A stretch of 64,000 nt of DNA. It comes from Alterileibacterium massiliense (GTDB lineage: Bacteria; Bacillota; Clostridia; Peptostreptococcales; Anaerovoracaceae). The stretch covers positions 449,289-513,288 of the forward strand of contig NZ_FNWE01000002.1 in assembly GCF_900104645.1 (NCBI RefSeq), written 5' to 3'. The translations under genes were made by a program, and so were the position numbers. Shown one piece after another: positions 1-64,000 of the stretch; positions within the stretch are counted from its first letter, which is position 1, and each line of letters begins with the position of its first letter. The notes beneath the pieces were generated by a model. That model saw only the letters and a list, made by a program, of their open reading frames with translations. It searched no databases and was not told where the DNA came from.

Positions 1-377
1 GAATACCTGTTCTACCTGTAGCAATTGGTCTATATCTTCCAATTCACTTATCGGTACCTCTAATGATAGGCGGATTTGTAAAACTCTTTGTACAGAAGAG
101 AAAATTCAAGTCAGAGGAAGAAAGAGAGATGGCTATAAGCAATGGAGTGCTTTATTCATCTGGAATGATTGCCGGTGAGGGAATCGTCGGTATATTGCTT
201 GCTGTATTTGCAATAATCAAGATGTCAGGTGGAAAAACTCTTGGAGAAGCAATTGATATTTCAGGAAACTTCAGCCTAGGTAATATAGGTTCATTGATTT
301 TCTTTGCACTATTAGTTGCAACGCTTCTAAAGGTATGTCTAAAGAAGAAAACAAAGACAGCAAAATATGATGACTAG
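1..377 (+). CDS. OPT family oligopeptide transporter, C-terminal part (5' end outside window)
   Basis: The reading frame is open from the first bases of the window, so only the last ~125 residues are seen. They read as hydrophobic segments around a PVAIGLYLPIHLSVPLMIGG stretch, which is typical of the final transmembrane part of OPT-family oligopeptide transporters (proton-driven peptide uptake, inner membrane). Two further hydrophobic segments and a Lys-rich cytoplasmic tail follow. The neighbours support peptide uptake: the gene overlaps a PqqD-like gene and the row ends in a PepD dipeptidase. The first internal ATG at 63 is not the true start. The family call is fairly sure; substrate is inferred. 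Confidence 0.8.
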   Translation, partial: IPVLPVAIGLYLPIHLSVPLMIGGFVKLFVQKRKFKSEEEREMAISNGVLYSSGMIAGEGIVGILLAVFAIIKMSGGKTLGEAIDISGNFSLGNIGSLIFFALLVATLLKVCLKKKTKTAKYDD

Positions 378-717
378 AAAAAAAGAAATAAAAATGGAAA
401 ACTATCTGGAAAAGGTCCCTGCAATTCGCAGGGACCTTGACTGGAATGAAAGTAATGGTCTTGTAACAGTAGTGCAGAAGAATAGCGGATTTTATAATAA
501 GATTGCACAGAAATTCTTTGGCACCCCTAAGGAGAGCAATATTGACCTTGATGAACTAGGTAGTTTTATATGGCTTTCTATAGATGGTAAGCGTAATCTA
601 ATTGAAATCGGAGAGATGCTTAAAGAGGAATTTGGAGAAGATGCAGAGCCACTTTATCCAAGACTTGTTAAGTTCATGCAAGTTCTCGTAGATGTTAAAT
701 ACATAGACTTAATTTAA
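367..717 (+). CDS. PqqD-family protein next to OPT transporter
   Basis: A 116-residue protein whose second half (LDELGSFIWLSIDG, then an acidic helix and FMQVLVDVKYIDLI) fits the PqqD/RRE-like small winged-helix fold, known for binding peptide substrates of radical-SAM maturases. No radical-SAM enzyme is adjacent; instead the gene overlaps the end of an OPT transporter by 11 bases. Neither candidate start (ATG at 367 or at 394) has a good Shine-Dalgarno sequence, so the N-terminus is uncertain by nine residues. I infer a role with the peptide transporter, but no function is established by the sequence. Confidence 0.65.
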   Translation: MMTRKKEIKMENYLEKVPAIRRDLDWNESNGLVTVVQKNSGFYNKIAQKFFGTPKESNIDLDELGSFIWLSIDGKRNLIEIGEMLKEEFGEDAEPLYPRLVKFMQVLVDVKYIDLI

Positions 718-729
718 GCGAGGAGATAT

Positions 730-1095
730 ATGAATCACACTCTGATCCTAATAATTGCAATTCTAATGTTTGCGGTAATCACTGCAATCCTATACATGAT
801 AGGTTTGAGAAAAAAAGTGACAGAGAATGAAAGGCTCACAGAGATGCTTCTAAATAATGCAGCATTGATAGTCGTAAAATATCTAAAAGATCATGATACT
901 GTTACTGAAGATGGCATTGGATACCTCATTAAAGAGGTTAAAGCTAGGGAGTTTTATTCAAAAAAGACTGCCGTAATTACGAATGGCAAAAATTTTCAAA
1001 AAGAACTTATCGACTACATGATAAGGAGAAATCATATATCAAAGGTTAAAATTAAAGGGAAGACATGCTATAAGCTTCCCGAAAAGGAGAAGTAA
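730..1095 (+). CDS. small membrane-anchored protein of unknown function
   Basis: I do not recognise this 121-residue protein. Residues about 4-24 form one transmembrane segment; the rest is charged and probably cytosolic, with a helix-rich stretch and a Lys-rich end (KVKIKGKTCYKLPEKEK) that could be a small winged-helix domain. A GAGGAGA ribosome binding site precedes the ATG. It sits between the PqqD-like gene and pepD, one base before pepD, so it is very probably co-transcribed with the peptide uptake genes. Confidence 0.6.
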   Translation: MNHTLILIIAILMFAVITAILYMIGLRKKVTENERLTEMLLNNAALIVVKYLKDHDTVTEDGIGYLIKEVKAREFYSKKTAVITNGKNFQKELIDYMIRRNHISKVKIKGKTCYKLPEKEK

Positions 1096-1096
1096 G

Positions 1097-2566
1097 ATGG
1101 AAAAATTACAAATAGAGCCTCGTGAAGTTTTTGATTTTTTTCAAAAAATTGCATCAATTCCGCATGGCTCATTTAATACAAAGGAATTAAGCGATTATCT
1201 GGTAGACTTTGCAAAAGAGAGAAATTTAGAATACTACCAAGATGAAGTAGGAAATGTAATAATAAGCAAGCCTGCTACGGCTGGCTATGAAGATAGTGAA
1301 CCCGTCATGATTCAAGGACATATCGATATGGTGTGCGAGCAGACGCCTGATAGCAAGATAGACATGACAAAGGACGGACTTGAGCTATATATTGACGGTG
1401 ATATGCTCCGTGCAAAGGACACGACTCTAGGCGGAGATGATGGAATTGCTGTAGCAATGGCACTGGCAATTTTGGACAAAGATTGCTACAAACATCCTAA
1501 GCTCGACTGTGTATTTACTGTAGATGAAGAAGTAGGGCTAATAGGAGCAGCAGCTATAGATGTTTCTAAAATTGAAGCTAGGAAGATGATAAATATAGAC
1601 TCCGAGGAAGAGGGAGTTATAACTGTAAGCTGTGCAGGTGGAGTATCTGCGACGGCAATTATTCCTATTAAGAGAGAAGAAAAAGAAGGATTGATTTATA
1701 AGATAGGAATAGATGGTCTGCTCGGTGGACATTCAGGAATTGAAATTGGCAAAGAACATGGAAATGCAAATATCCTTATGGGCAGGGTTTTATATGAGCT
1801 CGCCGAGAAGGTTGATTATAAATTGATTGAGGTTAATGGTGGAAATAAGGACAATGCAATTTGCAAAAAAGCGGATGCAAAGATTTTAATTTCAAATGAC
1901 TGTGAGAATGAGCTAAAAAAGGAAATCTCAAGAATATCAGAAGAAATCTCACACGAATTAAGGGTGCCTGATCCGTCATTTAATTTAAAGCTCGAAAAGG
2001 ATTCTTGGGCAGCTGAAAAAGCTTTGAAAAAAGTAAAGGTGTTTGATGAGGAGAGCAAGGGAAAGCTCTTAACATGGCTGATGAACACGCCTTATGGTAT
2101 ACAGCACATGAGCAAGGAAATTGAAGGATTGGTAGAAACCAGCCTAAACCTCGGCGCATTAAAAACTATTGAAGATAAATTTACAGCACTCTATTCGGTT
2201 AGAAGTTCAATAGATACAAGAAGAGATAATATATGCCATAAGCTTGATAATCTTGCAAAAATAATGGGCGGAAAAGTTGAATATAGCGGTGCATATCCTG
2301 GCTGGGAATATCGGGCAGATTCTTCGCTTAGAGAAATATGTGTGAATGTATATAAGGAGCAATATAAGAAAGAACCTAGAGTTGAGGCAATCCACGCAGG
2401 ACTTGAATGTGGGCTCTTTGCAGGCAAGATGGACGATGGTAATTTCGACGCAGTATCCATAGGACCTCATATGGAAGGAGTACATACATCGGACGAAAGT
2501 CTTTCAATTTCTTCTGTAGAGAGGACTTGGAAATATTTACTGGGAATACTTGAGGCTTGCAAATAA
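1097..2566 (+). CDS. pepD: aminoacyl-histidine dipeptidase (Xaa-His dipeptidase), M20 family
   Basis: A cytosolic metallodipeptidase of 489 residues, the usual length for PepD (M20C). Metal-binding signatures are visible in order: GHIDMVCE, GGDDGIAVAMA, VDEEVGLIGA with the catalytic Glu pair, and GGHSGIEI. The lid/dimerisation domain lies between the catalytic halves. It hydrolyses dipeptides such as Xaa-His to free amino acids. It follows the small membrane protein by one base, and upstream lie a PqqD-like gene and an OPT peptide transporter, giving an uptake-plus-cleavage row suited to an amino-acid fermenter. Confidence 0.93.
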   Translation: MEKLQIEPREVFDFFQKIASIPHGSFNTKELSDYLVDFAKERNLEYYQDEVGNVIISKPATAGYEDSEPVMIQGHIDMVCEQTPDSKIDMTKDGLELYIDGDMLRAKDTTLGGDDGIAVAMALAILDKDCYKHPKLDCVFTVDEEVGLIGAAAIDVSKIEARKMINIDSEEEGVITVSCAGGVSATAIIPIKREEKEGLIYKIGIDGLLGGHSGIEIGKEHGNANILMGRVLYELAEKVDYKLIEVNGGNKDNAICKKADAKILISNDCENELKKEISRISEEISHELRVPDPSFNLKLEKDSWAAEKALKKVKVFDEESKGKLLTWLMNTPYGIQHMSKEIEGLVETSLNLGALKTIEDKFTALYSVRSSIDTRRDNICHKLDNLAKIMGGKVEYSGAYPGWEYRADSSLREICVNVYKEQYKKEPRVEAIHAGLECGLFAGKMDDGNFDAVSIGPHMEGVHTSDESLSISSVERTWKYLLGILEACK

Positions 2567-2640
2567 AAATTTATATAGTAATAAAATCATAAAAAATTAA
2601 TCATAAAAATAAAAATCATAATAATTAAAAAGGAGTATAG

Positions 2641-3045
2641 ATGCTAAAAATAGGATTAAAAAACGAAGAAAAGATAACAGTTGATAAAACTAATACAGCG
2701 GCTGCAGTTGGTAGCGGTGGGCTTGAGGTGTTTTCCACTCCTGATATGATTGCTCTAATGGAGGGGACTTGCAAGGCTCTTGCTGACGAGCATCTAGAAG
2801 ATGGACAAGGAACTGTTGGTATTTCAATTTCTACTGACCACAAGGCAGCAACACCTATAGGAATGGAAGTTACCTGCGAGGCAGAGCTTGTCGAAATTGA
2901 CAGGTCGAGGCTTGTATTTAAAGTAAGATGCAAAGATGAGCTGGACGATATATCAGAGGGTGAACATCAGAGGTTCATTGTAGACAATGAAAAATTCCTT
3001 GCTAATGTAAATGCAAAGGTTGAAAAAGCTAAAAATAACAAATAA
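2641..3045 (+). CDS. hotdog-fold thioesterase (fluoroacetyl-CoA thioesterase-like)
   Basis: A 134-residue single hotdog domain resembling the FlK-like thioesterase family (MIALMEGTCKALADEHL, then VGISISTDHKAATPIGMEV). Proteins of this type hydrolyse small acyl-CoA esters, or act as uncharacterised housekeeping thioesterases; the substrate cannot be told from sequence. An AAGGAG site precedes the ATG. The 74-bp spacer after pepD is A/T-rich and built of repeated ATCATAAAAA-like units. The gene converges on rsmE. Confidence 0.75.
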   Translation: MLKIGLKNEEKITVDKTNTAAAVGSGGLEVFSTPDMIALMEGTCKALADEHLEDGQGTVGISISTDHKAATPIGMEVTCEAELVEIDRSRLVFKVRCKDELDDISEGEHQRFIVDNEKFLANVNAKVEKAKNNK

Positions 3046-3094
3046 ATATAATAAATAAAAGGGTCAAAGACTCATCGCAAGCACAGTGAAAACC

Positions 3095-3841
3095 TTAGGA
3101 ATTTAGCTCGAGAGCGTAGCTCACAGCGGATAGGGCGTAGATAGGAGCTGTTTCCGCACGCATTATTCTAGGCCCAAGGCCGGCACAGATTCCGCCTTTT
3201 GAAGTAAAAAGGTCTATTTCGCTTCCGCTTAGACCACCCTCTGGACCAAAGACAAATAGTATTTTTTGACTTGGCTCGATATGATTAAGCACATTTGAAA
3301 GAACGAAGCTTTCACCGTCCATGGCAGATTCTTCATATGCAATTATGACTTTGTCGAATTTTTCAAAGATTTCAACAAGGTCATTTTTTCTTTTGAAAAG
3401 TTTAAGCTCGGGTACATGATTTCTCTTGCTTTGCTCCGCAGCACCCTTGACAATTTTCTGTAATTTGGCCATTAATTTATCGAGCTTCGCATCATTCCAT
3501 TTAACAACTGAGCGGTCAGCAGGAAAGCCAAATATCTCATAAACACCAAGCTCCGTTGCCTTCTGAGAAATAAAAGACATCTTATCACCCTTTGGAAAAC
3601 CGGAGGCAATGGAAACTCTTATAGGAAGCTCTAGATTTTCATCTATGGCCTTTTTTATTCTGAAAATATGGGATTTTGCATCACTAAGCTCGGCCAGATA
3701 TTTTATTCCATTTTGGTCAACCAAAACAACTTCATCTCCTGTAGAAAGACGCATAACATTAAACATATGATTAACCATATCCTTATCGCTTATGACAATT
3801 TTATCTTCGCCGATTAAATCATTAAAAAAATATTGTTGCAT
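3095..3841 (-). CDS. rsmE: 16S rRNA (uracil1498-N3)-methyltransferase RsmE
   Basis: A 248-residue SPOUT-class methyltransferase that methylates U1498 of 16S rRNA with S-adenosylmethionine. Visible signatures are the N-terminal PUA-like domain, SQKATELGV, AEQSKR and the C-terminal knot FGPEGGLSGSEID followed by LGPRIMRAETAPIYALSA. Length is normal for the family. It is transcribed leftward, convergent with the thioesterase gene, with only a weak GGGTC/GACTC stem between them. Confidence 0.95.
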   Translation of the reverse strand: MQQYFFNDLIGEDKIVISDKDMVNHMFNVMRLSTGDEVVLVDQNGIKYLAELSDAKSHIFRIKKAIDENLELPIRVSIASGFPKGDKMSFISQKATELGVYEIFGFPADRSVVKWNDAKLDKLMAKLQKIVKGAAEQSKRNHVPELKLFKRKNDLVEIFEKFDKVIIAYEESAMDGESFVLSNVLNHIEPSQKILFVFGPEGGLSGSEIDLFTSKGGICAGLGPRIMRAETAPIYALSAVSYALELNS

Positions 3842-4220
3842 TTTTATTCACCCAAATTATTCGCCCAAAATAAATTAATTTGCAAATTGCATTGACAGGT
3901 TTTTTAGAATATACTTTTAGCACATATTATTGAGATATGCTATTTAAGCAATACAATTAAAGCATACTATTTAAAACATATTGCTTAAAACATACTATAT
4001 AAGATTTAGTATAAAAGCAATTAAATTTTGTATAATTATATTTGCATCTAATTTTAGCATCTATTTTAAAATTTGGGATAAAAAGAGTTTATCAATTGAG
4101 GTATATTGAGGCATAAAGATTGCAAAATAAATACTATCTAAATTTGGAATAAAGACCATCTAAATATCGAATACAAACATAGAATATAGAACATGGAATA
4201 TAGAATATAGAATATAGAAT
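3842..4220. other. AT-rich intergenic region with repeats
   Basis: 379 bp between divergent rsmE and the MATE gene with no credible ORF. It contains near-repeats of GCATACTATTTAAAACATA at about 3955-3999 and a run of GAATATA units at 4196-4222 that leads directly into the MATE start codon. A TATAAT at 4031-4036 could be a -10 box, but no convincing -35 box is placed before it. A TTGACA at 3892 has no well-spaced -10 partner. No Shine-Dalgarno sequence precedes the MATE gene. Confidence 0.6.
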
Positions 4221-4222
4221 AT
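4196..4222 (+). repeat. GAATATA tandem repeat running into a start codon
   Basis: Three full 7-bp GAATATA units (4196-4202, 4203-4209, 4210-4216) and a fourth partial unit whose end forms the MATE ATG at 4221. A further GAATATA lies at 4182-4188. The array occupies the place of the ribosome binding site. Confidence 0.85.
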
Positions 4223-5552
4223 GAAGATTGAATTAAATGAACATTTTACATATAAGAAGCTTATCAGGTTTACTCTACCGTCGATTTTGATGATGATTTT
4301 CACATCGATTTACGGGGTCGTAGACGGATTTTTTGTGTCAAATTATGTTGGAGCAGAAGCCTTTGCCTCTGTAAATCTTATAATGCCGGTAATAATTATT
4401 TTAAGTGCTGTGGGATTCATGATCGGTACTGGTGGCAATGCTTTAGTTGCAATGACCCTAGGTCAGCATGATGAAAAAAGAGCAAATGAGATTTTTTCTA
4501 TGCTAATTTATATTCTTATATTTCTTGGAATATGCCTATCTATAGCTATGGCGGTTTTTATGCCTAAGATGGCTAGAATCCTCGGTGCAACGGATATAAT
4601 GATTGATGACTGCGTAATTTATGGAAGAATTTCTATGGTTTCGCTAACATTTTTTATGCTACAGACCTCATTTCAAAGCTTCATGGTGACCGCTGCAAGA
4701 CCACATTTTGGTTTGTATATCACAATAGCTGCTGGGGTGACAAATATGGTCCTCGACCTTGTGTTCGTTGGAATTTTGGGCTTCGGAGTCGCGGGTGCTG
4801 CGTGGGCTACTGTTGCAAGCGAAATCGTCGGGGGAAGCATACCACTAATCTATTTCATCATTCCTAACAAGAGCAAACTAAACTTGGTAAAAGCAGGATT
4901 CAAATTTAGACCTCTCATAAAGGTGCTAAGCAATGGAGCGTCAGAATTTATGACGATAATCTCATCTTCATTTGTAAATATGCTATACAATTTACAGCTT
5001 ATGAAAATTGCAGGCGAAAAAGGTGTTGCATCATTTGGCGTTATAATGTATATCAATTTCATATTTACGGGAGTATTATTTGGGTACGCATTTGGAAGTT
5101 CTTCTATCGTAAGCTATCACTATGGCTCGGAAAATTATAAAGAACTTAGAAGTCTATTTTCAAAGAGCATTAAAATAATAGGAATTGCTTCTCTAATATC
5201 CTTTGCCTCCGCACAGCTATTTGCAATCCCTCTAGTAAAAATATTTTTTAGTTATAGTGACGAGCTGATTCATATGACTACACACGGTTTTAGAATTTAT
5301 TCTATAGCATATCTTTTGATTGGATTTAATGGATATGCCTCATCACTATTTACAGCACTTAACAATGGAAAGGTTTCAGCAACAATTGCTTTTGGAAGAA
5401 CCTTGGTATTTCAGGTAGCATCAATTCTCATCTTGCCTAGGATATTTGGACTAGCCGGAATATTTTCTTCTATAATTGTCGCAGAATTTCTCGCAATTAT
5501 GGTATCCATGTTTTTCATCAATAAGTATAAAAGCGAGTATCATTATTTGTAA
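4221..5552 (+). CDS. MATE family multidrug/cation efflux transporter
   Basis: A 443-residue, 12-helix inner-membrane antiporter. The N-terminus (KLIRFTLPSILMMIFTSIYGVVDGFFV) and the second half repeat the MATE pattern (FGYAFGSSSIVSYHYG at the start of the C-lobe). Members export drugs or metabolites in exchange for Na+ or H+; the substrate is unknown. The start fits the family's usual N-terminus, but there is no ribosome binding site: the ATG is the end of a GAATATA tandem repeat. It converges on the HD-domain gene. Confidence 0.88.
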   Translation: MKIELNEHFTYKKLIRFTLPSILMMIFTSIYGVVDGFFVSNYVGAEAFASVNLIMPVIIILSAVGFMIGTGGNALVAMTLGQHDEKRANEIFSMLIYILIFLGICLSIAMAVFMPKMARILGATDIMIDDCVIYGRISMVSLTFFMLQTSFQSFMVTAARPHFGLYITIAAGVTNMVLDLVFVGILGFGVAGAAWATVASEIVGGSIPLIYFIIPNKSKLNLVKAGFKFRPLIKVLSNGASEFMTIISSSFVNMLYNLQLMKIAGEKGVASFGVIMYINFIFTGVLFGYAFGSSSIVSYHYGSENYKELRSLFSKSIKIIGIASLISFASAQLFAIPLVKIFFSYSDELIHMTTHGFRIYSIAYLLIGFNGYASSLFTALNNGKVSATIAFGRTLVFQVASILILPRIFGLAGIFSSIIVAEFLAIMVSMFFINKYKSEYHYL

Positions 5553-5629
5553 ATCGCACTAGGCATATTTGCACCCAATGCACATTATGAAAAAATTCTG
5601 CCCTTAATATTCTTGCATCTAAAAATTGC

Positions 5630-6280
5630 TCATTTCCTTTTTTCTAAAAATCTTCTTCTGAGCTCTGCTATATCTTTTGGAGCATTGCCGTCCATAGATT
5701 TTATTACGGTTTCTTTTGAGAAATCTATCATATTTTTCGCAGGTGAGGTTCTAAGATAGGATGGATCGAGCCCGTCAGCAAGTCCAAGTCTCCACCTGTC
5801 AAGAGCGTCAGAATCTTTGAAAATATTATATATTAGAATCGCATCTTCTCTTTCTTTTTCATTTTTAAAATAATCGCTAATCTGTTTTATCCCAAGCACA
5901 TCATTTCTGTCGTGATAAGCGATTGCAAAAAATGTACGAATATCAAATGGAAGGGGAAGCATACCGACCTTGCTTTCGCAAAACTCCTTGTAATATCTGG
6001 CTGCTCTACCACCATGGCCAACATCAGGACCATCCTCAAGGCGTCTTGAATCATGAAATATTGAAGCCATAGCAAGGGCATCTCTTATGTCATCATCTAG
6101 GTTTAACTCCTCACAAATGAGTTCTGCGAAAAGAAGAACCCGTCCGCAGTGTCTGTTAGTATGAATTTCACTCCCAAACTCAGAGAAAACAACTCTTTTA
6201 TTCATATAATTTTCCCACATGAGAATATATGACTTTAAATCTTCGCTCACTCTTTTTGGAATTAAATATTCTAAATCCAT
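5630..6280 (-). CDS. HD-domain phosphohydrolase-like protein
   Basis: A 216-residue cytosolic protein with an HD metal-binding pattern: HTNRHCGRVLLFAEL (first His), ASIFHDSRRLEDGPDVGHGG (HD pair) and FKDSDALDRWRLG (last Asp). HD proteins hydrolyse phosphoester or nucleotide bonds; the substrate here is unknown. A good AAGGAGA site stands seven bases before the ATG. The gene is divergent from the cobW pair and convergent with the MATE gene. Confidence 0.75.
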   Translation of the reverse strand: MDLEYLIPKRVSEDLKSYILMWENYMNKRVVFSEFGSEIHTNRHCGRVLLFAELICEELNLDDDIRDALAMASIFHDSRRLEDGPDVGHGGRAARYYKEFCESKVGMLPLPFDIRTFFAIAYHDRNDVLGIKQISDYFKNEKEREDAILIYNIFKDSDALDRWRLGLADGLDPSYLRTSPAKNMIDFSKETVIKSMDGNAPKDIAELRRRFLEKRK

Positions 6281-6407
6281 TATCTATTCTCCTTTTTATA
6301 CTTCTAATATTTTAGCACCAATAAAGTTTTTTTCAAATCTTCACTCATAAAAAATTTATTGATGTATATTATAGAACAAAGAAGAATGAAATTTACAGGA
6401 GGAAGAG

Positions 6408-7592
6408 ATGACAGAAAAAAGAACAAAGGTAGATATAATTTCGGGCTTTCTTGGTGCAGGAAAGACGACGCTCATAAGGAAGCTCATAAAAGAAGCATAT
6501 GGAGATAAGAAGATAATAATAATTGAGAATGAATTTGGGGAAATTGGTGTTGATACAGGATTTCTAAAGGACACAGGTGTTACGATAAATGAAATAACGG
6601 CGGGCTGTATTTGCTGTACTCTTGCAGGTGATTTTGCAAAAGCCTTAGATGAGGTAATGAGAGAATATAAGCCGGACATAATAGTGATCGAACCGTCCGG
6701 TGTTGGAAAACTTTCAGATGTTATTCTTGCTGTAAAAAGCCTTGGAAATGATGATATTTTATTAAATAGTTTTGCCTGCGTTGTAGATGCGAAAAAAGCT
6801 AGGAAATATCTAAAGAACTTCGGTGAGTTTTTTGAAAATCAGGTTGAGAATGCCGGTGCAATTATTCTTTCTCATACATCTGAACTTTCAGCAGAAAAGA
6901 TTGACGATGTAGTCGATATGCTTAGGGAGCTTAACAAAGAAGCTTCCATAATAACTACAGATTGGGAAGACCTTGATGGGAAAGATATTTTGGAAGCCAT
7001 GGAGCAGAAAAAGAGCTTAGACTTTATAATTAATAAGCTTAGAGAAGAACCTCTCGTTCACCATCACGAGCACGACCATGACCATCATCACGGTGAGCAC
7101 GACCATGAAAATGAGGATCAACATGACCACGACCATGGACATCATCACGAGCACGGTGAACATGACCACGACCACGAACATAATCACCAGCACCACGACC
7201 ATCACCATGAGCACGAGCACGAACATCACCACGACCATCACCATCATGACGACAATTGTGGCTGCGGGCATGACCACAATCACGAACATGGACATGATGC
7301 CGATGAAGTATTTAGCACTGTAGGAATTGAAACTGCAAAAGCATTTACTTTAGAGCAAATTAAAAAAGCCCTTGACGAGATAGAGGACGATTCTAAGTAC
7401 GGAATGGTAATAAGGGCTAAAGGCATAGTAAAAGGTGAAGATGGAAGATGGCTACATTTTGACTATGTTCCGGGAGAGGCAGATATTAGAGATGGATCTG
7501 CAGAGGTTACGGGAATGATATGCGTTATTGGAGTTGACCTTAAAGAAAAGGAGACAAGACAATTGTTCAGTCTGGAGGGCTGTGATGAATAA
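6408..7592 (+). CDS. COG0523/CobW-family GTPase with long His-rich metal-binding insert
   Basis: A G3E GTPase of the metallochaperone group (394 residues). Walker A is GFLGAGKTTLIRKL near residue 15; the metal-binding CxCC motif is present as GCICCTL. Residues about 219-300 hold an insert with roughly 40 His, many Asp/Glu and an NCGCG motif, suitable for buffering Zn, Co or Ni. The C-terminal CobW domain follows. The usual NKxD guanine-specificity motif is degenerate (ILSHTSEL). An AGGAGGAAG site precedes the ATG. The stop overlaps the start of a second CobW gene, so the two are translationally coupled. Metal is not determined; zinc is the best guess from the family. Confidence 0.88.
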   Translation: MTEKRTKVDIISGFLGAGKTTLIRKLIKEAYGDKKIIIIENEFGEIGVDTGFLKDTGVTINEITAGCICCTLAGDFAKALDEVMREYKPDIIVIEPSGVGKLSDVILAVKSLGNDDILLNSFACVVDAKKARKYLKNFGEFFENQVENAGAIILSHTSELSAEKIDDVVDMLRELNKEASIITTDWEDLDGKDILEAMEQKKSLDFIINKLREEPLVHHHEHDHDHHHGEHDHENEDQHDHDHGHHHEHGEHDHDHEHNHQHHDHHHEHEHEHHHDHHHHDDNCGCGHDHNHEHGHDADEVFSTVGIETAKAFTLEQIKKALDEIEDDSKYGMVIRAKGIVKGEDGRWLHFDYVPGEADIRDGSAEVTGMICVIGVDLKEKETRQLFSLEGCDE

Positions 7593-8541
7593 CGAACTTA
7601 GAGAAATACCGGTTTATTTATTTACAGGATTTCTGGATTCGGGAAAGACGACATTCATTCAGAGCGTGCTGGAAAGTCCTGAGGATAATTCGGATAAAAG
7701 GACACTGCTTTTGGTGTGCGAGGACGGAGATATAGAATATGCCCCAGCTAAGTTCACAAGTGATAATGTTATCATCGAAATGATTGAAGATGAGAAAGAG
7801 TTAAGCAAGGCACTTCTTTCAAGTCTTGCAGTTAGGCATAATATAGACGATGTAATTATTGAATACAACGGTATGTGGCTACTTGAGTCGCTCTTTAGAG
7901 TTCTTCCACCCAACTGGATAATTGCACAGGAACTCTGTTTTATCGATGCTACGACCTTTGAAATCTTCAATAAAAACATGAGGCAACAGACCTTTGATAA
8001 GATGAAGACACCGGACTTACTTGTTTTTAACAGATGTGTCCGTGGAGAATTTGATAAAAATGCTTTTCATAAGGAGGTCAGAATTGCCAGCCGTAAAGTT
8101 CAAATTGTTTATGAATATGGACCTGACGATGTAGAGCCGGATATAATAGAAGATCCTCTTCCATTTGATAAAAATGCTCAGATTATAGAGATTAAACCTG
8201 AATATTATGCGGAATGGTACAGGGATATTAATGAGAATCCTCTTGATTATGAGGGAAAGAAAGTGATAGTTACAGGTAGGGTAGCACTTGTCGAGCAGAT
8301 GCCTCGCGGAGAATTTGCCTTCGGTCGCCATGTAATGACCTGCTGTATTGAGGATATTCAATTTGCGGGGCTCGCAGCATATTGGAAAGAAGATTATAAG
8401 TATAAGGTTGGTGATTGGGTTGAAATTAAGGCTAAGATAAAAAATGAATTTAGCGATGCCTATCGTGAAAAAGGACCGGTTTTTCACTGCACCCATGTAA
8501 AAAAAGTTGACCCGCTCGAGCCTGAGGTTGCGACTTTTTAG
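7585..8541 (+). CDS. CobW-type GTPase fused to a YcgQ/TIGR03943-like C-terminal domain
   Basis: 318 residues from the ATG at 7585, chosen because GGAGGG stands five bases before it; a longer frame from 7528 lacks such a site. Walker A is GFLDSGKTTFI, but the CxCC metal motif is replaced (VCEDGDIEYAP) and the NKxD position reads FNRCVRGEFD. The last ~100 residues (GKKVIVTGRV, then GRHVMTCCIEDIQFAGL) resemble the C-terminal domain of YcgQ/TIGR03943 proteins, which occur with CobW proteins and membrane partners in Gram-positive bacteria. It overlaps the upstream GTPase by eight bases. I infer a two-GTPase metal trafficking pair. Confidence 0.75.
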   Translation: MNNELREIPVYLFTGFLDSGKTTFIQSVLESPEDNSDKRTLLLVCEDGDIEYAPAKFTSDNVIIEMIEDEKELSKALLSSLAVRHNIDDVIIEYNGMWLLESLFRVLPPNWIIAQELCFIDATTFEIFNKNMRQQTFDKMKTPDLLVFNRCVRGEFDKNAFHKEVRIASRKVQIVYEYGPDDVEPDIIEDPLPFDKNAQIIEIKPEYYAEWYRDINENPLDYEGKKVIVTGRVALVEQMPRGEFAFGRHVMTCCIEDIQFAGLAAYWKEDYKYKVGDWVEIKAKIKNEFSDAYREKGPVFHCTHVKKVDPLEPEVATF

Positions 8542-8553
8542 TAAAAAATGCGA

Positions 8554-8584
8554 TTGACAAAATTGGGGGGGGGTTATATATAAT
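8554..8584 (+). promoter_or_regulatory. promoter with nine-G tract in spacer (probable phase-variable switch)
   Basis: A consensus TTGACA (8554-8559) is followed by a run of nine G (8565-8573) and TATATAAT. Using TATAAT at 8579-8584 the spacer is 19 bp; using the overlapping TATATA at 8577-8582 it is 17 bp. The tract is the longest G run noticed in this AT-rich window. Gain or loss of G by slippage would change -35/-10 spacing, as in the well-known porA promoter of Neisseria. The ribosome binding site of the surface protein starts only 13 bases after the -10 box. Confidence 0.75.
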
Positions 8585-8608
8585 TAACAAAAATTCAAGG
8601 AGGAATTT

Positions 8609-10630
8609 ATGAAAAGCATAAAAAATAGATTGCCGGCAATCCTCGTAACATTTTTGTTAATGATTACAATGACCCTATTATTTAATCTGACAAAAACCTT
8701 TGCCGGCGAGGGAATAGTTAAAATAGGTAATAATTCGTATAATACGCTTGAAGAAGCATTTCAAGCTGCGGGAGCAGGAGATATTCTTGAACTAAAGGAA
8801 AGTATAGAAATTAAAAATCAGATTAGGGTTCCTGCAGAAAAAAATCTTACTCTAAATTTAAATGGAAATACCATAACTTCCGCCTTGTCAGATGAAAAAG
8901 ACTACGCATTTTTAATAGATACAAAAGGAAATTTTACTATAAAAAATGGTAAGCTTACCGCAAAAGATTTAGACGGAAACGGTTTTACCTCAGCAGGGAT
9001 TAAGGTTACCAAGGCTAATTTGGTTATGGACGGCATTGAAGCTTTCGATATTAAGGCTGAAAACAAAGGCTCTGTCCTGAGAAAACAGAATGTTAATAAT
9101 GAAACACTAAAGATAGTTGGCTGTTATTTCCACGATAATAGAGCTCTAAAAAGTGGTGGTGCGGTAGATATTTTCCACCTAGGTAAAGATGCAAAATGCG
9201 AGATAATAAATAGCAGGTTTATAAATAATAAAGCGGAGATACTTAAAAATTCCAACATAACTGAGACTTATAATGTATGGGGTGGAGCTATAAATTATTA
9301 TGGGCTTGGAGAGCTTATAATAAGAGGAAATGAAGTCACGAGCAACGAAGTTAAGTCAGAAAAATTATATCAAAATAGGAATTGGTCCGTAGGAGGCGGA
9401 ATACAGATTAAGGGGTATGATGTAAATCCAAGATTGAATAATAATTTAAGAGTAACCCTTGAGGACAATATTATTTCAAAAAATAAGGCACAGCTCTACG
9501 GAGGAGGACTTGCCCTAGACTTAAATAAATTTCTACGAAATGACCAGATTAATTTGGTGTCAGGGCTATTTTCCGAAAACAAAGCAGGAGTTGCTGGTGG
9601 TGGACTTGACTACATAGGGGAATATATGCCACTGTTAAAATTAAAGAATGTTCTTATGAAAGACAATAAGGCAATTCAAGCAGGAGGCTTATACCTTGGT
9701 GAAAATGGTAAAATAAGAAATCATTCTACATTCGGAGTTGCAATTTCGGATAATTCAATTTATAAGGATGGAGCATCAGCAAATTCAAGCGATATAAGAC
9801 TTGCAAAATTTAAATTTGATGATAATCAGGGCGAACAGACACCTCTATATGATAAGTTCACACTTCCTGAGAGAACTTTTATGGGTAATAAGCTGAGCTG
9901 GTATAATGATAAAAGAGGAGCCTTGTATAAGGAGGGAGATACTCCATTAGAGCGTGATGCTTATAGCAATAGAAAAAATGAGCTGATGTTAAAGGGAAGC
10001 TTGCTTTCTGATAAGGACTGGTATGAGCTTCATAAAGATTCAGCGGATCTGATATTTATCGGTAATATTGCGGGCACTGGTGGAGCGATTGTCAGCGGTT
10101 CAGATATAGACTTTGGAGAAGACCTTGATATAAAATGCAAGGTAGACAAGAAATGGATTGACGAGAATGGCAAGGAAATTACCAAGAAATTGCCTAAAGA
10201 AGTAGAAGTTCAGCTTATAAGAAAAGATGAAAAAGGCGGAATTTATGAGCTTGAAAAGGTAAAACTTAATAAAAAGGGTAATTGGTCATACGATTTTACA
10301 GATTTACCATCAATGGGAATAGTCAATGGTGAAACTTTGAAATTTAGCTATGAAGTTAAGGAGATTAGCAATTTAAAAGGATTTAAATCAAATATTGAGC
10401 AACTTCCGGCAACCGATGATGTAGAATACAATTATCTAATTACCAATACCAAGGAGAAAATAACGGAAAATCCGGATAAGCAAAATAAACCGGATGTATC
10501 TAATAAGAAAGACAATGCTAATTCAATCAAGACGGGAGATATGGATAGCATAATGCAATTTGCACTAATTGGCATTTTATCGCTCGTAGCATTTATTGCA
10601 CTTATTATTAAAAAATTAAAGACAAAATAA
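8609..10630 (+). CDS. cell-wall-anchored surface protein: beta-helix, Cna-B-like domain, sortase signal
   Basis: 673 residues with a signal peptide (1 to ~32, ending TKTFA). Residues ~60-500 hold repeats rich in Gly-Gly and Asn (SGGAVDIF, YGGGLALDLN, AGGLYLGENG), the look of a right-handed parallel beta-helix adhesin or polysaccharide-binding protein. Residues ~508-612 resemble a Cna-B domain (CKVDKKWIDENGKEITKKLP, SYEVKEI). A polar Lys/Asn linker leads to SIKTGD (639-644), a membrane helix and a Lys tail: a sortase sorting signal that departs from LPxTG. AAGGAGG precedes the ATG. Its promoter carries a nine-G tract, so expression may switch on and off. Ligand unknown. Confidence 0.85.
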   Translation: MKSIKNRLPAILVTFLLMITMTLLFNLTKTFAGEGIVKIGNNSYNTLEEAFQAAGAGDILELKESIEIKNQIRVPAEKNLTLNLNGNTITSALSDEKDYAFLIDTKGNFTIKNGKLTAKDLDGNGFTSAGIKVTKANLVMDGIEAFDIKAENKGSVLRKQNVNNETLKIVGCYFHDNRALKSGGAVDIFHLGKDAKCEIINSRFINNKAEILKNSNITETYNVWGGAINYYGLGELIIRGNEVTSNEVKSEKLYQNRNWSVGGGIQIKGYDVNPRLNNNLRVTLEDNIISKNKAQLYGGGLALDLNKFLRNDQINLVSGLFSENKAGVAGGGLDYIGEYMPLLKLKNVLMKDNKAIQAGGLYLGENGKIRNHSTFGVAISDNSIYKDGASANSSDIRLAKFKFDDNQGEQTPLYDKFTLPERTFMGNKLSWYNDKRGALYKEGDTPLERDAYSNRKNELMLKGSLLSDKDWYELHKDSADLIFIGNIAGTGGAIVSGSDIDFGEDLDIKCKVDKKWIDENGKEITKKLPKEVEVQLIRKDEKGGIYELEKVKLNKKGNWSYDFTDLPSMGIVNGETLKFSYEVKEISNLKGFKSNIEQLPATDDVEYNYLITNTKEKITENPDKQNKPDVSNKKDNANSIKTGDMDSIMQFALIGILSLVAFIALIIKKLKTK

Positions 10631-10691
10631 ATTTAAAATAAAATTTATAAGTCATATTGGTTAATTTAAAATTAAAATAACAATCATTTTA

Positions 10692-10727
10692 CCCACTTTG
10701 CTAATTTTTAGTAGAGTGGGATTTTTA
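10692..10727 (+). terminator. intrinsic terminator after the surface protein
   Basis: CCCACT (10692-10697) pairs with AGTGGG (10715-10720), with a further CTA/TAG pair inside, followed by ATTTTTAT. It lies 61 bases after the stop codon. Confidence 0.8.
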
Positions 10728-10799
10728 TATTTGATTGAGTACGCTAATTAGGTATGTTACTATATTAATGAATTTTTTAGACAAGTTTATGTAAGCACG

Positions 10800-10833
10800 A
10801 TGCGATTAAGATATATCAGATTAAGATATATCA
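10800..10833 (+). repeat. short tandem repeat GATTAAGATATATCA x2
   Basis: Two adjacent copies of GATTAAGATATATCA in the spacer before the ThrE-like gene. The rest of the 244-bp gap after the surface protein is AT-rich with no ORF. Confidence 0.7.
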
Positions 10834-10874
10834 ATACATAATATAATTTAGGATATATTAATGCATAATAAAAA

Positions 10875-11675
10875 ATGGAAGAAAAGATAATGGCTGAGGC
10901 AAATAATAAAGAAGTAAATATAGATAAAAAATTAGTGCAGACAATCTTGGATATAGGTGCTGAAATGATGAAATGCGGTGCCGAGTGCTCTAGGGTTGAG
11001 GATAGCTTGTTTCGTATGTGCAAAAGCTATGGCTTTATAAGATATGATATTTTTGCCTTACCTTCCAATATTCAGGTCACAATAGAACTTACTGAGGGCA
11101 ATATTCATACACAGATAAGAAATATAGAGCACATCAGCAACGATTTTACAATGCTTGATAAATTGAATAATTTATCGAGGTATGCTTGTAATAATATACC
11201 GAGTGGAGCTGAACTTAGAAAGAGATATGATGATATTGTCAAAGAAGCTGACGGAAATAAGATATATAGGTATATAGGAGGAATATTAGGAGGCACGGCT
11301 TTTGCTATCTTCTTTGGAGGAGGAATTTTTGATGCCTTTTCTGCTGCAATCGTTTCCCTCGCAATAATTTTTCTAAGCAATAAGATTTCTGAAGAAAAAA
11401 GCAATCCTATGCTATATAATTTTGGGCTGGCATTTATTGCAGAACTTGTCATAATCTTTTTATATAAAATTGGCATTGCCAAAAATATAGATGCTATAAC
11501 AATTGGAGTCGTTATGCTCATGGTATCCGGAATTGGCGTAGTGAATGGAATGAGGGACATGATTAACAAGGATATTATGTCAGGAATGATAAATGTTGTT
11601 AATGCAGTCCTCGGTGCAATAGGAATAGCAACAGGAATAGCGATTCCTATATTATTAGCTAAGGGGGTGCTATAG
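10875..11675 (+). CDS. threonine/serine exporter family protein, large half (YjjP/ThrE N-terminal domain)
   Basis: 266 residues. The cytosolic N-terminal part (GAEMMKCGAECSRVEDSLFRM) and following five or so membrane helices match the DUF1212/ThrE family, which exports threonine, serine or small dicarboxylates. In ThrE of corynebacteria the two halves are fused; here the second half is the next gene, one base downstream. The start at 10875 has no good ribosome binding site; an internal ATG at 10890 is preceded by GGAAG and may be the real one. Confidence 0.82.
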   Translation: MEEKIMAEANNKEVNIDKKLVQTILDIGAEMMKCGAECSRVEDSLFRMCKSYGFIRYDIFALPSNIQVTIELTEGNIHTQIRNIEHISNDFTMLDKLNNLSRYACNNIPSGAELRKRYDDIVKEADGNKIYRYIGGILGGTAFAIFFGGGIFDAFSAAIVSLAIIFLSNKISEEKSNPMLYNFGLAFIAELVIIFLYKIGIAKNIDAITIGVVMLMVSGIGVVNGMRDMINKDIMSGMINVVNAVLGAIGIATGIAIPILLAKGVL

Positions 11676-11676
11676 C

Positions 11677-12156
11677 ATGGCAACACTTGCATCAAACATA
11701 TGGCTACAGCTTATAACGGCAACCATAGGCACACTTGGCTTCGGCATCTTATTTAAACTTAGGGGCAAAAATTTATTTTTTTCCGCATTAGGAGCATTTA
11801 TTACATGGGGAATATATGTTTTAGTATTTAACAATTTAGAAATTGAAAATTATAATAGGGCGAAATTTATAGCTGCCATATCAGCATCACTATCAGTGGC
11901 CATATATGCTCAGATTATGGCGAGAGTTAACAAAGCTCCTGCGACCGTATTTCTTGCAACATCTGCATTTCCACTAATTCCGGGAGCTAATCTATATTAC
12001 ATGATGTATGATATTGTAATTGGTGACATCGCGGGATTTAAGAATAATGCCATAATTTTGATTATAACCTGCCTTGCTATGGCATTTGGCTTTACAATAG
12101 TTGAGGCTTTTAATAAATATATTTTCATATTTTCGTGGGGAAATAGAAAGAAATGA
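11677..12156 (+). CDS. threonine/serine exporter family protein, small half (YjjB-like)
   Basis: 159 residues, five membrane segments, with the conserved FPLIPGANLYYMMYDIV loop typical of the DUF3815/ThrE_2 half. It begins one base after the large half and its end overlaps mntP by four bases (ATGA), so the three genes form one transcription unit. The exporter is expected to work as a two-component membrane complex. Confidence 0.82.
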   Translation: MATLASNIWLQLITATIGTLGFGILFKLRGKNLFFSALGAFITWGIYVLVFNNLEIENYNRAKFIAAISASLSVAIYAQIMARVNKAPATVFLATSAFPLIPGANLYYMMYDIVIGDIAGFKNNAIILIITCLAMAFGFTIVEAFNKYIFIFSWGNRKK

Positions 12157-12713
12157 GCATTGTCGAAATAGTATTACTTGCAACTGTCCTAGCAATGGAT
12201 GCCTTTGCAGTTTCTGTTTGTAAGGGAATATCGGTAAAAGAGTTAAAGATTGGACATGGAATTACCTGCGGTCTATATTTTGGTATATTTCAGGCACTTA
12301 TGCCAATTATAGGATATTTTGCGGGCAAGAGTTTTACTGATTTAATTTCTGATTATGACCACTGGATTGCCTTTGCATTGCTCGCTTTTATTGGAATTTC
12401 CATGATAAGGGAATCTAGAGATGAAAAGGAAGTATCGGCAGATTTCGGTTTCAAAGGAATGATAATAATGGCACTTGCAACATCAATAGATGCACTTGCA
12501 GTTGGAGTAACCCTTGCCTTTTTAGATGTTAATATAGCTCTCGCATCATCGATTATAGGAATTATTACAGCCATAATATCGTGCGTAGGTGTTATGCTGG
12601 GCAATCTAATTGGAAAAAGATATGGAAAGGTCTCGGAGATGATAGGTGGAATAATTCTAATAGTTCTCGGGCTTAAGATTTTACTGGAACACCTTGGCAT
12701 AATTGCTTTTTAA
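12153..12713 (+). CDS. mntP: manganese efflux pump MntP
   Basis: 186 residues with six membrane helices arranged as two DUF204 repeats, each with the MDAFAVSV / IDALAVGV aspartate motif that marks MntP. It expels Mn2+ from the cytosol. The ATG overlaps the stop of the exporter gene. In many bacteria mntP is preceded by a Mn riboswitch; none is seen here because the gene is embedded in an operon. A DtxR/MntR-type regulator is encoded about 20 kb away at 32.3 kb. Confidence 0.9.
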   Translation: MSIVEIVLLATVLAMDAFAVSVCKGISVKELKIGHGITCGLYFGIFQALMPIIGYFAGKSFTDLISDYDHWIAFALLAFIGISMIRESRDEKEVSADFGFKGMIIMALATSIDALAVGVTLAFLDVNIALASSIIGIITAIISCVGVMLGNLIGKRYGKVSEMIGGIILIVLGLKILLEHLGIIAF

Positions 12714-12784
12714 AAAAATTTGCAGGCAAGAATGAAATTGACTTTAGCACGATAAATCGTTAGAATATGGTAAAAAACTGAGAG

Positions 12785-13099
12785 GTGAATATGGATAATA
12801 ACATCGATAAGAAAAAACAGTTTAAGGAATATAAAAAAGATTTGTGCAAGGCATTTCTTACTCTAAAGACGGAAAAAGAGGTTGAAATCTTCCTTGATGA
12901 TGTTTGCACAATAAAGGAAATTCAAGATATGTCACAGAGGCTTCATGTTGCAAAGATGCTCAGCGATGGCAAGGTGTTTAATGAGATTTGCGGCACGACA
13001 GGTTCCAGTTCCGCAACTATAAGCAGAGTAAACAAATGCCTCATGTATGGAGATGGGGGATATAACTTGGTTCTCGATAGAATGAAAGATAACCAGTAG
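12785..13099 (+). CDS. YerC/YecD family TrpR-related regulator
   Basis: 104 residues with a TrpR-type helix-turn-helix (EIQDMSQRLHVAKMLSDG, then FNEICGTTGSSSATISRVNKCL). Members are found in Firmicutes and differ from true TrpR; target genes are not known to me. A GAGGTG site precedes the ATG. The stop codon lies inside the terminator stem. Confidence 0.82.
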   Translation: MNMDNNIDKKKQFKEYKKDLCKAFLTLKTEKEVEIFLDDVCTIKEIQDMSQRLHVAKMLSDGKVFNEICGTTGSSSATISRVNKCLMYGDGGYNLVLDRMKDNQ

Positions 13100-13113
13100 C
13101 TTGGCTACTGGTT
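13091..13113. terminator. terminator hairpin overlapping a stop codon, followed by GTTTATCT repeats
   Basis: AACCAGTAGC (13091-13100), loop TTG, GCTACTGGTT (13104-13113): a perfect 10-bp stem that contains the TAG stop of the TrpR-like gene. It is followed by three tandem GTTTATCT units (13118-13141). It lies between convergent genes and could serve both, although no clean T-tract is present. Confidence 0.65.
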
Positions 13114-13180
13114 ATTCGTTTATCTGTTTATCTGTTTATCTGTTAATTTGACTTTTTAATCACTTCTTGGTTGTTTGTTT

Positions 13181-13912
13181 TTAATATACATAGTGATCCA
13201 TATAACGAAGCTTGAATAGATTTTTCTCGTGGAGGAAGTCTATTCTTTCTTTTGTTTTTAAATCTTCAATCTCGCCGGTTCTTATGTATTTGTCTAGGAC
13301 TTCATAGGTAAACCCGAGTTTATCCTCATCTGTTTTACCTGATAGACCATCTGAAGGAACCTTGTCAATGAGAACCGCTGGAAGGTTTAAGAATCTTCCA
13401 ATTGCCCTTATTTCTGCCGTTGTAAATGAAGAAAGAGGACTGAAATCCCCAACTGAATCACCATATCTTGTCGAATAACCGACCCAGTCCTCAGAGAGAT
13501 TACAGGTATTTACAACTCTCCCATTGTTACTCTGTGCTATAGCATATAGAGTTGACATTCTAAGCCTTGGAGGGAGATTGATTATTGAATCATTGCTTAA
13601 CTTACCATGAGCATCTTCAATTTCTTTGACAAGTGCATCAAAAGTTTTCCCGATATTAACCGTATAACTCTTGATTCCTAGGTGATTTATCAAAAGTCTT
13701 GCCATATCAATGTCGGATTGCTCGCCATTTGGCATCATTACTCCGATGACTCTTTCTTTACCAAGAGCATGAGCACAGATTGCAGCAGCTATAGAGCTGT
13801 CTTTACCTCCGCTTATACCAACAATAGCATTACAGCCCTTGCCATTCTTATCAAACCAATTTCTAATCCATTCCACAGTCTTAACTGTTGCGTCCTTTGC
13901 ATCAAAATTCAT
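13181..13912 (-). CDS. nadE: NAD+ synthase (ammonia-dependent type)
   Basis: 243 residues from the ATG at 13912, chosen because GGAGGG lies four bases upstream; the longer frame to 13981 has no such site. It makes NAD from nicotinate adenine dinucleotide, ATP and ammonia. The P-loop-like GISGGKDSSIAAAIC, NLSEDWVGYSTRYGDSVGDFSPLSS and PSDGLSGKTDEDKLGF motifs are all present. There is no nitrilase domain, so it uses free ammonia. It is divergent from yhaM. Confidence 0.93.
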   Translation of the reverse strand: MNFDAKDATVKTVEWIRNWFDKNGKGCNAIVGISGGKDSSIAAAICAHALGKERVIGVMMPNGEQSDIDMARLLINHLGIKSYTVNIGKTFDALVKEIEDAHGKLSNDSIINLPPRLRMSTLYAIAQSNNGRVVNTCNLSEDWVGYSTRYGDSVGDFSPLSSFTTAEIRAIGRFLNLPAVLIDKVPSDGLSGKTDEDKLGFTYEVLDKYIRTGEIEDLKTKERIDFLHEKNLFKLRYMDHYVY

Positions 13913-14200
13913 AAGTCCCTCCACCAGTATCTTAAGATTTTTATTTAAACAATAAACTAAATGTTCATCCCAACCAAACATTAGTTTTGATTAAGGATTT
14001 ATCTTAAATTTATATTTAGATTTTAATTGTGCAACAAGTTTAATATTTTCACCAATTTAGGTTTAGTATATACACCAAAATTCTATCACAGCCTAGGGAA
14101 TCTCGCAACGAGCATGAGGGCAATTATTTACCGCAAAGCTTTATATATGCTATAATCAAAGGAAGAAAAGCGTCGCTTATTTATATAAAAAGGATTGGTT

Positions 14201-15160
14201 ATGAAAAAATTATTTGTAAAAGATTTGGAAGTTTCTTCTGAGATAACAGACTTCTTTATGATAAAGAGTTTTGACATAAAGCAAGACAGAAATGGCAAGA
14301 GGTATCTCGATATTACCTTATCTGATATGACAGGTGAGGTAAATGGTAAGAAATGGGATATTGAGCAGATGGGTAGCGATGAAATATCAAAGCTTGTTGC
14401 CGGAAAAATTATGAAGATAAAAGCAGAGGTTACCGAGTGGCGTGATACCAAACAGCTTAAGATAATGAAGATTAGATTTGCAAATGAATCTGATGAGATT
14501 AATAAGCGAGATTTTATAAAGGCTGCACCCGAAAATCCTAAAGACATGTATGAATTTATTCTTAGCACAATAGACGATTTTGAAGATGAGGAGTTAAAAA
14601 AGCTTTGCAAGTCTATTTATGAAGATAATAGGGAGAAAATTATGTATTATCCCGCTGCTATGAGCAACCACCATGCTGAATACGCTGGACTTCTTTGGCA
14701 TATCAAGAGAATGTTAAAGGCGGGAATTAAGATGTGCGAAGTTTATACAAATCTTAATAGAGATTTACTGCTCGCAGGCATAGCAATTCATGATATAGAA
14801 AAATTAAATGAGATTGAGTCAGATGAGAATGGGATTTCGCCCGGCTACAGCTTTGAGGGGCAGATGATAGGGCATATAGTTCAAGGAGTTAGAATGGTTC
14901 ACAATCGTTCTATGGAGCTTGGCATTGGTTATGAGAAGATGATACTTCTTGAGCATATGATTTTATCTCACCACTACGAACCAGAATTTGGAAGTCCCAA
15001 AAGACCGCTTTTCCCAGAGGCTGAAATGCTCCATCACTTAGATAATATAGATGCAAAGATGTTCGATATGGAAGAAAGCCTTATGATGACTGAAGAAGGT
15101 AAGTTTGGTGAGAAGATATGGACGCTCGACAATAGAAGGATTTATAAGAAAAAGTTTTAA
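14201..15160 (+). CDS. yhaM: 3'-5' exoribonuclease YhaM-like (OB fold plus HD domain)
   Basis: 319 residues from the ATG at 14201 (AAAAGGA six bases upstream; a TTG two codons earlier is less likely). Residues ~10-90 form an OB nucleic-acid-binding domain; the HD domain follows with SNHHAEYAGLLWH, GIAIHDIEKLNEI and LSHHYEPEFGSPKRPLFPEA. YhaM enzymes trim RNA and single-stranded DNA 3' ends. recD2 begins nine bases after its stop, so both are likely co-transcribed. Confidence 0.88.
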   Translation: MKKLFVKDLEVSSEITDFFMIKSFDIKQDRNGKRYLDITLSDMTGEVNGKKWDIEQMGSDEISKLVAGKIMKIKAEVTEWRDTKQLKIMKIRFANESDEINKRDFIKAAPENPKDMYEFILSTIDDFEDEELKKLCKSIYEDNREKIMYYPAAMSNHHAEYAGLLWHIKRMLKAGIKMCEVYTNLNRDLLLAGIAIHDIEKLNEIESDENGISPGYSFEGQMIGHIVQGVRMVHNRSMELGIGYEKMILLEHMILSHHYEPEFGSPKRPLFPEAEMLHHLDNIDAKMFDMEESLMMTEEGKFGEKIWTLDNRRIYKKKF

Positions 15161-15169
15161 GATTAGAAA

Positions 15170-17425
15170 ATGCAAATAAAAGAAGGCGAACTGACTAGAA
15201 TAATTTTCAATAATAAGGATAATGGATATACCGTTGCGGGATTTGAGACCAATGATGAGGAATTTACCATTACCGGTAATTTTCATGCACCTGCCGAGGG
15301 TCTTAGATACCGGATTACAGGGTCTTTTAAGGTTCATTCTAAATATGGCGAGCAATTTGTAGTAAGCGAATATGAGGAAATTTTACCGTCCGACAGCGAT
15401 GGCATAAGGGCTTTTTTGTCATCAGGAACTATTAAGGGAATTGGATATAAGACAGCTGATTTGATAGTTGATAAATTTGGCATAAGCTCACTAGAAATAC
15501 TCGAAAATGAACCGGAGCGTTTTCTTGAAATACATGGCATTGGGGAGAAAACATTAGAGAAGATATTAAATTCTTATAACGAAGGAAGAGAGTTTGCACA
15601 GATTTCATTTTCACTTAGGGAATATGGTATTACAACAAGTCAGGCGGTCAGAATTTATTCAGAATATGGGAATGACGCACTTGACATAATTGAAGAAAAT
15701 CCATATGCCTTGGCGGAAGACATCAGAGGAATAAGCTTTAGAGGTGCAGACGCAATTGCTGAAAAAATTGGAATTGATAAAAATAGTGAGTTTAGAGTAT
15801 CGAGCGGAATCAAATATGTTCTAATAAATTTTGCAGCTAGTGGTAGCACCTTTGTTCCAAGGGATATTGTGATAGAAAAAGCTTGCTCACTTCTTGAGGT
15901 AAGCAGTGAAAATATTGAAGATGTGCTTATTAGCATGGCTTTTTGCGGAGAGATAAAGACTGCAGAGGTGGGCGGAATAAAAGCAATATATCTATATGGA
16001 TATTACGCTTCAGAAGCTAGGGTTGCCTTTGATATAAATAGAATTCTCTCAGCGAAAGCTAAGGAACTACCGATTCGAGATTTAGATGTTTACATCAATG
16101 AAATGGAGAGGAAGAAAAATTCATATAGAAGCCGAGATGAGCAGATTGAACTTTCTAAAGAGCAACATAGAGCGATCTACGATGCTTTGACAAATAATAT
16201 ATGTATTATAACGGGAGGCCCCGGCACAGGAAAGACGACGATAATTAATTTCATTGCCTCTATTTTTAAAGAGATAGGAATAAAGACCGCAATATCAGCT
16301 CCAACAGGAAGGGCAGCCAAGAGAATAACCGAAACATCGGGATTTTCAGCTATGACAGTTCATAGAATGCTCGGATATGTTTTTACCGACGACAATAGCG
16401 TAAGATTTACTAGGAATGAAGATAACCCGCTTGATGAAGAAGCGATTATTGTCGATGAAGCCTCGATGATAGATATTCTCTTAATGGAAGGCTTATTGAA
16501 AGCAATAAAGGACGGAGCTAGGGTAATCTTTGTAGGCGATTCAGATCAGCTTCCTAGCGTTGGTGCAGGAAATGTTCTCAGGGATATGATAAAAAGCGAA
16601 GCGGTTCATACAACAAAGCTAAAAGAGATTTTTAGGCAGGCAAAGGAGAGCAATATCATAGTAAATGCACATATGATAAATGATGGTGAATATCCGGAAT
16701 ATGCTTCAAGAGATAGTGACTTTTTCATGATAAATGACAGGTCAAAAGAGAGCATCGTTAAACTCATATCAGAGTTAAATAGCAAGAGACTTGAGAGATA
16801 TTATGATTTTATCGAGTCGTGGAGGGATATTCAGGTACTCACACCGACGAAAAAGGGCGTTCTTGGAACGCACAACCTTAATCTTGTTCTTCAAAATGTG
16901 TTAAATCCAAGGGATGAGAATAAAAATGAGAAGAAGTATGGCAACAAGGTCTTTCGTGAGGGAGATAGGGTCATGCAGATTGTAAATGACTACGATATTG
17001 AGTGGAAAGAAAGAGGAGGTTTGAAATCTGGTGAGCTTGGCGAGGGAAGCGGAATATTCAATGGAGATATGGGAGTAATAGTTTCCATTGATAACACATA
17101 TGATGAGTTTACCGTTGATTACGATGGCAAGATAGTTACATATACAAATGAAAACCTTGACGAAATAGAGCACGCATATGCAATTACTGTGCATAAAAGT
17201 CAGGGTAGTGAATTTAAGGCAATAATTATGCCTATAGCAAATACTGCCCCAATGCTCATGACTAGAAACCTCTTATATACAGGAGTAACAAGGGGAAAAA
17301 ATCTTGTAATACTCATTGGAAGCGAATACATATTGAGAGGAATGATCGATAATAATAGGGTTGATGAAAGATATACAGGACTTGCTGAAAGGCTTGGTGA
17401 TTCGGTATGGGATTTCTTGAGCTAG
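15170..17425 (+). CDS. recD2: ATP-dependent RecD-like DNA helicase (RecD2)
   Basis: 751 residues, the usual RecD2 size. An N-terminal OB-like and helix-hairpin-helix region (GIGEKTLEKIL, GISFRGADAIAEKIGI) precedes the SF1B helicase core: Walker A GGPGTGKTTIINF, DEASMID (Walker B), GDSDQLPSVGAGNVL and the C-terminal HAYAITVHKSQGSEF and LLYTGVTRGKN motifs. It unwinds DNA 5'-3' in repair and replication, without RecBC. It overlaps comF by 19 bases. Confidence 0.94.
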   Translation: MQIKEGELTRIIFNNKDNGYTVAGFETNDEEFTITGNFHAPAEGLRYRITGSFKVHSKYGEQFVVSEYEEILPSDSDGIRAFLSSGTIKGIGYKTADLIVDKFGISSLEILENEPERFLEIHGIGEKTLEKILNSYNEGREFAQISFSLREYGITTSQAVRIYSEYGNDALDIIEENPYALAEDIRGISFRGADAIAEKIGIDKNSEFRVSSGIKYVLINFAASGSTFVPRDIVIEKACSLLEVSSENIEDVLISMAFCGEIKTAEVGGIKAIYLYGYYASEARVAFDINRILSAKAKELPIRDLDVYINEMERKKNSYRSRDEQIELSKEQHRAIYDALTNNICIITGGPGTGKTTIINFIASIFKEIGIKTAISAPTGRAAKRITETSGFSAMTVHRMLGYVFTDDNSVRFTRNEDNPLDEEAIIVDEASMIDILLMEGLLKAIKDGARVIFVGDSDQLPSVGAGNVLRDMIKSEAVHTTKLKEIFRQAKESNIIVNAHMINDGEYPEYASRDSDFFMINDRSKESIVKLISELNSKRLERYYDFIESWRDIQVLTPTKKGVLGTHNLNLVLQNVLNPRDENKNEKKYGNKVFREGDRVMQIVNDYDIEWKERGGLKSGELGEGSGIFNGDMGVIVSIDNTYDEFTVDYDGKIVTYTNENLDEIEHAYAITVHKSQGSEFKAIIMPIANTAPMLMTRNLLYTGVTRGKNLVILIGSEYILRGMIDNNRVDERYTGLAERLGDSVWDFLS

Positions 17426-18216
17426 GAAAAGAATTGCTCGATCTAGCATATCCAAGCTCTTTATATTGCATTTGTTGTAATAAGATTATAGATGAATCCA
17501 GGGTATACCGGCTCTGTGATAAATGTAATGAAGAGATAAAATGGTCAAATGGAAGAACTTGCAAAAAATGCGGAAAATTGCTTTCTAGCATTAATCCCTC
17601 TGAAATCTGTTTTAATTGCAGGGAAAATGAACATGAATTTGACAGAGGCTTTACTATCTGCGAGTATAACGAGCACGCAAGAAGCATTGTCTTATCACTT
17701 AAATATGGAGGAAGAACGGATATTGCAAAATCAATTGCAGAGATGATGAGCGATAAGATGCTTATGATAAAAGAGAGCAAATCCCATGTGATAAAAGAGA
17801 GGAAGTTGCAAGGGGATTCTAAGGATGGATATAGTGATTACGATATTGCCTTGCCGGTGCCTATGTTTAAAGATAAGAGGAAGAAGCGAGGATTTAATCA
17901 GGCGACTCTGATAGCAAGAGAATTTGCAAAACATCAAAATATAAGATGCCGAGAATATTATATTCAAAGGGTAAAAGACTCAGCTCCGATGAGAGGCCTT
18001 AAACCCGTGGAGAGAAAAGAAAATATTAATGGAGCATTTAGACTGACTAGATATGCAGAGGAACTTAGAGGAAAAAGAATTCTGTTGATAGATGATATTT
18101 ATACGACAGGAGCAACCTTGGACGAAATTTCTAGATTGCTAAGGAATGTGAAGCCATCAAAAGTAGACATTTTGACCTTTGCGTCAGGTGCAGATGTTTT
18201 AAAAGAAGAAGAATAA
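17407..18216 (+). CDS. comF: ComF family protein (phosphoribosyltransferase-like competence factor)
   Basis: 269 residues. An N-terminal zinc ribbon (CICCNKI, CDKC, CKKCGKL, CFNC) is followed by a phosphoribosyltransferase fold with the PRPP loop ILLIDDIYTTGATLDE. ComF helps process incoming single-stranded DNA in transformation. It overlaps recD2, a plausible partner. The last codons and stop are exactly duplicated just downstream (17-bp tandem repeat). No other competence genes are in the window except an orphan prepilin peptidase at 60.5 kb. Confidence 0.9.
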   Translation: MGFLELGKELLDLAYPSSLYCICCNKIIDESRVYRLCDKCNEEIKWSNGRTCKKCGKLLSSINPSEICFNCRENEHEFDRGFTICEYNEHARSIVLSLKYGGRTDIAKSIAEMMSDKMLMIKESKSHVIKERKLQGDSKDGYSDYDIALPVPMFKDKRKKRGFNQATLIAREFAKHQNIRCREYYIQRVKDSAPMRGLKPVERKENINGAFRLTRYAEELRGKRILLIDDIYTTGATLDEISRLLRNVKPSKVDILTFASGADVLKEEE

Positions 18217-18239
18217 GCTTTAAAGAAGAATAAGCTTTA
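18206..18239 (+). repeat. 17-bp tandem duplication spanning the comF stop codon
   Basis: Two perfect copies of AAGAAGAATAAGCTTTA (18206-18222 and 18223-18239). The first copy contains the comF stop codon. The 255-bp spacer to hpf also shows GAGTTAT(T/C)GAAATTGA repeats at about 18258-18290 and no ORF. Confidence 0.9.
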
Positions 18240-18396
18240 TAAAACAGATCATTTTAAATGAGTTATTGAAATTGAGTTATCGAAATTGATTTATAGTAAG
18301 CGAGTTATTGCAAAGAGGTTATAAGAATAGGTTGCATAAGAATGACAAATATGGATGAAAAAATTAAAAGATATAATTAGATACAGTTTTATATTT

Positions 18397-18428
18397 TTGA
18401 TATAAAAAAATATTACTTATGGTATAAT
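18397..18428 (+). promoter_or_regulatory. extended -10 promoter of hpf
   Basis: TGGTATAAT (extended -10, TATAAT at 18423-18428) with TTGATA at 18397-18402. The 20-bp spacing is long, so the TGn element probably matters more than the -35 box. hpf has a strong GGAGGGAGG ribosome binding site at 18454-18462. Confidence 0.6.
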
Positions 18429-18471
18429 ATGTAAAACTTAGTCGATTATTTCGGCGGAGGGAGGCTTAAAG

Positions 18472-19002
18472 ATGAAGATAAATATTTTAGCTAAGAATTA
18501 TAAGGTGAGTGATAGACTCGAAGAAAATATCGAGAAAAAATTTGGCAAGCTCGGCAAGTTTTTTCAAGATGAAGAAATAAGGACAAATGTTGTAATTTCT
18601 AAGTTCAAGGATCAGACAAAACTTGAGGCAACAATTAATGGCAAAAATATGCTCTTTAGGGCAGAAGATATTAATGACAATGTCTATGATGCTATAGATG
18701 TTGTGCTTGATAAGTTAAGCAATCAAATGTCTAAATTTAAGGGCAAGCTTGAGACTAGATATAAAGGCAATAAGGCACTTAAGTTTGAATTTATTCCGGA
18801 TGATAGCGAAGAAGATGAAGAGATAGTAATTGCTAAGAGGAAGGTTTTCGACCTTCAGCCAATGGATGAAGAGGAAGCAATACTTCAAATGGAGATGTTA
18901 GGACATAATTTTTTCGTATATCATGATATGGATACAGATAATGTCAATGTCGTATATAAGAGAAAAAATAATGAATATGGCATAATTGAAACAAGAAGAT
19001 AG
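18472..19002 (+). CDS. hpf: ribosome hibernation promoting factor, long form
   Basis: 176 residues: an S30AE domain (KINILAKNYKVSDRLEENIE) plus the C-terminal dimerisation domain (KRKVFDLQPMDEEEAILQMEMLGHNFFVY), so this is the long HPF that joins two 70S ribosomes into inactive 100S particles in stationary phase. The start follows a very strong ribosome binding site. An intrinsic terminator follows directly. Confidence 0.96.
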   Translation: MKINILAKNYKVSDRLEENIEKKFGKLGKFFQDEEIRTNVVISKFKDQTKLEATINGKNMLFRAEDINDNVYDAIDVVLDKLSNQMSKFKGKLETRYKGNKALKFEFIPDDSEEDEEIVIAKRKVFDLQPMDEEEAILQMEMLGHNFFVYHDMDTDNVNVVYKRKNNEYGIIETRR

Positions 19003-19027
19003 GTTTTGTTAGTGATGCAATAATTTA

Positions 19028-19053
19028 GGGTCTATTATTAGACCCTTTATTAA
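19028..19053 (+). terminator. intrinsic terminator after hpf
   Basis: GGGTCTA (19028-19034), loop TTAT, TAGACCC (19039-19045), then TTTATTAATTTT. Confidence 0.88.
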
Positions 19054-19077
19054 TTTTCGAGGAGAGTTATTAAATAG

Positions 19078-20382
19078 ATGGGTAGTAAGCTAAAAAAAAA
19101 TAAAGATATTAATAAGGATAAAGAGTTGGCATCTAAAATAAAAAATAAAAAAAATGGTAAAAAAAAGTTTGGATTTAAAAATTTTACAAGAATTTGGGCA
19201 ATTGTATACTTACTAGTACTTATGATATTTGAAATTTGCCTAGTAATTGTCAATGTTCTGCCGGCGAAAATATTATTATTAACAGTTGTAATATTGGGAC
19301 TGATAAGCATAATAGTTTTTGCCCAGCTTTTCTTTATGAATATAAATAAGAAGTCTAAAATATTTGCTACCGTTTTGAGTTCAATTTTAATCATTTTATT
19401 TTCTCTTGGCTCTGTTTATTCTATGGGAACAAACCGTTTTATAGATAAGCTATCCGAGGGTAAAAGCGAATATTCGGTAAATGTAACAGATAAACCGTTT
19501 AACATATATATTTCAGGCATGGACTTTGATGGAACCATTGACAGCGAAAAAGGTCGTTCAGATGTTAACATGGTTGTTACAGTAAACCCTAGAAACCACA
19601 GAGTTTTGATGACTTCTATTCCTAGAGATTATGAAATAAGTCTAGTTGAATATGATAATGCGAAGGATAAACTGACGCATACAGGAATGTACGGGGTTGA
19701 CACAGGTATTTCTTCTATAGAGAATTTGCTTGATATAAAGATTAACTACTATCTAAAATTGAATTTTTCAACTGTCCAGGTGTTAATAGATGCAATTGGA
19801 GGGATAGATGTTAATTCAGAGGTTGAATTTGAAACTCTATATGAACACGATCCGACCGGACGACATCATTTTAATAAAGGAATTAACCATCTTGATGGCG
19901 GACTTGCACTTGCTTTTGCAAGAGAAAGGCAGTCTTTTGAAAAAGGAGATAATCAGAGGATTAGAAATCAGCAGCTTGTTCTTGATGCGGTAATAGAGAA
20001 GATGACAAGTAGCAGGACTCTTCTTGGGAGATATAACAAAATTTTATCAGTCCTAGGTGATTATATGCGAACTAATATGAGCGAGGATGAGATAAAATCA
20101 ATTGCAAAGAAACAACTTGATGAAATGCCAAAATGGACAATAGAAAAGTATGGTCTTACTGGTCATGATAGTAATAAGGCGACATATACTTCGGGATCGC
20201 AGGAGTTATATGTAATGGCTCCGGATGAAAAGAGCGTAAAGACGGCAAATGCCAATATTAGGACGGTCATGTACGACGCCTTTGATGAAAAGGCAAAGGA
20301 AAAGATTGAAGGCGAGATTACAGTAACCGACCATGTGATGACACCTAAGGAAAAAGCTAAGGCTAACAAGAAGAAAAAATAA
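19078..20382 (+). CDS. LCP (LytR-CpsA-Psr) family cell-wall glycopolymer ligase
   Basis: 434 residues with a Lys-rich cytoplasmic start, about three membrane helices up to residue ~120, and an extracellular LCP domain (DVNMVVTVNPRNHRVLMTSIPRDYEI, then LAFARERQSFEKGDNQRIRNQQ with the catalytic Arg pattern). LCP enzymes attach teichoic acids or capsule to peptidoglycan. The GGAGAG site is eleven bases upstream, rather far. It is followed by a Sel1-repeat gene. The tail is very Lys-rich. Confidence 0.9.
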   Translation: MGSKLKKNKDINKDKELASKIKNKKNGKKKFGFKNFTRIWAIVYLLVLMIFEICLVIVNVLPAKILLLTVVILGLISIIVFAQLFFMNINKKSKIFATVLSSILIILFSLGSVYSMGTNRFIDKLSEGKSEYSVNVTDKPFNIYISGMDFDGTIDSEKGRSDVNMVVTVNPRNHRVLMTSIPRDYEISLVEYDNAKDKLTHTGMYGVDTGISSIENLLDIKINYYLKLNFSTVQVLIDAIGGIDVNSEVEFETLYEHDPTGRHHFNKGINHLDGGLALAFARERQSFEKGDNQRIRNQQLVLDAVIEKMTSSRTLLGRYNKILSVLGDYMRTNMSEDEIKSIAKKQLDEMPKWTIEKYGLTGHDSNKATYTSGSQELYVMAPDEKSVKTANANIRTVMYDAFDEKAKEKIEGEITVTDHVMTPKEKAKANKKKK

Positions 20383-20470
20383 ATAGAAAAAATAATAAGA
20401 TAAGAAATAAAGATAATAAGTGACACTGCTAGACGATATAAGTTAAAAGCTTGCAGGGAGGTTTAAAAAA

Positions 20471-22315
20471 GTGTTCGGATTTTCAAAGAAAGAAAAGCTG
20501 ATTAAGCTGATAATGGATTGCTCACAAGCAAATATAGATCAGTATAAGGCAGATGCAAGAGAATGGATGGAAAAAAGCCGTAGAGGTATATATAACGAAC
20601 AGGAAAGAGAGCTTTTATATAGAGAGATAAGGGAGAACTACTGCCTAACTGTTGAAGAAGATGTAGTAGCTGCAATTTCTGATGAAGATGAAACAATCAC
20701 GGAAAAAATTGAAAAGATAATAATGGATCCACCTATTTGCGGATATAATATCAACCTCAAAGAGGGTTCATTTATGGCGGGCAGGGTATATGCTATTTGC
20801 TACTATGCTATAAAAGGTCAGAAAGCCGATCCTGATGACTGCGTTGAGCTAAATAATAAGCAAAATGATTTGATGAACCGTGCGATGGGAGAGATAACAG
20901 AAGAATATCTAAGAAATATCAGCGAGGAATATATCGCCTATGATCATTTAGATGAAATAGCTAAGGAAGGAGTTGGAGCTTCTCCGGAATTTCTGAAAAT
21001 GGTTATGGATATGAAGACGATGGCAGAAAGCTTCAAGAAAAAAGCTGAGAATGATGTTATTTCGCAGTGCGACATGGGGCTTTGCTATTATTACGGCTTT
21101 GGACTTCCCAAAGATGCAGGAGTTGCCTACGACTGGTTCAGAAAAAGTGCAGAGGGCGGTAATAAGGTAGCAGCGACATTTATGAAGTATATTGAAGATG
21201 AAAGAGAGCTTGCAAATATCCACGATGCTGATAAGCAATTTGAACTTGGCTGGAGCTATTACACGGGTGAAGGTTACGAAAGGGATTATGACAAGGCATT
21301 TTCATATTTTAGAAGGGCTGCCCTAATGAATCAGGTGAATGCACAGTTTAACCTCGCTCTGATGTATTATAAGGGAGAGAGCGTAAAGCCAGATATAGAA
21401 AAAGCCCTTAGTTGGTATGAAAAAGCTGCAAATCAGGGAAGCGTCAATGCTGCGTACAACCTAGGCACAATATATCTCCTAGGAAAGGGAATTGATAAAG
21501 ATTATGCAAAGGCTAGAGAATGGCTGATGTATGCGGCTGAAAGAGGAAATATAGATGCAGAATACAATATAGGTCTGATGTATGACAGAGGTGATGGAGT
21601 CGAGCAGAATTATGAGGAGGCTGCGAGGTGGTATGAGAAGGCTTCATCTCAGGGATATGCAAAGGCACAATATAACCTCGGTTTGATGTTCCACGAGGGT
21701 AGAGGAGTTCCAAAAGATGGAGAAAGTGCATTGAAATTGTACAAGCTCGCTGCTGAGCAAGGCTATGTTCACGCTTGGTTTGCACTTGGACTCATTTATG
21801 ATGAAGGCGTTATAGTGCCACATGATTCAGCTAAGGCGATCAGCTGGTATGAGAAAGCTGCTGAGGCAAAGGACCCAAGAGCTTTATACAATTTGGCTGT
21901 AATCTATGATATAGGTGACGGGGTTGATGTTGACTTAAATAAGGCAAAAGAGCTATATCTCGCTTCGTCAAAGCTAGGATACCTAAAGGCAGTGGAAGTG
22001 GTTAGAAAGCTTGGTATTACTTCGATGCTTAATATTGGAAATGAGCAGGGAGAGCCTAGGGCAAGGGTCGAAGCAAAAGAAAAGGACAGCGAAGAAATAA
22101 AAGCCGATGAGGCAAGCGTAGAAATAAAGTCTGAAGATAAAAGAGATACAGAAGAAGGAAAATTTGAAATTTCAAATAATAATGAAAACAATAATTTAAA
22201 CAATAATGAAAACAAAAACGAAAATAATAATGAGATAAATTTTGAAGAAAAGGAAGAAATACAATCCGAAGATGAAGCGGAAATAAAATTAGGAAATAAT
22301 GAAGAAGATGAGTAA
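20471..22315 (+). CDS. Sel1-repeat protein with Asn/Glu-rich tail
   Basis: 614 residues from a GTG start with GGGAGG nine bases upstream. Residues ~190-505 are about nine Sel1-like repeats (AQFNLALMYYKGE, AAYNLGTIYLLGKG, AEYNIGLMYDRGDG, AQYNLGLMFHEGRG), an alpha-solenoid for protein-protein contact. The N-terminal ~180 residues are not recognised. Residues ~525-614 are low complexity, rich in Asn, Glu and Lys. No signal peptide, so probably cytosolic. It overlaps aroB at its end. Function unknown. Confidence 0.8.
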   Translation: MFGFSKKEKLIKLIMDCSQANIDQYKADAREWMEKSRRGIYNEQERELLYREIRENYCLTVEEDVVAAISDEDETITEKIEKIIMDPPICGYNINLKEGSFMAGRVYAICYYAIKGQKADPDDCVELNNKQNDLMNRAMGEITEEYLRNISEEYIAYDHLDEIAKEGVGASPEFLKMVMDMKTMAESFKKKAENDVISQCDMGLCYYYGFGLPKDAGVAYDWFRKSAEGGNKVAATFMKYIEDERELANIHDADKQFELGWSYYTGEGYERDYDKAFSYFRRAALMNQVNAQFNLALMYYKGESVKPDIEKALSWYEKAANQGSVNAAYNLGTIYLLGKGIDKDYAKAREWLMYAAERGNIDAEYNIGLMYDRGDGVEQNYEEAARWYEKASSQGYAKAQYNLGLMFHEGRGVPKDGESALKLYKLAAEQGYVHAWFALGLIYDEGVIVPHDSAKAISWYEKAAEAKDPRALYNLAVIYDIGDGVDVDLNKAKELYLASSKLGYLKAVEVVRKLGITSMLNIGNEQGEPRARVEAKEKDSEEIKADEASVEIKSEDKRDTEEGKFEISNNNENNNLNNNENKNENNNEINFEEKEEIQSEDEAEIKLGNNEEDE

Positions 22316-23351
22316 TATATTATTAAGCTCGTCATTAGATGAAATAGGTAGTATAGTTTCACGCTTTCAAACTGGCGGTAAGGTTGCTATTATAAGCGAT
22401 GAAAATGTATATGATTTATATTATGAAAGGTGCCGGCAAAGTCTTGATACTGCCGGCTTTAGCATAATTGGATATAAATTTAAGGTGGGTGAAAAATCAA
22501 AGTCCGTAGATACCTATATTAAAATCCTCGAATTTTTAGCACAAAATAAGCTAGGAAGAAGCGATTCGATAATCGCTCTAGGTGGTGGAGTCACTGGAGA
22601 TCTAGCAGGCTTTGTTTCGGCAACCTATCTCAGGGGAGTAAAATTATTTCAAATACCTACGACGGTGCTTTCCATGGTCGATTCTTCGGTAGGAGGAAAA
22701 ACGGGGATTAACCTTGAGAGCGGAAAAAATCTTGCAGGAGCATTTTATATGCCGGAAATCATCTTGCAAGATGCAAACTTCCTAAGCACGCTTCCTATGA
22801 AAGAATTGCACAATGGTCATGCTGAAATGATAAAGATGGGAATTATATCAGGAGAGGAACTTTTTAAAAAAGTGTCGGAGCCCCTTTACAATATGGATTT
22901 AAACCATATTTCAACTCTGATTAAGACCTGCTCTGAACTAAAGATGGAGATAATTTCTACAGATTTTCATGATGAAGGACGGCGTCAAATTCTTAATTTA
23001 GGGCACACAATAGGTCATGCTATAGAAAAATTAAGCGGTTATAAGATAAGTCATGGAGAGGCAGTAGCCAAGGGACTATCTGTTATTTCAGACATATCAG
23101 AAATGATGAATTATTGCATTAAAGATACAAGTGATGCTATCAAAAACACCTTAAAGAAATGTAAATTCAATCAGGAAATGCCTTTTTCTGCTGAGGAAAT
23201 ATCAAAGGCTGTTAGAAATGATAAAAAGGTCAGAAATGATGAAATCTCACTGATTCTTATAGAAGAGATAGGAAGATGCAAGATCGTAAGCATGCCGCTC
23301 GAAGAATTTGATAATTGCCTAAGAGAAGCGATGAATAGGAGGGAGATATAA
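22299..23351 (+). CDS. aroB: 3-dehydroquinate synthase
   Basis: 350 residues, the normal AroB length. It converts DAHP to 3-dehydroquinate (shikimate pathway, NAD and metal dependent). Motifs: ALGGGVTGDLAGFVSATYLRG, PTTVLSMVDSSVGGKTGIN, HAEMIKMG and NLGHTIGHAIEKLSGYKISHGEAV. The start lies inside the Sel1 gene; ATG 22299 (AGGA four bases upstream) or ATG 22308 are both possible. aroA follows one base after the stop. Confidence 0.94.
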   Translation: MKKMSNILLSSSLDEIGSIVSRFQTGGKVAIISDENVYDLYYERCRQSLDTAGFSIIGYKFKVGEKSKSVDTYIKILEFLAQNKLGRSDSIIALGGGVTGDLAGFVSATYLRGVKLFQIPTTVLSMVDSSVGGKTGINLESGKNLAGAFYMPEIILQDANFLSTLPMKELHNGHAEMIKMGIISGEELFKKVSEPLYNMDLNHISTLIKTCSELKMEIISTDFHDEGRRQILNLGHTIGHAIEKLSGYKISHGEAVAKGLSVISDISEMMNYCIKDTSDAIKNTLKKCKFNQEMPFSAEEISKAVRNDKKVRNDEISLILIEEIGRCKIVSMPLEEFDNCLREAMNRREI

Positions 23352-23352
23352 A

Positions 23353-24750
23353 TTGCAGGATAATAAAAGCATAAATATTTGCCCATCAAAGTCAGACGGA
23401 GAAAGAGCATTGATATGCTCATATCTATCGGAAATACAAGATATTAATAATAAAGCTCAAGCATTAATTGATGAAAACGAATTTAGACTAAAAAATAAAT
23501 CCGGATTAAAAAATGAATTTAGACTAAAATATGAAGCCGGAGTTAAAAAAGCTGAAGAAAGAATTTTAAATCTCGGAAGCTCGGAAGATGTACTAGCACT
23601 GAGGGGATGCCTTAGAGAGTGCCTTAAAAAGTGCATCGCAGAAAGCCTAGGTATATGCCTTGAGAAAGACTTCAATGAGAGTGATTTTAGAGAAGCTCCA
23701 ATAATTTTAAATTGCAAAAAAAGTGGTGCTAACCTGAGATTTCTAATTCCAATCGTATCTGCCCTCGGCTTAGATGCTGTCATAAGATATGAAGGAAGGA
23801 AAAGACCGATAGAACCTCTCATAGAAACGCTTGAAGAAAAAGGAATAAGATTTGCTATAAGAGAGGGCGAGGTAAAAACACAGGGCAGACTCAAAGGTGG
23901 GAATTTTGAAATTGATGGAAATATCAGCTCGCAATTTATAAGTGGTCTCTTATTTGCTCTGCCCCTAACAGAAAATGGTGGAAATATAATAATAAAGGGT
24001 CATTTAGAATCTTCAGGATATGTAGAAATGACGATTTCAGCTCTAGAAAAATCCGGCATTCATGTGAAAAAGAATAAATCTGGATATGAGGTGAGAGGTG
24101 GAGAGAGATATGCTTTCCCTAATCAGTATGCTGTTGAGGGCGACTGGTCAAATGGAAGCATTTGGATTGCTATCAACCTCTTACTAAGCATTGAGAGGGG
24201 TGCTGGCAGAGATTTTTCAATTTATGACCTTCTAAAATTTCCAATTAAAATCAATGGACTTGATTTTAAATCCAATCAGCCTGATAAAAAAATAATGAAT
24301 TTACTAGAGAAATTTGTGAAGATAGGTGAAGATGGAAAGATATATCTTGGTGGTGACAGCGTTATAGATGCAAGAGACAATCCTGATATAATTCCGATTT
24401 TATCAGGGATAGCAAGTCTTAACGACGGAACGACCTTGATTACAAATGCTTCAAGACTTAGATTAAAGGAAAGCGACAGGATAGAAACAATTTGCGATAT
24501 TTTATTCAAGCTCGGCATTGATATAGAAGAAACAAGCGACGGGCTTATTATCTATGGAGCGAAAAGGCTTAGGGGAGCTAGTGTTAAATCATATGATGAC
24601 CACAGGATTGTTATGCTTGCTGCTCTCATGTCACTTGTTTGTAAAGGCAAGGTCATAATTGAAAATTCTGAAGCAATAAATAAGTCGTATCCTGAGTTTA
24701 AATCTGAATTAAAAAGGCTAAGCTTGGATACCAATATAGAGTGGAGGTAA
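23353..24750 (+). CDS. aroA: 3-phosphoshikimate 1-carboxyvinyltransferase (EPSP synthase) with N-terminal insert
   Basis: 465 residues, longer than the usual ~430. It joins PEP to shikimate-3-phosphate. It starts with TTG nine bases after GGAGGG. Conserved elements: CPSKSDGERALI, SGANLRFLIP, GRKRPIEPLIETL, SSQFISGLLFALPL, RLRLKESDRIET, YDDHRIVML. Residues ~29-70 are an extra stretch after the first motif, including two 12-residue repeats (NEFRLKNKSGLK, NEFRLKYEAGVK). The family is sure. Whether the insert alters activity is unknown. It is flanked tightly by aroB and aroC. Confidence 0.9.
   Translation: MQDNKSINICPSKSDGERALICSYLSEIQDINNKAQALIDENEFRLKNKSGLKNEFRLKYEAGVKKAEERILNLGSSEDVLALRGCLRECLKKCIAESLGICLEKDFNESDFREAPIILNCKKSGANLRFLIPIVSALGLDAVIRYEGRKRPIEPLIETLEEKGIRFAIREGEVKTQGRLKGGNFEIDGNISSQFISGLLFALPLTENGGNIIIKGHLESSGYVEMTISALEKSGIHVKKNKSGYEVRGGERYAFPNQYAVEGDWSNGSIWIAINLLLSIERGAGRDFSIYDLLKFPIKINGLDFKSNQPDKKIMNLLEKFVKIGEDGKIYLGGDSVIDARDNPDIIPILSGIASLNDGTTLITNASRLRLKESDRIETICDILFKLGIDIEETSDGLIIYGAKRLRGASVKSYDDHRIVMLAALMSLVCKGKVIIENSEAINKSYPEFKSELKRLSLDTNIEWR
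23476..23547 (+). repeat. 36-bp in-frame tandem duplication inside aroA
   Basis: Two 36-bp units encode NEFRLKNKSGLK and NEFRLKYEAGVK. The first 15 or so bases of each copy are nearly identical (GAATTTAGACTAAAA). It lies in the aroA-specific insert. Confidence 0.85.
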
Positions 24751-24752
24751 AA

Positions 24753-25760
24753 ATGTCATCAATAATAGGAAAGAATATTATCATTTCAATATTTGGAGAG
24801 TCACATTCCTCTGCTATAGGAGTTACAATTGACGGAATACCTGCTGGAATATCTATTGATATGGCTGAGCTTATTGAATTTCTTGGGAGAAGAGCACCGG
24901 GAAAGACTAGTCTCACATCGAGCAGAAAGGAAGCCGATATTCCCTCGTTTATATCTGGAATAAAGGATGGAATAACTTGCGGAACACCTATCACAGCAAT
25001 TATCTATAATCAGGATATAAATAGGGCTGACTACAATATAGTTTCTGATAGACCTCGCCCCGGTCATGCTGATTATACTTCGCATATCAAACACAAGGGG
25101 TTTGAGGACTTTAGCGGAGGTGGTCATAACTCTGGAAGATTGACAGCACCACTATGCGTTGCAGGAGGCATCTTAATACAGGCACTTAGCAAAATAGGAA
25201 TAGAAATTTTTACAGAGATAGTTGAAATTGGCGGTAAAAATAATAAATTCGACGAAGTAATTGAAAAAGCGGTAAAAAGCAAGGATTCGGTGGGCGGAAT
25301 AGTTAGGTGCGTTGTCAAAGGCGTTCCCGCAGGATATGGCGATCCAATCTTTGACGGGATTGAAAACCAAATATCTAAGATTATTTTCGGCATTCCTGCA
25401 GTCAAAGGCATAGAGTTCGGTGCAGGATTTGAATCAGCTAGGCTAAAAGGTAGCGAGATGAATGACGAATTTTATTATGATGAGAATGATGAAGTCAGGA
25501 CAAAGACAAATAATGCCGGCGGAATCCTCGGGGGAATAACGACCGGCATGGATATTATTTTTCAAGTGGCAATAAAGCCAACTCCGTCTATTGCTCTTAG
25601 GCAAAATACCATTGAATATAAGAGCAAAGAAAATACAATTATCGAAATAAAAGGAAGACATGATCCCTGCATAGTACCAAGGGTACTACCTTGCATTGAA
25701 GCAGGAGTTGCAATTGTTATCGCAGATTTCATGAGAGAAAAAATTGCCAATCACAGCTAG
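24753..25760 (+). CDS. aroC: chorismate synthase
   Basis: 335 residues from the ATG at 24753 with GTGGAGG five bases upstream; a GTG at 24741 belongs to that binding site. It makes chorismate from EPSP using reduced FMN. Signatures: GESHSSAIGVTIDGIPAG, RPRPGHADY, FSGGGHNSGRLTAPLCVAGG, and the C-terminal GRHDPCIVPRVLPCIEAGVAI. It follows aroA by two bases. Other shikimate genes are not in the window. Confidence 0.95.
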   Translation: MSSIIGKNIIISIFGESHSSAIGVTIDGIPAGISIDMAELIEFLGRRAPGKTSLTSSRKEADIPSFISGIKDGITCGTPITAIIYNQDINRADYNIVSDRPRPGHADYTSHIKHKGFEDFSGGGHNSGRLTAPLCVAGGILIQALSKIGIEIFTEIVEIGGKNNKFDEVIEKAVKSKDSVGGIVRCVVKGVPAGYGDPIFDGIENQISKIIFGIPAVKGIEFGAGFESARLKGSEMNDEFYYDENDEVRTKTNNAGGILGGITTGMDIIFQVAIKPTPSIALRQNTIEYKSKENTIIEIKGRHDPCIVPRVLPCIEAGVAIVIADFMREKIANHS

Positions 25761-25835
25761 ACTCTTATAGTCAATAACAGGCTCTAATAGGCTCTCGATA
25801 GGTTCTAATGTGCTATCAAATAGGCGTCAAGGAAC

Positions 25836-27056
25836 CTATCTATCAAAAGCCATTTTATATATGGAAAGCATATCCTCTCTACCTAGAATTTTGCAGGAGC
25901 CAATATGACCTCCTGAGATATTAGAACATCTGTCTGCCATATCTTCGAGGTCGCCTATCTTTATTGATGGAACAAGCTCTTTTAACGATGTAGGCATATC
26001 GATGCTTTTGAAAAAATCTTCCGTAGCCTCTATGCCGAGGAGCCCAAGCTTTTTCATTTCTTCCTTGCTAATATCTTCTTTGCTAATATCCCCATTATAT
26101 GAAGATATATTCATAACCTTAGTCGCAAACCTATAGAATCTTTCAGGACATATGTCAATGACATATCTTGCCCAGCTTCCCCAAAGTGCTGCTAGACCCG
26201 CACCGTGAGTCACATCAAATTTTGCTGAAAGCTCATGCTCAAGCTTGTGAGTAGCAAAATCATTTCCTGCATTTCCGCAGCCGGTAAGACCGTTGTGTGA
26301 AAGACTTCCTGCCCAAAGGATTTCTCCTCTTGCGTCAAGGTCCTTAGGATTTTCTTTAAGCTTTATACTGCAATCTATGACTGTTCGCATAAGACCTTCT
26401 GCAATCTCATCGGTGAGAAGCATATTGCCCTTCGAGGTAAAATATCTTTCAAAGGTGTGCATCAGTATATCTACACAACCGGCAGCAGTTTGATATGCGG
26501 GAAGAGTAAGAGTGAGTGACGGGTCAAGAATACTGAAAGCGGGTCTTGATATGTCGCTATTACATCCGAGCTTTTCCTTTGTTTCGTCATTAGATATTAC
26601 AGATGAATTACTCATTTCACTTCCGGTAGCTGCCATTGTAAGAATTACTCCAACTGGTAGAGCCTCCTTTGGCGAAGATTTTTTCAAATAAAAATCCCAC
26701 ACATCTCCATCATACTTTGCTCCATAGGCGATCGCCTTGGCAGAATCAATGACGCTTCCACCGCCGACGGCAATTATCATATCTACATTTTCTTTTTTCG
26801 CTATATCTATTCCCTGATAAACCAACTCAAGTCTTGGATTTGGAACAACTCCGCCAAGCAAAACATAATTTATGTTAAAATCTTCGAGGCTATTTTTTAC
26901 AGAGTCCATAAGACCGCTTTTGATAGCCCTAGGACTTCCATAGTGAATAAGAACTTTCTTTGCACCAAATGAACTTGCAAGGCTTCCGATTTTACACACA
27001 GTATTATCACCGAAAACGATTTTTGTAGGGGTATAATAATTGAAGTTATTAATCAT
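25836..27056 (-). CDS. iron-containing alcohol dehydrogenase (butanol dehydrogenase-like)
   Basis: 406 residues of the group III Fe-alcohol dehydrogenase family, closest in look to clostridial NAD(P)H-dependent butanol dehydrogenases. The nucleotide-binding GGGSVIDSAKAIAYGA and metal ligand region LEHELSAKFDVTHGAGLAAL are present. Likely reduces aldehydes to alcohols in fermentation; substrate inferred. AAAAGGAG precedes the ATG. A 15-bp in-frame duplication (26061-26090) gives DISKEDISKEE. It converges on aroC; a 9-bp hairpin at 25797-25840 (GATAGGTTC/GAACCTATC) spans its stop codon. Confidence 0.9.
   Translation of the reverse strand: MINNFNYYTPTKIVFGDNTVCKIGSLASSFGAKKVLIHYGSPRAIKSGLMDSVKNSLEDFNINYVLLGGVVPNPRLELVYQGIDIAKKENVDMIIAVGGGSVIDSAKAIAYGAKYDGDVWDFYLKKSSPKEALPVGVILTMAATGSEMSNSSVISNDETKEKLGCNSDISRPAFSILDPSLTLTLPAYQTAAGCVDILMHTFERYFTSKGNMLLTDEIAEGLMRTVIDCSIKLKENPKDLDARGEILWAGSLSHNGLTGCGNAGNDFATHKLEHELSAKFDVTHGAGLAALWGSWARYVIDICPERFYRFATKVMNISSYNGDISKEDISKEEMKKLGLLGIEATEDFFKSIDMPTSLKELVPSIKIGDLEDMADRCSNISGGHIGSCKILGREDMLSIYKMAFDR
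26061..26090 (-). repeat. 15-bp in-frame tandem duplication in the alcohol dehydrogenase gene
   Basis: On the + strand TTCCTTGCTAATATC is followed by TTCTTTGCTAATATC, one mismatch between copies. The protein reads DISKEDISKEE. Confidence 0.85.
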
Positions 27057-27241
27057 ATTTTGCTCCTTTTTTAAACAAAATTTAAATAAAATTCGTAGCT
27101 TTATGTCTATTTTACATCTAATTTATATATAGTTTATATATAATTTATATCTATTTAAATCTATGCTATATCTAATTTATATCTAAGCTACATTTAAATT
27201 CTAATTAAGAAAAAATATTTTGTCAAATGCTCAATTTTGAA

Positions 27242-27298
27242 TTGACAAACACAATATATATGGGTATAATTGCCAGTACCGAATACAAGATATTGTAT
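27242..27298 (+). promoter_or_regulatory. nrdD promoter with NrdR-box-like palindromes
   Basis: TTGACA (27242-27247) and TATAAT (27265-27270) are 17 bp apart, a consensus promoter. The spacer holds ACACAATATATATGGG (27249-27264), a half-good match to the NrdR box, and 34 bp further on lies ATACAAGATATTGTAT (27283-27298), a near-perfect dyad near the expected transcription start. Paired NrdR boxes are known to control ribonucleotide reductase genes; here the spacing is slightly wider than the usual 31-32 bp, so the NrdR reading is an inference. The 267-bp gap to the alcohol dehydrogenase is otherwise AT-rich with ATTTATATCTA repeats. Confidence 0.65.
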
Positions 27299-27323
27299 TA
27301 AATGCTAGAGAGGTAAGAATATC

Positions 27324-29540
27324 ATGAATGTAATAAAGAGGAATGGTTCTGAGGTTGAATTTAATCTTCAGAAGATAATAGATGCTATCACAAAGGCAAA
27401 TGAATCCGTTGCGGAAAATGTGAGAATGACGAAGGTTCAGATTCAGAGAATTTCTGACAGCGTTAGGCTCGCTTGTGATGAGCTGGGCAGATCTCCAGCG
27501 GTTGAAGAAATACAGGATATGGTTGAGCAACAGATTATGGCTCATGGAGCGTTTGAAGTTGCAAAGGCATATATAACATATAGATATACGAGGTCACTTG
27601 TTCGTCAGGCTAATACTACTGATGACAAGATTTTGTCGCTTATTAATGATGATAATGAGGAAGCAAAGCAGGAAAATTCCAACAAGAATCCGGTTATAAA
27701 TTCAACTCAGAGAGATTATATGGCTGGAGAGGTCAGCAGGGACTTGACAAGAAGACTTCTACTGCCTGAGGAGGTTATAAATGCTCATGAGCAGGGAATT
27801 ATCCACTTCCACGATGCAGATTATTTTGCACAGAGGGAGCACAACTGTGATTTAATTAATTTAGAGGATATGCTCCAGAATGGCACCGTTATAAGCGAGA
27901 CGATGATAGAGAAGCCTCACAGCTTTTACACAGCTTGTAATATAACGACTCAGATTATCGCACAGGTTGCATCTAACCAGTATGGCGGTCAGAGCTTTTC
28001 TCTTGCTCACCTCGCTCCATTCGTAGATGTAAGCAGAAAAAAGATAAAAGGACTTGTAATCGAGGAAAGAAAGGCTCTTTGTGAGTCTCTTGAAGAAAAA
28101 ATCATAGATGAGATAACCGAAAGACGCCTTATGGAGGAGATTAAGAGCGGAATACAGACTATTCAGTACCAGCTTATAACTCTCATGACTTGTAATGGAC
28201 AGGCACCTTTTGTAACTATGTTTATGTATCTAGATGAGGCACCGGAGGGAAGGACGAGAGAGGACCTTGCAATCTGCATTGAAGAAGTTCTAAGGCAGAG
28301 AATGCGTGGAGTGAAAAATGAAAAAGGAGTCTGGATAACACCGGCATTTCCAAAGCTCATATATGTACTAGATGAAGATAATATAAGCGAAACATCAAAA
28401 TATTGGCATGTTACCGAGCTGGCTGCAATGTGCACAGCAAAGAGAATGGTGCCGGATTATATAAGTGCAAAGGTGATGAAAGAGCTAAAAGGCGGAGATG
28501 TCTATACCTGCATGGGTTGTCGCTCATTTTTAACACCTGACAGTGCGGATAATGCAGAGGGTCTTTGTAACGATGGAAATATCTCTAATGCAGGAAACTA
28601 TCAAGAGGGAAAGCACACATATTATGGAAGATTTAATCAGGGGGTTGTTACAATAAATCTTGTAGATGTTGCCTGCTCATCAGATGGAAATATGGATAGG
28701 TTCTGGAGACTTCTAGATGATAGGCTTGAGCTTTGTCATAGAGCACTCAGGGTAAGACATGAAAGACTTCTTGGAACAAGAAGTGATGTTGCTCCTGTGC
28801 TATGGCAATATGGAGCTCTCGCTCGCCTCAAGAAAGGTGAGGTCATTGACAAGCTTCTCTACGGAAATTACTCGACGATTTCTCTAGGATATGCAGGCCT
28901 CTGTGAGATGTGCTGGCGTATGCTTGGAAAGAGCCATACTACCGAAGAGGGTAGAGAATTTTCAATCAAGGTTATGCAGAGGTTAAATGATAAGTGCAAG
29001 GAATGGAGAAATGCTGAGAATATAAGCTACTCAGTTTATGGAACTCCTATGGAAAGCACAACATATAAATTTGCAAAATCCTTACAGAGAAGGTTCGGAA
29101 TTATTCCTCATGTAACAGATAAGAGTTATATCACAAATAGCTATCATGTTCATGTTGAGGAAGAGATAGATGCCTTTGACAAGCTCAAATTTGAGGCGGA
29201 TTTTCAGGCACTTAGCCCGGGCGGTGCAATAAGTTATGTAGAAGTTCCGGATATGCAGGACAATACTGCAGCCGTTCTCAATGTCATGAAATACATATAT
29301 AATAATATCATGTATGCGGAGTTAAATACCAAGAGCGATTACTGTGCTGCCTGCGGGTATGACGGAGAGCTCAAGATTGTTGAGGATAAAGATGGAAAAC
29401 TTGTATGGGAATGTCCACATTGCGGTAACCGTGATCAAAACCAAATGTCTGTAGCTAGAAGAACTTGCGGATATATAGGTACGCAATTCTGGAATCAGGG
29501 AAGAACACAAGAAATAAAGGACAGAGTAATGCACTTATAG
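27324..29540 (+). CDS. nrdD: anaerobic ribonucleoside-triphosphate reductase (class III)
   Basis: 738 residues. An N-terminal ATP-cone (residues ~1-90, MNVIKRNGSEVEFNLQKI) senses ATP/dATP; the glycyl radical barrel follows (HFHDADYFAQREHNCDLINL, MTCNGQAPFVTMFMY). The C-terminal zinc site is YCAACGYDG...CPHCGNRD and the radical site is ARRTCGYIGTQFW. It makes deoxyribonucleotides for DNA under strict anoxia, with formate as reductant. It is activated by NrdG encoded next. Confidence 0.97.
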   Translation: MNVIKRNGSEVEFNLQKIIDAITKANESVAENVRMTKVQIQRISDSVRLACDELGRSPAVEEIQDMVEQQIMAHGAFEVAKAYITYRYTRSLVRQANTTDDKILSLINDDNEEAKQENSNKNPVINSTQRDYMAGEVSRDLTRRLLLPEEVINAHEQGIIHFHDADYFAQREHNCDLINLEDMLQNGTVISETMIEKPHSFYTACNITTQIIAQVASNQYGGQSFSLAHLAPFVDVSRKKIKGLVIEERKALCESLEEKIIDEITERRLMEEIKSGIQTIQYQLITLMTCNGQAPFVTMFMYLDEAPEGRTREDLAICIEEVLRQRMRGVKNEKGVWITPAFPKLIYVLDEDNISETSKYWHVTELAAMCTAKRMVPDYISAKVMKELKGGDVYTCMGCRSFLTPDSADNAEGLCNDGNISNAGNYQEGKHTYYGRFNQGVVTINLVDVACSSDGNMDRFWRLLDDRLELCHRALRVRHERLLGTRSDVAPVLWQYGALARLKKGEVIDKLLYGNYSTISLGYAGLCEMCWRMLGKSHTTEEGREFSIKVMQRLNDKCKEWRNAENISYSVYGTPMESTTYKFAKSLQRRFGIIPHVTDKSYITNSYHVHVEEEIDAFDKLKFEADFQALSPGGAISYVEVPDMQDNTAAVLNVMKYIYNNIMYAELNTKSDYCAACGYDGELKIVEDKDGKLVWECPHCGNRDQNQMSVARRTCGYIGTQFWNQGRTQEIKDRVMHL

Positions 29541-29564
29541 TATTCAAATTTGAATAAAGATTTA

Positions 29565-29596
29565 GACCATTTCCGAATATCGGAGATGGTCTTTTG
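29565..29596 (+). terminator. intrinsic terminator between nrdD and nrdG
   Basis: GACCATTTCCGA (29565-29576) pairs with TCGGAGATGGTC (29580-29591), 12 bp with one G-U pair and a 3-base loop, followed by TTTT. It may lower nrdG relative to nrdD. Confidence 0.85.
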
Positions 29597-29695
29597 CATA
29601 GAGAGTGCGGGAATGATAAATAGTTGCAGAAAAACTTAAGCAATAAAGAATTTAGAAAATAAAGAAATATAGAAATATAATAAAACAATAGAAAG

Positions 29696-30235
29696 ATGAA
29701 TTATTGCAATATAAAAAATTTTGATATAGCAAATGGATATGGGGTTAGAGTGTCACTTTTCGTATCAGGTTGCACAAATGCCTGCAAGGGGTGTTTTCAA
29801 CCTGAAACTTGGGATTTTGAATATGGCAATCCTTTTACAAAAAATACAGAAGATGAAATTTTAAAGATAATGGACGAGGATTTCATAGACGGGCTAACCC
29901 TGCTAGGAGGAGACCCTTTTGAGCCAGCGAACCAAAAGGCTCTCATAGGTTTTTTAAAGAGAGTAAGGAAGGAAAGACCAAGCAAAAATATATGGGCATT
30001 TACAGGCTTTACCTATGAGGAGCTAAAGACGGACGGGAGCTACGCAAGGACCGAGGTGACTGATGAAATGCTGGACTTGATAAATGTATTAATAGACGGG
30101 CGTTTTGAAGAAGATAAAAAAGATATAAGACTTCAATTTAGAGGTTCATCAAATCAAAGATTGATAGACATGAATCTGACAAGAGATAGTGGAGAAATAA
30201 TTCTCTGGGAAGATCCGATTAAATCAATATTGTAG
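29696..30235 (+). CDS. nrdG: anaerobic ribonucleotide reductase activating protein (radical SAM)
   Basis: 179 residues with the radical-SAM cysteine motif CTNACKGC near residue 26 and LTLLGGDPFEPANQKAL. It generates the glycyl radical on NrdD. It lies 155 bp downstream of nrdD behind a strong terminator; the spacer is A-rich and no clear ribosome binding site is seen before the ATG. Confidence 0.94.
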   Translation: MNYCNIKNFDIANGYGVRVSLFVSGCTNACKGCFQPETWDFEYGNPFTKNTEDEILKIMDEDFIDGLTLLGGDPFEPANQKALIGFLKRVRKERPSKNIWAFTGFTYEELKTDGSYARTEVTDEMLDLINVLIDGRFEEDKKDIRLQFRGSSNQRLIDMNLTRDSGEIILWEDPIKSIL

Positions 30236-30248
30236 GGGGGATTTTAGT

Positions 30249-30413
30249 ATGAAAAAACGACAAAATATTAAATTTGCGATTACATTGGTTAAGATGGCAG
30301 CAACAGGAATTGCAGGCGGGCTTGCACTTATAAATTCTGCAAAAAAAATAGGTGAGATGATAGAAAGAAATGAGAAAGAAAAAATCTCTGAGGGGGAAAG
30401 GTATGAAGACTGA
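30249..30413 (+). CDS. 54-residue small protein of unknown function, overlapping fhs
   Basis: ATG at 30249 follows AGGGGGG about eight bases upstream. The product starts [20 protein letters not shown], has a hydrophobic or amphipathic stretch at residues ~9-30 ([20 protein letters not shown]) and a charged tail ending ERYED. The stop overlaps the fhs start by 11 bases, suggesting translational coupling. I do not recognise it. It could be a small membrane-associated protein or a leader ORF for fhs. Confidence 0.5.
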
Positions 30414-32073
30414 TGTTCAAATTGCACAGGAAGCTAAACTAAAGCCTATCACAGAAATTGCAAAAGAGCTTGGGATTTCCGAGGAAGAACTTGAGCAATA
30501 TGGAAGATATAAGGCTAAAATTAATAACAGCCTAATGGACAGGCTAAAGGATAAGCCAGATGGGAAGCTCGTGCTCGTCACAGCGATCAATCCTACTCCT
30601 GCAGGGGAGGGCAAAACAACTACAAATGTTGGCTTGTCTATGGCACTTGATAGGATAGGAAAGAAGGTTATGACCACCTTAAGAGAGCCATCGCTAGGAC
30701 CTTGCTTTGGAATAAAAGGTGGTGCTGCCGGAGGAGGATATTCTCAGGTAGTTCCTATGGAGGATATAAATCTTCATTTTACAGGAGATTTTCATGCTAT
30801 AACTTCAGCACATAATTTGCTTGCGGCAATGCTTGATAATCACATACATCAAGGCAATAAGCTAAGAATTGTAACGAAAAACATCGTCTGGGATAGGGCA
30901 GTTGACATGAACGATAGAGCCCTAAGGCACATAGTAATTGGAATGGGTGCAAAGGGCGACGGAGTTACAAGGGAGAGCAGTTTTAAAATAACAGTTGCAA
31001 GTGAAATCATGGCAATTCTCTGCCTAGCCGAGGGAATTACAGATCTAAAAGAAAGACTTGGCAGAATGATCGTGGCATATGATGAGGATAAAAAGCCGGT
31101 AACGGCAAAAGATTTGAATGCTGTTGGTGCCATGGCACTCCTTTTAAAAGATGCGATTAAACCAAATCTCGTTCAAACCATTGGAAACACCCCTGCCATA
31201 GTTCATGGAGGACCATTTGCAAATATTGCCCATGGCTGTAATTCGGTTGTGGCAACGAAAACAGCATTAAAGCTTGCAGATTATGTAATAACTGAAGCAG
31301 GATTCGGTGCAGACCTCGGAGCAGAAAAATTCTTAGATATTAAGTGCAGATATGCCGGATTAAAACCAGATGCAGTTGTAATAGTAGCGACTATAAGAGC
31401 ACTTAAATACAATGGTGAAAAGCCATTAAAAGAGCTTTCAGAAGAAGATTTAGTCGCACTCAGGAATGGAGCAAAAAATCTCGAAAGACATATAGATAAT
31501 ATTTCAAAATATGGTATTCCTTCTGTGGTTGCGATAAATAGATTTCCTACTGATACTGATAATGAAATAGAGCTACTCAAGGAAATATGCGAAGAAAAAG
31601 GGGTATCGGTAGTTCTTTCTGAAGTATTCACAAAAGGCGGAGAGGGCGGAATAGAACTTGCAGAAAAGGTTGTTAATATATGTGAAAATGAGGAAAGCAA
31701 TTTCAAGCCTATTTACTCACTCGATATGTCTATAAAAGAAAAGATTGAAAAAGTCGCTAGAGAAATATATGGTGCGGACGGCGTTAACTACGAGGGGAAT
31801 GCCGAAAAGCAGATAAGGAATTTGACAGAACTCGGATTTGATAAATTACCGGTCTGCATTGCAAAGACTCAATATTCTTTCTCAGATGATCCAAACGCAC
31901 TCGGAGCACCAAGTGGATTTAAAATAAATGTAAGAGATGTTAAGGTTTCTGCAGGAGCTGGATTTATTGTCATTTTAACCGGACAGATAATGACGATGCC
32001 GGGGCTTCCTAGAGTTCCACACGCAGAAGGCATGGACATATGTGAAGACGGAACTATAATAGGGCTTTCATAA
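30403..32073 (+). CDS. fhs: formate--tetrahydrofolate ligase
   Basis: 556 residues from the ATG at 30403, the family's usual length; a longer frame from 30370 is not supported. It makes 10-formyl-THF from formate, THF and ATP. Key motifs: [20 protein letters not shown] (P-loop), [28 protein letters not shown] and [20 protein letters not shown]. It would supply formyl groups to the two purine transformylases (purN, purH) encoded in this window. Confidence 0.96.
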
Positions 32074-32195
32074 AAGGGGTCTCATAAAAATAGTACTTCA
32101 AAATACGATTTTCATTGAAAAGCAATAATTGAAGTCAATATCAGAGTAATAAATAGAATAATCGTTGCAGATAAAAGAAAAAAAGAGAAATAAAA

Positions 32196-32276
32196 ATAGC
32201 CACAGGTACTGAATTGAACTTCAAAAGCTAGATAAGCAAACTAGTTTTTCAAGGGTTGCTTCACACCAGTGGCTAT
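32196..32276. terminator. long branched hairpin between fhs and mntR-like gene, probable bidirectional terminator
   Basis: Outer stem ATAGCCAC/GTGGCTAT (32196-32203, 32269-32276) extends with GGT/ACC across an A-A mismatch. Inside is a second stem, CTT-AAAAGCTAG with CTAGTTTTT-AAG. On the minus strand the outer stem is followed by TTTTTATTTC, a good T-tract for ending the mntR-like transcript; the plus-strand tract is weaker. The loop is unusually long for a terminator, so an RNA element cannot be excluded. Confidence 0.6.
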
Positions 32277-32293
32277 TTATATATCCAAAATTA

Positions 32294-32689
32294 TTAATTC
32301 TTTAAATTAAGCGAAGAAAGCTTTTCGATATGCTTACATAGTGCTTTGTATGTTTCACTGCTTATGTCATGCTCTATCCTGCAAGCATCTTGCTGAGCAA
32401 TCTTAGGTTCAACACCGATCGATTTAAAAAAATTAGAAAGGGTCTTATGCTTATCATATGTCTTTTGAGCAAGCTCAAGACCGGTGCTCGTAAAATTAAT
32501 CAGGCCGTCATTATCCATAGTTATATATCCTTGCTCACGCAGTTTTCTCGTCGCATAAGATACGCTTGGTTTAGTAACGCCTAATAATCTGGATATATCA
32601 ACAGACCTTATAAATCCCTTTTGCTCCTTTAGCATTAGCATACTTTCCAGATAATCTTCTAGTGATTCCTGCCTTTTCTCCTTAGCCAT
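32294..32689 (-). CDS. DtxR/MntR family metal-dependent transcriptional regulator
   Basis: 131 residues from the ATG at 32689 (GGAGG five bases upstream). An N-terminal winged helix (SVDISRLLGVTKPSVSYATRKLREQGYI) is followed by the metal-binding dimerisation domain with QQDACRIEHDIS. There is no SH3-like third domain, as in MntR. It would repress Mn or Fe uptake genes when metal is bound. A mntP exporter is encoded at 12.2 kb. A 12-bp palindrome lies directly upstream of the ribosome binding site. Confidence 0.88.
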   Translation of the reverse strand: MAKEKRQESLEDYLESMLMLKEQKGFIRSVDISRLLGVTKPSVSYATRKLREQGYITMDNDGLINFTSTGLELAQKTYDKHKTLSNFFKSIGVEPKIAQQDACRIEHDISSETYKALCKHIEKLSSLNLKN

Positions 32690-32699
32690 AAAAACCTCC

Positions 32700-32711
32700 A
32701 TGGTTAACCAT
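32700..32711 (-). promoter_or_regulatory. 12-bp palindrome at the start of the mntR-like gene
   Basis: ATGGTTAACCAT, a perfect dyad touching the GGAGG ribosome binding site. It could be an autoregulatory operator, but it does not match the known MntR or DtxR consensus well. The 326-bp gap between this gene and the acyl-CoA ligase gene also holds the ligase promoter at 32897-32924. Confidence 0.35.
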
Positions 32712-32896
32712 CTCTAACTAAATGTGATAATAACATTTTTTATTTAATATGGCAAGTAATTCATAAAAAAATACATATATATAGACAAGAATATAGAAAA
32801 AATACAACAAGTTGATATTTTTGTATCAATATTTTAAACAAGGCTAGACACCTTGAAATTATTGGACTGCAAGCATATCCAAATATTGTTATAAGG

Positions 32897-32924
32897 TTGA
32901 CAATTCTGCCTTTATGTGTATAAT
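32897..32924 (+). promoter_or_regulatory. promoter of the ligase-had cluster, flanked by inverted repeats
   Basis: TTGACA (32897-32902) and TATAAT (32919-32924) with a 16-bp spacer. TTCTGCCTT in the spacer (32904-32912) is matched by AAGGCAGAA at 32974-32982, and CGATAAAT (32936-32943) by ATTTATCG (32966-32973). The inner pair would form a hairpin at the very 5' end of the mRNA; the outer dyad brackets the transcription start and could bind a regulator. Confidence 0.7.
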
Positions 32925-33015
32925 TAGGGTGAGAACGATAAATTTATCTCAAACATTTGATTTTTATTTATCGAAGGCAGAAAATTGAAAAGAAAGGATT
33001 ACCACGGATAATAGA

Positions 33016-34581
33016 ATGCAGCTCGTTAAAACGACGATATATGAATGTTTAGCACGAAGAATAGCAAAGGAGCCGGATAAGCTTTTTCTTAAATATGGAG
33101 ATAGCGGATTTACCGGTAGCGAAATTGGTAATATTGTAGATAAGGTCGCAAAACTTCTTTACACAGACGGAGTTAGAGCGGGAGACAAGATAGGCATATA
33201 TGGAGTTAACAGTGCAAGCTGGGTAATTTTATTTTTTGCTATACAGAGGCTTGGAGCGGTTTCGGTTTTAGTCAATTCGTATTTCAAAGAGGGAGAAGTT
33301 GTTGACTGCATACTGATGTCCGACATGAAATACCTTTTATATACAGATATTCAGGAAGATGATGACCACGGCGAGGTAGCGAAAAAACTGAGCATCAATG
33401 AAAAGACAAAGAATGTTAAGTGCTTCGATATTGAGGGAACATATGACTACTGGAAGAACCTAGTCATAAGAAAGACGGAGTGCGAATCTTTAGAGCTTCC
33501 GCCTCAGCCTGACCCTATGGATACGGCGTGCATATTATTTACATCTGGCACTACAAATATGTGTAAAGGTGTTAAGCTATCGCATTTTTCCCTAATCAAT
33601 AACGCTATGCAGATGGTAAATATTATGGGCTGGAATGAGAGCGATGTCATGTGCGTGACAGTACCACTTTTTCACTGCTTTGGAATGACTGTTGGAATAA
33701 TCGGCAGCATGATAGCGGGAAGCTCAATAGTGCTTCTACAGAAATACCATTCTATAAGCGTATTTGAAGCAATCCAGAACAATAAATGCACGATATTAAA
33801 TGGTGTTCCTAGTATGTTCCTTGCTATGGTTAGGAATGATAGATTTAAGGACTTTGACCTTTCTAGCCTTAGGAGTGGAATAATTGCCGGATCACCAATA
33901 CTTAAAGAAGAATACTTGTCAGTGTGCGAGCAATTAAAAGGCATAAAACTTCAGCCATCATATGGTTTGACAGAGACTTCCCCATGTGTTGCCATGTGCG
34001 ACCTCGATGTCAGTCTTGAGAAAAAGGCTGTGTCAGCGGGAAAGATTATAGAAAATGTCAGCGTCAAGATAATTGATAATGACACGGGGCTTGAGTGCAA
34101 GGCGGGAGAATCAGGCGAGATTTTTGTCAAGGGATATAATGTTACACAGGGTTATCTCTCAACAGACCCTGTTTTATGCGATGCACTTAGACCTGACGGC
34201 TGGTTTATGACCGGCGATATAGGATATTTAGATGAAGATGGATACCTATATATTGTCGGAAGAAGAAAGAATTTAATCATAAGAGGCGGAGAAAATATTT
34301 CGCCGACAGAGATAGAGAGATATATAAAGCAGGTAAAAAAGGATATTGAGGTTTTCGTCTACGGAATGAAGACAGATGTTCTTCAAGAGGAGATCGTCGC
34401 TTGCATTGAATGCGAGGAAGATGAGAATCTTGAGAAGGAAATAAGAGAATATCTTAAAGAAAATATAAGTAAGTATAAGATTCCTAGATTTATAGTTTTT
34501 GTCAAAGAGTTCCCAAGAAGTCCAACTGGCAAAATCGATGAAAAGAATCTTAAAAAAAGTGTTAATGAAATGTTGAAATAG
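33016..34581 (+). CDS. AMP-forming acyl-CoA ligase (acyl-CoA synthetase)
   Basis: 521 residues of the ANL superfamily. Motifs in order: LFTSGTTNMCKGVKLSH (AMP/ATP-binding loop), YGLTETSP, GWFMTGDIGYLDEDGYLYIVGRRKN and the C-terminal Lys in SPTGKIDEKNL. It would activate a carboxylic acid to its CoA ester with ATP. Being first in the had cluster, I infer it primes the cycle by making the acyl-CoA that HadA uses as CoA donor. The ATG lacks a near ribosome binding site (AAGGA is about 17 bases away). Confidence 0.85.
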   Translation: MQLVKTTIYECLARRIAKEPDKLFLKYGDSGFTGSEIGNIVDKVAKLLYTDGVRAGDKIGIYGVNSASWVILFFAIQRLGAVSVLVNSYFKEGEVVDCILMSDMKYLLYTDIQEDDDHGEVAKKLSINEKTKNVKCFDIEGTYDYWKNLVIRKTECESLELPPQPDPMDTACILFTSGTTNMCKGVKLSHFSLINNAMQMVNIMGWNESDVMCVTVPLFHCFGMTVGIIGSMIAGSSIVLLQKYHSISVFEAIQNNKCTILNGVPSMFLAMVRNDRFKDFDLSSLRSGIIAGSPILKEEYLSVCEQLKGIKLQPSYGLTETSPCVAMCDLDVSLEKKAVSAGKIIENVSVKIIDNDTGLECKAGESGEIFVKGYNVTQGYLSTDPVLCDALRPDGWFMTGDIGYLDEDGYLYIVGRRKNLIIRGGENISPTEIERYIKQVKKDIEVFVYGMKTDVLQEEIVACIECEEDENLEKEIREYLKENISKYKIPRFIVFVKEFPRSPTGKIDEKNLKKSVNEMLK

Positions 34582-34639
34582 ACATCATTAAATATTAAAA
34601 ACAATTATTGGATTTTATTTAAATGGGAGGGAATTAGAA

Positions 34640-35884
34640 ATGAGCACGAGAAAGAGACCGCTTGAAGGTGTCAAGGTAGTAGAACTTGCTAACTTCATTG
34701 CAGCTGCAACAACAGGTAGATTTCTAGCTGACCTTGGAGCAGATGTAATTAAGATTGAGAGTGCAAAGGGAGATCCTTTGAGATATACAGCACCTACAGA
34801 GGGTAGACCACTTGATATGTATGAGAATACAACATGGGAGCTTCAGAATGCTAACAAGAGATGTATTTCTCTTAACATGAAAGACCCTGTAGGTAAGGAA
34901 GCTTTTTTCAAATTATTAGATGATGCTGATATTCTCATTACAAACTGGAGAGGACAGGCACTCGAGAGAGCGGGACTCGACTATGAAACACTAAAGGTTA
35001 AATATCCAAGCCTAGTATATGCTGTTATTACAGGATATGGTGAATATGGTCCTGACAAGGATTTACCTGGATTTGACTTCACTGCATATTTTGCAAGAGG
35101 TGGATATTTTGAAACACTAAGACAGAAGGGTGCTGTACCTATGAATGCGGTTCCTGGCATTGGAGATCACAATGTAGGTATCAACCTTGCTGCAGGAATA
35201 CTTGGAGCATTATACCATGCTAAGCTAACAGGCGAGGGCGAGAAAGTTGAAACAAGCTTGTTTGAAACTGCTATATTCAACATGGGAATGATGGTTCAGG
35301 CTGCTCAGTATCCTGAAATAGGAGCACATTATCCAATCGCAGCTAGAGAAGCTAATAACCCAATCTTGAACTGCTGGTTAACTAAAGATGGCAGATATGT
35401 TCAGACTTGCATGCCAGACTACAACCACTATTTCAAGACATTCGTAACTGCACTTGGACTAACAGATCTAGTAGAAGATGAGAAGTATTTCCCTGTACAG
35501 AACCTACATAAAAATGATCTTTCAACAACTCTATATGACATGGTTATGGCTAAATTCGGCGAAAAGACATACGAGGAGTGGGTGCCAATTCTAACAGAGG
35601 CTGATATTCCATTCTCAAAATGTCAGAACTGGGAAGAAATTCTTGAAGATGAGCAGGCTTGGGCAAACGACTGTTTCTACAAGATGCAGTATCCTAAGGG
35701 AGAGAGAGTTCTCGTTAAACAGCCGGTTAGATATAGAGAGATGGGACCTACACCATACGAGCGTGGACCACTTATTGGTGAGCACGGCGTAGAGGTTATG
35801 AAAGAGCTTGGTTACTCAGATGATGAGATAAACAAGATGATTGAAAATAAGACTCTATACATCTGGGAAGATGAGAATAAATAA
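34640..35884 (+). CDS. hadA: family III CoA-transferase, HadA/FldA-like (2-hydroxyacyl-CoA transferase)
   Basis: 414 residues. The N-terminal GVKVVELANFIAAATTGRFLADLGADVIKIE and the catalytic Asp in PGIGDHNVGINLA mark the CaiB/BaiF family III CoA-transferases; context makes it HadA (2-hydroxyisocaproate) or FldA (phenyllactate) like. It moves CoA from the reduced product acyl-CoA to the 2-hydroxy acid. GGGAGG precedes the ATG. Codons look strongly selected (much AAC, GAC, TTC). A GC-rich hairpin follows the stop. Confidence 0.88.
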   Translation: MSTRKRPLEGVKVVELANFIAAATTGRFLADLGADVIKIESAKGDPLRYTAPTEGRPLDMYENTTWELQNANKRCISLNMKDPVGKEAFFKLLDDADILITNWRGQALERAGLDYETLKVKYPSLVYAVITGYGEYGPDKDLPGFDFTAYFARGGYFETLRQKGAVPMNAVPGIGDHNVGINLAAGILGALYHAKLTGEGEKVETSLFETAIFNMGMMVQAAQYPEIGAHYPIAAREANNPILNCWLTKDGRYVQTCMPDYNHYFKTFVTALGLTDLVEDEKYFPVQNLHKNDLSTTLYDMVMAKFGEKTYEEWVPILTEADIPFSKCQNWEEILEDEQAWANDCFYKMQYPKGERVLVKQPVRYREMGPTPYERGPLIGEHGVEVMKELGYSDDEINKMIENKTLYIWEDENK

Positions 35885-35920
35885 GAAATAAAAATCTATG
35901 ATTGCTTAATATTAAGGACT

Positions 35921-35945
35921 CGGCTGCGACTCACCGTCGCAGCCG
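35921..35945 (+). terminator. GC-rich hairpin after hadA, without T-tract
   Basis: CGGCTGCGAC (35921-35930), loop TCACC, GTCGCAGCCG (35936-35945), with a possible GGA/TCC extension. It is the most GC-rich stem noticed in this window, but CATATCACTTG follows rather than T residues. It may shield the 3' end of hadA mRNA or partly terminate. The remaining spacer to 36158 is A-rich low-complexity sequence. Confidence 0.6.
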
Positions 35946-36158
35946 TCCGAGCATATCACTTGTATATAGGCAATATAAATGAACGAACTAATATCTAAAT
36001 ATTAAAATATAAAGATAAAAAAGTACGAATATAGAAAAATCGTAACATAAAAAAGCGAAACATAAAAACAGCAAAATATTAAAGTATTAAATTATTAAAG
36101 TAGCAAAACATAGAAATACAATAGCTAAATTCAGGTGGGTTTAGGAGGTAGCAGATTC

Positions 36159-37292
36159 GTGATTTTTAACGAAAAACACGAGCTTATCAGACAATTAGCA
36201 AGGGAATTTGCAGAAAAAGAGCTTGGCCCTATTGCCGAAGAAATTGATCAGACCGGAATTTTCCCAATGGAATTATATAGGAAGATGGGCGAGATAGGTT
36301 TTCTTGGGGTATTTGTACCAAGAGAATATGGCGGTGCTGGGGCAGACCACAGGTCTTATGCGATAATAATGGAAGAACTCGCTAAGGTTTCCGGAGTATC
36401 AACGATATGGATGTCCTCTCCTAATTCACTACATTCAACTTCTATTCTTAGATTTGGAACGGAAGAACAAAAAGAAAAATATTTAAAACCGATGGTATCC
36501 GGAGAAAAGGTTTTCAACTTTTCACTAACGGAGCCGGGAGCAGGCTCGGACGCAGCTTCAATTATGTCGACCGCTGAAGCTGATGGGGATACATATGTAA
36601 TAAATGGAAGAAAGACCTTTATAACGGCAGCCCCTGTGTCCGATTATGCAATATTATATGCTAAGACGAATCCAGAAAAAGGCGTAAAAGGCATTTCGTG
36701 TTTTATATTTGACATGAATTTACCGGGTGTATCAGTGGGAAAGCCAGAAAGAAAAATGGGCATGATAGGTTGCCCCACCAGCGATTTGGTCCTCGACAAT
36801 GTAAGAGTACATAAAAGTGCAATGATTGGAAAAGAGGGAGAGGGATTTATAAATGCCATGAAATCGCTCAGCATCGGAAGGCTCGGAGTAGCTTGCCAAG
36901 CACTAGGCTTATCGGAAGCTGCGATGAAAGAAGCGGTAAAATATTCTAAGCAGAGGGTGCAATTTGGAAAACCGCTATCGTCATTTCAACACACCAGATT
37001 TACCTTAGCAGAAATGGAAACGAAGATAACAGCCATGAAACATCTTGTAAATGATGCTGCATATAAGATGGATCAAGGGCTTGATACTAATAAAGAATCA
37101 TCTATGGCTAAGCTTTTCAATTCCGAAGAAGCAAAATGGGTTGTAGATAAGGCATTACAAATCCATGGAGGTTATGGATATACAAAGGATTATCCTATCG
37201 AAAGGATATATCGAGATGTGAGAGCCGCTTCCATATATGAAGGCACATCCGAGGTTCAGAGGATGGTCATCGCATCAAAAATTTTAAACTAA
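36159..37292 (+). CDS. acyl-CoA dehydrogenase (first ACAD of the cluster)
   Basis: 377 residues from GTG at 36159, ten bases after AGGAGG; this start gives MIFNEKHEL, which lines up with MILDKKHAL of the second copy. FAD-binding and substrate motifs: FSLTEPGAGSDAASIM, INGRKTFITAAPVSDY, RVQFGKPLSSFQHTRF, QIHGGYGYTKDYPIERIYRD, with the catalytic Glu in IYEGTSEVQ. With its Etf pair it should interconvert enoyl-CoA and acyl-CoA. Arg is mostly AGA/AGG and Ile often ATA, unlike the second copy at 43.8 kb. Confidence 0.92.
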   Translation: MIFNEKHELIRQLAREFAEKELGPIAEEIDQTGIFPMELYRKMGEIGFLGVFVPREYGGAGADHRSYAIIMEELAKVSGVSTIWMSSPNSLHSTSILRFGTEEQKEKYLKPMVSGEKVFNFSLTEPGAGSDAASIMSTAEADGDTYVINGRKTFITAAPVSDYAILYAKTNPEKGVKGISCFIFDMNLPGVSVGKPERKMGMIGCPTSDLVLDNVRVHKSAMIGKEGEGFINAMKSLSIGRLGVACQALGLSEAAMKEAVKYSKQRVQFGKPLSSFQHTRFTLAEMETKITAMKHLVNDAAYKMDQGLDTNKESSMAKLFNSEEAKWVVDKALQIHGGYGYTKDYPIERIYRDVRAASIYEGTSEVQRMVIASKILN

Positions 37293-37315
37293 GGCTTATT
37301 AAGGGAGAATAAATT

Positions 37316-38143
37316 ATGAAAATACTTGTTTGTATAAAACAGGTGCCGGAAACGACTAATATAAAAATAAATCCCTTAGATAATACCCTTATGAGAGAGG
37401 GCATTTCTGCGATAATAAATCCAGACGATAAGGCAGGAATAGAGCTTGCACTTAGAATTAAAGACAAGAGAGAAGATGCTGATGTCACAGTGATTACCAT
37501 GGGTCCTAGTGAAGGCATAAAAGCTCTAAGAGAAGCCATTGCCATGGGAGCTGATGATGGGATTTTGATAACTGATGAGGTGTTTAGCGGAGGTGATACC
37601 TATGCCACCTCCCTAGCCATTTCTGAATTTATAAAGACGCTTGAATACGACCTGATAATAACAGGAAGGCGTGCAATAGATGGAGAAACAGGACAGACCG
37701 GTCCCGAAATTGCAGAAAATCTGGGTATACCGCAGATAACGCATTGCACGGAGTTTGAGATAGAAGGCAACAAGCTTATAGCGAAAAGACAGTTTGACGA
37801 CAGGTATCACATCATAGAAGCTAAGATGCCTTGCCTTATTTCGATAATAGGAGAAAAAATCAACCCTAGGTATATGACGGTTAGAGGCATTTTTGACAGT
37901 GCTAAAAGCAATTCTTCATGCGAAAAAAAGGATAAGAAAAAAGACAGGATAAGGGTTTTAAACTACGATTATATCAAAGAAAAAATAGAAGCTTCTAAGC
38001 TAGGTCTAAAGGGTTCACCTACTTTTGTAAAGGAAATGGTTCAAGGAATTTCAGGGAAAAATGGCGATAAACTTACGGGACTAACCGAGGAAGAAGCAGC
38101 TGAAGCAATTTTTCAAAAAATAATTGAGAGAGGTTTCATATAA
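37316..38143 (+). CDS. etfB: electron transfer flavoprotein beta subunit (first copy)
   Basis: 275 residues. MKILVCIKQVPETTNIKINPLDNTLMREG, then AIDGETGQTGPEIAENLG and the ETF-beta signature region RYMTVRGIF...LGLKGSPTFV. Carries electrons to or from the preceding acyl-CoA dehydrogenase. Clostridial ETF-ACAD pairs may be electron-bifurcating; that is inferred, not shown. It follows the dehydrogenase by 23 bp and precedes etfA by two bases. Confidence 0.92.
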   Translation: MKILVCIKQVPETTNIKINPLDNTLMREGISAIINPDDKAGIELALRIKDKREDADVTVITMGPSEGIKALREAIAMGADDGILITDEVFSGGDTYATSLAISEFIKTLEYDLIITGRRAIDGETGQTGPEIAENLGIPQITHCTEFEIEGNKLIAKRQFDDRYHIIEAKMPCLISIIGEKINPRYMTVRGIFDSAKSNSSCEKKDKKKDRIRVLNYDYIKEKIEASKLGLKGSPTFVKEMVQGISGKNGDKLTGLTEEEAAEAIFQKIIERGFI

Positions 38144-38145
38144 TC

Positions 38146-39153
38146 TTGAATAAAGACATATATGTAATAATAGAGCAATTAGATGGAATAATTAAAAGGG
38201 TCAGCTTAGAGCTTATTGGAGAAGCAAATAGGCTCTCAAAAAAGCTTGGAGAAAAGGTTATTGCTGTCCTTTTGGGGAATGATATTGAAGATAAGGCAGA
38301 GCTTTTGATTAAGTATGGAGCGGACGAAGTGCTTGTAATCGATGATCCTATGCTTGAGCCTTATATGACAAGTCCATATACAAAGGCAGTATCTTCTATT
38401 ATAGAAAAGAGGAAGCCGAGCATTGTCCTTTTTCCTGCTACTTCTATAGGCAGAGATTTGGCTCCAAGGGTAGCGGCAAGGATAGGCACGGGACTTTCAG
38501 CAGATGTTACAGACTTTGATATTGATAAGGATGATAAGTCACTTCTCATGATGATGCCGGCGTTTGGTGGAAATATTATGGCGACCATCGTAAGCAAGGT
38601 CAAAAGACCGGAGATGGCAACTGTAAGAGCGGGGGTAATGCTTCCCCTCGAAAAGGACATGAATCGCAGTGGCAAAATTGAAAGATTTGAAATTGAATTT
38701 GACGATTCAGACAGAGATGTTTTAATCAGAGAAGTTGTAATAGAGGCGGAAGAAAAGGACGACATATCAAATGCAGAAATAATAGTTGCCGGCGGAATTG
38801 GCATGGGTGCTGCTCATCACTTTGATGAACTAAAAGTGCTTGCTGATGAACTAAATGGAAAGCTGGGAGCTACTAGGCCTACGGTAGATGCAGGATGGAT
38901 TGATAAGTCGAGGCAGATAGGTCAGACGGGAAAGACCGTTAGACCTGAGTTATTTATAGGATTTGGAATATCGGGAGCAATTCAGCTTGTAAGCGGAATG
39001 AAAAAGTCAAAATATGTGATAGCTGTCAATAAGGACCCTAAGGCACTCATATTTGATATTTCAGATTTCGGTATAGTGGGAGATGCGAACAAGATAATAC
39101 CGCTTTTGATAAAAAAGATTCAATCATATAAAGCAAGCAAAATACATAAATAA
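38146..39153 (+). CDS. etfA: electron transfer flavoprotein alpha subunit (first copy)
   Basis: 335 residues from a TTG start two bases after etfB (GAGAGAGG upstream). The C-terminal FAD-binding signature SRQIGQTGKTVRPELFIGFGISGAIQ is intact. No extra ferredoxin domain at the N-terminus. Forms a heterodimer with EtfB; likely part of the electron chain of the adjacent dehydrogenase. Confidence 0.92.
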   Translation: MNKDIYVIIEQLDGIIKRVSLELIGEANRLSKKLGEKVIAVLLGNDIEDKAELLIKYGADEVLVIDDPMLEPYMTSPYTKAVSSIIEKRKPSIVLFPATSIGRDLAPRVAARIGTGLSADVTDFDIDKDDKSLLMMMPAFGGNIMATIVSKVKRPEMATVRAGVMLPLEKDMNRSGKIERFEIEFDDSDRDVLIREVVIEAEEKDDISNAEIIVAGGIGMGAAHHFDELKVLADELNGKLGATRPTVDAGWIDKSRQIGQTGKTVRPELFIGFGISGAIQLVSGMKKSKYVIAVNKDPKALIFDISDFGIVGDANKIIPLLIKKIQSYKASKIHK

Positions 39154-39232
39154 TGGTCATCTAAACTAGGTGGTCGTTAAAATAAAATTTTTATTTCATA
39201 CTTAATACTTATATTTACAAGGAGGTATAGCT

Positions 39233-40228
39233 ATGGCTAATCCAAAAGTTAGAGTTACTTTGAGAAAATCGGTAGTTGAAAGATTCGGTGTTGAAAGACC
39301 TGCTGAATGGGACTGGGAATATGTAAATTATCCATGTTCGGATGAAGAACTTATCGAACAGTGTAAGGATGCAGATATTCTTTATGTAGGACCAGTTGAT
39401 CCAATTAGCAGAAATGTAATTGAACATCTCGACAATTGCAAGATGATTCACTCACATGGCGTAGGATTTGATAAGATTGACCTTGAAGCAGCAAGAGAAA
39501 AAGGTATCTATGTATGTAATAATAGAAGTGTAAATGCAGTTCCTGTAGCTGAGCTTGCAATAACACATATGCTTAACTGTCTAAGAAGAGTTCCATCAAC
39601 AGATGCAAAGATAAAAGCAGGCGGATTAGATGGATTTAAGCAGTGCTTCGAAGATTATAATATCAATGGACATAAAGAGCTTAGCGGAAGAACTGTAGGT
39701 CTTGTAGGACTTGGAGCAATAGGTAAGGCTGCAGTTAAGATTCTAAAAGCTTTCAACTGTGAAATCCTTTACTACGATGTATTCAGAGCGGAAGAGTTTG
39801 AAATTGAAAACAATGTCAAATACTGCACATATGATGAAATCCTTGAGAAATGCGATATTATCTCATACCATGTTCCTGTACTCGATTCAACAATCAACAT
39901 GGTTCGCAAGGAAACAATCGATAAGATGAAGCAGGACGCAATCATCATCAATGTAGCTAGAGGAGAAATCGTAAACGACCAGGATCTCGTAGATGCACTG
40001 GAAGCTGGTAAGGTTTATGCAGGTATAGATGTAATCTCTCCAGAGCCACCATCAGCAGATCACCCAATGTTCCACATCAACGACGCTGGCAAGGCAAGAC
40101 TATCATGGACTCCTCACATTGCTGGTACAACAAATGAGGCGTTCACAAGAATGGTAGAGTGGACATATAATGACATTAAGAAGGTTATGGCTGGAGAAAG
40201 ACCTAACAATATTGTTAACAAGCTATAA
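39233..40228 (+). CDS. ldhA: D-2-hydroxyacid dehydrogenase (2-oxo acid reductase of the pathway)
   Basis: 331 residues of the D-isomer-specific 2-hydroxyacid dehydrogenase family, NAD-dependent. Rossmann motif GLVGLGAIGKAA; catalytic Arg in NVARGEIVN, Glu in ISPEPP region and His in WTPHIAGTT. Within the cluster it should reduce a 2-oxo acid (for example 2-oxoisocaproate or phenylpyruvate) to the (R)-2-hydroxy acid. AAGGAGG precedes the ATG. A long stem-loop follows the stop. Confidence 0.9.
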   Translation: MANPKVRVTLRKSVVERFGVERPAEWDWEYVNYPCSDEELIEQCKDADILYVGPVDPISRNVIEHLDNCKMIHSHGVGFDKIDLEAAREKGIYVCNNRSVNAVPVAELAITHMLNCLRRVPSTDAKIKAGGLDGFKQCFEDYNINGHKELSGRTVGLVGLGAIGKAAVKILKAFNCEILYYDVFRAEEFEIENNVKYCTYDEILEKCDIISYHVPVLDSTINMVRKETIDKMKQDAIIINVARGEIVNDQDLVDALEAGKVYAGIDVISPEPPSADHPMFHINDAGKARLSWTPHIAGTTNEAFTRMVEWTYNDIKKVMAGERPNNIVNKL

Positions 40229-40239
40229 GTAAACATATT

Positions 40240-40304
40240 CATACATGGGTGCTGACTGATTCTTTTGCAGATTAAATTTGCAAGACGGATAGTGCCCATG
40301 TATG
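40240..40304 (+). other. long stem-loop between ldhA and hadI
   Basis: CATACATGGGTGCT (40240-40253) pairs along 14 bp with AGTGCCCATGTATG (40291-40304), two G-U pairs, with a smaller TCTT-GCA/TGCAAGA stem inside. No T-tract follows. It could end or protect the hadA-to-ldhA message before the next promoter. Confidence 0.6.
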
Positions 40305-40361
40305 CTCGAAATTTAAGCTTAAGAGAGCATCACACAAGGATAAAAATAGGCCTCTCTCAGC

Positions 40362-40389
40362 TTGACATTTTGATAACAACAGGTATAAT
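40362..40389 (+). promoter_or_regulatory. promoter of hadI-hadBC-acdB-etfBA
   Basis: TTGACA (40362-40367) and TATAAT (40384-40389), 16-bp spacer, about 50 bp before the hadI start. AATTGTGT is repeated just downstream (40393-40408). It gives the dehydratase half of the cluster its own transcription. Confidence 0.75.
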
Positions 40390-40440
40390 TTAAATTGTGT
40401 AATTGTGTGATATTAAGGACTATTTGAGAATGGAGATATA

Positions 40441-41253
40441 ATGTACACCTTAGGGATTGATATAGGTTCTACAACATCTAAATGCGTGTTATTAAAGGAC
40501 GGAAGTGAAATAATTGCAAAGAGTCTGAGAGTTGGAGGACTAGGCACAAAGGGACCTGACTCATCGGTAAATGACATCTGGGAAAGCGAAGAAGTAAAGA
40601 AAGCAGGCATTACTAAAAAAGATTTGGATCGTGCCATCGTCACAGGATATGGCAGGAGAAATTATGAGGGCGGAGATGGTGAAGTCAGCGAGCTGACTTG
40701 TCACGCACTTGGTGCCCGTTTTGTCTTTGATGGACTTAGGACTGTAATAGATATTGGCGGTCAGGACGCAAAGATAATTCGCCTGTCTGAGGACGGCAGA
40801 ATGACAAATTTTGTAATGAATGATAAATGTGCAGCAGGCACAGGAAGATTTCTCGATGTAATGGCAAATATTTTAACAGTAGATGTCGATGATTTTACGA
40901 AAATCGCTGAAGAGTCTACCGATGCTTCTCCAATCTCTAGCACCTGCACGGTTTTCGCAGAATCAGAGGTAATAAGCCAGCTTGCCAATGGTGCAAAGAT
41001 GCCCGATTTAATCAAGGGAATATGTTCAAGCGTTGCGTCAAGAGTAGCAGGACTAGCAAGGCGAGTAGGGGTTCAAGAGGTTTGCTGTATGTCCGGCGGA
41101 GTAGCTAAGAATGGTGCGGTAAGGAAGGCTCTCGAAGAGGAATTAAAGGTTAATATTGCCTTTGACCCGCTTGCCCAGCATTTTGGTGCTATAGGAGCAG
41201 CTCTTTGGGCATATAATGAGCATATGAGAAAGAGTAAATCTGCGAATAAATAA
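40441..41253 (+). CDS. hadI: 2-hydroxyacyl-CoA dehydratase activator ATPase
   Basis: 270 residues of the BcrAD/BadFG ASKHA family. TLGIDIGSTTSKCVL (phosphate loop), VTGYGRRNYEGG, TVIDIGGQDAKII, and the two Cys that hold the bridging [4Fe-4S] cluster of the homodimer in NDKCAAGTGRFLDVM and SSTCTVFAESEVI. It uses ATP to inject one low-potential electron into HadBC. Extremely oxygen sensitive in known members. GGAG lies seven bases before the ATG. Confidence 0.95.
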   Translation: MYTLGIDIGSTTSKCVLLKDGSEIIAKSLRVGGLGTKGPDSSVNDIWESEEVKKAGITKKDLDRAIVTGYGRRNYEGGDGEVSELTCHALGARFVFDGLRTVIDIGGQDAKIIRLSEDGRMTNFVMNDKCAAGTGRFLDVMANILTVDVDDFTKIAEESTDASPISSTCTVFAESEVISQLANGAKMPDLIKGICSSVASRVAGLARRVGVQEVCCMSGGVAKNGAVRKALEEELKVNIAFDPLAQHFGAIGAALWAYNEHMRKSKSANK

Positions 41254-41337
41254 AAAAATAGATTTCTACAATTAAATTTAGACAATTAAATATTTAATAT
41301 ATAATAATTCAGTAAATTGATGTGAAGGAGGGCTATT

Positions 41338-42573
41338 ATGGCTGAAGAGGTCAAAAAAAAGAAACCGGTAGACACAAATTCTGCTAAATATAAGCTTGGA
41401 AAGATAGCTGGAGATGCTTATGCTGATGCTATTGAGCTTAAAAAGCAGGGAGTGCCTATTGCTTGGGTAGCAAGTAACTTCCCAGTAGAAATTCCGGAAA
41501 CGCTCGGTATTGCTACAGTATATCCTGAGAACCAAGCAGCAGGAATTGCAGCTAGAGGTGCAGGAGAGAGAATGTGCGTTGAAGCCGAATCAGATGGATA
41601 TTCAAATGATATTTGTGCTTATGCTCGTGTAAGCTTAGCATATGCAAAATTAAAGAGCTGTCCTGAGCAAGATGTTGCGATGCCTGATGTTTTGCTTTGC
41701 TGTAACAATATCTGTAACTGTATGATTAAGTGGTATGAGAACCTATCACAGGAACTCAACATACCTATGATTATGCTTGACATTCCTTTCAACCCTGATT
41801 ATGAGGTATCTGATGCAGAGGTTGAATATGTAGCTGCACAGTTCTGGGATGCAGTTCGTCAGCTTGAGGACCTTTTCGGTCTAAAATGGGACGAAAAGAA
41901 GGCTGCTAAGACAACAGAGTACAGCTGTAGATCAAGTAAGGCTTGGCTCGCTGCTACAGGAACAGCTAGATATACACCTAACCCATTTAATGGATTTGAC
42001 CTTCTTAACCACATGGCAGTAATGGTTACTGCTAGAGGTAAGCAGGAAGCTGCTGAAGCTATGGAACTTCTCAACAAGGAATATGAGGAGAATCATAAGG
42101 AAGGCAAGAGCACATTCAGAGGCGAAGAGAAATATAGGGTAATGTTCGAGGGTATCGCTTGCTGGCCATATCTAAGAGCTACATCAAAGGGATTGAAAGA
42201 CCGTGGAATTAACATGGTAACTACAATATACGCAGACGCATTCGGATTTGATTATGACAATTTCGAAGAGATGATTAAGCGTTACTGCAGTGTACCTAAC
42301 GCAATCTGCCTTGAAAAAGCTAGAGACAAGAGAATAAAACTCTGTAAGGACTACGGAGTTGAAGGATTGCTCGTACATACAAATAGATCATGCAAGCTCT
42401 GGAGCGGATTCATGTATGAGATGAGCCGTCAGATTGGTGAAGCTTGTGACATTCCTGTAGTTAGCTTCGACGGTGACCAAGCTGACCCAAGAAACTTCTC
42501 TGAAGCTCAGTATGATACAAGAGTTCAGGGTCTAATGGAAATAATGGGACAGAAGAAAATGATGGCTTTATAA
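41338..42573 (+). CDS. hadB: 2-hydroxyacyl-CoA dehydratase, alpha subunit
   Basis: 411 residues of the HgdB/FldB family. Cys-rich cluster-binding sequence LLCCNNICNCMIKWYE and the C-terminal NRSCKLWSGFMYEMSRQI are present. With HadC it removes water from (R)-2-hydroxyacyl-CoA by a ketyl radical route, giving 2-enoyl-CoA. GAAGGAGGG precedes the ATG. HadC begins 16 bp later. Codon use is that of a highly expressed gene. Confidence 0.94.
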   Translation: MAEEVKKKKPVDTNSAKYKLGKIAGDAYADAIELKKQGVPIAWVASNFPVEIPETLGIATVYPENQAAGIAARGAGERMCVEAESDGYSNDICAYARVSLAYAKLKSCPEQDVAMPDVLLCCNNICNCMIKWYENLSQELNIPMIMLDIPFNPDYEVSDAEVEYVAAQFWDAVRQLEDLFGLKWDEKKAAKTTEYSCRSSKAWLAATGTARYTPNPFNGFDLLNHMAVMVTARGKQEAAEAMELLNKEYEENHKEGKSTFRGEEKYRVMFEGIACWPYLRATSKGLKDRGINMVTTIYADAFGFDYDNFEEMIKRYCSVPNAICLEKARDKRIKLCKDYGVEGLLVHTNRSCKLWSGFMYEMSRQIGEACDIPVVSFDGDQADPRNFSEAQYDTRVQGLMEIMGQKKMMAL

Positions 42574-42589
42574 GAGAGGAGATATTAAA

Positions 42590-43705
42590 ATGCTAGATGA
42601 AATGTTGAAAAAATTTCACGAGGTAGCCACCTCTCCTCGTGCACAGATGGATAAGTATATGAAAGAGGGAAAGGAAATTGTCCTGACCGCTCCTGTATAC
42701 ACACCTGAGGAAATTGTTCACTCAATGGGATTTGTTCCTATGGGAGCATGGGGTGCTGATATTAAAATCAATAGGGCAAAAGAATATTGTCCTGCATTCC
42801 TCTGCTCGGTAGTTCAGTCAATACTTGAACTTGGCATCAATGGAACATATAAGGGTGCGAAGGCAATCATAATTCCTTCATTATGCGATACACTAAAGAG
42901 CCTTGGCGAAAACTGGAAATATGCTGTAGATGGAATTTTATTTATCCCTATGACATATCCACAGAATAGAAAACCTGATTTCGGTATCAGATATACTAAG
43001 GCTGGTTATGAGAGAGTAATTAGAGATCTCGAAAAAGTTGGCGGAAAGTTTGATGAGGCGAAGCTTGCTAAATCAAACAAGATATACAATGAGCACAATC
43101 AGGCTATGAGAAAGGTTGACGCATTAATTGCAAAGCATCCTGAGATCACAGCGGCACAGAGAAGCGACATCTTCAAGAGTGCATACTTCATGTTAAAAGA
43201 GGAGCACACAAAGATGGTTAACGATTTCATTGCAGAGCTTGAAAAAGAGACTCCTGAAGCTGATAAATTAAATATTATCACATCAGGTATCTTGACAGAT
43301 GCTCCTCAGCTAAATGAAATCATCGATGATCTTGGACTGCATATTGTTGCAGACGATGTAGCTGCTCAGTCAAGGCAGTATAGGACAGATGTTCCTGAGG
43401 ATTCAGATGCACTAGAAGCTTTGGCTCGTAAGTTTGCAAACATGGACAACTGCTCAGTTCTTTACAATGTTGAGAAGCCTAGAGTACAATGGATTGTCGA
43501 CACTGCAAAGGAAAGAGGTGCAAAGGGTGTCATTGTAGTTATGACAAAGTTCTGCGACCCTGAAGAATTTGACTATGTACCAATTAAGAAAGCTTGTGAA
43601 GGTGCAGGTCTAGCTGTTGCACTTGTTGAAGTTGACAGACAGATGGATAGATTCGAGCAGGTTAGAACTAATATAGAAACATTCCGCGATATGTTGATGA
43701 TGTAA
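42590..43705 (+). CDS. hadC: 2-hydroxyacyl-CoA dehydratase, beta subunit
   Basis: 371 residues of the same HgdB-like superfamily as HadB (AYFMLKEEHTKMVNDFI central helix, CSVVQSILELGI and IIPSLCDTLKSLGENWKY with cluster Cys). Partner of HadB. Substrate class (isocaproyl, phenylpropionyl or other) cannot be decided from sequence by eye. GAGAGGAGA precedes the ATG. Confidence 0.94.
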   Translation: MLDEMLKKFHEVATSPRAQMDKYMKEGKEIVLTAPVYTPEEIVHSMGFVPMGAWGADIKINRAKEYCPAFLCSVVQSILELGINGTYKGAKAIIIPSLCDTLKSLGENWKYAVDGILFIPMTYPQNRKPDFGIRYTKAGYERVIRDLEKVGGKFDEAKLAKSNKIYNEHNQAMRKVDALIAKHPEITAAQRSDIFKSAYFMLKEEHTKMVNDFIAELEKETPEADKLNIITSGILTDAPQLNEIIDDLGLHIVADDVAAQSRQYRTDVPEDSDALEALARKFANMDNCSVLYNVEKPRVQWIVDTAKERGAKGVIVVMTKFCDPEEFDYVPIKKACEGAGLAVALVEVDRQMDRFEQVRTNIETFRDMLMM

Positions 43706-43770
43706 TATCATAGATAATAGGTATCATAAGTAAGGGTAGTTTTTTTCACGAGAGGAGGAAATAATATAAT

Positions 43771-44913
43771 ATGATTCTTGACAAGAAACACGCCTTGCAG
43801 CAGAAGCTTTTCCGTGAGTTCGCTGAGACAGAATTCACTAAAGAGCTGCAAGACAGACTTGACCAAAGTGGCGAGTTTGAATGGGACATCTTTAAAAAGA
43901 TGGCTAGCTATGGTTTCACCGGTGTTAAAATTCCTAGAAAATACGGTGGAACAGGTTCTGACAGTCTAACATATGTTTTAATGGTAGAGGAATTTGCTCG
44001 CCAAGACGCAGTACTGTCAATTTATGTTAACACTTCCAATTCACTTGGTGGTGGACCTATCATGCTTGCAGGTAGCGAAGAGCAGAAGATGAAATATCTT
44101 CCAAAGATTGCAAGCGGTGAAGAGGTAATCGCTTTCGGACTTACAGAGCCTGGAGCAGGTTCAGACGCAGGAGGTACAGCGACAACTGCAGTTAAGGATG
44201 GTGACGATTACATAATTAACGGACGTAAGACATTTATATCAGGAGCTCCTGTTGCAGACTGGATTATCTGCTTTGCTAAGACAGATCCATCTCAGAAGGG
44301 TTCTAAGGGAATATCGATGTTCATCGTAGATATGAAAGCTAAGGGCATCTCACTTGGAGCTAATGAGCATAAGATGGGTATCGGCGGTTATCCAACTTGC
44401 GATGTAGTATTTGAAGATGTAAGAGTTCCTAAGGAAAATCTTCTTGGACCTCTACACAAGGGCTTCCAGTATGCTATGAAGACTCTAAACAGTGGCCGTC
44501 TAGGTATTGCTGCACAGGCAGTAGGTATCGCTCAGTCAGCACTAGATGAAGCTGTTAAATATGCTAAGGAGCGTAAGCAGTTCGGTCACGCACTTGCTGA
44601 TTTCCAAGGCATCAAGTTCATGCTGGCTGATATGGCTACAGATGTAGAAGCTGCTCGTCAGCTTGTACACTATGCAGCAACTATGATGGATACAGATAAG
44701 GATAACGCAACAAGAGCTTGCTCAATTGCTAAATACTTTGCTGCAGAAGCTGCTAACAGATGTGCTTACAAGGCTGTTCAGATCCACGGTGGATATGGAT
44801 ATATCAAGGAGTACAAAGTAGAAAGAATCTACAGAGATGCTCGTATCACAAGCATTTATGAAGGTACTAGCCAGATTCAGCAGGTAGTTATTGCATCTGA
44901 TTTGCTAAAGTAG
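43771..44913 (+). CDS. acdB: acyl-CoA dehydrogenase (second ACAD, AcdB-like)
   Basis: 380 residues. FGLTEPGAGSDAGGTA, INGRKTFISGAPVADW, RKQFGHALADFQGIKF, QIHGGYGYIKEYKVERIYRD and catalytic Glu in IYEGTSQIQ. In known had operons this enzyme with EtfBA reduces the enoyl-CoA at the end of the pathway. Codons such as CGT, GCT, ATC and AAC are common here, in contrast to the first copy, suggesting strong expression. Confidence 0.93.
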   Translation: MILDKKHALQQKLFREFAETEFTKELQDRLDQSGEFEWDIFKKMASYGFTGVKIPRKYGGTGSDSLTYVLMVEEFARQDAVLSIYVNTSNSLGGGPIMLAGSEEQKMKYLPKIASGEEVIAFGLTEPGAGSDAGGTATTAVKDGDDYIINGRKTFISGAPVADWIICFAKTDPSQKGSKGISMFIVDMKAKGISLGANEHKMGIGGYPTCDVVFEDVRVPKENLLGPLHKGFQYAMKTLNSGRLGIAAQAVGIAQSALDEAVKYAKERKQFGHALADFQGIKFMLADMATDVEAARQLVHYAATMMDTDKDNATRACSIAKYFAAEAANRCAYKAVQIHGGYGYIKEYKVERIYRDARITSIYEGTSQIQQVVIASDLLK

Positions 44914-44926
44914 AGGAGGTATTTAA

Positions 44927-45727
44927 ATGAAAATTCTGGTAACAGTTAAACAGGTTCCTGATACCTCCGGTAAGGTAGCAGTGAATGAAGATGGAACACT
45001 TAACCGTGCTTCCATGCAGACAATCATCAATCCTGATGACTTAAACGCAGTAGAAGCAGCATTGGAGCTAAGAGATAAGCTAGGCTGTAAGGTTGTAGCT
45101 TTCACAATGGGTCCAGGACCTGCAGAATCAATGCTTAGAGAAATCGAAGCTATGGGAGTTGACGAGGCAGTTCTAGTATCTGCTCGTGAATTTGGTGGTT
45201 CTGATACATATGCTACTTCACAGATTATCGCAGCAGCTCTTGATACATATGGTATCGAAGATGATGACATCATCATGGCAGGTCGTCAGGCTATCGACGG
45301 AGACACAGCTCAGGTTGGTCCACAGATTGCTGAAAAACTAAATCTGCCACAGGTTACATATGCTGGCGATATTGAGGTTAATGGCAAAGAAATCACAGTT
45401 AAGCGTATGCTTGAAGATGGTTATATGACAATCAAACTCAAGACACCTTGCATGATTACTTGTATCAAGGAGCTAAATGAGCCAAGATACATGACAGTAG
45501 TAGGTACTGAGGAATGTTTCGACATGCCACTAACAGTTATGGATTATCCTGCATTAAAGGATCACGAATTGATCGATGCATCAACAATTGGTCTGAAAGG
45601 ATCACCAACGAACATCTATAAGTCATTCACACCTCCACAGAAGGGTGCAGGAATGATTCTTGATGGTTCTGGTAAGGAAACAACAGACAAGCTCATCGGT
45701 ATTCTTAATGAGAAGCACATTATATAG
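44927..45727 (+). CDS. etfB: electron transfer flavoprotein beta subunit (second copy)
   Basis: 266 residues: MKILVTVKQVPDTSGKVAVNEDG, IMAGRQAIDGDTAQVGPQIAEKL and LNEPRYMTVVGTEE...TIGLKGSPTNIY. AGGAGGT precedes the ATG, 13 bp after acdB. Partner of EtfA encoded next; together they pass electrons to AcdB, probably from NADH with ferredoxin reduction as in related clostridial complexes (inferred). Confidence 0.94.
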   Translation: MKILVTVKQVPDTSGKVAVNEDGTLNRASMQTIINPDDLNAVEAALELRDKLGCKVVAFTMGPGPAESMLREIEAMGVDEAVLVSAREFGGSDTYATSQIIAAALDTYGIEDDDIIMAGRQAIDGDTAQVGPQIAEKLNLPQVTYAGDIEVNGKEITVKRMLEDGYMTIKLKTPCMITCIKELNEPRYMTVVGTEECFDMPLTVMDYPALKDHELIDASTIGLKGSPTNIYKSFTPPQKGAGMILDGSGKETTDKLIGILNEKHII

Positions 45728-45743
45728 GAAGGAGAACGAAAAT

Positions 45744-46859
45744 ATGGCTTATGACAGTTCTGATATAGCTGCTTTCAAGAATGTATGGGTTTTCTGTGAG
45801 CAGCGTCAAGGCGAAATGATGCCAACGACATTTGAATTGATTTCTGAGGGTCGCAAGCTGGCAGATGAACTTGGAGTAGAACTCTGGGGAATTCTTCTCG
45901 GCGATAACATTGAAGGAATCGCATCCGAATTAGGCGGATACGGTGCTGACAAGGTTCTTGTTTGTGATGATCCTCTACTAAAGAATTATACAACAGACGG
46001 ATATACAAAGGTTATCTGTGACATGGTTAAAGAGTACAAGCCTGAGGTTATGATCTACGGTGCATCAAACATCGGTAGAGACCTAGCACCAAGATGTGCA
46101 GCTAGATTGCATACAGGTCTATGTGCTGACTGTACTCACCTCGATGTAGATCTTGATGGATATATTAACTTCCTAAAGACAGGATCTTCACTCGATGTTG
46201 ACAATGTAAACTTTGAGAGCAAGCTCTTCGATGTAAAGAAAAACCTAAAGATGACAAGACCTGCTTTCGGCGGACACCTCATGGCAACAATCGTATGTCC
46301 TAGATTCCGTCCTGCAATGGCTACAGTAAGACCTGGAGTTATGCAGAGAAGACCTTTTGATGAAGAAGGTGCAAAGAAGGTAGAACTAATTCATCCTAAG
46401 TTTGAGATTTCAGCTGACGACATCAAGGCTGAGGTTATCGATATTCAGAAGGCTGGAAGAAAACTTGTTGACCTAATCGGAGCAGATGTAATCGTATCTG
46501 TAGGTCGCGGAATATCTAAGGATGTTGAAGGTGGAGTAAAGCTTGCAGAAGAGCTAGCAGAAGTACTTGGCGGAGTAGTAGGAGCTTCCCGTGCAGTTGT
46601 AGACTCAGGATGGATGCCTAATGATCATCAGGTAGGACAGACAGGAAAGACTGTACACCCTAGGATTTACATCGCTTGCGGTATCTCAGGTGCTATTCAG
46701 CACAAGGCTGGTATGCAGGATTCAGAGTGCATTATTGCAATCAACAAGAATGAAGCTGCTCCAATCTTTGAAATCGCTGATTACGGTATCGTAGGAGACC
46801 TATTCAAGGTTATTCCTCTCTTAATTGATTCATATAAGGAAGCTAAGGCTGAAGCATAG
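45744..46859 (+). CDS. etfA: electron transfer flavoprotein alpha subunit (second copy)
   Basis: 371 residues from the ATG at 45744, nine bases after GGAAGGAG; the longer frame from 45660 overlaps etfB and is rejected. FAD signature NDHQVGQTGKTVHPRIYIACGISGAIQHKAG is split by normal residues but complete. No ferredoxin domain. Last gene of the had unit, followed by a strong terminator. Confidence 0.94.
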   Translation: MAYDSSDIAAFKNVWVFCEQRQGEMMPTTFELISEGRKLADELGVELWGILLGDNIEGIASELGGYGADKVLVCDDPLLKNYTTDGYTKVICDMVKEYKPEVMIYGASNIGRDLAPRCAARLHTGLCADCTHLDVDLDGYINFLKTGSSLDVDNVNFESKLFDVKKNLKMTRPAFGGHLMATIVCPRFRPAMATVRPGVMQRRPFDEEGAKKVELIHPKFEISADDIKAEVIDIQKAGRKLVDLIGADVIVSVGRGISKDVEGGVKLAEELAEVLGGVVGASRAVVDSGWMPNDHQVGQTGKTVHPRIYIACGISGAIQHKAGMQDSECIIAINKNEAAPIFEIADYGIVGDLFKVIPLLIDSYKEAKAEA

Positions 46860-46895
46860 AATTAATTAAAAAAATATCTATAAGTATGATATTAA

Positions 46896-46933
46896 CCCTC
46901 TCTGCTGTTAGAATGGCAGGGAGGGTATTTTTA
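46896..46933 (+). terminator. intrinsic terminator of the had cluster
   Basis: CCCTCTCTGC (46896-46905) pairs with GCAGGGAGGG (46916-46925), one T-G pair, then TATTTTTAAT. Confidence 0.92.
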
Positions 46934-46967
46934 ATACTTTATATGACTTTTATAAATGAGAAATTAT

Positions 46968-47031
46968 ATAAATTACAAATTATACAAATGGTAAAATACA
47001 TAAATTACAAATTATACAAATGCCAAAATAT
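46968..47031 (+). repeat. 32-bp tandem repeat, two copies
   Basis: Units 46968-46999 and 47000-47031 share 23 identical leading bases (beginning ATAAATTACAAATTATACAA) and differ in the last ten. A related ATAAATTACAAATTA sequence recurs at 47335 inside the decayed surface-protein gene. The rest of the 378-bp gap from 46860 to 47237 holds the had terminator and AT-rich sequence; I see no gene in it. Confidence 0.9.
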
Positions 47032-47237
47032 CAATATATTTTGCATATATCTTGTGGTTATAGGAATTAGGTTATACTAAATACTATATAATATACTGAA
47101 AAAGTATATTTTTTATGTTATAATATTAAAACAATTAAGAAAGACATCTTCTAATCAGATTTAAACTCAGATGGAAGATTTTTATTATGTGCAATTAGCA
47201 TTTTACTTACGAACACTTTACTTAACTGGAGGAAGAT

Positions 47238-47560
47238 ATGAAATTAAAAAGATTTTCATTAATTTTGCTTATATTGATGATGATGCTATCAATAATTCCT
47301 GTAAAGATAGGAAATGGTTTGCTGGTATAAATAGCATAAATTACAAATTAAAATATGCAAATGATATTGACCTTGTGAATAAGATTGTAAATATTTATGA
47401 ACCAAAGGATAAAACACCAAAGAAGAATAATAATCATAAAAAAATAAAAAATCCAAGAACAGGAGATCAATCTCAGCCACTGGTGCTAACTTCTGCTATA
47501 ATATTAGCGGTGATACTTATAACCTTGCTACTAATAATAAATAAAAGAAGAAATAAATAA
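47238..47560 (+). pseudogene. decayed sortase-anchored surface protein
   Basis: GGAGG leads to the ATG at 47238, which opens a clean signal peptide (MKLKRFSLILLILMMMLSII) but stops at 47328-47330 after 30 codons. Another frame, open from 47171 to 47560, supplies the missing end: a Lys/Asn spacer, NPRTGD, a membrane helix (LTSAIILAVILITLLLII) and a basic tail, i.e. a sortase sorting signal. Start and end thus belong to one gene broken by a frameshift, and very little remains between them, so a large internal deletion is likely too. Alternative: two unrelated short ORFs; less likely given the paired signals. Confidence 0.65.
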
Positions 47561-47577
47561 TTAAGAAGGGAGATTAT

Positions 47578-48507
47578 ATGTCAAAGATTTATACATCAGT
47601 TGAAGAATTGATAGGAAAGACGCCCCTTATGGAGCTTAAAAATATAGAAAAGGAGCTCGGACTTGAGGCAAAAATACTTGCAAAACTTGAATCATTCAAT
47701 CCTGCGGGCTCGGTTAAAGATAGAGTAGCACTTATGATGATAGAAGAAGCAGAAAAAAAAGGAGAGTTAAAGAAGGGGTCGGTAATAATAGAGCCAACTT
47801 CAGGAAATACAGGAATAGGGATATGCTCCGTTGCTTCTGCTAAAGGATATAAGGTAATAATTGTTATGCCGGAGACCATGTCTATTGAGAGGCGTAAACT
47901 CATAAAAGCCTATGGCGCAGAGGTTGTTCTATCAGATGGGAAAAAGGGAATGAAAGGTGCGATTGAATTGGCTGATAAGCTAGCATCTGAAACACCTAGT
48001 AGTTTTATCCCGGGGCAATTTGTGAATAGGGACAATCCTAAATCTCATATGATGACAACGGGACCTGAGATTTATGAGGATACAGATGGGGAAATAGACT
48101 ATTTTATCTCAGGAATAGGCACGGGTGGAACGATAACAGGAACAGGCGAATATCTTAAATCAAAGAATAAGGCACTTAAGGTTATTGCCGTTGAACCTGC
48201 CGGCTCGGCGTTTTTATCGACAGGAAAAGCAGGTGCACATCGAATTGAGGGGATAGGTGCGGGCTTTGCTCCGGATATATTAAATAGAGAAATTTACGAT
48301 GAGATTATAACTGTAAGCAATGAGGACAGTTTTAAATATGGAAAGATGGTCGGTCAAAAAGAGGGAGTGCTCGTTGGAATTTCGTCAGGGGCTGCACTAT
48401 CTGCTGCAATTGAGATAGCTAAGAGGAAAGAAGCCAAGGGTAAGACAATAGTTGTTATTTTCCCAGACGGAGGGGATAGATACCTTTCTACCGAATTATT
48501 TGCATAA
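47578..48507 (+). CDS. cysK: cysteine synthase (O-acetylserine sulfhydrylase)
   Basis: 309 residues of the PLP-dependent CysK/CysM family. The PLP Lys is in NPAGSVKDRVAL; substrate loop PTSGNTGIGI; phosphate loop GIGTGGTITGTGEYL; C-terminal ISSGAALSAA. It makes cysteine from O-acetylserine and sulfide. GAAGGGAG precedes the ATG. It lies between the pseudogene and the purine operon, and does not share an obvious operon with either. Confidence 0.93.
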   Translation: MSKIYTSVEELIGKTPLMELKNIEKELGLEAKILAKLESFNPAGSVKDRVALMMIEEAEKKGELKKGSVIIEPTSGNTGIGICSVASAKGYKVIIVMPETMSIERRKLIKAYGAEVVLSDGKKGMKGAIELADKLASETPSSFIPGQFVNRDNPKSHMMTTGPEIYEDTDGEIDYFISGIGTGGTITGTGEYLKSKNKALKVIAVEPAGSAFLSTGKAGAHRIEGIGAGFAPDILNREIYDEIITVSNEDSFKYGKMVGQKEGVLVGISSGAALSAAIEIAKRKEAKGKTIVVIFPDGGDRYLSTELFA

Positions 48508-48549
48508 ATACATACAAATTTATATAAAACAAGTTTTGTAATGAATAAG

Positions 48550-48580
48550 TGGACGAACCATTTTAATTAACCGAACAAAT
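48550..48580 (+). promoter_or_regulatory. two PurBox-like CGAAC sites upstream of purE
   Basis: TTAACCGAACAAA (48567-48579) closely fits the PurR box AWWWCCGAACWWT known from Bacillus and lactococci. A second, weaker copy GGACGAACCAT starts at 48551, with CGAA cores 18 bp apart in the same orientation. TATAAT-like sequence follows at about 48582-48592. B. subtilis pairs are inverted, so the direct orientation is unusual. PurR control of the operon is an inference. Confidence 0.5.
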
Positions 48581-48615
48581 AATATAATATAATACTAATA
48601 GTTAAGATTTTTATA

Positions 48616-48660
48616 AATGATGAGTGAAAAAGTTAGCTTTTTTGCTCATTATTTATTTTA
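48616..48660 (+). terminator. terminator or attenuator before purE
   Basis: ATGAGTGAAAAAG (48620-48632), loop TTAG, CTTTTTTGCTCAT (48637-48649), extended by a few outer pairs, then TATTTATTTTATATT. It may end cysK, or attenuate the purine leader if transcription starts at the TATAAT near 48585. No guanine riboswitch fold is visible in the 248-bp gap; a second TATAAT at 48699-48704 has no clear -35 box. Confidence 0.75.
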
Positions 48661-48755
48661 TATTAAGGTATTAAATGATTATCTTGCCCGTCACACTGTA
48701 TAATCTATCTATAATCATCATATTACTATTTAAGACAATTTTGGAGGAATATAAA

Positions 48756-49238
48756 TTGAAAAAAGTAGGAATAATTATGGGCAGTGATAGCGATATGCCT
48801 ATTGCTGAAAAAGTTAGAGGTCAGCTTGATAAATATGGTGTCCCTTACGAGATGCACATTTATTCTGCACATAGAACACCAAAGGAAGCAAAAGAATTTT
48901 CTGAGAATGCCATATCAAATGGCTTTGGCGTTATTATAGGGATTGCAGGAAAAGCAGCACATCTGGCAGGTGCTATAGCTGCAAATACGACGCTCCCTGT
49001 TATTGGAGTTCCTTGCAAATCATCGGAATTAGATGGTCTCGATGCACTTCTTTCAACAGTTCAAATGCCTAGCGGAATGCCTGTTGCAACTGTTGCAATT
49101 AACGGTGGAAAGAACGCTGCAATACTTGCTTCTCAAATTATTGCTATTAACGACGAGGAGCTTGCTCGTAAAATCAGAGATGAGAGAAAGAAAAATGCAG
49201 AGGCAATTTTGGAAAAAGATGCAAAGCTAAATCAATAA
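48756..49238 (+). CDS. purE: N5-carboxyaminoimidazole ribonucleotide mutase
   Basis: 160 residues from TTG at 48756, eight bases after GGAGG; this gives KKVGIIMGSDSDMPIAEKV, the normal PurE N-terminus. The longer frame from 48675 adds a non-homologous hydrophobic stretch and is rejected. Active-site AHRTP and GIAGKAAHLAGAIAANT are present. It forms CAIR in purine synthesis. No purK is seen in the operon, so either purK is elsewhere or this is a PurE that uses AIR and CO2 directly. Confidence 0.93.
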   Translation: MKKVGIIMGSDSDMPIAEKVRGQLDKYGVPYEMHIYSAHRTPKEAKEFSENAISNGFGVIIGIAGKAAHLAGAIAANTTLPVIGVPCKSSELDGLDALLSTVQMPSGMPVATVAINGGKNAAILASQIIAINDEELARKIRDERKKNAEAILEKDAKLNQ

Positions 49239-49372
49239 TAATTTTAAATAGTTTTATTAAAAATAATGCAAACAATAAAAGTATTACAAATAATAAAAAT
49301 AATTCAAAAACTTAAATAATAAAAATAATAAAAAAATTGCTAAATTAAGCAGAGGAAAGGGAAGGTAGATTT

Positions 49373-50068
49373 ATGTCAAAGGAATTAGTTTACACAGGAA
49401 AGACAAAGGATGTTTATGCTCTTGATAATGGTAATTATGAGCTTGTATTTAAAGATGATGTGACCGGAGCGGACGGAGTTTTTGACCCTGGAATGAATCA
49501 AGTTGGTCTTACAATTGACGGTGTTGGCGATATTAATTTGAGAATGTCTAAGTATTTTTTTGAAAAAATCAATGCACTTGGAATAAAAACCCACTATGTA
49601 AATTGTGACCTCGAAAAGACAACTATGGAAGTTAAGCCTGCAAAGGTATTTGGTAACGGACTTGAGGTTATTTGTAGATATAAGGCAGTAGGATCTTTTA
49701 TCAGAAGATATGGAGAATATATCGAGGAGGGAACAGATCTACCAGCTTATGTTGAGATGACATTTAAGAATGATGAGAAAGGCGATCCCCTCGTAACAAA
49801 GGATGCTTTGATTGCTCTTGGCGTAATGACTGACGAACAATATGAAGCTGTAAAAAAGGAAACACAGCAGGTTACAAAGGTTGTTTATGACGATATGAAA
49901 GAAAAAGGACTTGATTTATATGATATTAAATTCGAGTTTGGATTTGATAAAAATGGAGATGTATTGCTTATAGATGAAATAGCTTCAGGAAATATGAGAG
50001 TATATAAAGATGGTAAATATATAGAGCCACTCGAATTATCAAAATTATTCTTTGATGCGATGAAGTAA
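49373..50068 (+). CDS. purC: SAICAR synthase
   Basis: 231 residues: [28 protein letters not shown] at the start, [16 protein letters not shown] and [26 protein letters not shown]. It joins aspartate to CAIR with ATP. The 134-bp spacer before it is a string of AATAAAAATAAT-type repeats. AGGAAAGGGAAGG precedes the ATG. Confidence 0.95.
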
Positions 50069-50194
50069 AAACAAGCGAAAAGAAAAACTAAAGAAGAATT
50101 AAAGACGAATAAAAAAATTAAAGAAAAATAAGGATTCTAAGGATAAAGATTCGATGAATAATGATTCTAAGGATAAAGAAAGGAAATTTTGATA

Positions 50195-51619
50195 ATGGGA
50201 GGCTATTACGGAGCTGTATCTTCAAAAGATGTCGTAGCTGATGTATTTTATGGAACTGATTACCATTCTCACCTAGGCACCAGAAGGGGTGGAATGGCAT
50301 TTTGGGATAAAGAAAAGGGTTTTAAGCGAGATATACATAATATTGAAAATGGTCCATTTAGGACAAAATTTGAGGGAGCTCTTGACGAGTACACGGGCAC
50401 GGCAGGACTTGGCTGTATAAGTGATACCGACGCACAGCCTCTCCTTATCTTCTCTAAGCTTGGAAGATATGCGATAGCTTATACCGGTGCAGTGCAAAAC
50501 CAAGATGAGCTAATTGAAGAAGCGTTGAGCAAACCGGGCACGCATTTTGAAGCACTAAAAGGCGGAAGGGTTAATTCACTTGAGGTAATTGCTACTTTAA
50601 TAAATTCAAAGCCATCTTTTGTAGAGGGACTTAAATTTATGCAGGAAAAGGTGAAAGGCTCTGCATCTGTACTAATTCTAACGGAAAGAGGAACTATAAT
50701 AGCTTCCCGTGATAAATATGGAAGAACTCCGATTGTCATAGGAAGAGATGATTACGGTTTTAGCGTATCATTCGAGAGCTTTGCTTTTCAAAAGATGGGA
50801 TATGAAACTTATAGAGAGCTCGGACCGGGTGAAATCGTAGAGATTAAAAGCGATGGAATAAAGACGCTAAAAGAGGCAGGAAAAGAGATGAAAATCTGCG
50901 GTTTTCTCTGGACCTACTATGGATATGCGAACTCGACATATGAGGGAAGAAATGTTGAACTCATGAGAAATAGGAATGGTAAATTGTTAGCTCAATTTGA
51001 TGAGAAAAATGGCAAAAAATTTGACTATGACTATGTCTGCGGAGTTCCTGATTCAGGAATAGCCCATGCGATAGGTTATGCAAATCAGAGCGGAAATGAG
51101 TATGGAAGACCTTTTATCAAATACACTCCGACATGGCCTAGAAGTTTTATGCCTACCAATCAAAAGGAGAGAAATCATGTAGCCTCCATGAAGCTTGTAC
51201 CTGTACCGGAGCTTATCCGCGGGAATAAGTTGTTATTTGTAGACGATTCGATAGTCAGGGGTACCCAGCTTAAATCCACAGTTGAGCATGTTTATGAATG
51301 GGGAGCAAGAGAAGTTCATATGAGGTCAGCTTGTCCGCCAATAATGTATGGCTGTCCATATCTAACCTTTTCACGCCAGCACGATTCTATGGAACTGATT
51401 GCAAGAAGAAAGATTTATGAGCTTGAGGGCGATGAAGGCTCAAATTATATAGAAGAATATAGCGACGGAAGCACAGAAAGAGGCAAAAAGCTTAGAGAGG
51501 CGATATGCAGTGAATTAAACTTCGATTCACTCGAATATCAGACAGTTGAAAATACGATTAAGGCAATTGGACTAGACAGATGCAAGGTCTGCACATATTG
51601 CTGGGATGGTAAAAAATAA
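50195..51619 (+). CDS. purF: PurF-like amidophosphoribosyltransferase with degenerate glutaminase site
   Basis: 474 residues from the ATG at 50195. The C-terminal half is a good phosphoribosyltransferase with LLFVDDSIVRGTQLKSTVEH and Cys ligands of a possible Fe-S cluster (SACPPIMYGCPY, CKVCTYCW). The N-terminal Ntn domain starts MGGYYGAVSSKD, without the nucleophile Cys; the GHxRY(S/A)T Arg motif is GCISDTDAQ and the HNGN oxyanion motif is YTGAVQN. So glutamine hydrolysis appears lost. It sits where purF is expected. It may use free ammonia or a partner glutaminase, or may not be the main PurF. Confidence 0.82.
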   Translation: MGGYYGAVSSKDVVADVFYGTDYHSHLGTRRGGMAFWDKEKGFKRDIHNIENGPFRTKFEGALDEYTGTAGLGCISDTDAQPLLIFSKLGRYAIAYTGAVQNQDELIEEALSKPGTHFEALKGGRVNSLEVIATLINSKPSFVEGLKFMQEKVKGSASVLILTERGTIIASRDKYGRTPIVIGRDDYGFSVSFESFAFQKMGYETYRELGPGEIVEIKSDGIKTLKEAGKEMKICGFLWTYYGYANSTYEGRNVELMRNRNGKLLAQFDEKNGKKFDYDYVCGVPDSGIAHAIGYANQSGNEYGRPFIKYTPTWPRSFMPTNQKERNHVASMKLVPVPELIRGNKLLFVDDSIVRGTQLKSTVEHVYEWGAREVHMRSACPPIMYGCPYLTFSRQHDSMELIARRKIYELEGDEGSNYIEEYSDGSTERGKKLREAICSELNFDSLEYQTVENTIKAIGLDRCKVCTYCWDGKK

Positions 51620-51671
51620 AAGGAAATAGATTAAGTAGATACAAAGTATATGGAGTAGAAAGGAGTAGTAA

Positions 51672-52685
51672 ATGAGCAAGTCAAGGTCGGATGCGTATGC
51701 AGCATCGGGGGTTGATATTACTGCGGGTTACGAATCCGTTCAGCTTATGAAAAAATATGTTGATAAGACAATCACCGACGGTGTCTTATCAGATGTTGGT
51801 GGATTTGGAGGCCTTTTCATGCCTAATATTTCGGGTATGGAAGAACCAATTCTTGTGAGCGGAACTGATGGAGTAGGAACAAAGCTAAAGCTTGCATTTA
51901 TTTCAGATAAGCACGATACAATCGGTATTGATGCAGTTGCAATGTGCGTGAATGATATTATTTGCTCAGGTGCTAAACCTATATTTTTTCTTGATTATAT
52001 AGCCTGCGGGAAGAACTTCCCTGAGAAAATTGCAGAGATAGTAAAAGGAGTTTCTGAAGGATGCAGGCAGTCTGGAGCCGCACTTATAGGCGGTGAAACA
52101 GCTGAGATGCCAGGATTTTATCCAGAAGACGAATACGATTTGGCAGGATTTGCTGTCGGCATAGTGGATAGAAAAAAAATTATCGATAAGAGCAGTGTTA
52201 AAGATGGAGACATAATAATAGCACTCCCATCTAGTGGTATACACTCAAATGGTTTTTCACTCATAAGAAAGATATATGGAGAAAAGCTTTTAAGTGATGA
52301 AAATCTTAGGAATAAGCTTCTAACTCCTACAAAGATATATGTAAAGCCAATCCTTTCTCTCATAGAAAATGTAGCTGTTAAGGGAATTGCCCATATCACA
52401 GGAGGCGGATTTTATGAGAACATACCTAGAGCCTTGCCTAAAGGTCTCTCTGCAAAAATATCATATGAAGATGTTAAAAAGTTACCTATTTTTGATGAAA
52501 TAATGAGTGCGGGAGAAATAAGCAGGCACGATATGTTCAATACCTTTAATATGGGAGTTGGAATGATTGCGATTGTTTCAAGAGAAGAAGTGGATAAATC
52601 TCTTGAAATCTTAAAAGAGGCGGGAGAAGACGCCTATGTTCTGGGTGAAGTTATTAAATCCGATGAAGGAGTGATTTTGTGCTAG
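51672..52685 (+). CDS. purM: phosphoribosylformylglycinamidine cyclo-ligase (AIR synthetase)
   Basis: 337 residues. [55 protein letters not shown] and the C-terminal [15 protein letters not shown] are standard PurM features. It closes the imidazole ring to AIR with ATP. AAAGGAG precedes the ATG; its stop overlaps purN by seven bases. Confidence 0.96.
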
Positions 52686-53329
52686 AGCAAAATAAAAAAA
52701 TAAAGATTGCAGTTCTCATCTCAGGAGGGGGAACAAATTTACAGGCATTGATCGATGCAGAAAAGTCCGGGATTATAAAGAGTGGAGAAATTTCTCTAGT
52801 TATTTCATCAAAAGAAGATGCCTATGGACTTAAAAGAGCTGAAAATGCTGGAATTAGAGGCATATATTTGCCCTCATCTAAGGAGAGAATGCCTAAAGAA
52901 TTTAAAGGCTTTAAGGGATTTAAGGGCTTTGAAGATGAACTAAGTAATTTAATAAAAGAAAATAATATAGAATTAATAGTTTTGGCTGGATTTATGAAAA
53001 TTCTATCAGAAGAATTTGTAAAAAAATATCCTAATAGAATTATCAATGTTCACCCGTCGCTCATTCCTTCTTTTTGCGGAAAGGGTGCATATGGACTTAA
53101 AGTACATGAGATGGCTTTAAACTACGGAGTTAAGGTGACAGGAGCAACTGTTCACTTTGTAAATGAAATACCTGACGGAGGAGAAATACTTCTTCAAAAG
53201 GCTGTATATGTAGAAGATGATGATACACCGGAAATTTTGCAGAAAAGAGTAATGCAGGAAGCGGAGTGGATACTTCTTCCGAAAGCTGTGGAGATGGTTT
53301 CTAAGAAGATAATGGAGGGCGAAATATGA
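52679..53329 (+). CDS. purN: phosphoribosylglycinamide formyltransferase (10-formyl-THF dependent)
   Basis: 216 residues from GTG at 52679. [17 protein letters not shown], the active-site [33 protein letters not shown] with catalytic Asn/His, and [16 protein letters not shown]. It formylates GAR using 10-formyl-THF, made by Fhs at 30.4 kb. A loop before DELSNLI contains [12 protein letters not shown], coded by three tandem 9-bp TTTAAGGGM units (52901-52927). Overlaps purM and purO. Confidence 0.94.
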
Positions 53330-54048
53330 ATCCTTACAAGATTAATACAATTGAAGAACTTTTGGCGGGAAATTCTTATGTTGGAAGAGGCATAATCGTT
53401 GGCAAAACTGAGAGTACGAATAATGCTGTAATAGTTTATTTTATAATGGGCAGAAGCGATAATAGCAGAAATAGAATTTTTCATATTCAGGATGCAGAAG
53501 TTTATACGAAGCCTTTTGATGAGGAAAAGGTGGAAGATCCAAGGCTCATAATCTATCCGGCGGTAAAAAATCTTGATAATAAGATAATAGTTACAAATGG
53601 AGATCACACAGAAACAATCTGGAATGGAATAAAGACGGGAAAGAGCTTCGAGGAATCGCTTGAAACTAGGGAATTTGAGCCTGATGCACCTAATCTCACG
53701 CCTAGAATAAGTGCAATAGTCAATCTTGGCGATGGGATTTTTGACTATAAGATGAGCATTCTGAAAAGCGAAGATGAAAAGGGAACTGAATGTGCAAGAT
53801 ATACTTTTGCATACAAACCTCTTCCGGGCCTAGGTCACTTCATTCATACTTATCAGCAAGATGGTAATCCGCTTCCAACCTATGTCGGAGAGCCTGATAG
53901 AGTTGCAATTCCTGACGATATAGATGTGTTTACGAATACAATTTGGGAGAATTTGGACGATGACAATAGAATTTCATTATATGTAAGATATATTTGCCTT
54001 GAAAGCGGTGTGTTCAAGGATAGGGTTATTAACGATTTGGCAAGATAA
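53326..54048 (+). CDS. purO: IMP cyclohydrolase, PurO-type (archaeal-like)
   Basis: 240 residues matching the PurO-like IMP cyclohydrolase family: YVGRGIIVGKTESTNNAVIVYFIMGRSDNSRNRIF at the N-terminus and TYVGEPDRVAIPDD near the end. It closes FAICAR to IMP, the last step of purine synthesis. In most bacteria this is done by the N-terminal domain of PurH; here it is a separate enzyme of the type first known in archaea. Overlaps purN by four bases and precedes the formyltransferase gene. Confidence 0.85.
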   Translation: MNPYKINTIEELLAGNSYVGRGIIVGKTESTNNAVIVYFIMGRSDNSRNRIFHIQDAEVYTKPFDEEKVEDPRLIIYPAVKNLDNKIIVTNGDHTETIWNGIKTGKSFEESLETREFEPDAPNLTPRISAIVNLGDGIFDYKMSILKSEDEKGTECARYTFAYKPLPGLGHFIHTYQQDGNPLPTYVGEPDRVAIPDDIDVFTNTIWENLDDDNRISLYVRYICLESGVFKDRVINDLAR

Positions 54049-54065
54049 GAGCGGAGGTATTATTC

Positions 54066-55250
54066 ATGAATGAGATAAAACTCAAGTATGGTTGCAATCC
54101 AAATCAAAAGATTGCAAAGGTATATATGAATGACGGAGGCAAGCTTCCATTTACTGTGCTTAATGGCAGAGCGGGATATATAAATCTGATGGACGCACTC
54201 AATGCTTGGCAGCTTGTAAAAGAGCTTAAGATAGCAACCAATATGCCGGCAGCTACATCTTTTAAGCATGTGAGCCCTACCTCGGCAGCAATTGGTAGAA
54301 TTTTACCTGAAAAATTAAAAAAAGCCTGTTTTGTAGATGATGTAAAAGATCTCGACAAATCTCCTCTAGCCTGTGCTTATGCGAGGGCAAGGGGAACTGA
54401 CAGGCTGTGTTCATTTGGAGATTTCGTTGCTCTTTCTGATGAATGTGATGAATTAACTGCAAAACTTCTTGCGAGGGAGGTTTCTGACGGGGTTATAGCT
54501 CCTGCATATTCTGAAAAAGCAATGGAAATACTAAGGAAGAAAAAGAATGGCAATTATGTAATTATTAAAATTGATGAAAATTATGAGCCAAAGGAGCAAG
54601 AAAAGCGTGAAATCTTCGGAATTACGCTAGAGCAAAGCCATAATAATTTACAGATAAGAAGAGAGGATTTGAAAAATATCGTAAGCGAAAATAAAGATTT
54701 ACCAGATGATGTTATCGAGGATATGATAGTTGGAATGATAACGCTTAAGTATACACAGTCAAACTCGGTACTGCTTGCAGAGGATGGGCAGTGCACAGGC
54801 ATAGGAGCTGGTCAGCAGTCAAGAGTCCACTGCACAAGACTTGCAGCAGGTAAGGCTGATACATGGCATCTTCGCCAGTGCGATAAGGTTCTTGAGCTTC
54901 CATGGAAAGAGGGAATAAAGAGAGCGGAAAGGGATAATGCTATAGACGCATATATAAACGAGTGTGAGATAGATGTCTGCGAGGACGGCGTTTGGGAAAA
55001 CTATTTCACATCAAAACCTATGCCTCTAACAGATGAATATAAGAGAGAATATCTAAAATCGCTTTCAGGAGGAGTAATTGCATCTGATGCCTTCTTCCCT
55101 TTTGGCGACAGCGTTGAAAGAGCATATAAGAGCGGAGTTAGCTATGTAGTTGAACCGGGAGGTTCTATAAGAGACGATGATGTGCTAAGGGTAGTTAATA
55201 AATATAAGATGACAATGGTATTTACGGGAATTAGACTTTTTCACCACTAA
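54066..55250 (+). CDS. purH: AICAR transformylase, stand-alone (PurH formyltransferase domain only)
   Basis: 394 residues: only the AICAR formyltransferase part of PurH, with LKYGCNPNQK at the start, SFKHVSPTSAA (catalytic Lys-His), YTQSNSVLLAEDGQCTGIGAGQQSRVHC and FFPFGDSVERAYKSGV. The IMP cyclohydrolase half is missing and is replaced by the preceding PurO-type gene. Uses 10-formyl-THF. GGAGG precedes the ATG. Confidence 0.9.
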   Translation: MNEIKLKYGCNPNQKIAKVYMNDGGKLPFTVLNGRAGYINLMDALNAWQLVKELKIATNMPAATSFKHVSPTSAAIGRILPEKLKKACFVDDVKDLDKSPLACAYARARGTDRLCSFGDFVALSDECDELTAKLLAREVSDGVIAPAYSEKAMEILRKKKNGNYVIIKIDENYEPKEQEKREIFGITLEQSHNNLQIRREDLKNIVSENKDLPDDVIEDMIVGMITLKYTQSNSVLLAEDGQCTGIGAGQQSRVHCTRLAAGKADTWHLRQCDKVLELPWKEGIKRAERDNAIDAYINECEIDVCEDGVWENYFTSKPMPLTDEYKREYLKSLSGGVIASDAFFPFGDSVERAYKSGVSYVVEPGGSIRDDDVLRVVNKYKMTMVFTGIRLFHH

Positions 55251-55274
55251 TAGGAACACCAATAGGAGATAAAG

Positions 55275-56543
55275 ATGAAAATAATGGTTATAGGCGGCGG
55301 TGGAAGGGAAGACGCCATAATAAAAAAAATATCAGAGAATAAAAACATAGAAAAGATATATGCCTTGCCAGGTAATGGCGGAATTATGGGAGAGGCAACC
55401 TGCGTAGATATTGGAGCGGAAGAAATATATAAGGCAAGGGATTTTGCAGTAAAAGAAAAAATCGATTTTGCCATAGTTGCTCCTGACGACCCACTTGCCA
55501 TGGGTGCAGTTGATATACTTGAAGAGGCAGGGATAAAATGCTTCGGGCCTGATAAATCTGCGGCTGAGATTGAGAGCAGTAAGGTCTTTGCAAAGAATCT
55601 TATGAAAAAATACAATATACCAACAGCAGAATATGAGGTTTTTAGCGAGATAGACTCTGCTATGGAATATGTTAAGACTTGCAAGATTCCCATTGTTATA
55701 AAAGCGGACGGATTGGCAAAGGGAAAAGGTGTAATTATCGCCATGGATAGAGATAGTGCGATAAGTGCAATTAAAGAAATAATGCAGGATAAGAAATTCG
55801 GCGACAGCGGAAATGAAATTGTAGTCGAAGAATTTCTTGAGGGCCCCGAGGTGAGCGTTCTCTCGTTTACAGACGGTAAGACCATAGTTCCGATGATTTC
55901 TTCCATGGACCATAAGAGGGCAAATGATGGTGACAAGGGTCCTAACACAGGCGGAATGGGATGTATCGCACCTAATCCATTTTATACAGAAGAAATTGCT
56001 AAAAGATGCCATGACGAGATTTTTGTTCCAACGATAGATGCTATGAATAAAGAGGGTAGAATATTTAAAGGCTGTCTATATTTCGGACTTATGATAACAG
56101 AAGATGGACCTAAGGTTATAGAATATAATTGCAGATTCGGTGACCCAGAGACTCAGGTGGTCTTACCTCTACTTGAAAGCGATCTTCTTGAAATAATGAT
56201 TGCTGTGAGAGAGGGAAAGCTGAGCGAAGATATTGTCAAATTCTCAAAAAAATCTGCCTGCTGCGTTGTTATGGCGTCCGGCGGATACCCAAATGAATAT
56301 GAAAAAGGATATGAGATAAAAATAGGTGAAATATCTGATAATTCGATAGTATATATTGCAGGAGCGAAAAGAAAATATGATAAATTAATTACAAATGGCG
56401 GAAGAGTTTTGGGTTTGACTGCAATAGATGATACACTCGAGGGAGCTGTGAGCGATGCTTATGACAATATTGAGAAGATAAGCTTTAAAAAAGCATATTA
56501 TAGAAAGGATATTGGTTCAAAGGCACTTATTGAGGCCCTTTAG
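55275..56543 (+). CDS. purD: phosphoribosylamine--glycine ligase
   Basis: 422 residues with an ATP-grasp fold: MKIMVIGGGGREDAIIKKI, IVIKADGLAKGKGVIIA, VVEEFLEGPEVSVLSFTDG and EYNCRFGDPETQVVLPLL. It forms GAR from phosphoribosylamine, glycine and ATP. Start after AGGAGAT; the spacer repeats ACCAATAGGA. purL follows by 15 bp. Confidence 0.96.
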   Translation: MKIMVIGGGGREDAIIKKISENKNIEKIYALPGNGGIMGEATCVDIGAEEIYKARDFAVKEKIDFAIVAPDDPLAMGAVDILEEAGIKCFGPDKSAAEIESSKVFAKNLMKKYNIPTAEYEVFSEIDSAMEYVKTCKIPIVIKADGLAKGKGVIIAMDRDSAISAIKEIMQDKKFGDSGNEIVVEEFLEGPEVSVLSFTDGKTIVPMISSMDHKRANDGDKGPNTGGMGCIAPNPFYTEEIAKRCHDEIFVPTIDAMNKEGRIFKGCLYFGLMITEDGPKVIEYNCRFGDPETQVVLPLLESDLLEIMIAVREGKLSEDIVKFSKKSACCVVMASGGYPNEYEKGYEIKIGEISDNSIVYIAGAKRKYDKLITNGGRVLGLTAIDDTLEGAVSDAYDNIEKISFKKAYYRKDIGSKALIEAL

Positions 56544-56558
56544 AAAGGAGTTTTTAAG

Positions 56559-59500
56559 ATGGTGTACAGAATATATGTCGAGAAAAAAGAGTCGGTTGAG
56601 GTAGAATCTAAAGACCTATATAAATATTTTAAAGAAGATTTGAAATTAGATAAGATAGATGAAATTCGTATACTAAATAGGTATGACGCAGAGGGAATGG
56701 ACAAAGAACTATTTGATAAATGCGTTAAAACAGTATTTTCAGAGCCTCAAGTTGACATGGTATATGAAGAAATTGAAAGTCAGATTAATGATGGAGATTT
56801 CGTATTTGCCATCTCATCTCTCCCAGGTCAATTTGACCAAAGAGCTGATTCTGCCGCGCAGTGTATTCAGATTGTTTCCCAGCAGGAAAGACCTCTTATT
56901 AAATATGCAAAAGTATATATTTTTGAGGGAAAACTCGATAAAAAGGAAAGAGAACTTATAAAAAGCCAGCTTATAAACGAGGTAGAGTCAGAGGAAGTTC
57001 CACTTGAGTTACCAGAAAAGCTTTCTATAGAACATAGGAGCCCAAGCGATGTTATGATTATTGATGGATTTACCGAGTTTTCAGATGACGAGCTTATAAA
57101 ATTTATTGGTGACTTAGGTCTTGCAATGGATCTAAATGATATAAAGACGGTAAGAGAATACTTTGCCAAAGAGATGAGAAATCCAAGCATAACTGAGATT
57201 CGAGTTCTCGATACATATTGGTCTGACCATTGCAGGCATACAACATTTAATACAATCCTAGAAAATATTGAGTTTGAAGACGAAACGATTAAAAAAACCT
57301 TCGATAATTATATTAAAGTGAGGGAAGAAATTGGTAGAAAAAAGCCGGTAACTTTAATGGACCTAGCTACGATTGTTGCAAAAGACCTTATAAGAAAGGG
57401 AAAACTAAATAATTTAGATGCCTCTGAAGAGATAAATGCCTGCACGGTTAAAATCAAGGCAAGAGTTGATGGAAAAGACGAAGATTATCTTCTTTTATTT
57501 AAGAATGAAACGCATAACCACCCGACCGAGATAGAACCTTTTGGCGGTGCTGCTACCTGCATTGGTGGAGCAATCAGGGACCCTCTATCAGGGAGAGCGT
57601 ATGTATATAATGCGATGAGGATCACAGGTGCGGCAAATCCACTAAAGCCAATATCAGAAACAATGGAAGGCAAATTGCCACAGAGGACTATTGTAACAAA
57701 GGCTGCACAGGGGTATTCCTCATATGGCAACCAAATAGGTGTGTCCACAGGGCTTGTTGATGAAATATATCATGATGGCTTCGTAGCAAAACACATGGAG
57801 CTAGGTGCAGTAGTAGGTGCAACGCCTAAGGAAGATGTAATTCGCAAAAGACCAGCTGAGGGAGATGTGGTAATACTTCTAGGTGGTAAAACGGGTAGAG
57901 ATGGCTGCGGTGGAGCTACGGGTTCTTCTAAATCACATGACTCATCATCTCTCACCACGGCAGGGGCTGAAGTGCAAAAAGGCAATGCTCCTGAAGAAAG
58001 AAAAATTCAGAGATTATTTAGAAATGCTGAAGCATCTAAAATGATAAAACGCTGTAATGACTTTGGAGCAGGCGGAGTCTCTGTTGCCATAGGCGAACTT
58101 GCAAGCGGACTTGATATTGATCTAGATAAGGTGCCAAAGAAATATGAGGGTCTTGACGGCACAGAGCTTGCGATAAGTGAATCTCAAGAAAGAATGGCTG
58201 TTGTCATCAGCAAAACCGACGCAGAAAGGTTTATTGAGCTTGCAAATAGTGAAAATATTGAAGCTACCGTAGTTGCTAAGGTTACAGCAGATGAAAGACT
58301 TGTGATGAGATGGAGGGGCAAAAAGATTGTGGACATATCAAGGGAATTTCTTGATACAGACGGTGCTCCAAAATATGCTTCAGCAAGAATTAAAAAAGCC
58401 ACATATAATGATAATAAAAAATATATAGACAAAGATATAAATAAAGATATAAAATTTAAAAACTCATATATAAAGCTTTCGGAAGATTTAAATATATGCT
58501 CAAAAAGAGGTCTTTCTGAGAGGTTCGATTCAACAATCGGAGCAGGTGCGGTATTGATGCCTTGGGGAGGTAAATATCAACTAACGCCTGAGCAGGTTAT
58601 GGCTTGCAAGATTTCAACAGAAAAAGGCGATAGCGATACCTGCTCAGTTATGGCATATGGCTTTAATCCATTTATTTCAGAAGAAAGTCCATATCATGGA
58701 GCATATTTAGCAGTCTTAGATTCAGTAACTAAGCTTGTAGCCTCAGGCGTATATAATGATAATATATACCTGAGTTTTCAGGAATTTTTTGGAAAGCTTG
58801 GAGATAATCCTGATAAATGGGGATTGCCAATCTCTGCACTGCTAGGTGCTTTTAGAGCACAGGAGGAGCTCGGATTTGCTGCAATAGGTGGTAAGGATTC
58901 GATGAGCGGTTCTTATGAGGATATAGATGTTCCACCATCACTCATATCATTTGCGATAACATCGGCGGATGTGAATGATGTAATTTCTTCAGAATTTAAG
59001 GCAAAAGATCACGATGTATATATCATTTCGCCTAAATATGGAGAGGATAAGCTTCCGATTGCATCTTCGATAAAAGATTGTTTTGAACTAGTAAAAAATA
59101 TTCAAGGCAAGGGACTTATAGAGTCTATGTACGCAGCCGGCTTTGGCGGAATTGCAGAGGCGGTTATGAAGATGTCTTTCGGAAATAAGATAGGATTTAG
59201 ATATGATGAAGCTCTTAAATTAGAGGAATTATTTTCTTGGAATTATGGCTCTATTATTCTCGAGGCAAATGAGGACATTTCTAATCTGGAATTTATAAAA
59301 GACATAAGCAAAAATGTAATATTTAAAAAGCTCGGTAAAACTTTGAATGAAAAAATTATTTCATATGATAAAGAAGAAGTTTCAATTGAAGATTTAATTT
59401 CCCATTCAGAAGAAAAGCTAGAACCTATATATAGCACAAAGATAGACAAGGCTTATGATAAAATCTCAAAGATTACATATGAATTAAAAGAAAGACATGA

Positions 59501-60326
59501 ATATAATAAAGCTCTTTCTGATGCTTCAAAACCACAGGTTCTTATTCCGGTATTCCCAGGTACGAATTGTGAATATGACTCTGCAAAGGCAATTGCTAGA
59601 GCAGGAGGTATTCCTAAGATTATGATAATTCGCAATCTAACCGCTGATGACATTGAGAGATCAATTGAAGAATTTGCAAAACAGATTGAATTATCTCAGA
59701 TGATTTTTATACCTGGAGGATTTTCAGGTGGAGATGAGCCGGACGGTTCAGGTAAATTCATAACATCATTTTTCAGAAATGATCTTATAAGAGAAAAGAC
59801 CATGGAGTTGCTCAATGCTAGAGATGGTCTCATGTGCGGGATATGCAACGGATTTCAGGCATTGATTAAGCTTGGACTTGTCCCATTTGGAGAGATAAGG
59901 GATATGGACGAAGAATGTCCTACACTCACCTTAAATGAGATAGGTCGTCACCAGTCAAAACTCGTTAGAATAAGAATTGCATCAAACAAGTCACCTTGGC
60001 TTGCGATGACCGATGTTGACGATGTTTATACGATACCTATTTCCCATGGAGAAGGCAGGCTTATTGCAAGCGATAAATTGCTTTTGGAACTAGCAAAGAA
60101 TGGGCAGATTGCAACGCAATATGTAGATTTAGATGGCAATCCTAGCATGGATATTAAGTATAATCCAAATGGCTCAGTGCTTGCTATTGAGGGTCTAACA
60201 TCACCCGATGGAAGGGTTTTCGGCAAGATGGGACATGCAGAGAGGATTAGCCGAGGAGTATATAAGAATGTCAAGGGAAATTATGATATGAAGATGTTCG
60301 AATCGGCTGTAAAATATTTTAAATAA
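56559..60326 (+). CDS. purL: phosphoribosylformylglycinamidine synthase, single-chain (PurL with glutaminase)
   Basis: 1255 residues, the long form uniting PurS-like, FGAM synthase and glutaminase parts, so no separate purQ or purS is needed. TYWSDHCRHTTFNT and ETHNHPTEIEPFGGAATCIGG mark the synthetase; the C-terminal class I glutaminase has the nucleophile Cys in MCGICNGFQALIKLG and His/Glu in PISHGEGRL. Unlike PurF in this operon, its glutaminase is complete. AGAAAGGAG precedes the ATG. Confidence 0.96.
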   Translation: MVYRIYVEKKESVEVESKDLYKYFKEDLKLDKIDEIRILNRYDAEGMDKELFDKCVKTVFSEPQVDMVYEEIESQINDGDFVFAISSLPGQFDQRADSAAQCIQIVSQQERPLIKYAKVYIFEGKLDKKERELIKSQLINEVESEEVPLELPEKLSIEHRSPSDVMIIDGFTEFSDDELIKFIGDLGLAMDLNDIKTVREYFAKEMRNPSITEIRVLDTYWSDHCRHTTFNTILENIEFEDETIKKTFDNYIKVREEIGRKKPVTLMDLATIVAKDLIRKGKLNNLDASEEINACTVKIKARVDGKDEDYLLLFKNETHNHPTEIEPFGGAATCIGGAIRDPLSGRAYVYNAMRITGAANPLKPISETMEGKLPQRTIVTKAAQGYSSYGNQIGVSTGLVDEIYHDGFVAKHMELGAVVGATPKEDVIRKRPAEGDVVILLGGKTGRDGCGGATGSSKSHDSSSLTTAGAEVQKGNAPEERKIQRLFRNAEASKMIKRCNDFGAGGVSVAIGELASGLDIDLDKVPKKYEGLDGTELAISESQERMAVVISKTDAERFIELANSENIEATVVAKVTADERLVMRWRGKKIVDISREFLDTDGAPKYASARIKKATYNDNKKYIDKDINKDIKFKNSYIKLSEDLNICSKRGLSERFDSTIGAGAVLMPWGGKYQLTPEQVMACKISTEKGDSDTCSVMAYGFNPFISEESPYHGAYLAVLDSVTKLVASGVYNDNIYLSFQEFFGKLGDNPDKWGLPISALLGAFRAQEELGFAAIGGKDSMSGSYEDIDVPPSLISFAITSADVNDVISSEFKAKDHDVYIISPKYGEDKLPIASSIKDCFELVKNIQGKGLIESMYAAGFGGIAEAVMKMSFGNKIGFRYDEALKLEELFSWNYGSIILEANEDISNLEFIKDISKNVIFKKLGKTLNEKIISYDKEEVSIEDLISHSEEKLEPIYSTKIDKAYDKISKITYELKERHEYNKALSDASKPQVLIPVFPGTNCEYDSAKAIARAGGIPKIMIIRNLTADDIERSIEEFAKQIELSQMIFIPGGFSGGDEPDGSGKFITSFFRNDLIREKTMELLNARDGLMCGICNGFQALIKLGLVPFGEIRDMDEECPTLTLNEIGRHQSKLVRIRIASNKSPWLAMTDVDDVYTIPISHGEGRLIASDKLLLELAKNGQIATQYVDLDGNPSMDIKYNPNGSVLAIEGLTSPDGRVFGKMGHAERISRGVYKNVKGNYDMKMFESAVKYFK

Positions 60327-60351
60327 TTAAAATTAGAGAAAGCTCAAAAGT

Positions 60352-60381
60352 GAGAATTATCGAGAATTATCGAGAATTAAG
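60352..60381 (+). repeat. three 10-bp GAGAATTATC units after purL
   Basis: GAGAATTATC at 60352-60361 and 60362-60371, followed by a third GAGAATTAAG. Located just before the operon terminator. Confidence 0.85.
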
Positions 60382-60431
60382 GTGTACCTCAGGAATTAAT
60401 CAAAAATCAAAATTTCAAGGTACACTTTTTT
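60379..60431 (+). terminator. intrinsic terminator of the purine operon
   Basis: GTGTACC (60382-60388) pairs with GGTACAC (60419-60425), a few more outer pairs, followed by TTTTTT. The loop is 30 bases long. Confidence 0.8.
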
Positions 60432-60463
60432 ATTACTTTAATTGAAGGATAAAGATTTTAAAT

Positions 60464-60495
60464 TTGTCGCACTTTATTCTTTATTATGGTAAAAT
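60464..60495 (+). promoter_or_regulatory. extended -10 promoter close to the prepilin peptidase start
   Basis: TTGTCG (60464-60469) and TGGTAAAAT with TAAAAT at 60490-60495. The ATG at 60503 is only eight bases after the -10 box, so the mRNA may begin at or near the start codon. The long 20-bp spacer is offset by the TGn element. Confidence 0.5.
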
Positions 60496-60502
60496 CAAGA
60501 AA

Positions 60503-61204
60503 ATGAGGGAATATTATATTTTATTATTTGTAAAAATATTGATTGCAATTATAACGGCAATTGTTCTAGGCAATGGCTCAGTCGTATGGTTTAATCATAT
60601 GCCCGCTAGGTGGTTCGATGACGATGGACTTCCTGAAGATATAGAGCAAAGGCAGAGGATAAAAAGCACGCCGTGGAAATACATTTTTATATCTTATTTC
60701 CTCGCGACGGGAATTTTCCTTGCAATAAGAGAAAGCTTGCAATTTGAGATTGGAGCTTTGATAGCATTGTTTATAATTACCGAAATGGCAATATCTGATA
60801 TAAAATATAGGATAATTCCTGACCAGCTTAATTTACTTCTCGCTATATCCTCGATTGGATTTGTTTCAATCCATGAAAGGTGGTATGACACGATCATAGG
60901 AGCAGTAGTAGGATTTTTATTAGCTATTATTACCTACGGGCTGGGAAGACTTTTATATAAAAGGGAAGTAATAGGCGGTGCTGATATAAAATTTTATACT
61001 GCAATAGGGCTTGCCTTGGGATATGTGGGTGTTATTATAATTTTCATGATGACAAGTTTAACTATGGGAGTGTATGATTTTTATCTAAATTTTACCAAAC
61101 AGACAGAAAAATCAGCAGAAATTCCTATGTTACCATTTGCACTTTTTTCGGTCACCATATATATGCTATTTATTTGGAATAAGATAGGCTTACTTGGAAT
61201 TTAG
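60503..61204 (+). CDS. orphan A24 prepilin peptidase-like membrane protein
   Basis: 233 residues, about six membrane helices. The two aspartate motifs of A24 type IV prepilin peptidases are visible: EMAISDIKYRIIPDQ and VIGGADIKFYTAIGLALG. An N-terminal methylase-type zinc site with paired Cys is absent; NHMPARWFDD stands in the loop instead. No pilin or pilus motor genes are near. It may process competence pseudopilins encoded elsewhere; comF is at 17.4 kb. The upstream frame to 60464 lies in the promoter and is not counted. Confidence 0.78.
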   Translation: MREYYILLFVKILIAIITAIVLGNGSVVWFNHMPARWFDDDGLPEDIEQRQRIKSTPWKYIFISYFLATGIFLAIRESLQFEIGALIALFIITEMAISDIKYRIIPDQLNLLLAISSIGFVSIHERWYDTIIGAVVGFLLAIITYGLGRLLYKREVIGGADIKFYTAIGLALGYVGVIIIFMMTSLTMGVYDFYLNFTKQTEKSAEIPMLPFALFSVTIYMLFIWNKIGLLGI

Positions 61205-61284
61205 CTTATTTTTAGTTTTTGGCTCATTTTTAAATTTTAGCTCTTTTTTAAAATTATTTTTAAATTATATGATGGAACTTTTAA

Positions 61285-61333
61285 AATAATATAGAATGAA
61301 AAATAATATAGAATGAAAAAAATATAGAATGAA
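61285..61333 (+). repeat. tandem repeat carrying three ATGAAA units before truA
   Basis: AATAATATAGAATGAAA at 61285-61301 and again at 61302-61318; a third, shortened copy runs into the truA start at 61329. Each copy contains ATGAAA, but only the third opens a long frame; the first two reach stop codons within a few codons. Confidence 0.88.
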
Positions 61334-62129
61334 AAAAAACATTTTGCTTAAAATTAAATATGATGGCAAAGATTTTCACGGCTGGCAGGTGCAAGATGAT
61401 GTCAGAACAGTCCAAGGTGAGATAGAACACATATTAAAGTTCATAGCGGGCGAAGATGTATTTATAAATGGAACGAGCCGGACTGACAGCGGAGTTCATG
61501 CACTTGGACAGTGTGCAAATTTTTTTTGGGATAATAATCTTCCTACAGAAAAATTGGCGGATATAATGAATAAGCGACTTGGTTCAAGGGGTTTAGGCAG
61601 AAGTGGTGCGAGGGGTGATATTGAAATCTTGAGTGCAACAGAAGTCCCGATGGATTTTCATGCCAGATTTGATTGCAAGGGAAAGACTTATAAATATGTG
61701 ATAGATGCGATGGGAGATGTTTTTCAGAGAAATTATTGCTGGCAATTACCACAATTTTTGAATATTGAAAAGATGAAAGAGGCGTCAGAATATATTATTG
61801 GAACACATGATTTTAAATGCTTTGAATCCTCTGGAGCAAATCCAAGAGAAACTACAGTGCGAACGATAGAAAAGATTTTAATTGAACCAGAAAAAGGATA
61901 TGGAAAAAGCTCTGGGAAATTAAATATTGAAGTTACAGGCGACGGTTTTTTATATAATATGGTTAGAATAATTGTGGGAACGCTTGTGGAAGTAGGAATT
62001 GGTAAAAGAGAGCCATCTTCGATTCCCGAGATAATAATGAGCAAGGACAGGTCTAAGGCGGGGATGACCGCTCCTCCACAGGGATTATATCTTAAAGAAA
62101 TATACTTCGGAGGTAAGCTAAATGTATAA
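61329..62129 (+). CDS. truA: tRNA pseudouridine(38-40) synthase TruA
   Basis: 266 residues: LKIKYDGKDFHGWQVQDDVRTVQGE, INGTSRTDSGVHALGQCANF with the catalytic Asp, and ITGDGFLYNMVRIIVGTLVEVG-like end (VTGDGFLYNMVRII). It modifies the anticodon arm of tRNAs. No ribosome binding site is visible; the start is the last ATG of a tandem repeat. scpA begins inside its 3' end. Confidence 0.94.
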   Translation: MKKNILLKIKYDGKDFHGWQVQDDVRTVQGEIEHILKFIAGEDVFINGTSRTDSGVHALGQCANFFWDNNLPTEKLADIMNKRLGSRGLGRSGARGDIEILSATEVPMDFHARFDCKGKTYKYVIDAMGDVFQRNYCWQLPQFLNIEKMKEASEYIIGTHDFKCFESSGANPRETTVRTIEKILIEPEKGYGKSSGKLNIEVTGDGFLYNMVRIIVGTLVEVGIGKREPSSIPEIIMSKDRSKAGMTAPPQGLYLKEIYFGGKLNV

Positions 62130-62865
62130 GGTGAAGATTGATTCCTTTGAGGGACCATTTGATTTGCTAATTTATCTTCTTCAAACTGCCAAGATGGATA
62201 TATATAATATCCGGATTTCTGAGATTACAAATCAATATATTAGATACTTAGATGAGATGGAAGAACTCGATATTGAGGTTGGAACTGAGTTTATTTTACT
62301 CGCAGCTATCTTAATTAAATTGAAGGCGAGAATGCTTCTTCCTCGCGAGTCATACGATGATGAGATTAGCACAGAGGAAGACCCTGAAAGGGAGCTTGTT
62401 AGCAGGCTCTCTGAATATATGAAGGTCAAAAGGATTGCGGAGTTTTTACAAGAGGGTGAAAAAGCAGGGCTTGGAATATTTGAAAAAGCGGGAGAAGATA
62501 TTTCAATTTACCTTGACAATCCAGAGGAAGTTTTAAAGACGAGCGAGGAAAAGTTTATAGAGGCATTTTTTGCTTTTCTTGAGAGGAAGAGAAGGCTTGC
62601 TGATGTCAAAAAAAGATATGTAAAAGTTCATAGAGAAAGAGCCTCGGTTGAGGAAAGAATTAGTTATATGATAAAAGCTATTGACGAAAATTCAAAGAAG
62701 AACGGCTTTGTAATCTTCAAGGATCTCATACCGGCCGGCTCAGATAAATATGATATGGCGCTTTCCTTCGTTTCCCTCCTTGAGATGGTTAGGACGCAGG
62801 ACATTGATGTCAATCAGGACGAATTATATGGAGATATTCAGATAAAAAGAAAGAGAAATAAATAA
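62122..62865 (+). CDS. scpA: segregation and condensation protein A
   Basis: 247 residues. KIDSFEGPFDLLIYLLQTAKMDIYNIRISEITNQYI is the standard ScpA kleisin start. It bridges SMC heads in chromosome condensation. GGAGGTAAG precedes the ATG inside the truA end; overlap with truA eight bases, with scpB one base. Confidence 0.95.
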   Translation: MYKVKIDSFEGPFDLLIYLLQTAKMDIYNIRISEITNQYIRYLDEMEELDIEVGTEFILLAAILIKLKARMLLPRESYDDEISTEEDPERELVSRLSEYMKVKRIAEFLQEGEKAGLGIFEKAGEDISIYLDNPEEVLKTSEEKFIEAFFAFLERKRRLADVKKRYVKVHRERASVEERISYMIKAIDENSKKNGFVIFKDLIPAGSDKYDMALSFVSLLEMVRTQDIDVNQDELYGDIQIKRKRNK

Positions 62866-63473
62866 TGAAAATCTATGGGGAAAAAACTATGAAATCCGCT
62901 CTAGAAGCGATGATGTTTGTATCTGGAGATTTGCTTTCTGCAAAAGACGCTTCAGAAGTTCTTGGGATCGGCAAAAATGAAGCGATTGAACTTTTTCATG
63001 AATTAAAAAAAGAATATGATGAAGATGAAAGAGGAATTAGAATAAGAGAGGTAAATAATTCTTTTCAATTTGTTACCGATGAGAGTCAAGAAGTATATAT
63101 TAGAAAGCTGTGCACGCCTGTTAAGGTAAAGCGATTGTCGCAGGCAGCCCTTGAGGTACTAGCAATAGTCGCTTACAAACAGCCTGTTACAAGAGGTGAG
63201 ATAGATTCAATAAGAGGAATCAAATGCGAGCGTGTTTTAGATGGATTGATTAGCAAGGGACTTATAAATATAACAGGTAGGTCTGACGGAGTTGGAAGAC
63301 CTTTGCTATATGGCACAACAGATGAGTTTTTGAAAAAGTTCGGGCTGGAAACACTTTCAGATCTCCCAGATTTTGATGATTATAGCGAGGATATACAGAT
63401 TAGGGATAGAGAGGATTCGTATGCACAGCTAAATATGAATTTTTATGAGGAAAATGTAGATGAGGATAAATAA
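62865..63473 (+). CDS. scpB: segregation and condensation protein B
   Basis: 202 residues with two winged-helix domains: ALEAMMFVSGDLLSAKDASEVLGI and SQAALEVLAIVAYKQPVTRGEIDSIRG. It binds ScpA in the SMC complex. ATG at 62865 overlaps the scpA stop; an internal ATG at 62889 is an alternative start. It overlaps the pseudouridine synthase gene by 14 bases. Confidence 0.94.
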   Translation: MKIYGEKTMKSALEAMMFVSGDLLSAKDASEVLGIGKNEAIELFHELKKEYDEDERGIRIREVNNSFQFVTDESQEVYIRKLCTPVKVKRLSQAALEVLAIVAYKQPVTRGEIDSIRGIKCERVLDGLISKGLINITGRSDGVGRPLLYGTTDEFLKKFGLETLSDLPDFDDYSEDIQIRDREDSYAQLNMNFYEENVDEDK

Positions 63474-64000
63474 GTATATCGCTAAATCAGGAATTACAAG
63501 CAGAAGAAAAGCTGATGAACTTGTTGAAAATGGCAGGGTAAAGGTTAATGGAGAAATCATTAAAAAGCTGGGGTATGATGTACAAGAAGATGATTTAGTA
63601 GAGGTAGATGAAGAGAAAATATCTCTACAAAAAAAATATATATATTTGATAATGAATAAGCCCACGGGTTTTGTTACGACGATGAGCGATGAGTATGAGA
63701 GACCAACCGTTATGGACTTAATTCCAGATGTAGAAGAACGGGTTTATCCTGTAGGACGACTTGATATGAATACATCTGGACTTTTAATTTTTACAAATGA
63801 CGGGGAGCTTGCAAACAATCTAACACACCCGAGTACCCATGTAAATAAAAAATATAAGCTTTTATGCAATGGAATTTTAAATAGAAACGAAGTAAAAATT
63901 TTGGAAAAAGGCGTGAATATCGATGGATATAAAACATCGCCATGTGATATAAAGATAATCAAGCATTTCAAAGCATCCACGATGGCAGAAATAATTATTC
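63460..64000 (+). CDS. rluB: RluB/RsuA family rRNA pseudouridine synthase, 3' end outside window
   Basis: 180 residues visible before the window ends. An S4 RNA-binding domain (RINKYIAKSGITSRRKADELV, GRVKVNG) is followed by the catalytic domain with YLIMNKPTGFVTT and the catalytic Asp in VGRLDMNTSGLLIFTNDGELAN. It modifies 23S (RluB) or 16S (RsuA) rRNA. scpA-scpB-rluB is a frequent Firmicute order, which favours RluB. ATG at 63460 lies inside scpB. Confidence 0.9.
   Translation, partial: MRINKYIAKSGITSRRKADELVENGRVKVNGEIIKKLGYDVQEDDLVEVDEEKISLQKKYIYLIMNKPTGFVTTMSDEYERPTVMDLIPDVEERVYPVGRLDMNTSGLLIFTNDGELANNLTHPSTHVNKKYKLLCNGILNRNEVKILEKGVNIDGYKTSPCDIKIIKHFKASTMAEIII

Follow-up and report, generated by a model that had tools for sequence, protein, structure and literature searches.

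Does a run of nine G between the two boxes of a promoter, immediately upstream of a gene for a surface protein, mark a site at which transcription is switched by phase variation, or is it an inert part of the spacer? The question is raised by a locus of the clostridial species Alterileibacterium massiliense, which lies in a stretch of 64,000 nucleotides (referred to below as the window; positions without a prefix are window positions). On the evidence set out below, the G9 element is very likely a phase-variable sigma-70-type promoter, working in the manner of Neisseria porA and Cutibacterium PPA1880.

Architecture of the promoter and its gene

The elements of the locus, of which the promoter parts and the ribosome site were read from the sequence, are as follows.

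8554..8559, plus strand: -35 box TTGACA (6/6)
8565..8573, plus strand: nine-G tract, proposed slippage site within the promoter spacer
8577..8582, plus strand: alternative, poorer -10 box TATATA (4/6), spacer 17
8579..8584, plus strand: -10 box TATAAT (6/6), spacer 19 at nine G
8597..8603, plus strand: Shine-Dalgarno sequence AAGGAGG, with ATG at 8609
8609..10630, plus strand: 673-aa surface protein with signal peptide, Cna_B domain and C-terminal KTGD-type sorting signal
10529..10540, plus strand: KTGD codons of the sorting-signal motif, residues 641-644
10692..10720, plus strand: intrinsic-terminator-like hairpin 3' of the surface gene

Direct reading of the sequence confirmed what the initial annotation had described, namely that TTGACA and TATAAT flank the nine G and that the spacer measures 17 or 19 bp depending on the -10 register. 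The tract thus lies between recognisable boxes with 12/12 matches, separated from TTGACA by AAATT and from TATAAT by TTATA, and TATAAT lies 24 nt 5' of the start codon. No plus-strand frame of at least 50 codons runs across the tract, so it belongs to a promoter and does not act as a switch within a coding sequence. The alternative -10 box at spacer 17 could act as a buffer against tract changes.

The gene product has the attributes of a surface-exposed protein (signal peptide, Cna_B domain and KTGD-type anchor, in a genome with one sortase gene), so that its description as a sortase-type surface protein stands; the further description of it as a beta-helix is plausible only. The predicted structure, which is of moderate confidence (pLDDT 62.5), has a beta-rich, solenoid-like N-terminal part that weakly resembles beta-helix enzymes; its Cna_B part is similar to pilins and pilus adhesins of Gram-positive bacteria. 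A sequence search of the 673-aa protein against PDB chains returned no match. A paralog with 42% identity (C1:149223-151145) is without a poly-G promoter and carries a G7 run inside the gene.

Long G/C tracts across the genome

The 1.45-Mb genome holds 15 G/C runs of at least 8 nucleotides, nine of which reach at least 9, where order 2-4 Markov models trained on the window would give ~0.5-1.6 and 0.06-0.27, respectively; an order-1 model, which fits more poorly and overstates long runs, would give ~10 and 2.4. The tracts are concentrated outside genes (9/15, against a non-coding fraction of ~0.08 measured on the window; p ~3e-7), and seven of the nine non-coding tracts, the focal G9 included, are placed between -35/-10-like boxes. 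Six of these seven were found by script and one (C2:251273) by hand, its -35 box lying beyond the script's search range. The 14 tracts other than the focal one are listed here.

C1:204597: non-coding; TTGAAA/TATAAT, spacer 19
C1:206408: non-coding; TTGAAA/TATAAT, spacer 18
C1:291865: non-coding; TTGATT/CATAAT, spacer 19
C1:24948: non-coding; TTGCAA/TAGAAT, spacer 17
C1:106102: non-coding; TAGACA/TAAAAT with extended -10, spacer 16
C2:251273: non-coding; TTGACA/TACAAT, spacer 19, read by hand
C1:125693: non-coding; gene for a 1073-aa secreted protein, just 5' of its ribosome site
C1:419778: non-coding; 5' of a CLC channel gene
C1:35155 and C1:109003: coding; at the end of or just behind the signal peptide, currently out of frame with the remainder of the protein
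C2:100975: coding; just behind the signal peptide, in frame
C1:288962: coding; within a secreted protein, in frame
C1:381693: coding; closes the first HsdS part, with a second specificity domain following in a different frame
C1:425428: coding; within an opposite-strand frame of 72 codons, read as an ABC transporter start; no Pfam match

Secreted or anchored proteins, with G5, Rib, Flg_new, Cna_B, Ig-like or LPXTG-type features, are the targets of 12 of the 15 tracts, and one tract is found at HsdS. Three of the tracts end a signal peptide or come directly behind it; two of these are currently out of frame. The single sortase gene of the genome (C2:98159) is found near the C2:100975 tract, and a loose search for Gram-positive anchors gave 15 places at E <=0.1, seven of which are in genes with a tract of at least 8. 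The excess of long tracts at promoters and 5' ends of surface or restriction-modification genes that characterizes a phasome is therefore observed directly in this genome. Loss of mismatch repair as a cause of tract instability was considered and rejected: genes for both MutS and MutL were found, and nothing points to a mismatch-repair defect by which slippage would be increased.

Recurrence in relatives and in public genomes

The arrangement recurs well beyond this genome. In the family, the pattern TTGNNA-gap-G8-gap-TATAAT gave 24 matches (one place being entered twice via overlapping -35 choices) in 13/297 genomes and eight genera, and in the class a stricter TTGACA pattern gave 19 matches in 8/391 genomes; the reversed-pattern controls gave none in the 297 genomes of the family and none in the 391 of the class. 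At least 119 stretches of public species genomes carry the poly-G promoter arrangement, some GC-rich matches among which may be due to chance, and many of the matches listed come from metagenome-assembled genomes (MAGs) of animal-gut Clostridia and Bacilli that have not been cultured. It had been suggested at the outset that such promoters are rarely described in Clostridia; this holds for the literature, but in the genomes of Clostridia they are not rare. At least four poly-G promoters are found in a Candidatus Ancillula MAG (L032, L057, L076, L087), which takes the arrangement beyond Clostridia and Bacilli. In G647, a genome of another family found in the class search, there are nine poly-G promoters, five of which read TTGACAAACG9TG(A/G)TATAAT, a dispersed promoter cassette.

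The genes downstream are of one kind. Among the matches listed, 54/77 downstream genes have a signal-peptide-like start, against 99/641 other genes of the same loci (odds ratio 12.9, Fisher p 6e-23), as judged by a simple hydrophobicity rule and with loci of one survey that are not fully independent. The commonest downstream domain among these matches is the BspA-type leucine-rich repeat (10/81), and the median distance between the -10 box and the signal-peptide gene is 38 nt.

Tract length and the state of the proposed switch

Differences in tract length between otherwise near-identical promoters were found both within this genome and elsewhere. The tandem paralogs at C1:204597 (G10) and C1:206408 (G9) resemble each other from the -35 box on but not 5' of it, and ten G against nine is their sole difference across the promoter and the ~40 nt that follow. 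Among the matches listed, three near-identical pairs of other genomes (L039, L112, L115) also differ by one G, with small flank differences too in the L039 and L112 pairs, and three paralog pairs (L085, L136, L145) have tracts of equal length. These paralogous promoters, which are other than the focal one, show that the tract evolves more quickly than the sequence around it, with no switching rate implied. A scan of IMG/VR for length polymorphism among near-identical contigs gave five matches only.

The initial annotation had proposed that gain or loss of G would move the spacer around its optimum, and this can now be refined. The 28 other perfect TTGACA/TATAAT pairs of the genome (reversed control, 4) peak at spacer 17 (n=12), followed by 16 (n=6) and 18 (n=1), and none is at 19. 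The focal spacer of 19 is outside this usual range, so the sequenced nine-G state is probably a weak one and not neutral; its spacer is two longer than the usual optimum, and one or two slips would lead to stronger states.

Poly-G promoters as a group have a different distribution, with spacers scattered from 14 to 23 across loci. Among the matches listed of the survey, which comprise 116 distinct promoters, spacers of 16 (n=19), 18 (n=22) and 19 (n=26) all outnumber that of 17 (n=10), and spacer 17 accounts for 1/34 in the separate family and class samples. The deficit at 17 relative to neighbouring lengths is moderate and the comparison was chosen after the data were seen (p 0.02 for all, 0.002 for tracts abutting TATAAT, 0.01 for the second sample). 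Either sequenced populations that are mostly off or a different optimum for G-rich spacers may explain this avoidance of 17, and such a shifted optimum would account for the gap too. It is a tentative proposal, somewhat less probable than an even chance, that poly-G switches form a widespread, undescribed system of surface variation in uncultured gut Clostridia, Bacilli and some others, in which populations are mostly one or two slips from the 17-bp optimum, most cells being low and a minority on.

Probable phase variation and the alternatives

Phase variation by spacer slippage, as first proposed for this tract, is the best reading of the locus, and is supported by the genome-wide set of tracts at surface genes, the G10/G9 paralogs, and the recurrence with zero matches in the reversed controls. 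DNA polymerase slippage in the G9 tract of the focal promoter would add or remove G, the number of G would set both the distance between the -35 and -10 boxes and their rotational phase, and the altered geometry would in turn change the rate at which the surface gene (8609-10630) is transcribed. The promoter would belong to a set of ~15 G-tract contingency loci whose main effect is to vary the sortase-anchored and secreted proteins of the surface, and the biological role of such a set may be surface or antigen variation, adhesion, or evasion of phage or host.

It is unlikely that the tract instead gives a promoter, whether constitutive or regulated, a fixed structural spacer, in which a stiff G-rich duplex tunes strength and nothing switches. 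Relatives with several copies of the same length, such as the five of G647, and the three paralog pairs of equal length would fit such a fixed spacer, but in other near-identical pairs the difference is exactly one G, the genome also has intragenic G tracts where only frame switching makes sense, and the scatter of spacers across loci would not be predicted.

Transcription of the surface gene mainly by read-through from the CobW/CobW-DUF1980 operon, leaving the tract promoter of little weight, is quite unlikely. The upstream CobW-type gene ends at 8541 on the same strand, the gap to the surface gene is 67 bp, and no terminator-like site was found on the plus strand between the two genes, all of which would allow it; yet chance is unlikely to place a perfect -35/-10 pair as far from a strong Shine-Dalgarno sequence as promoters usually are, public genomes have this type of promoter before signal-peptide genes (at the median distance given above, among the matches listed), and the tandem paralogs carry the promoter as a unit that starts at the -35 box. 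The absence of a terminator behind the CobW-type gene means that read-through could mask the switch. The upstream genes (6408-8541) encode a His-rich CobW-type GTPase and a CobW-DUF1980 protein, with a probable role in metal handling, and the surface gene could be co-transcribed with them in part.

That the tract is a product of chance, or of a homopolymer misread in sequencing or assembly, and has no function is very improbable. Homopolymer lengths are error-prone, and a G8 run alone is within what a simple dinucleotide model of the window gives (0.69 matches expected). The G9 is the sole G or C run longer than 6 in the window. Taken alone it is not extraordinary; its combination with perfect boxes is. 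Perfect TTGACA-N(14-21)-TATAAT arrangements number four in the window, the G9 promoter among them, against 0.22 expected, and 12/12 box matches were reached by 0.05% of random anchors. Chance or error is also at odds with the excess of tracts in the genome, their bias to non-coding DNA, their match to surface genes and the empty reversed controls: a length might be off by one, but a whole set of tracts could not arise in this way.

An invertible promoter of the cwpV kind, inversion being the known mechanism of phase variation in Clostridioides difficile (PMC2784873, PMC9286219), can be practically dismissed, given that no inverted repeats were found to flank the promoter in 8300-8800, that the sole inverted repeat there (arms 8580-8604 and 8640-8664) does not do so, and that leader folding is not unusual (z 0.04). 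The same repeat was considered as a structure that hides the Shine-Dalgarno sequence and was rejected, the leader folding no better than its shuffles; those of other tract genes likewise folded no better than shuffles.

Comparison with known systems

The precedent named by the initial annotation, the porA promoter of Neisseria meningitidis, was kept, as in both cases a poly-G tract lies between the -35 and -10 boxes of a surface-protein gene. At 11 G the porA spacer is 18 bp. Expression is high with 11 G, 2.2-fold lower with 10 G and 13-fold lower with 9 G (PMC3639595); dependence on length has thus been measured for porA, whereas for the focal promoter we infer it. PorA is also a Gram-negative outer-membrane porin, and there is no homology of promoter or protein. 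Closer than porA is PPA1880 of Cutibacterium (Propionibacterium) acnes, a Gram-positive bacterium, where a G tract in the putative promoter spacer precedes the gene for a secreted protein: tracts of 11, 13 or 15 G give spacers of 18, 20 and 23, and the protein was secreted only by the strain with spacer 18 (PMC3224659). That species is an actinobacterium, however, the protein is unrelated, the tract is longer, and the variation is known from a comparison of strains, whereas the focal tract is known from one genome. In Bifidobacterium breve, a gut Gram-positive commensal that shares with the focal case G tracts and sortase-anchored surface structures, G-tract slippage controls sortase-dependent pili (PMC9187656); there the tract is in coding sequence, unlike the focal promoter tract, and coding-type tracts are found elsewhere in the present genome.

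Phase variation of surface or signalling genes is known in Clostridia themselves. The cwpV, pdcB/pdcC and flagellar switches of C. difficile operate by site-specific DNA inversion (PMC2784873, PMC9286219), unlike the focal promoter, which is without flanking inverted repeats, and the literature searched on clostridial phase variation describes inversion switches (PMC2784873, PMC9286219, PMC11868660). No report of poly-G promoters in Clostridia was found in the open-access papers searched. The mechanism is therefore already known; what is new is the lineage in which it is seen, and how large and how broad the repertoire is. Phase variation in Clostridia has mostly been described through DNA inversion, and ~15 G-tract loci in 1.45 Mb together with at least 119 public stretches would make simple-repeat surface switching common and overlooked there. 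The species survey provides ready targets, since metagenome reads that already exist allow their tract lengths to be counted with no need for culture. A testable prediction on the default state of genes with poly-G promoters comes from the avoidance of spacer 17.

Observations at other tract loci

Three further tracts have features of their own. At C1:381693-381701, G9 splits the two Methylase_S parts of a type I restriction-modification specificity gene, beside an HsdM-like methylase, and it is possible, judging from this arrangement, that the HsdS is phase-variable (a phasevarion). The promoter-like element with G10 at C1:291865-291874 lies 5' of a short signal-peptide frame that has seemingly been cut by an insertion; on the opposite strand there is a long frame which, by eye, resembles an IS110-type transposase. 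At C1:125693-125701, G9 is found in the leader of the 1073-aa secreted protein, between CCCCC and the ribosome site, and the length of this tract might act on translation instead of transcription.
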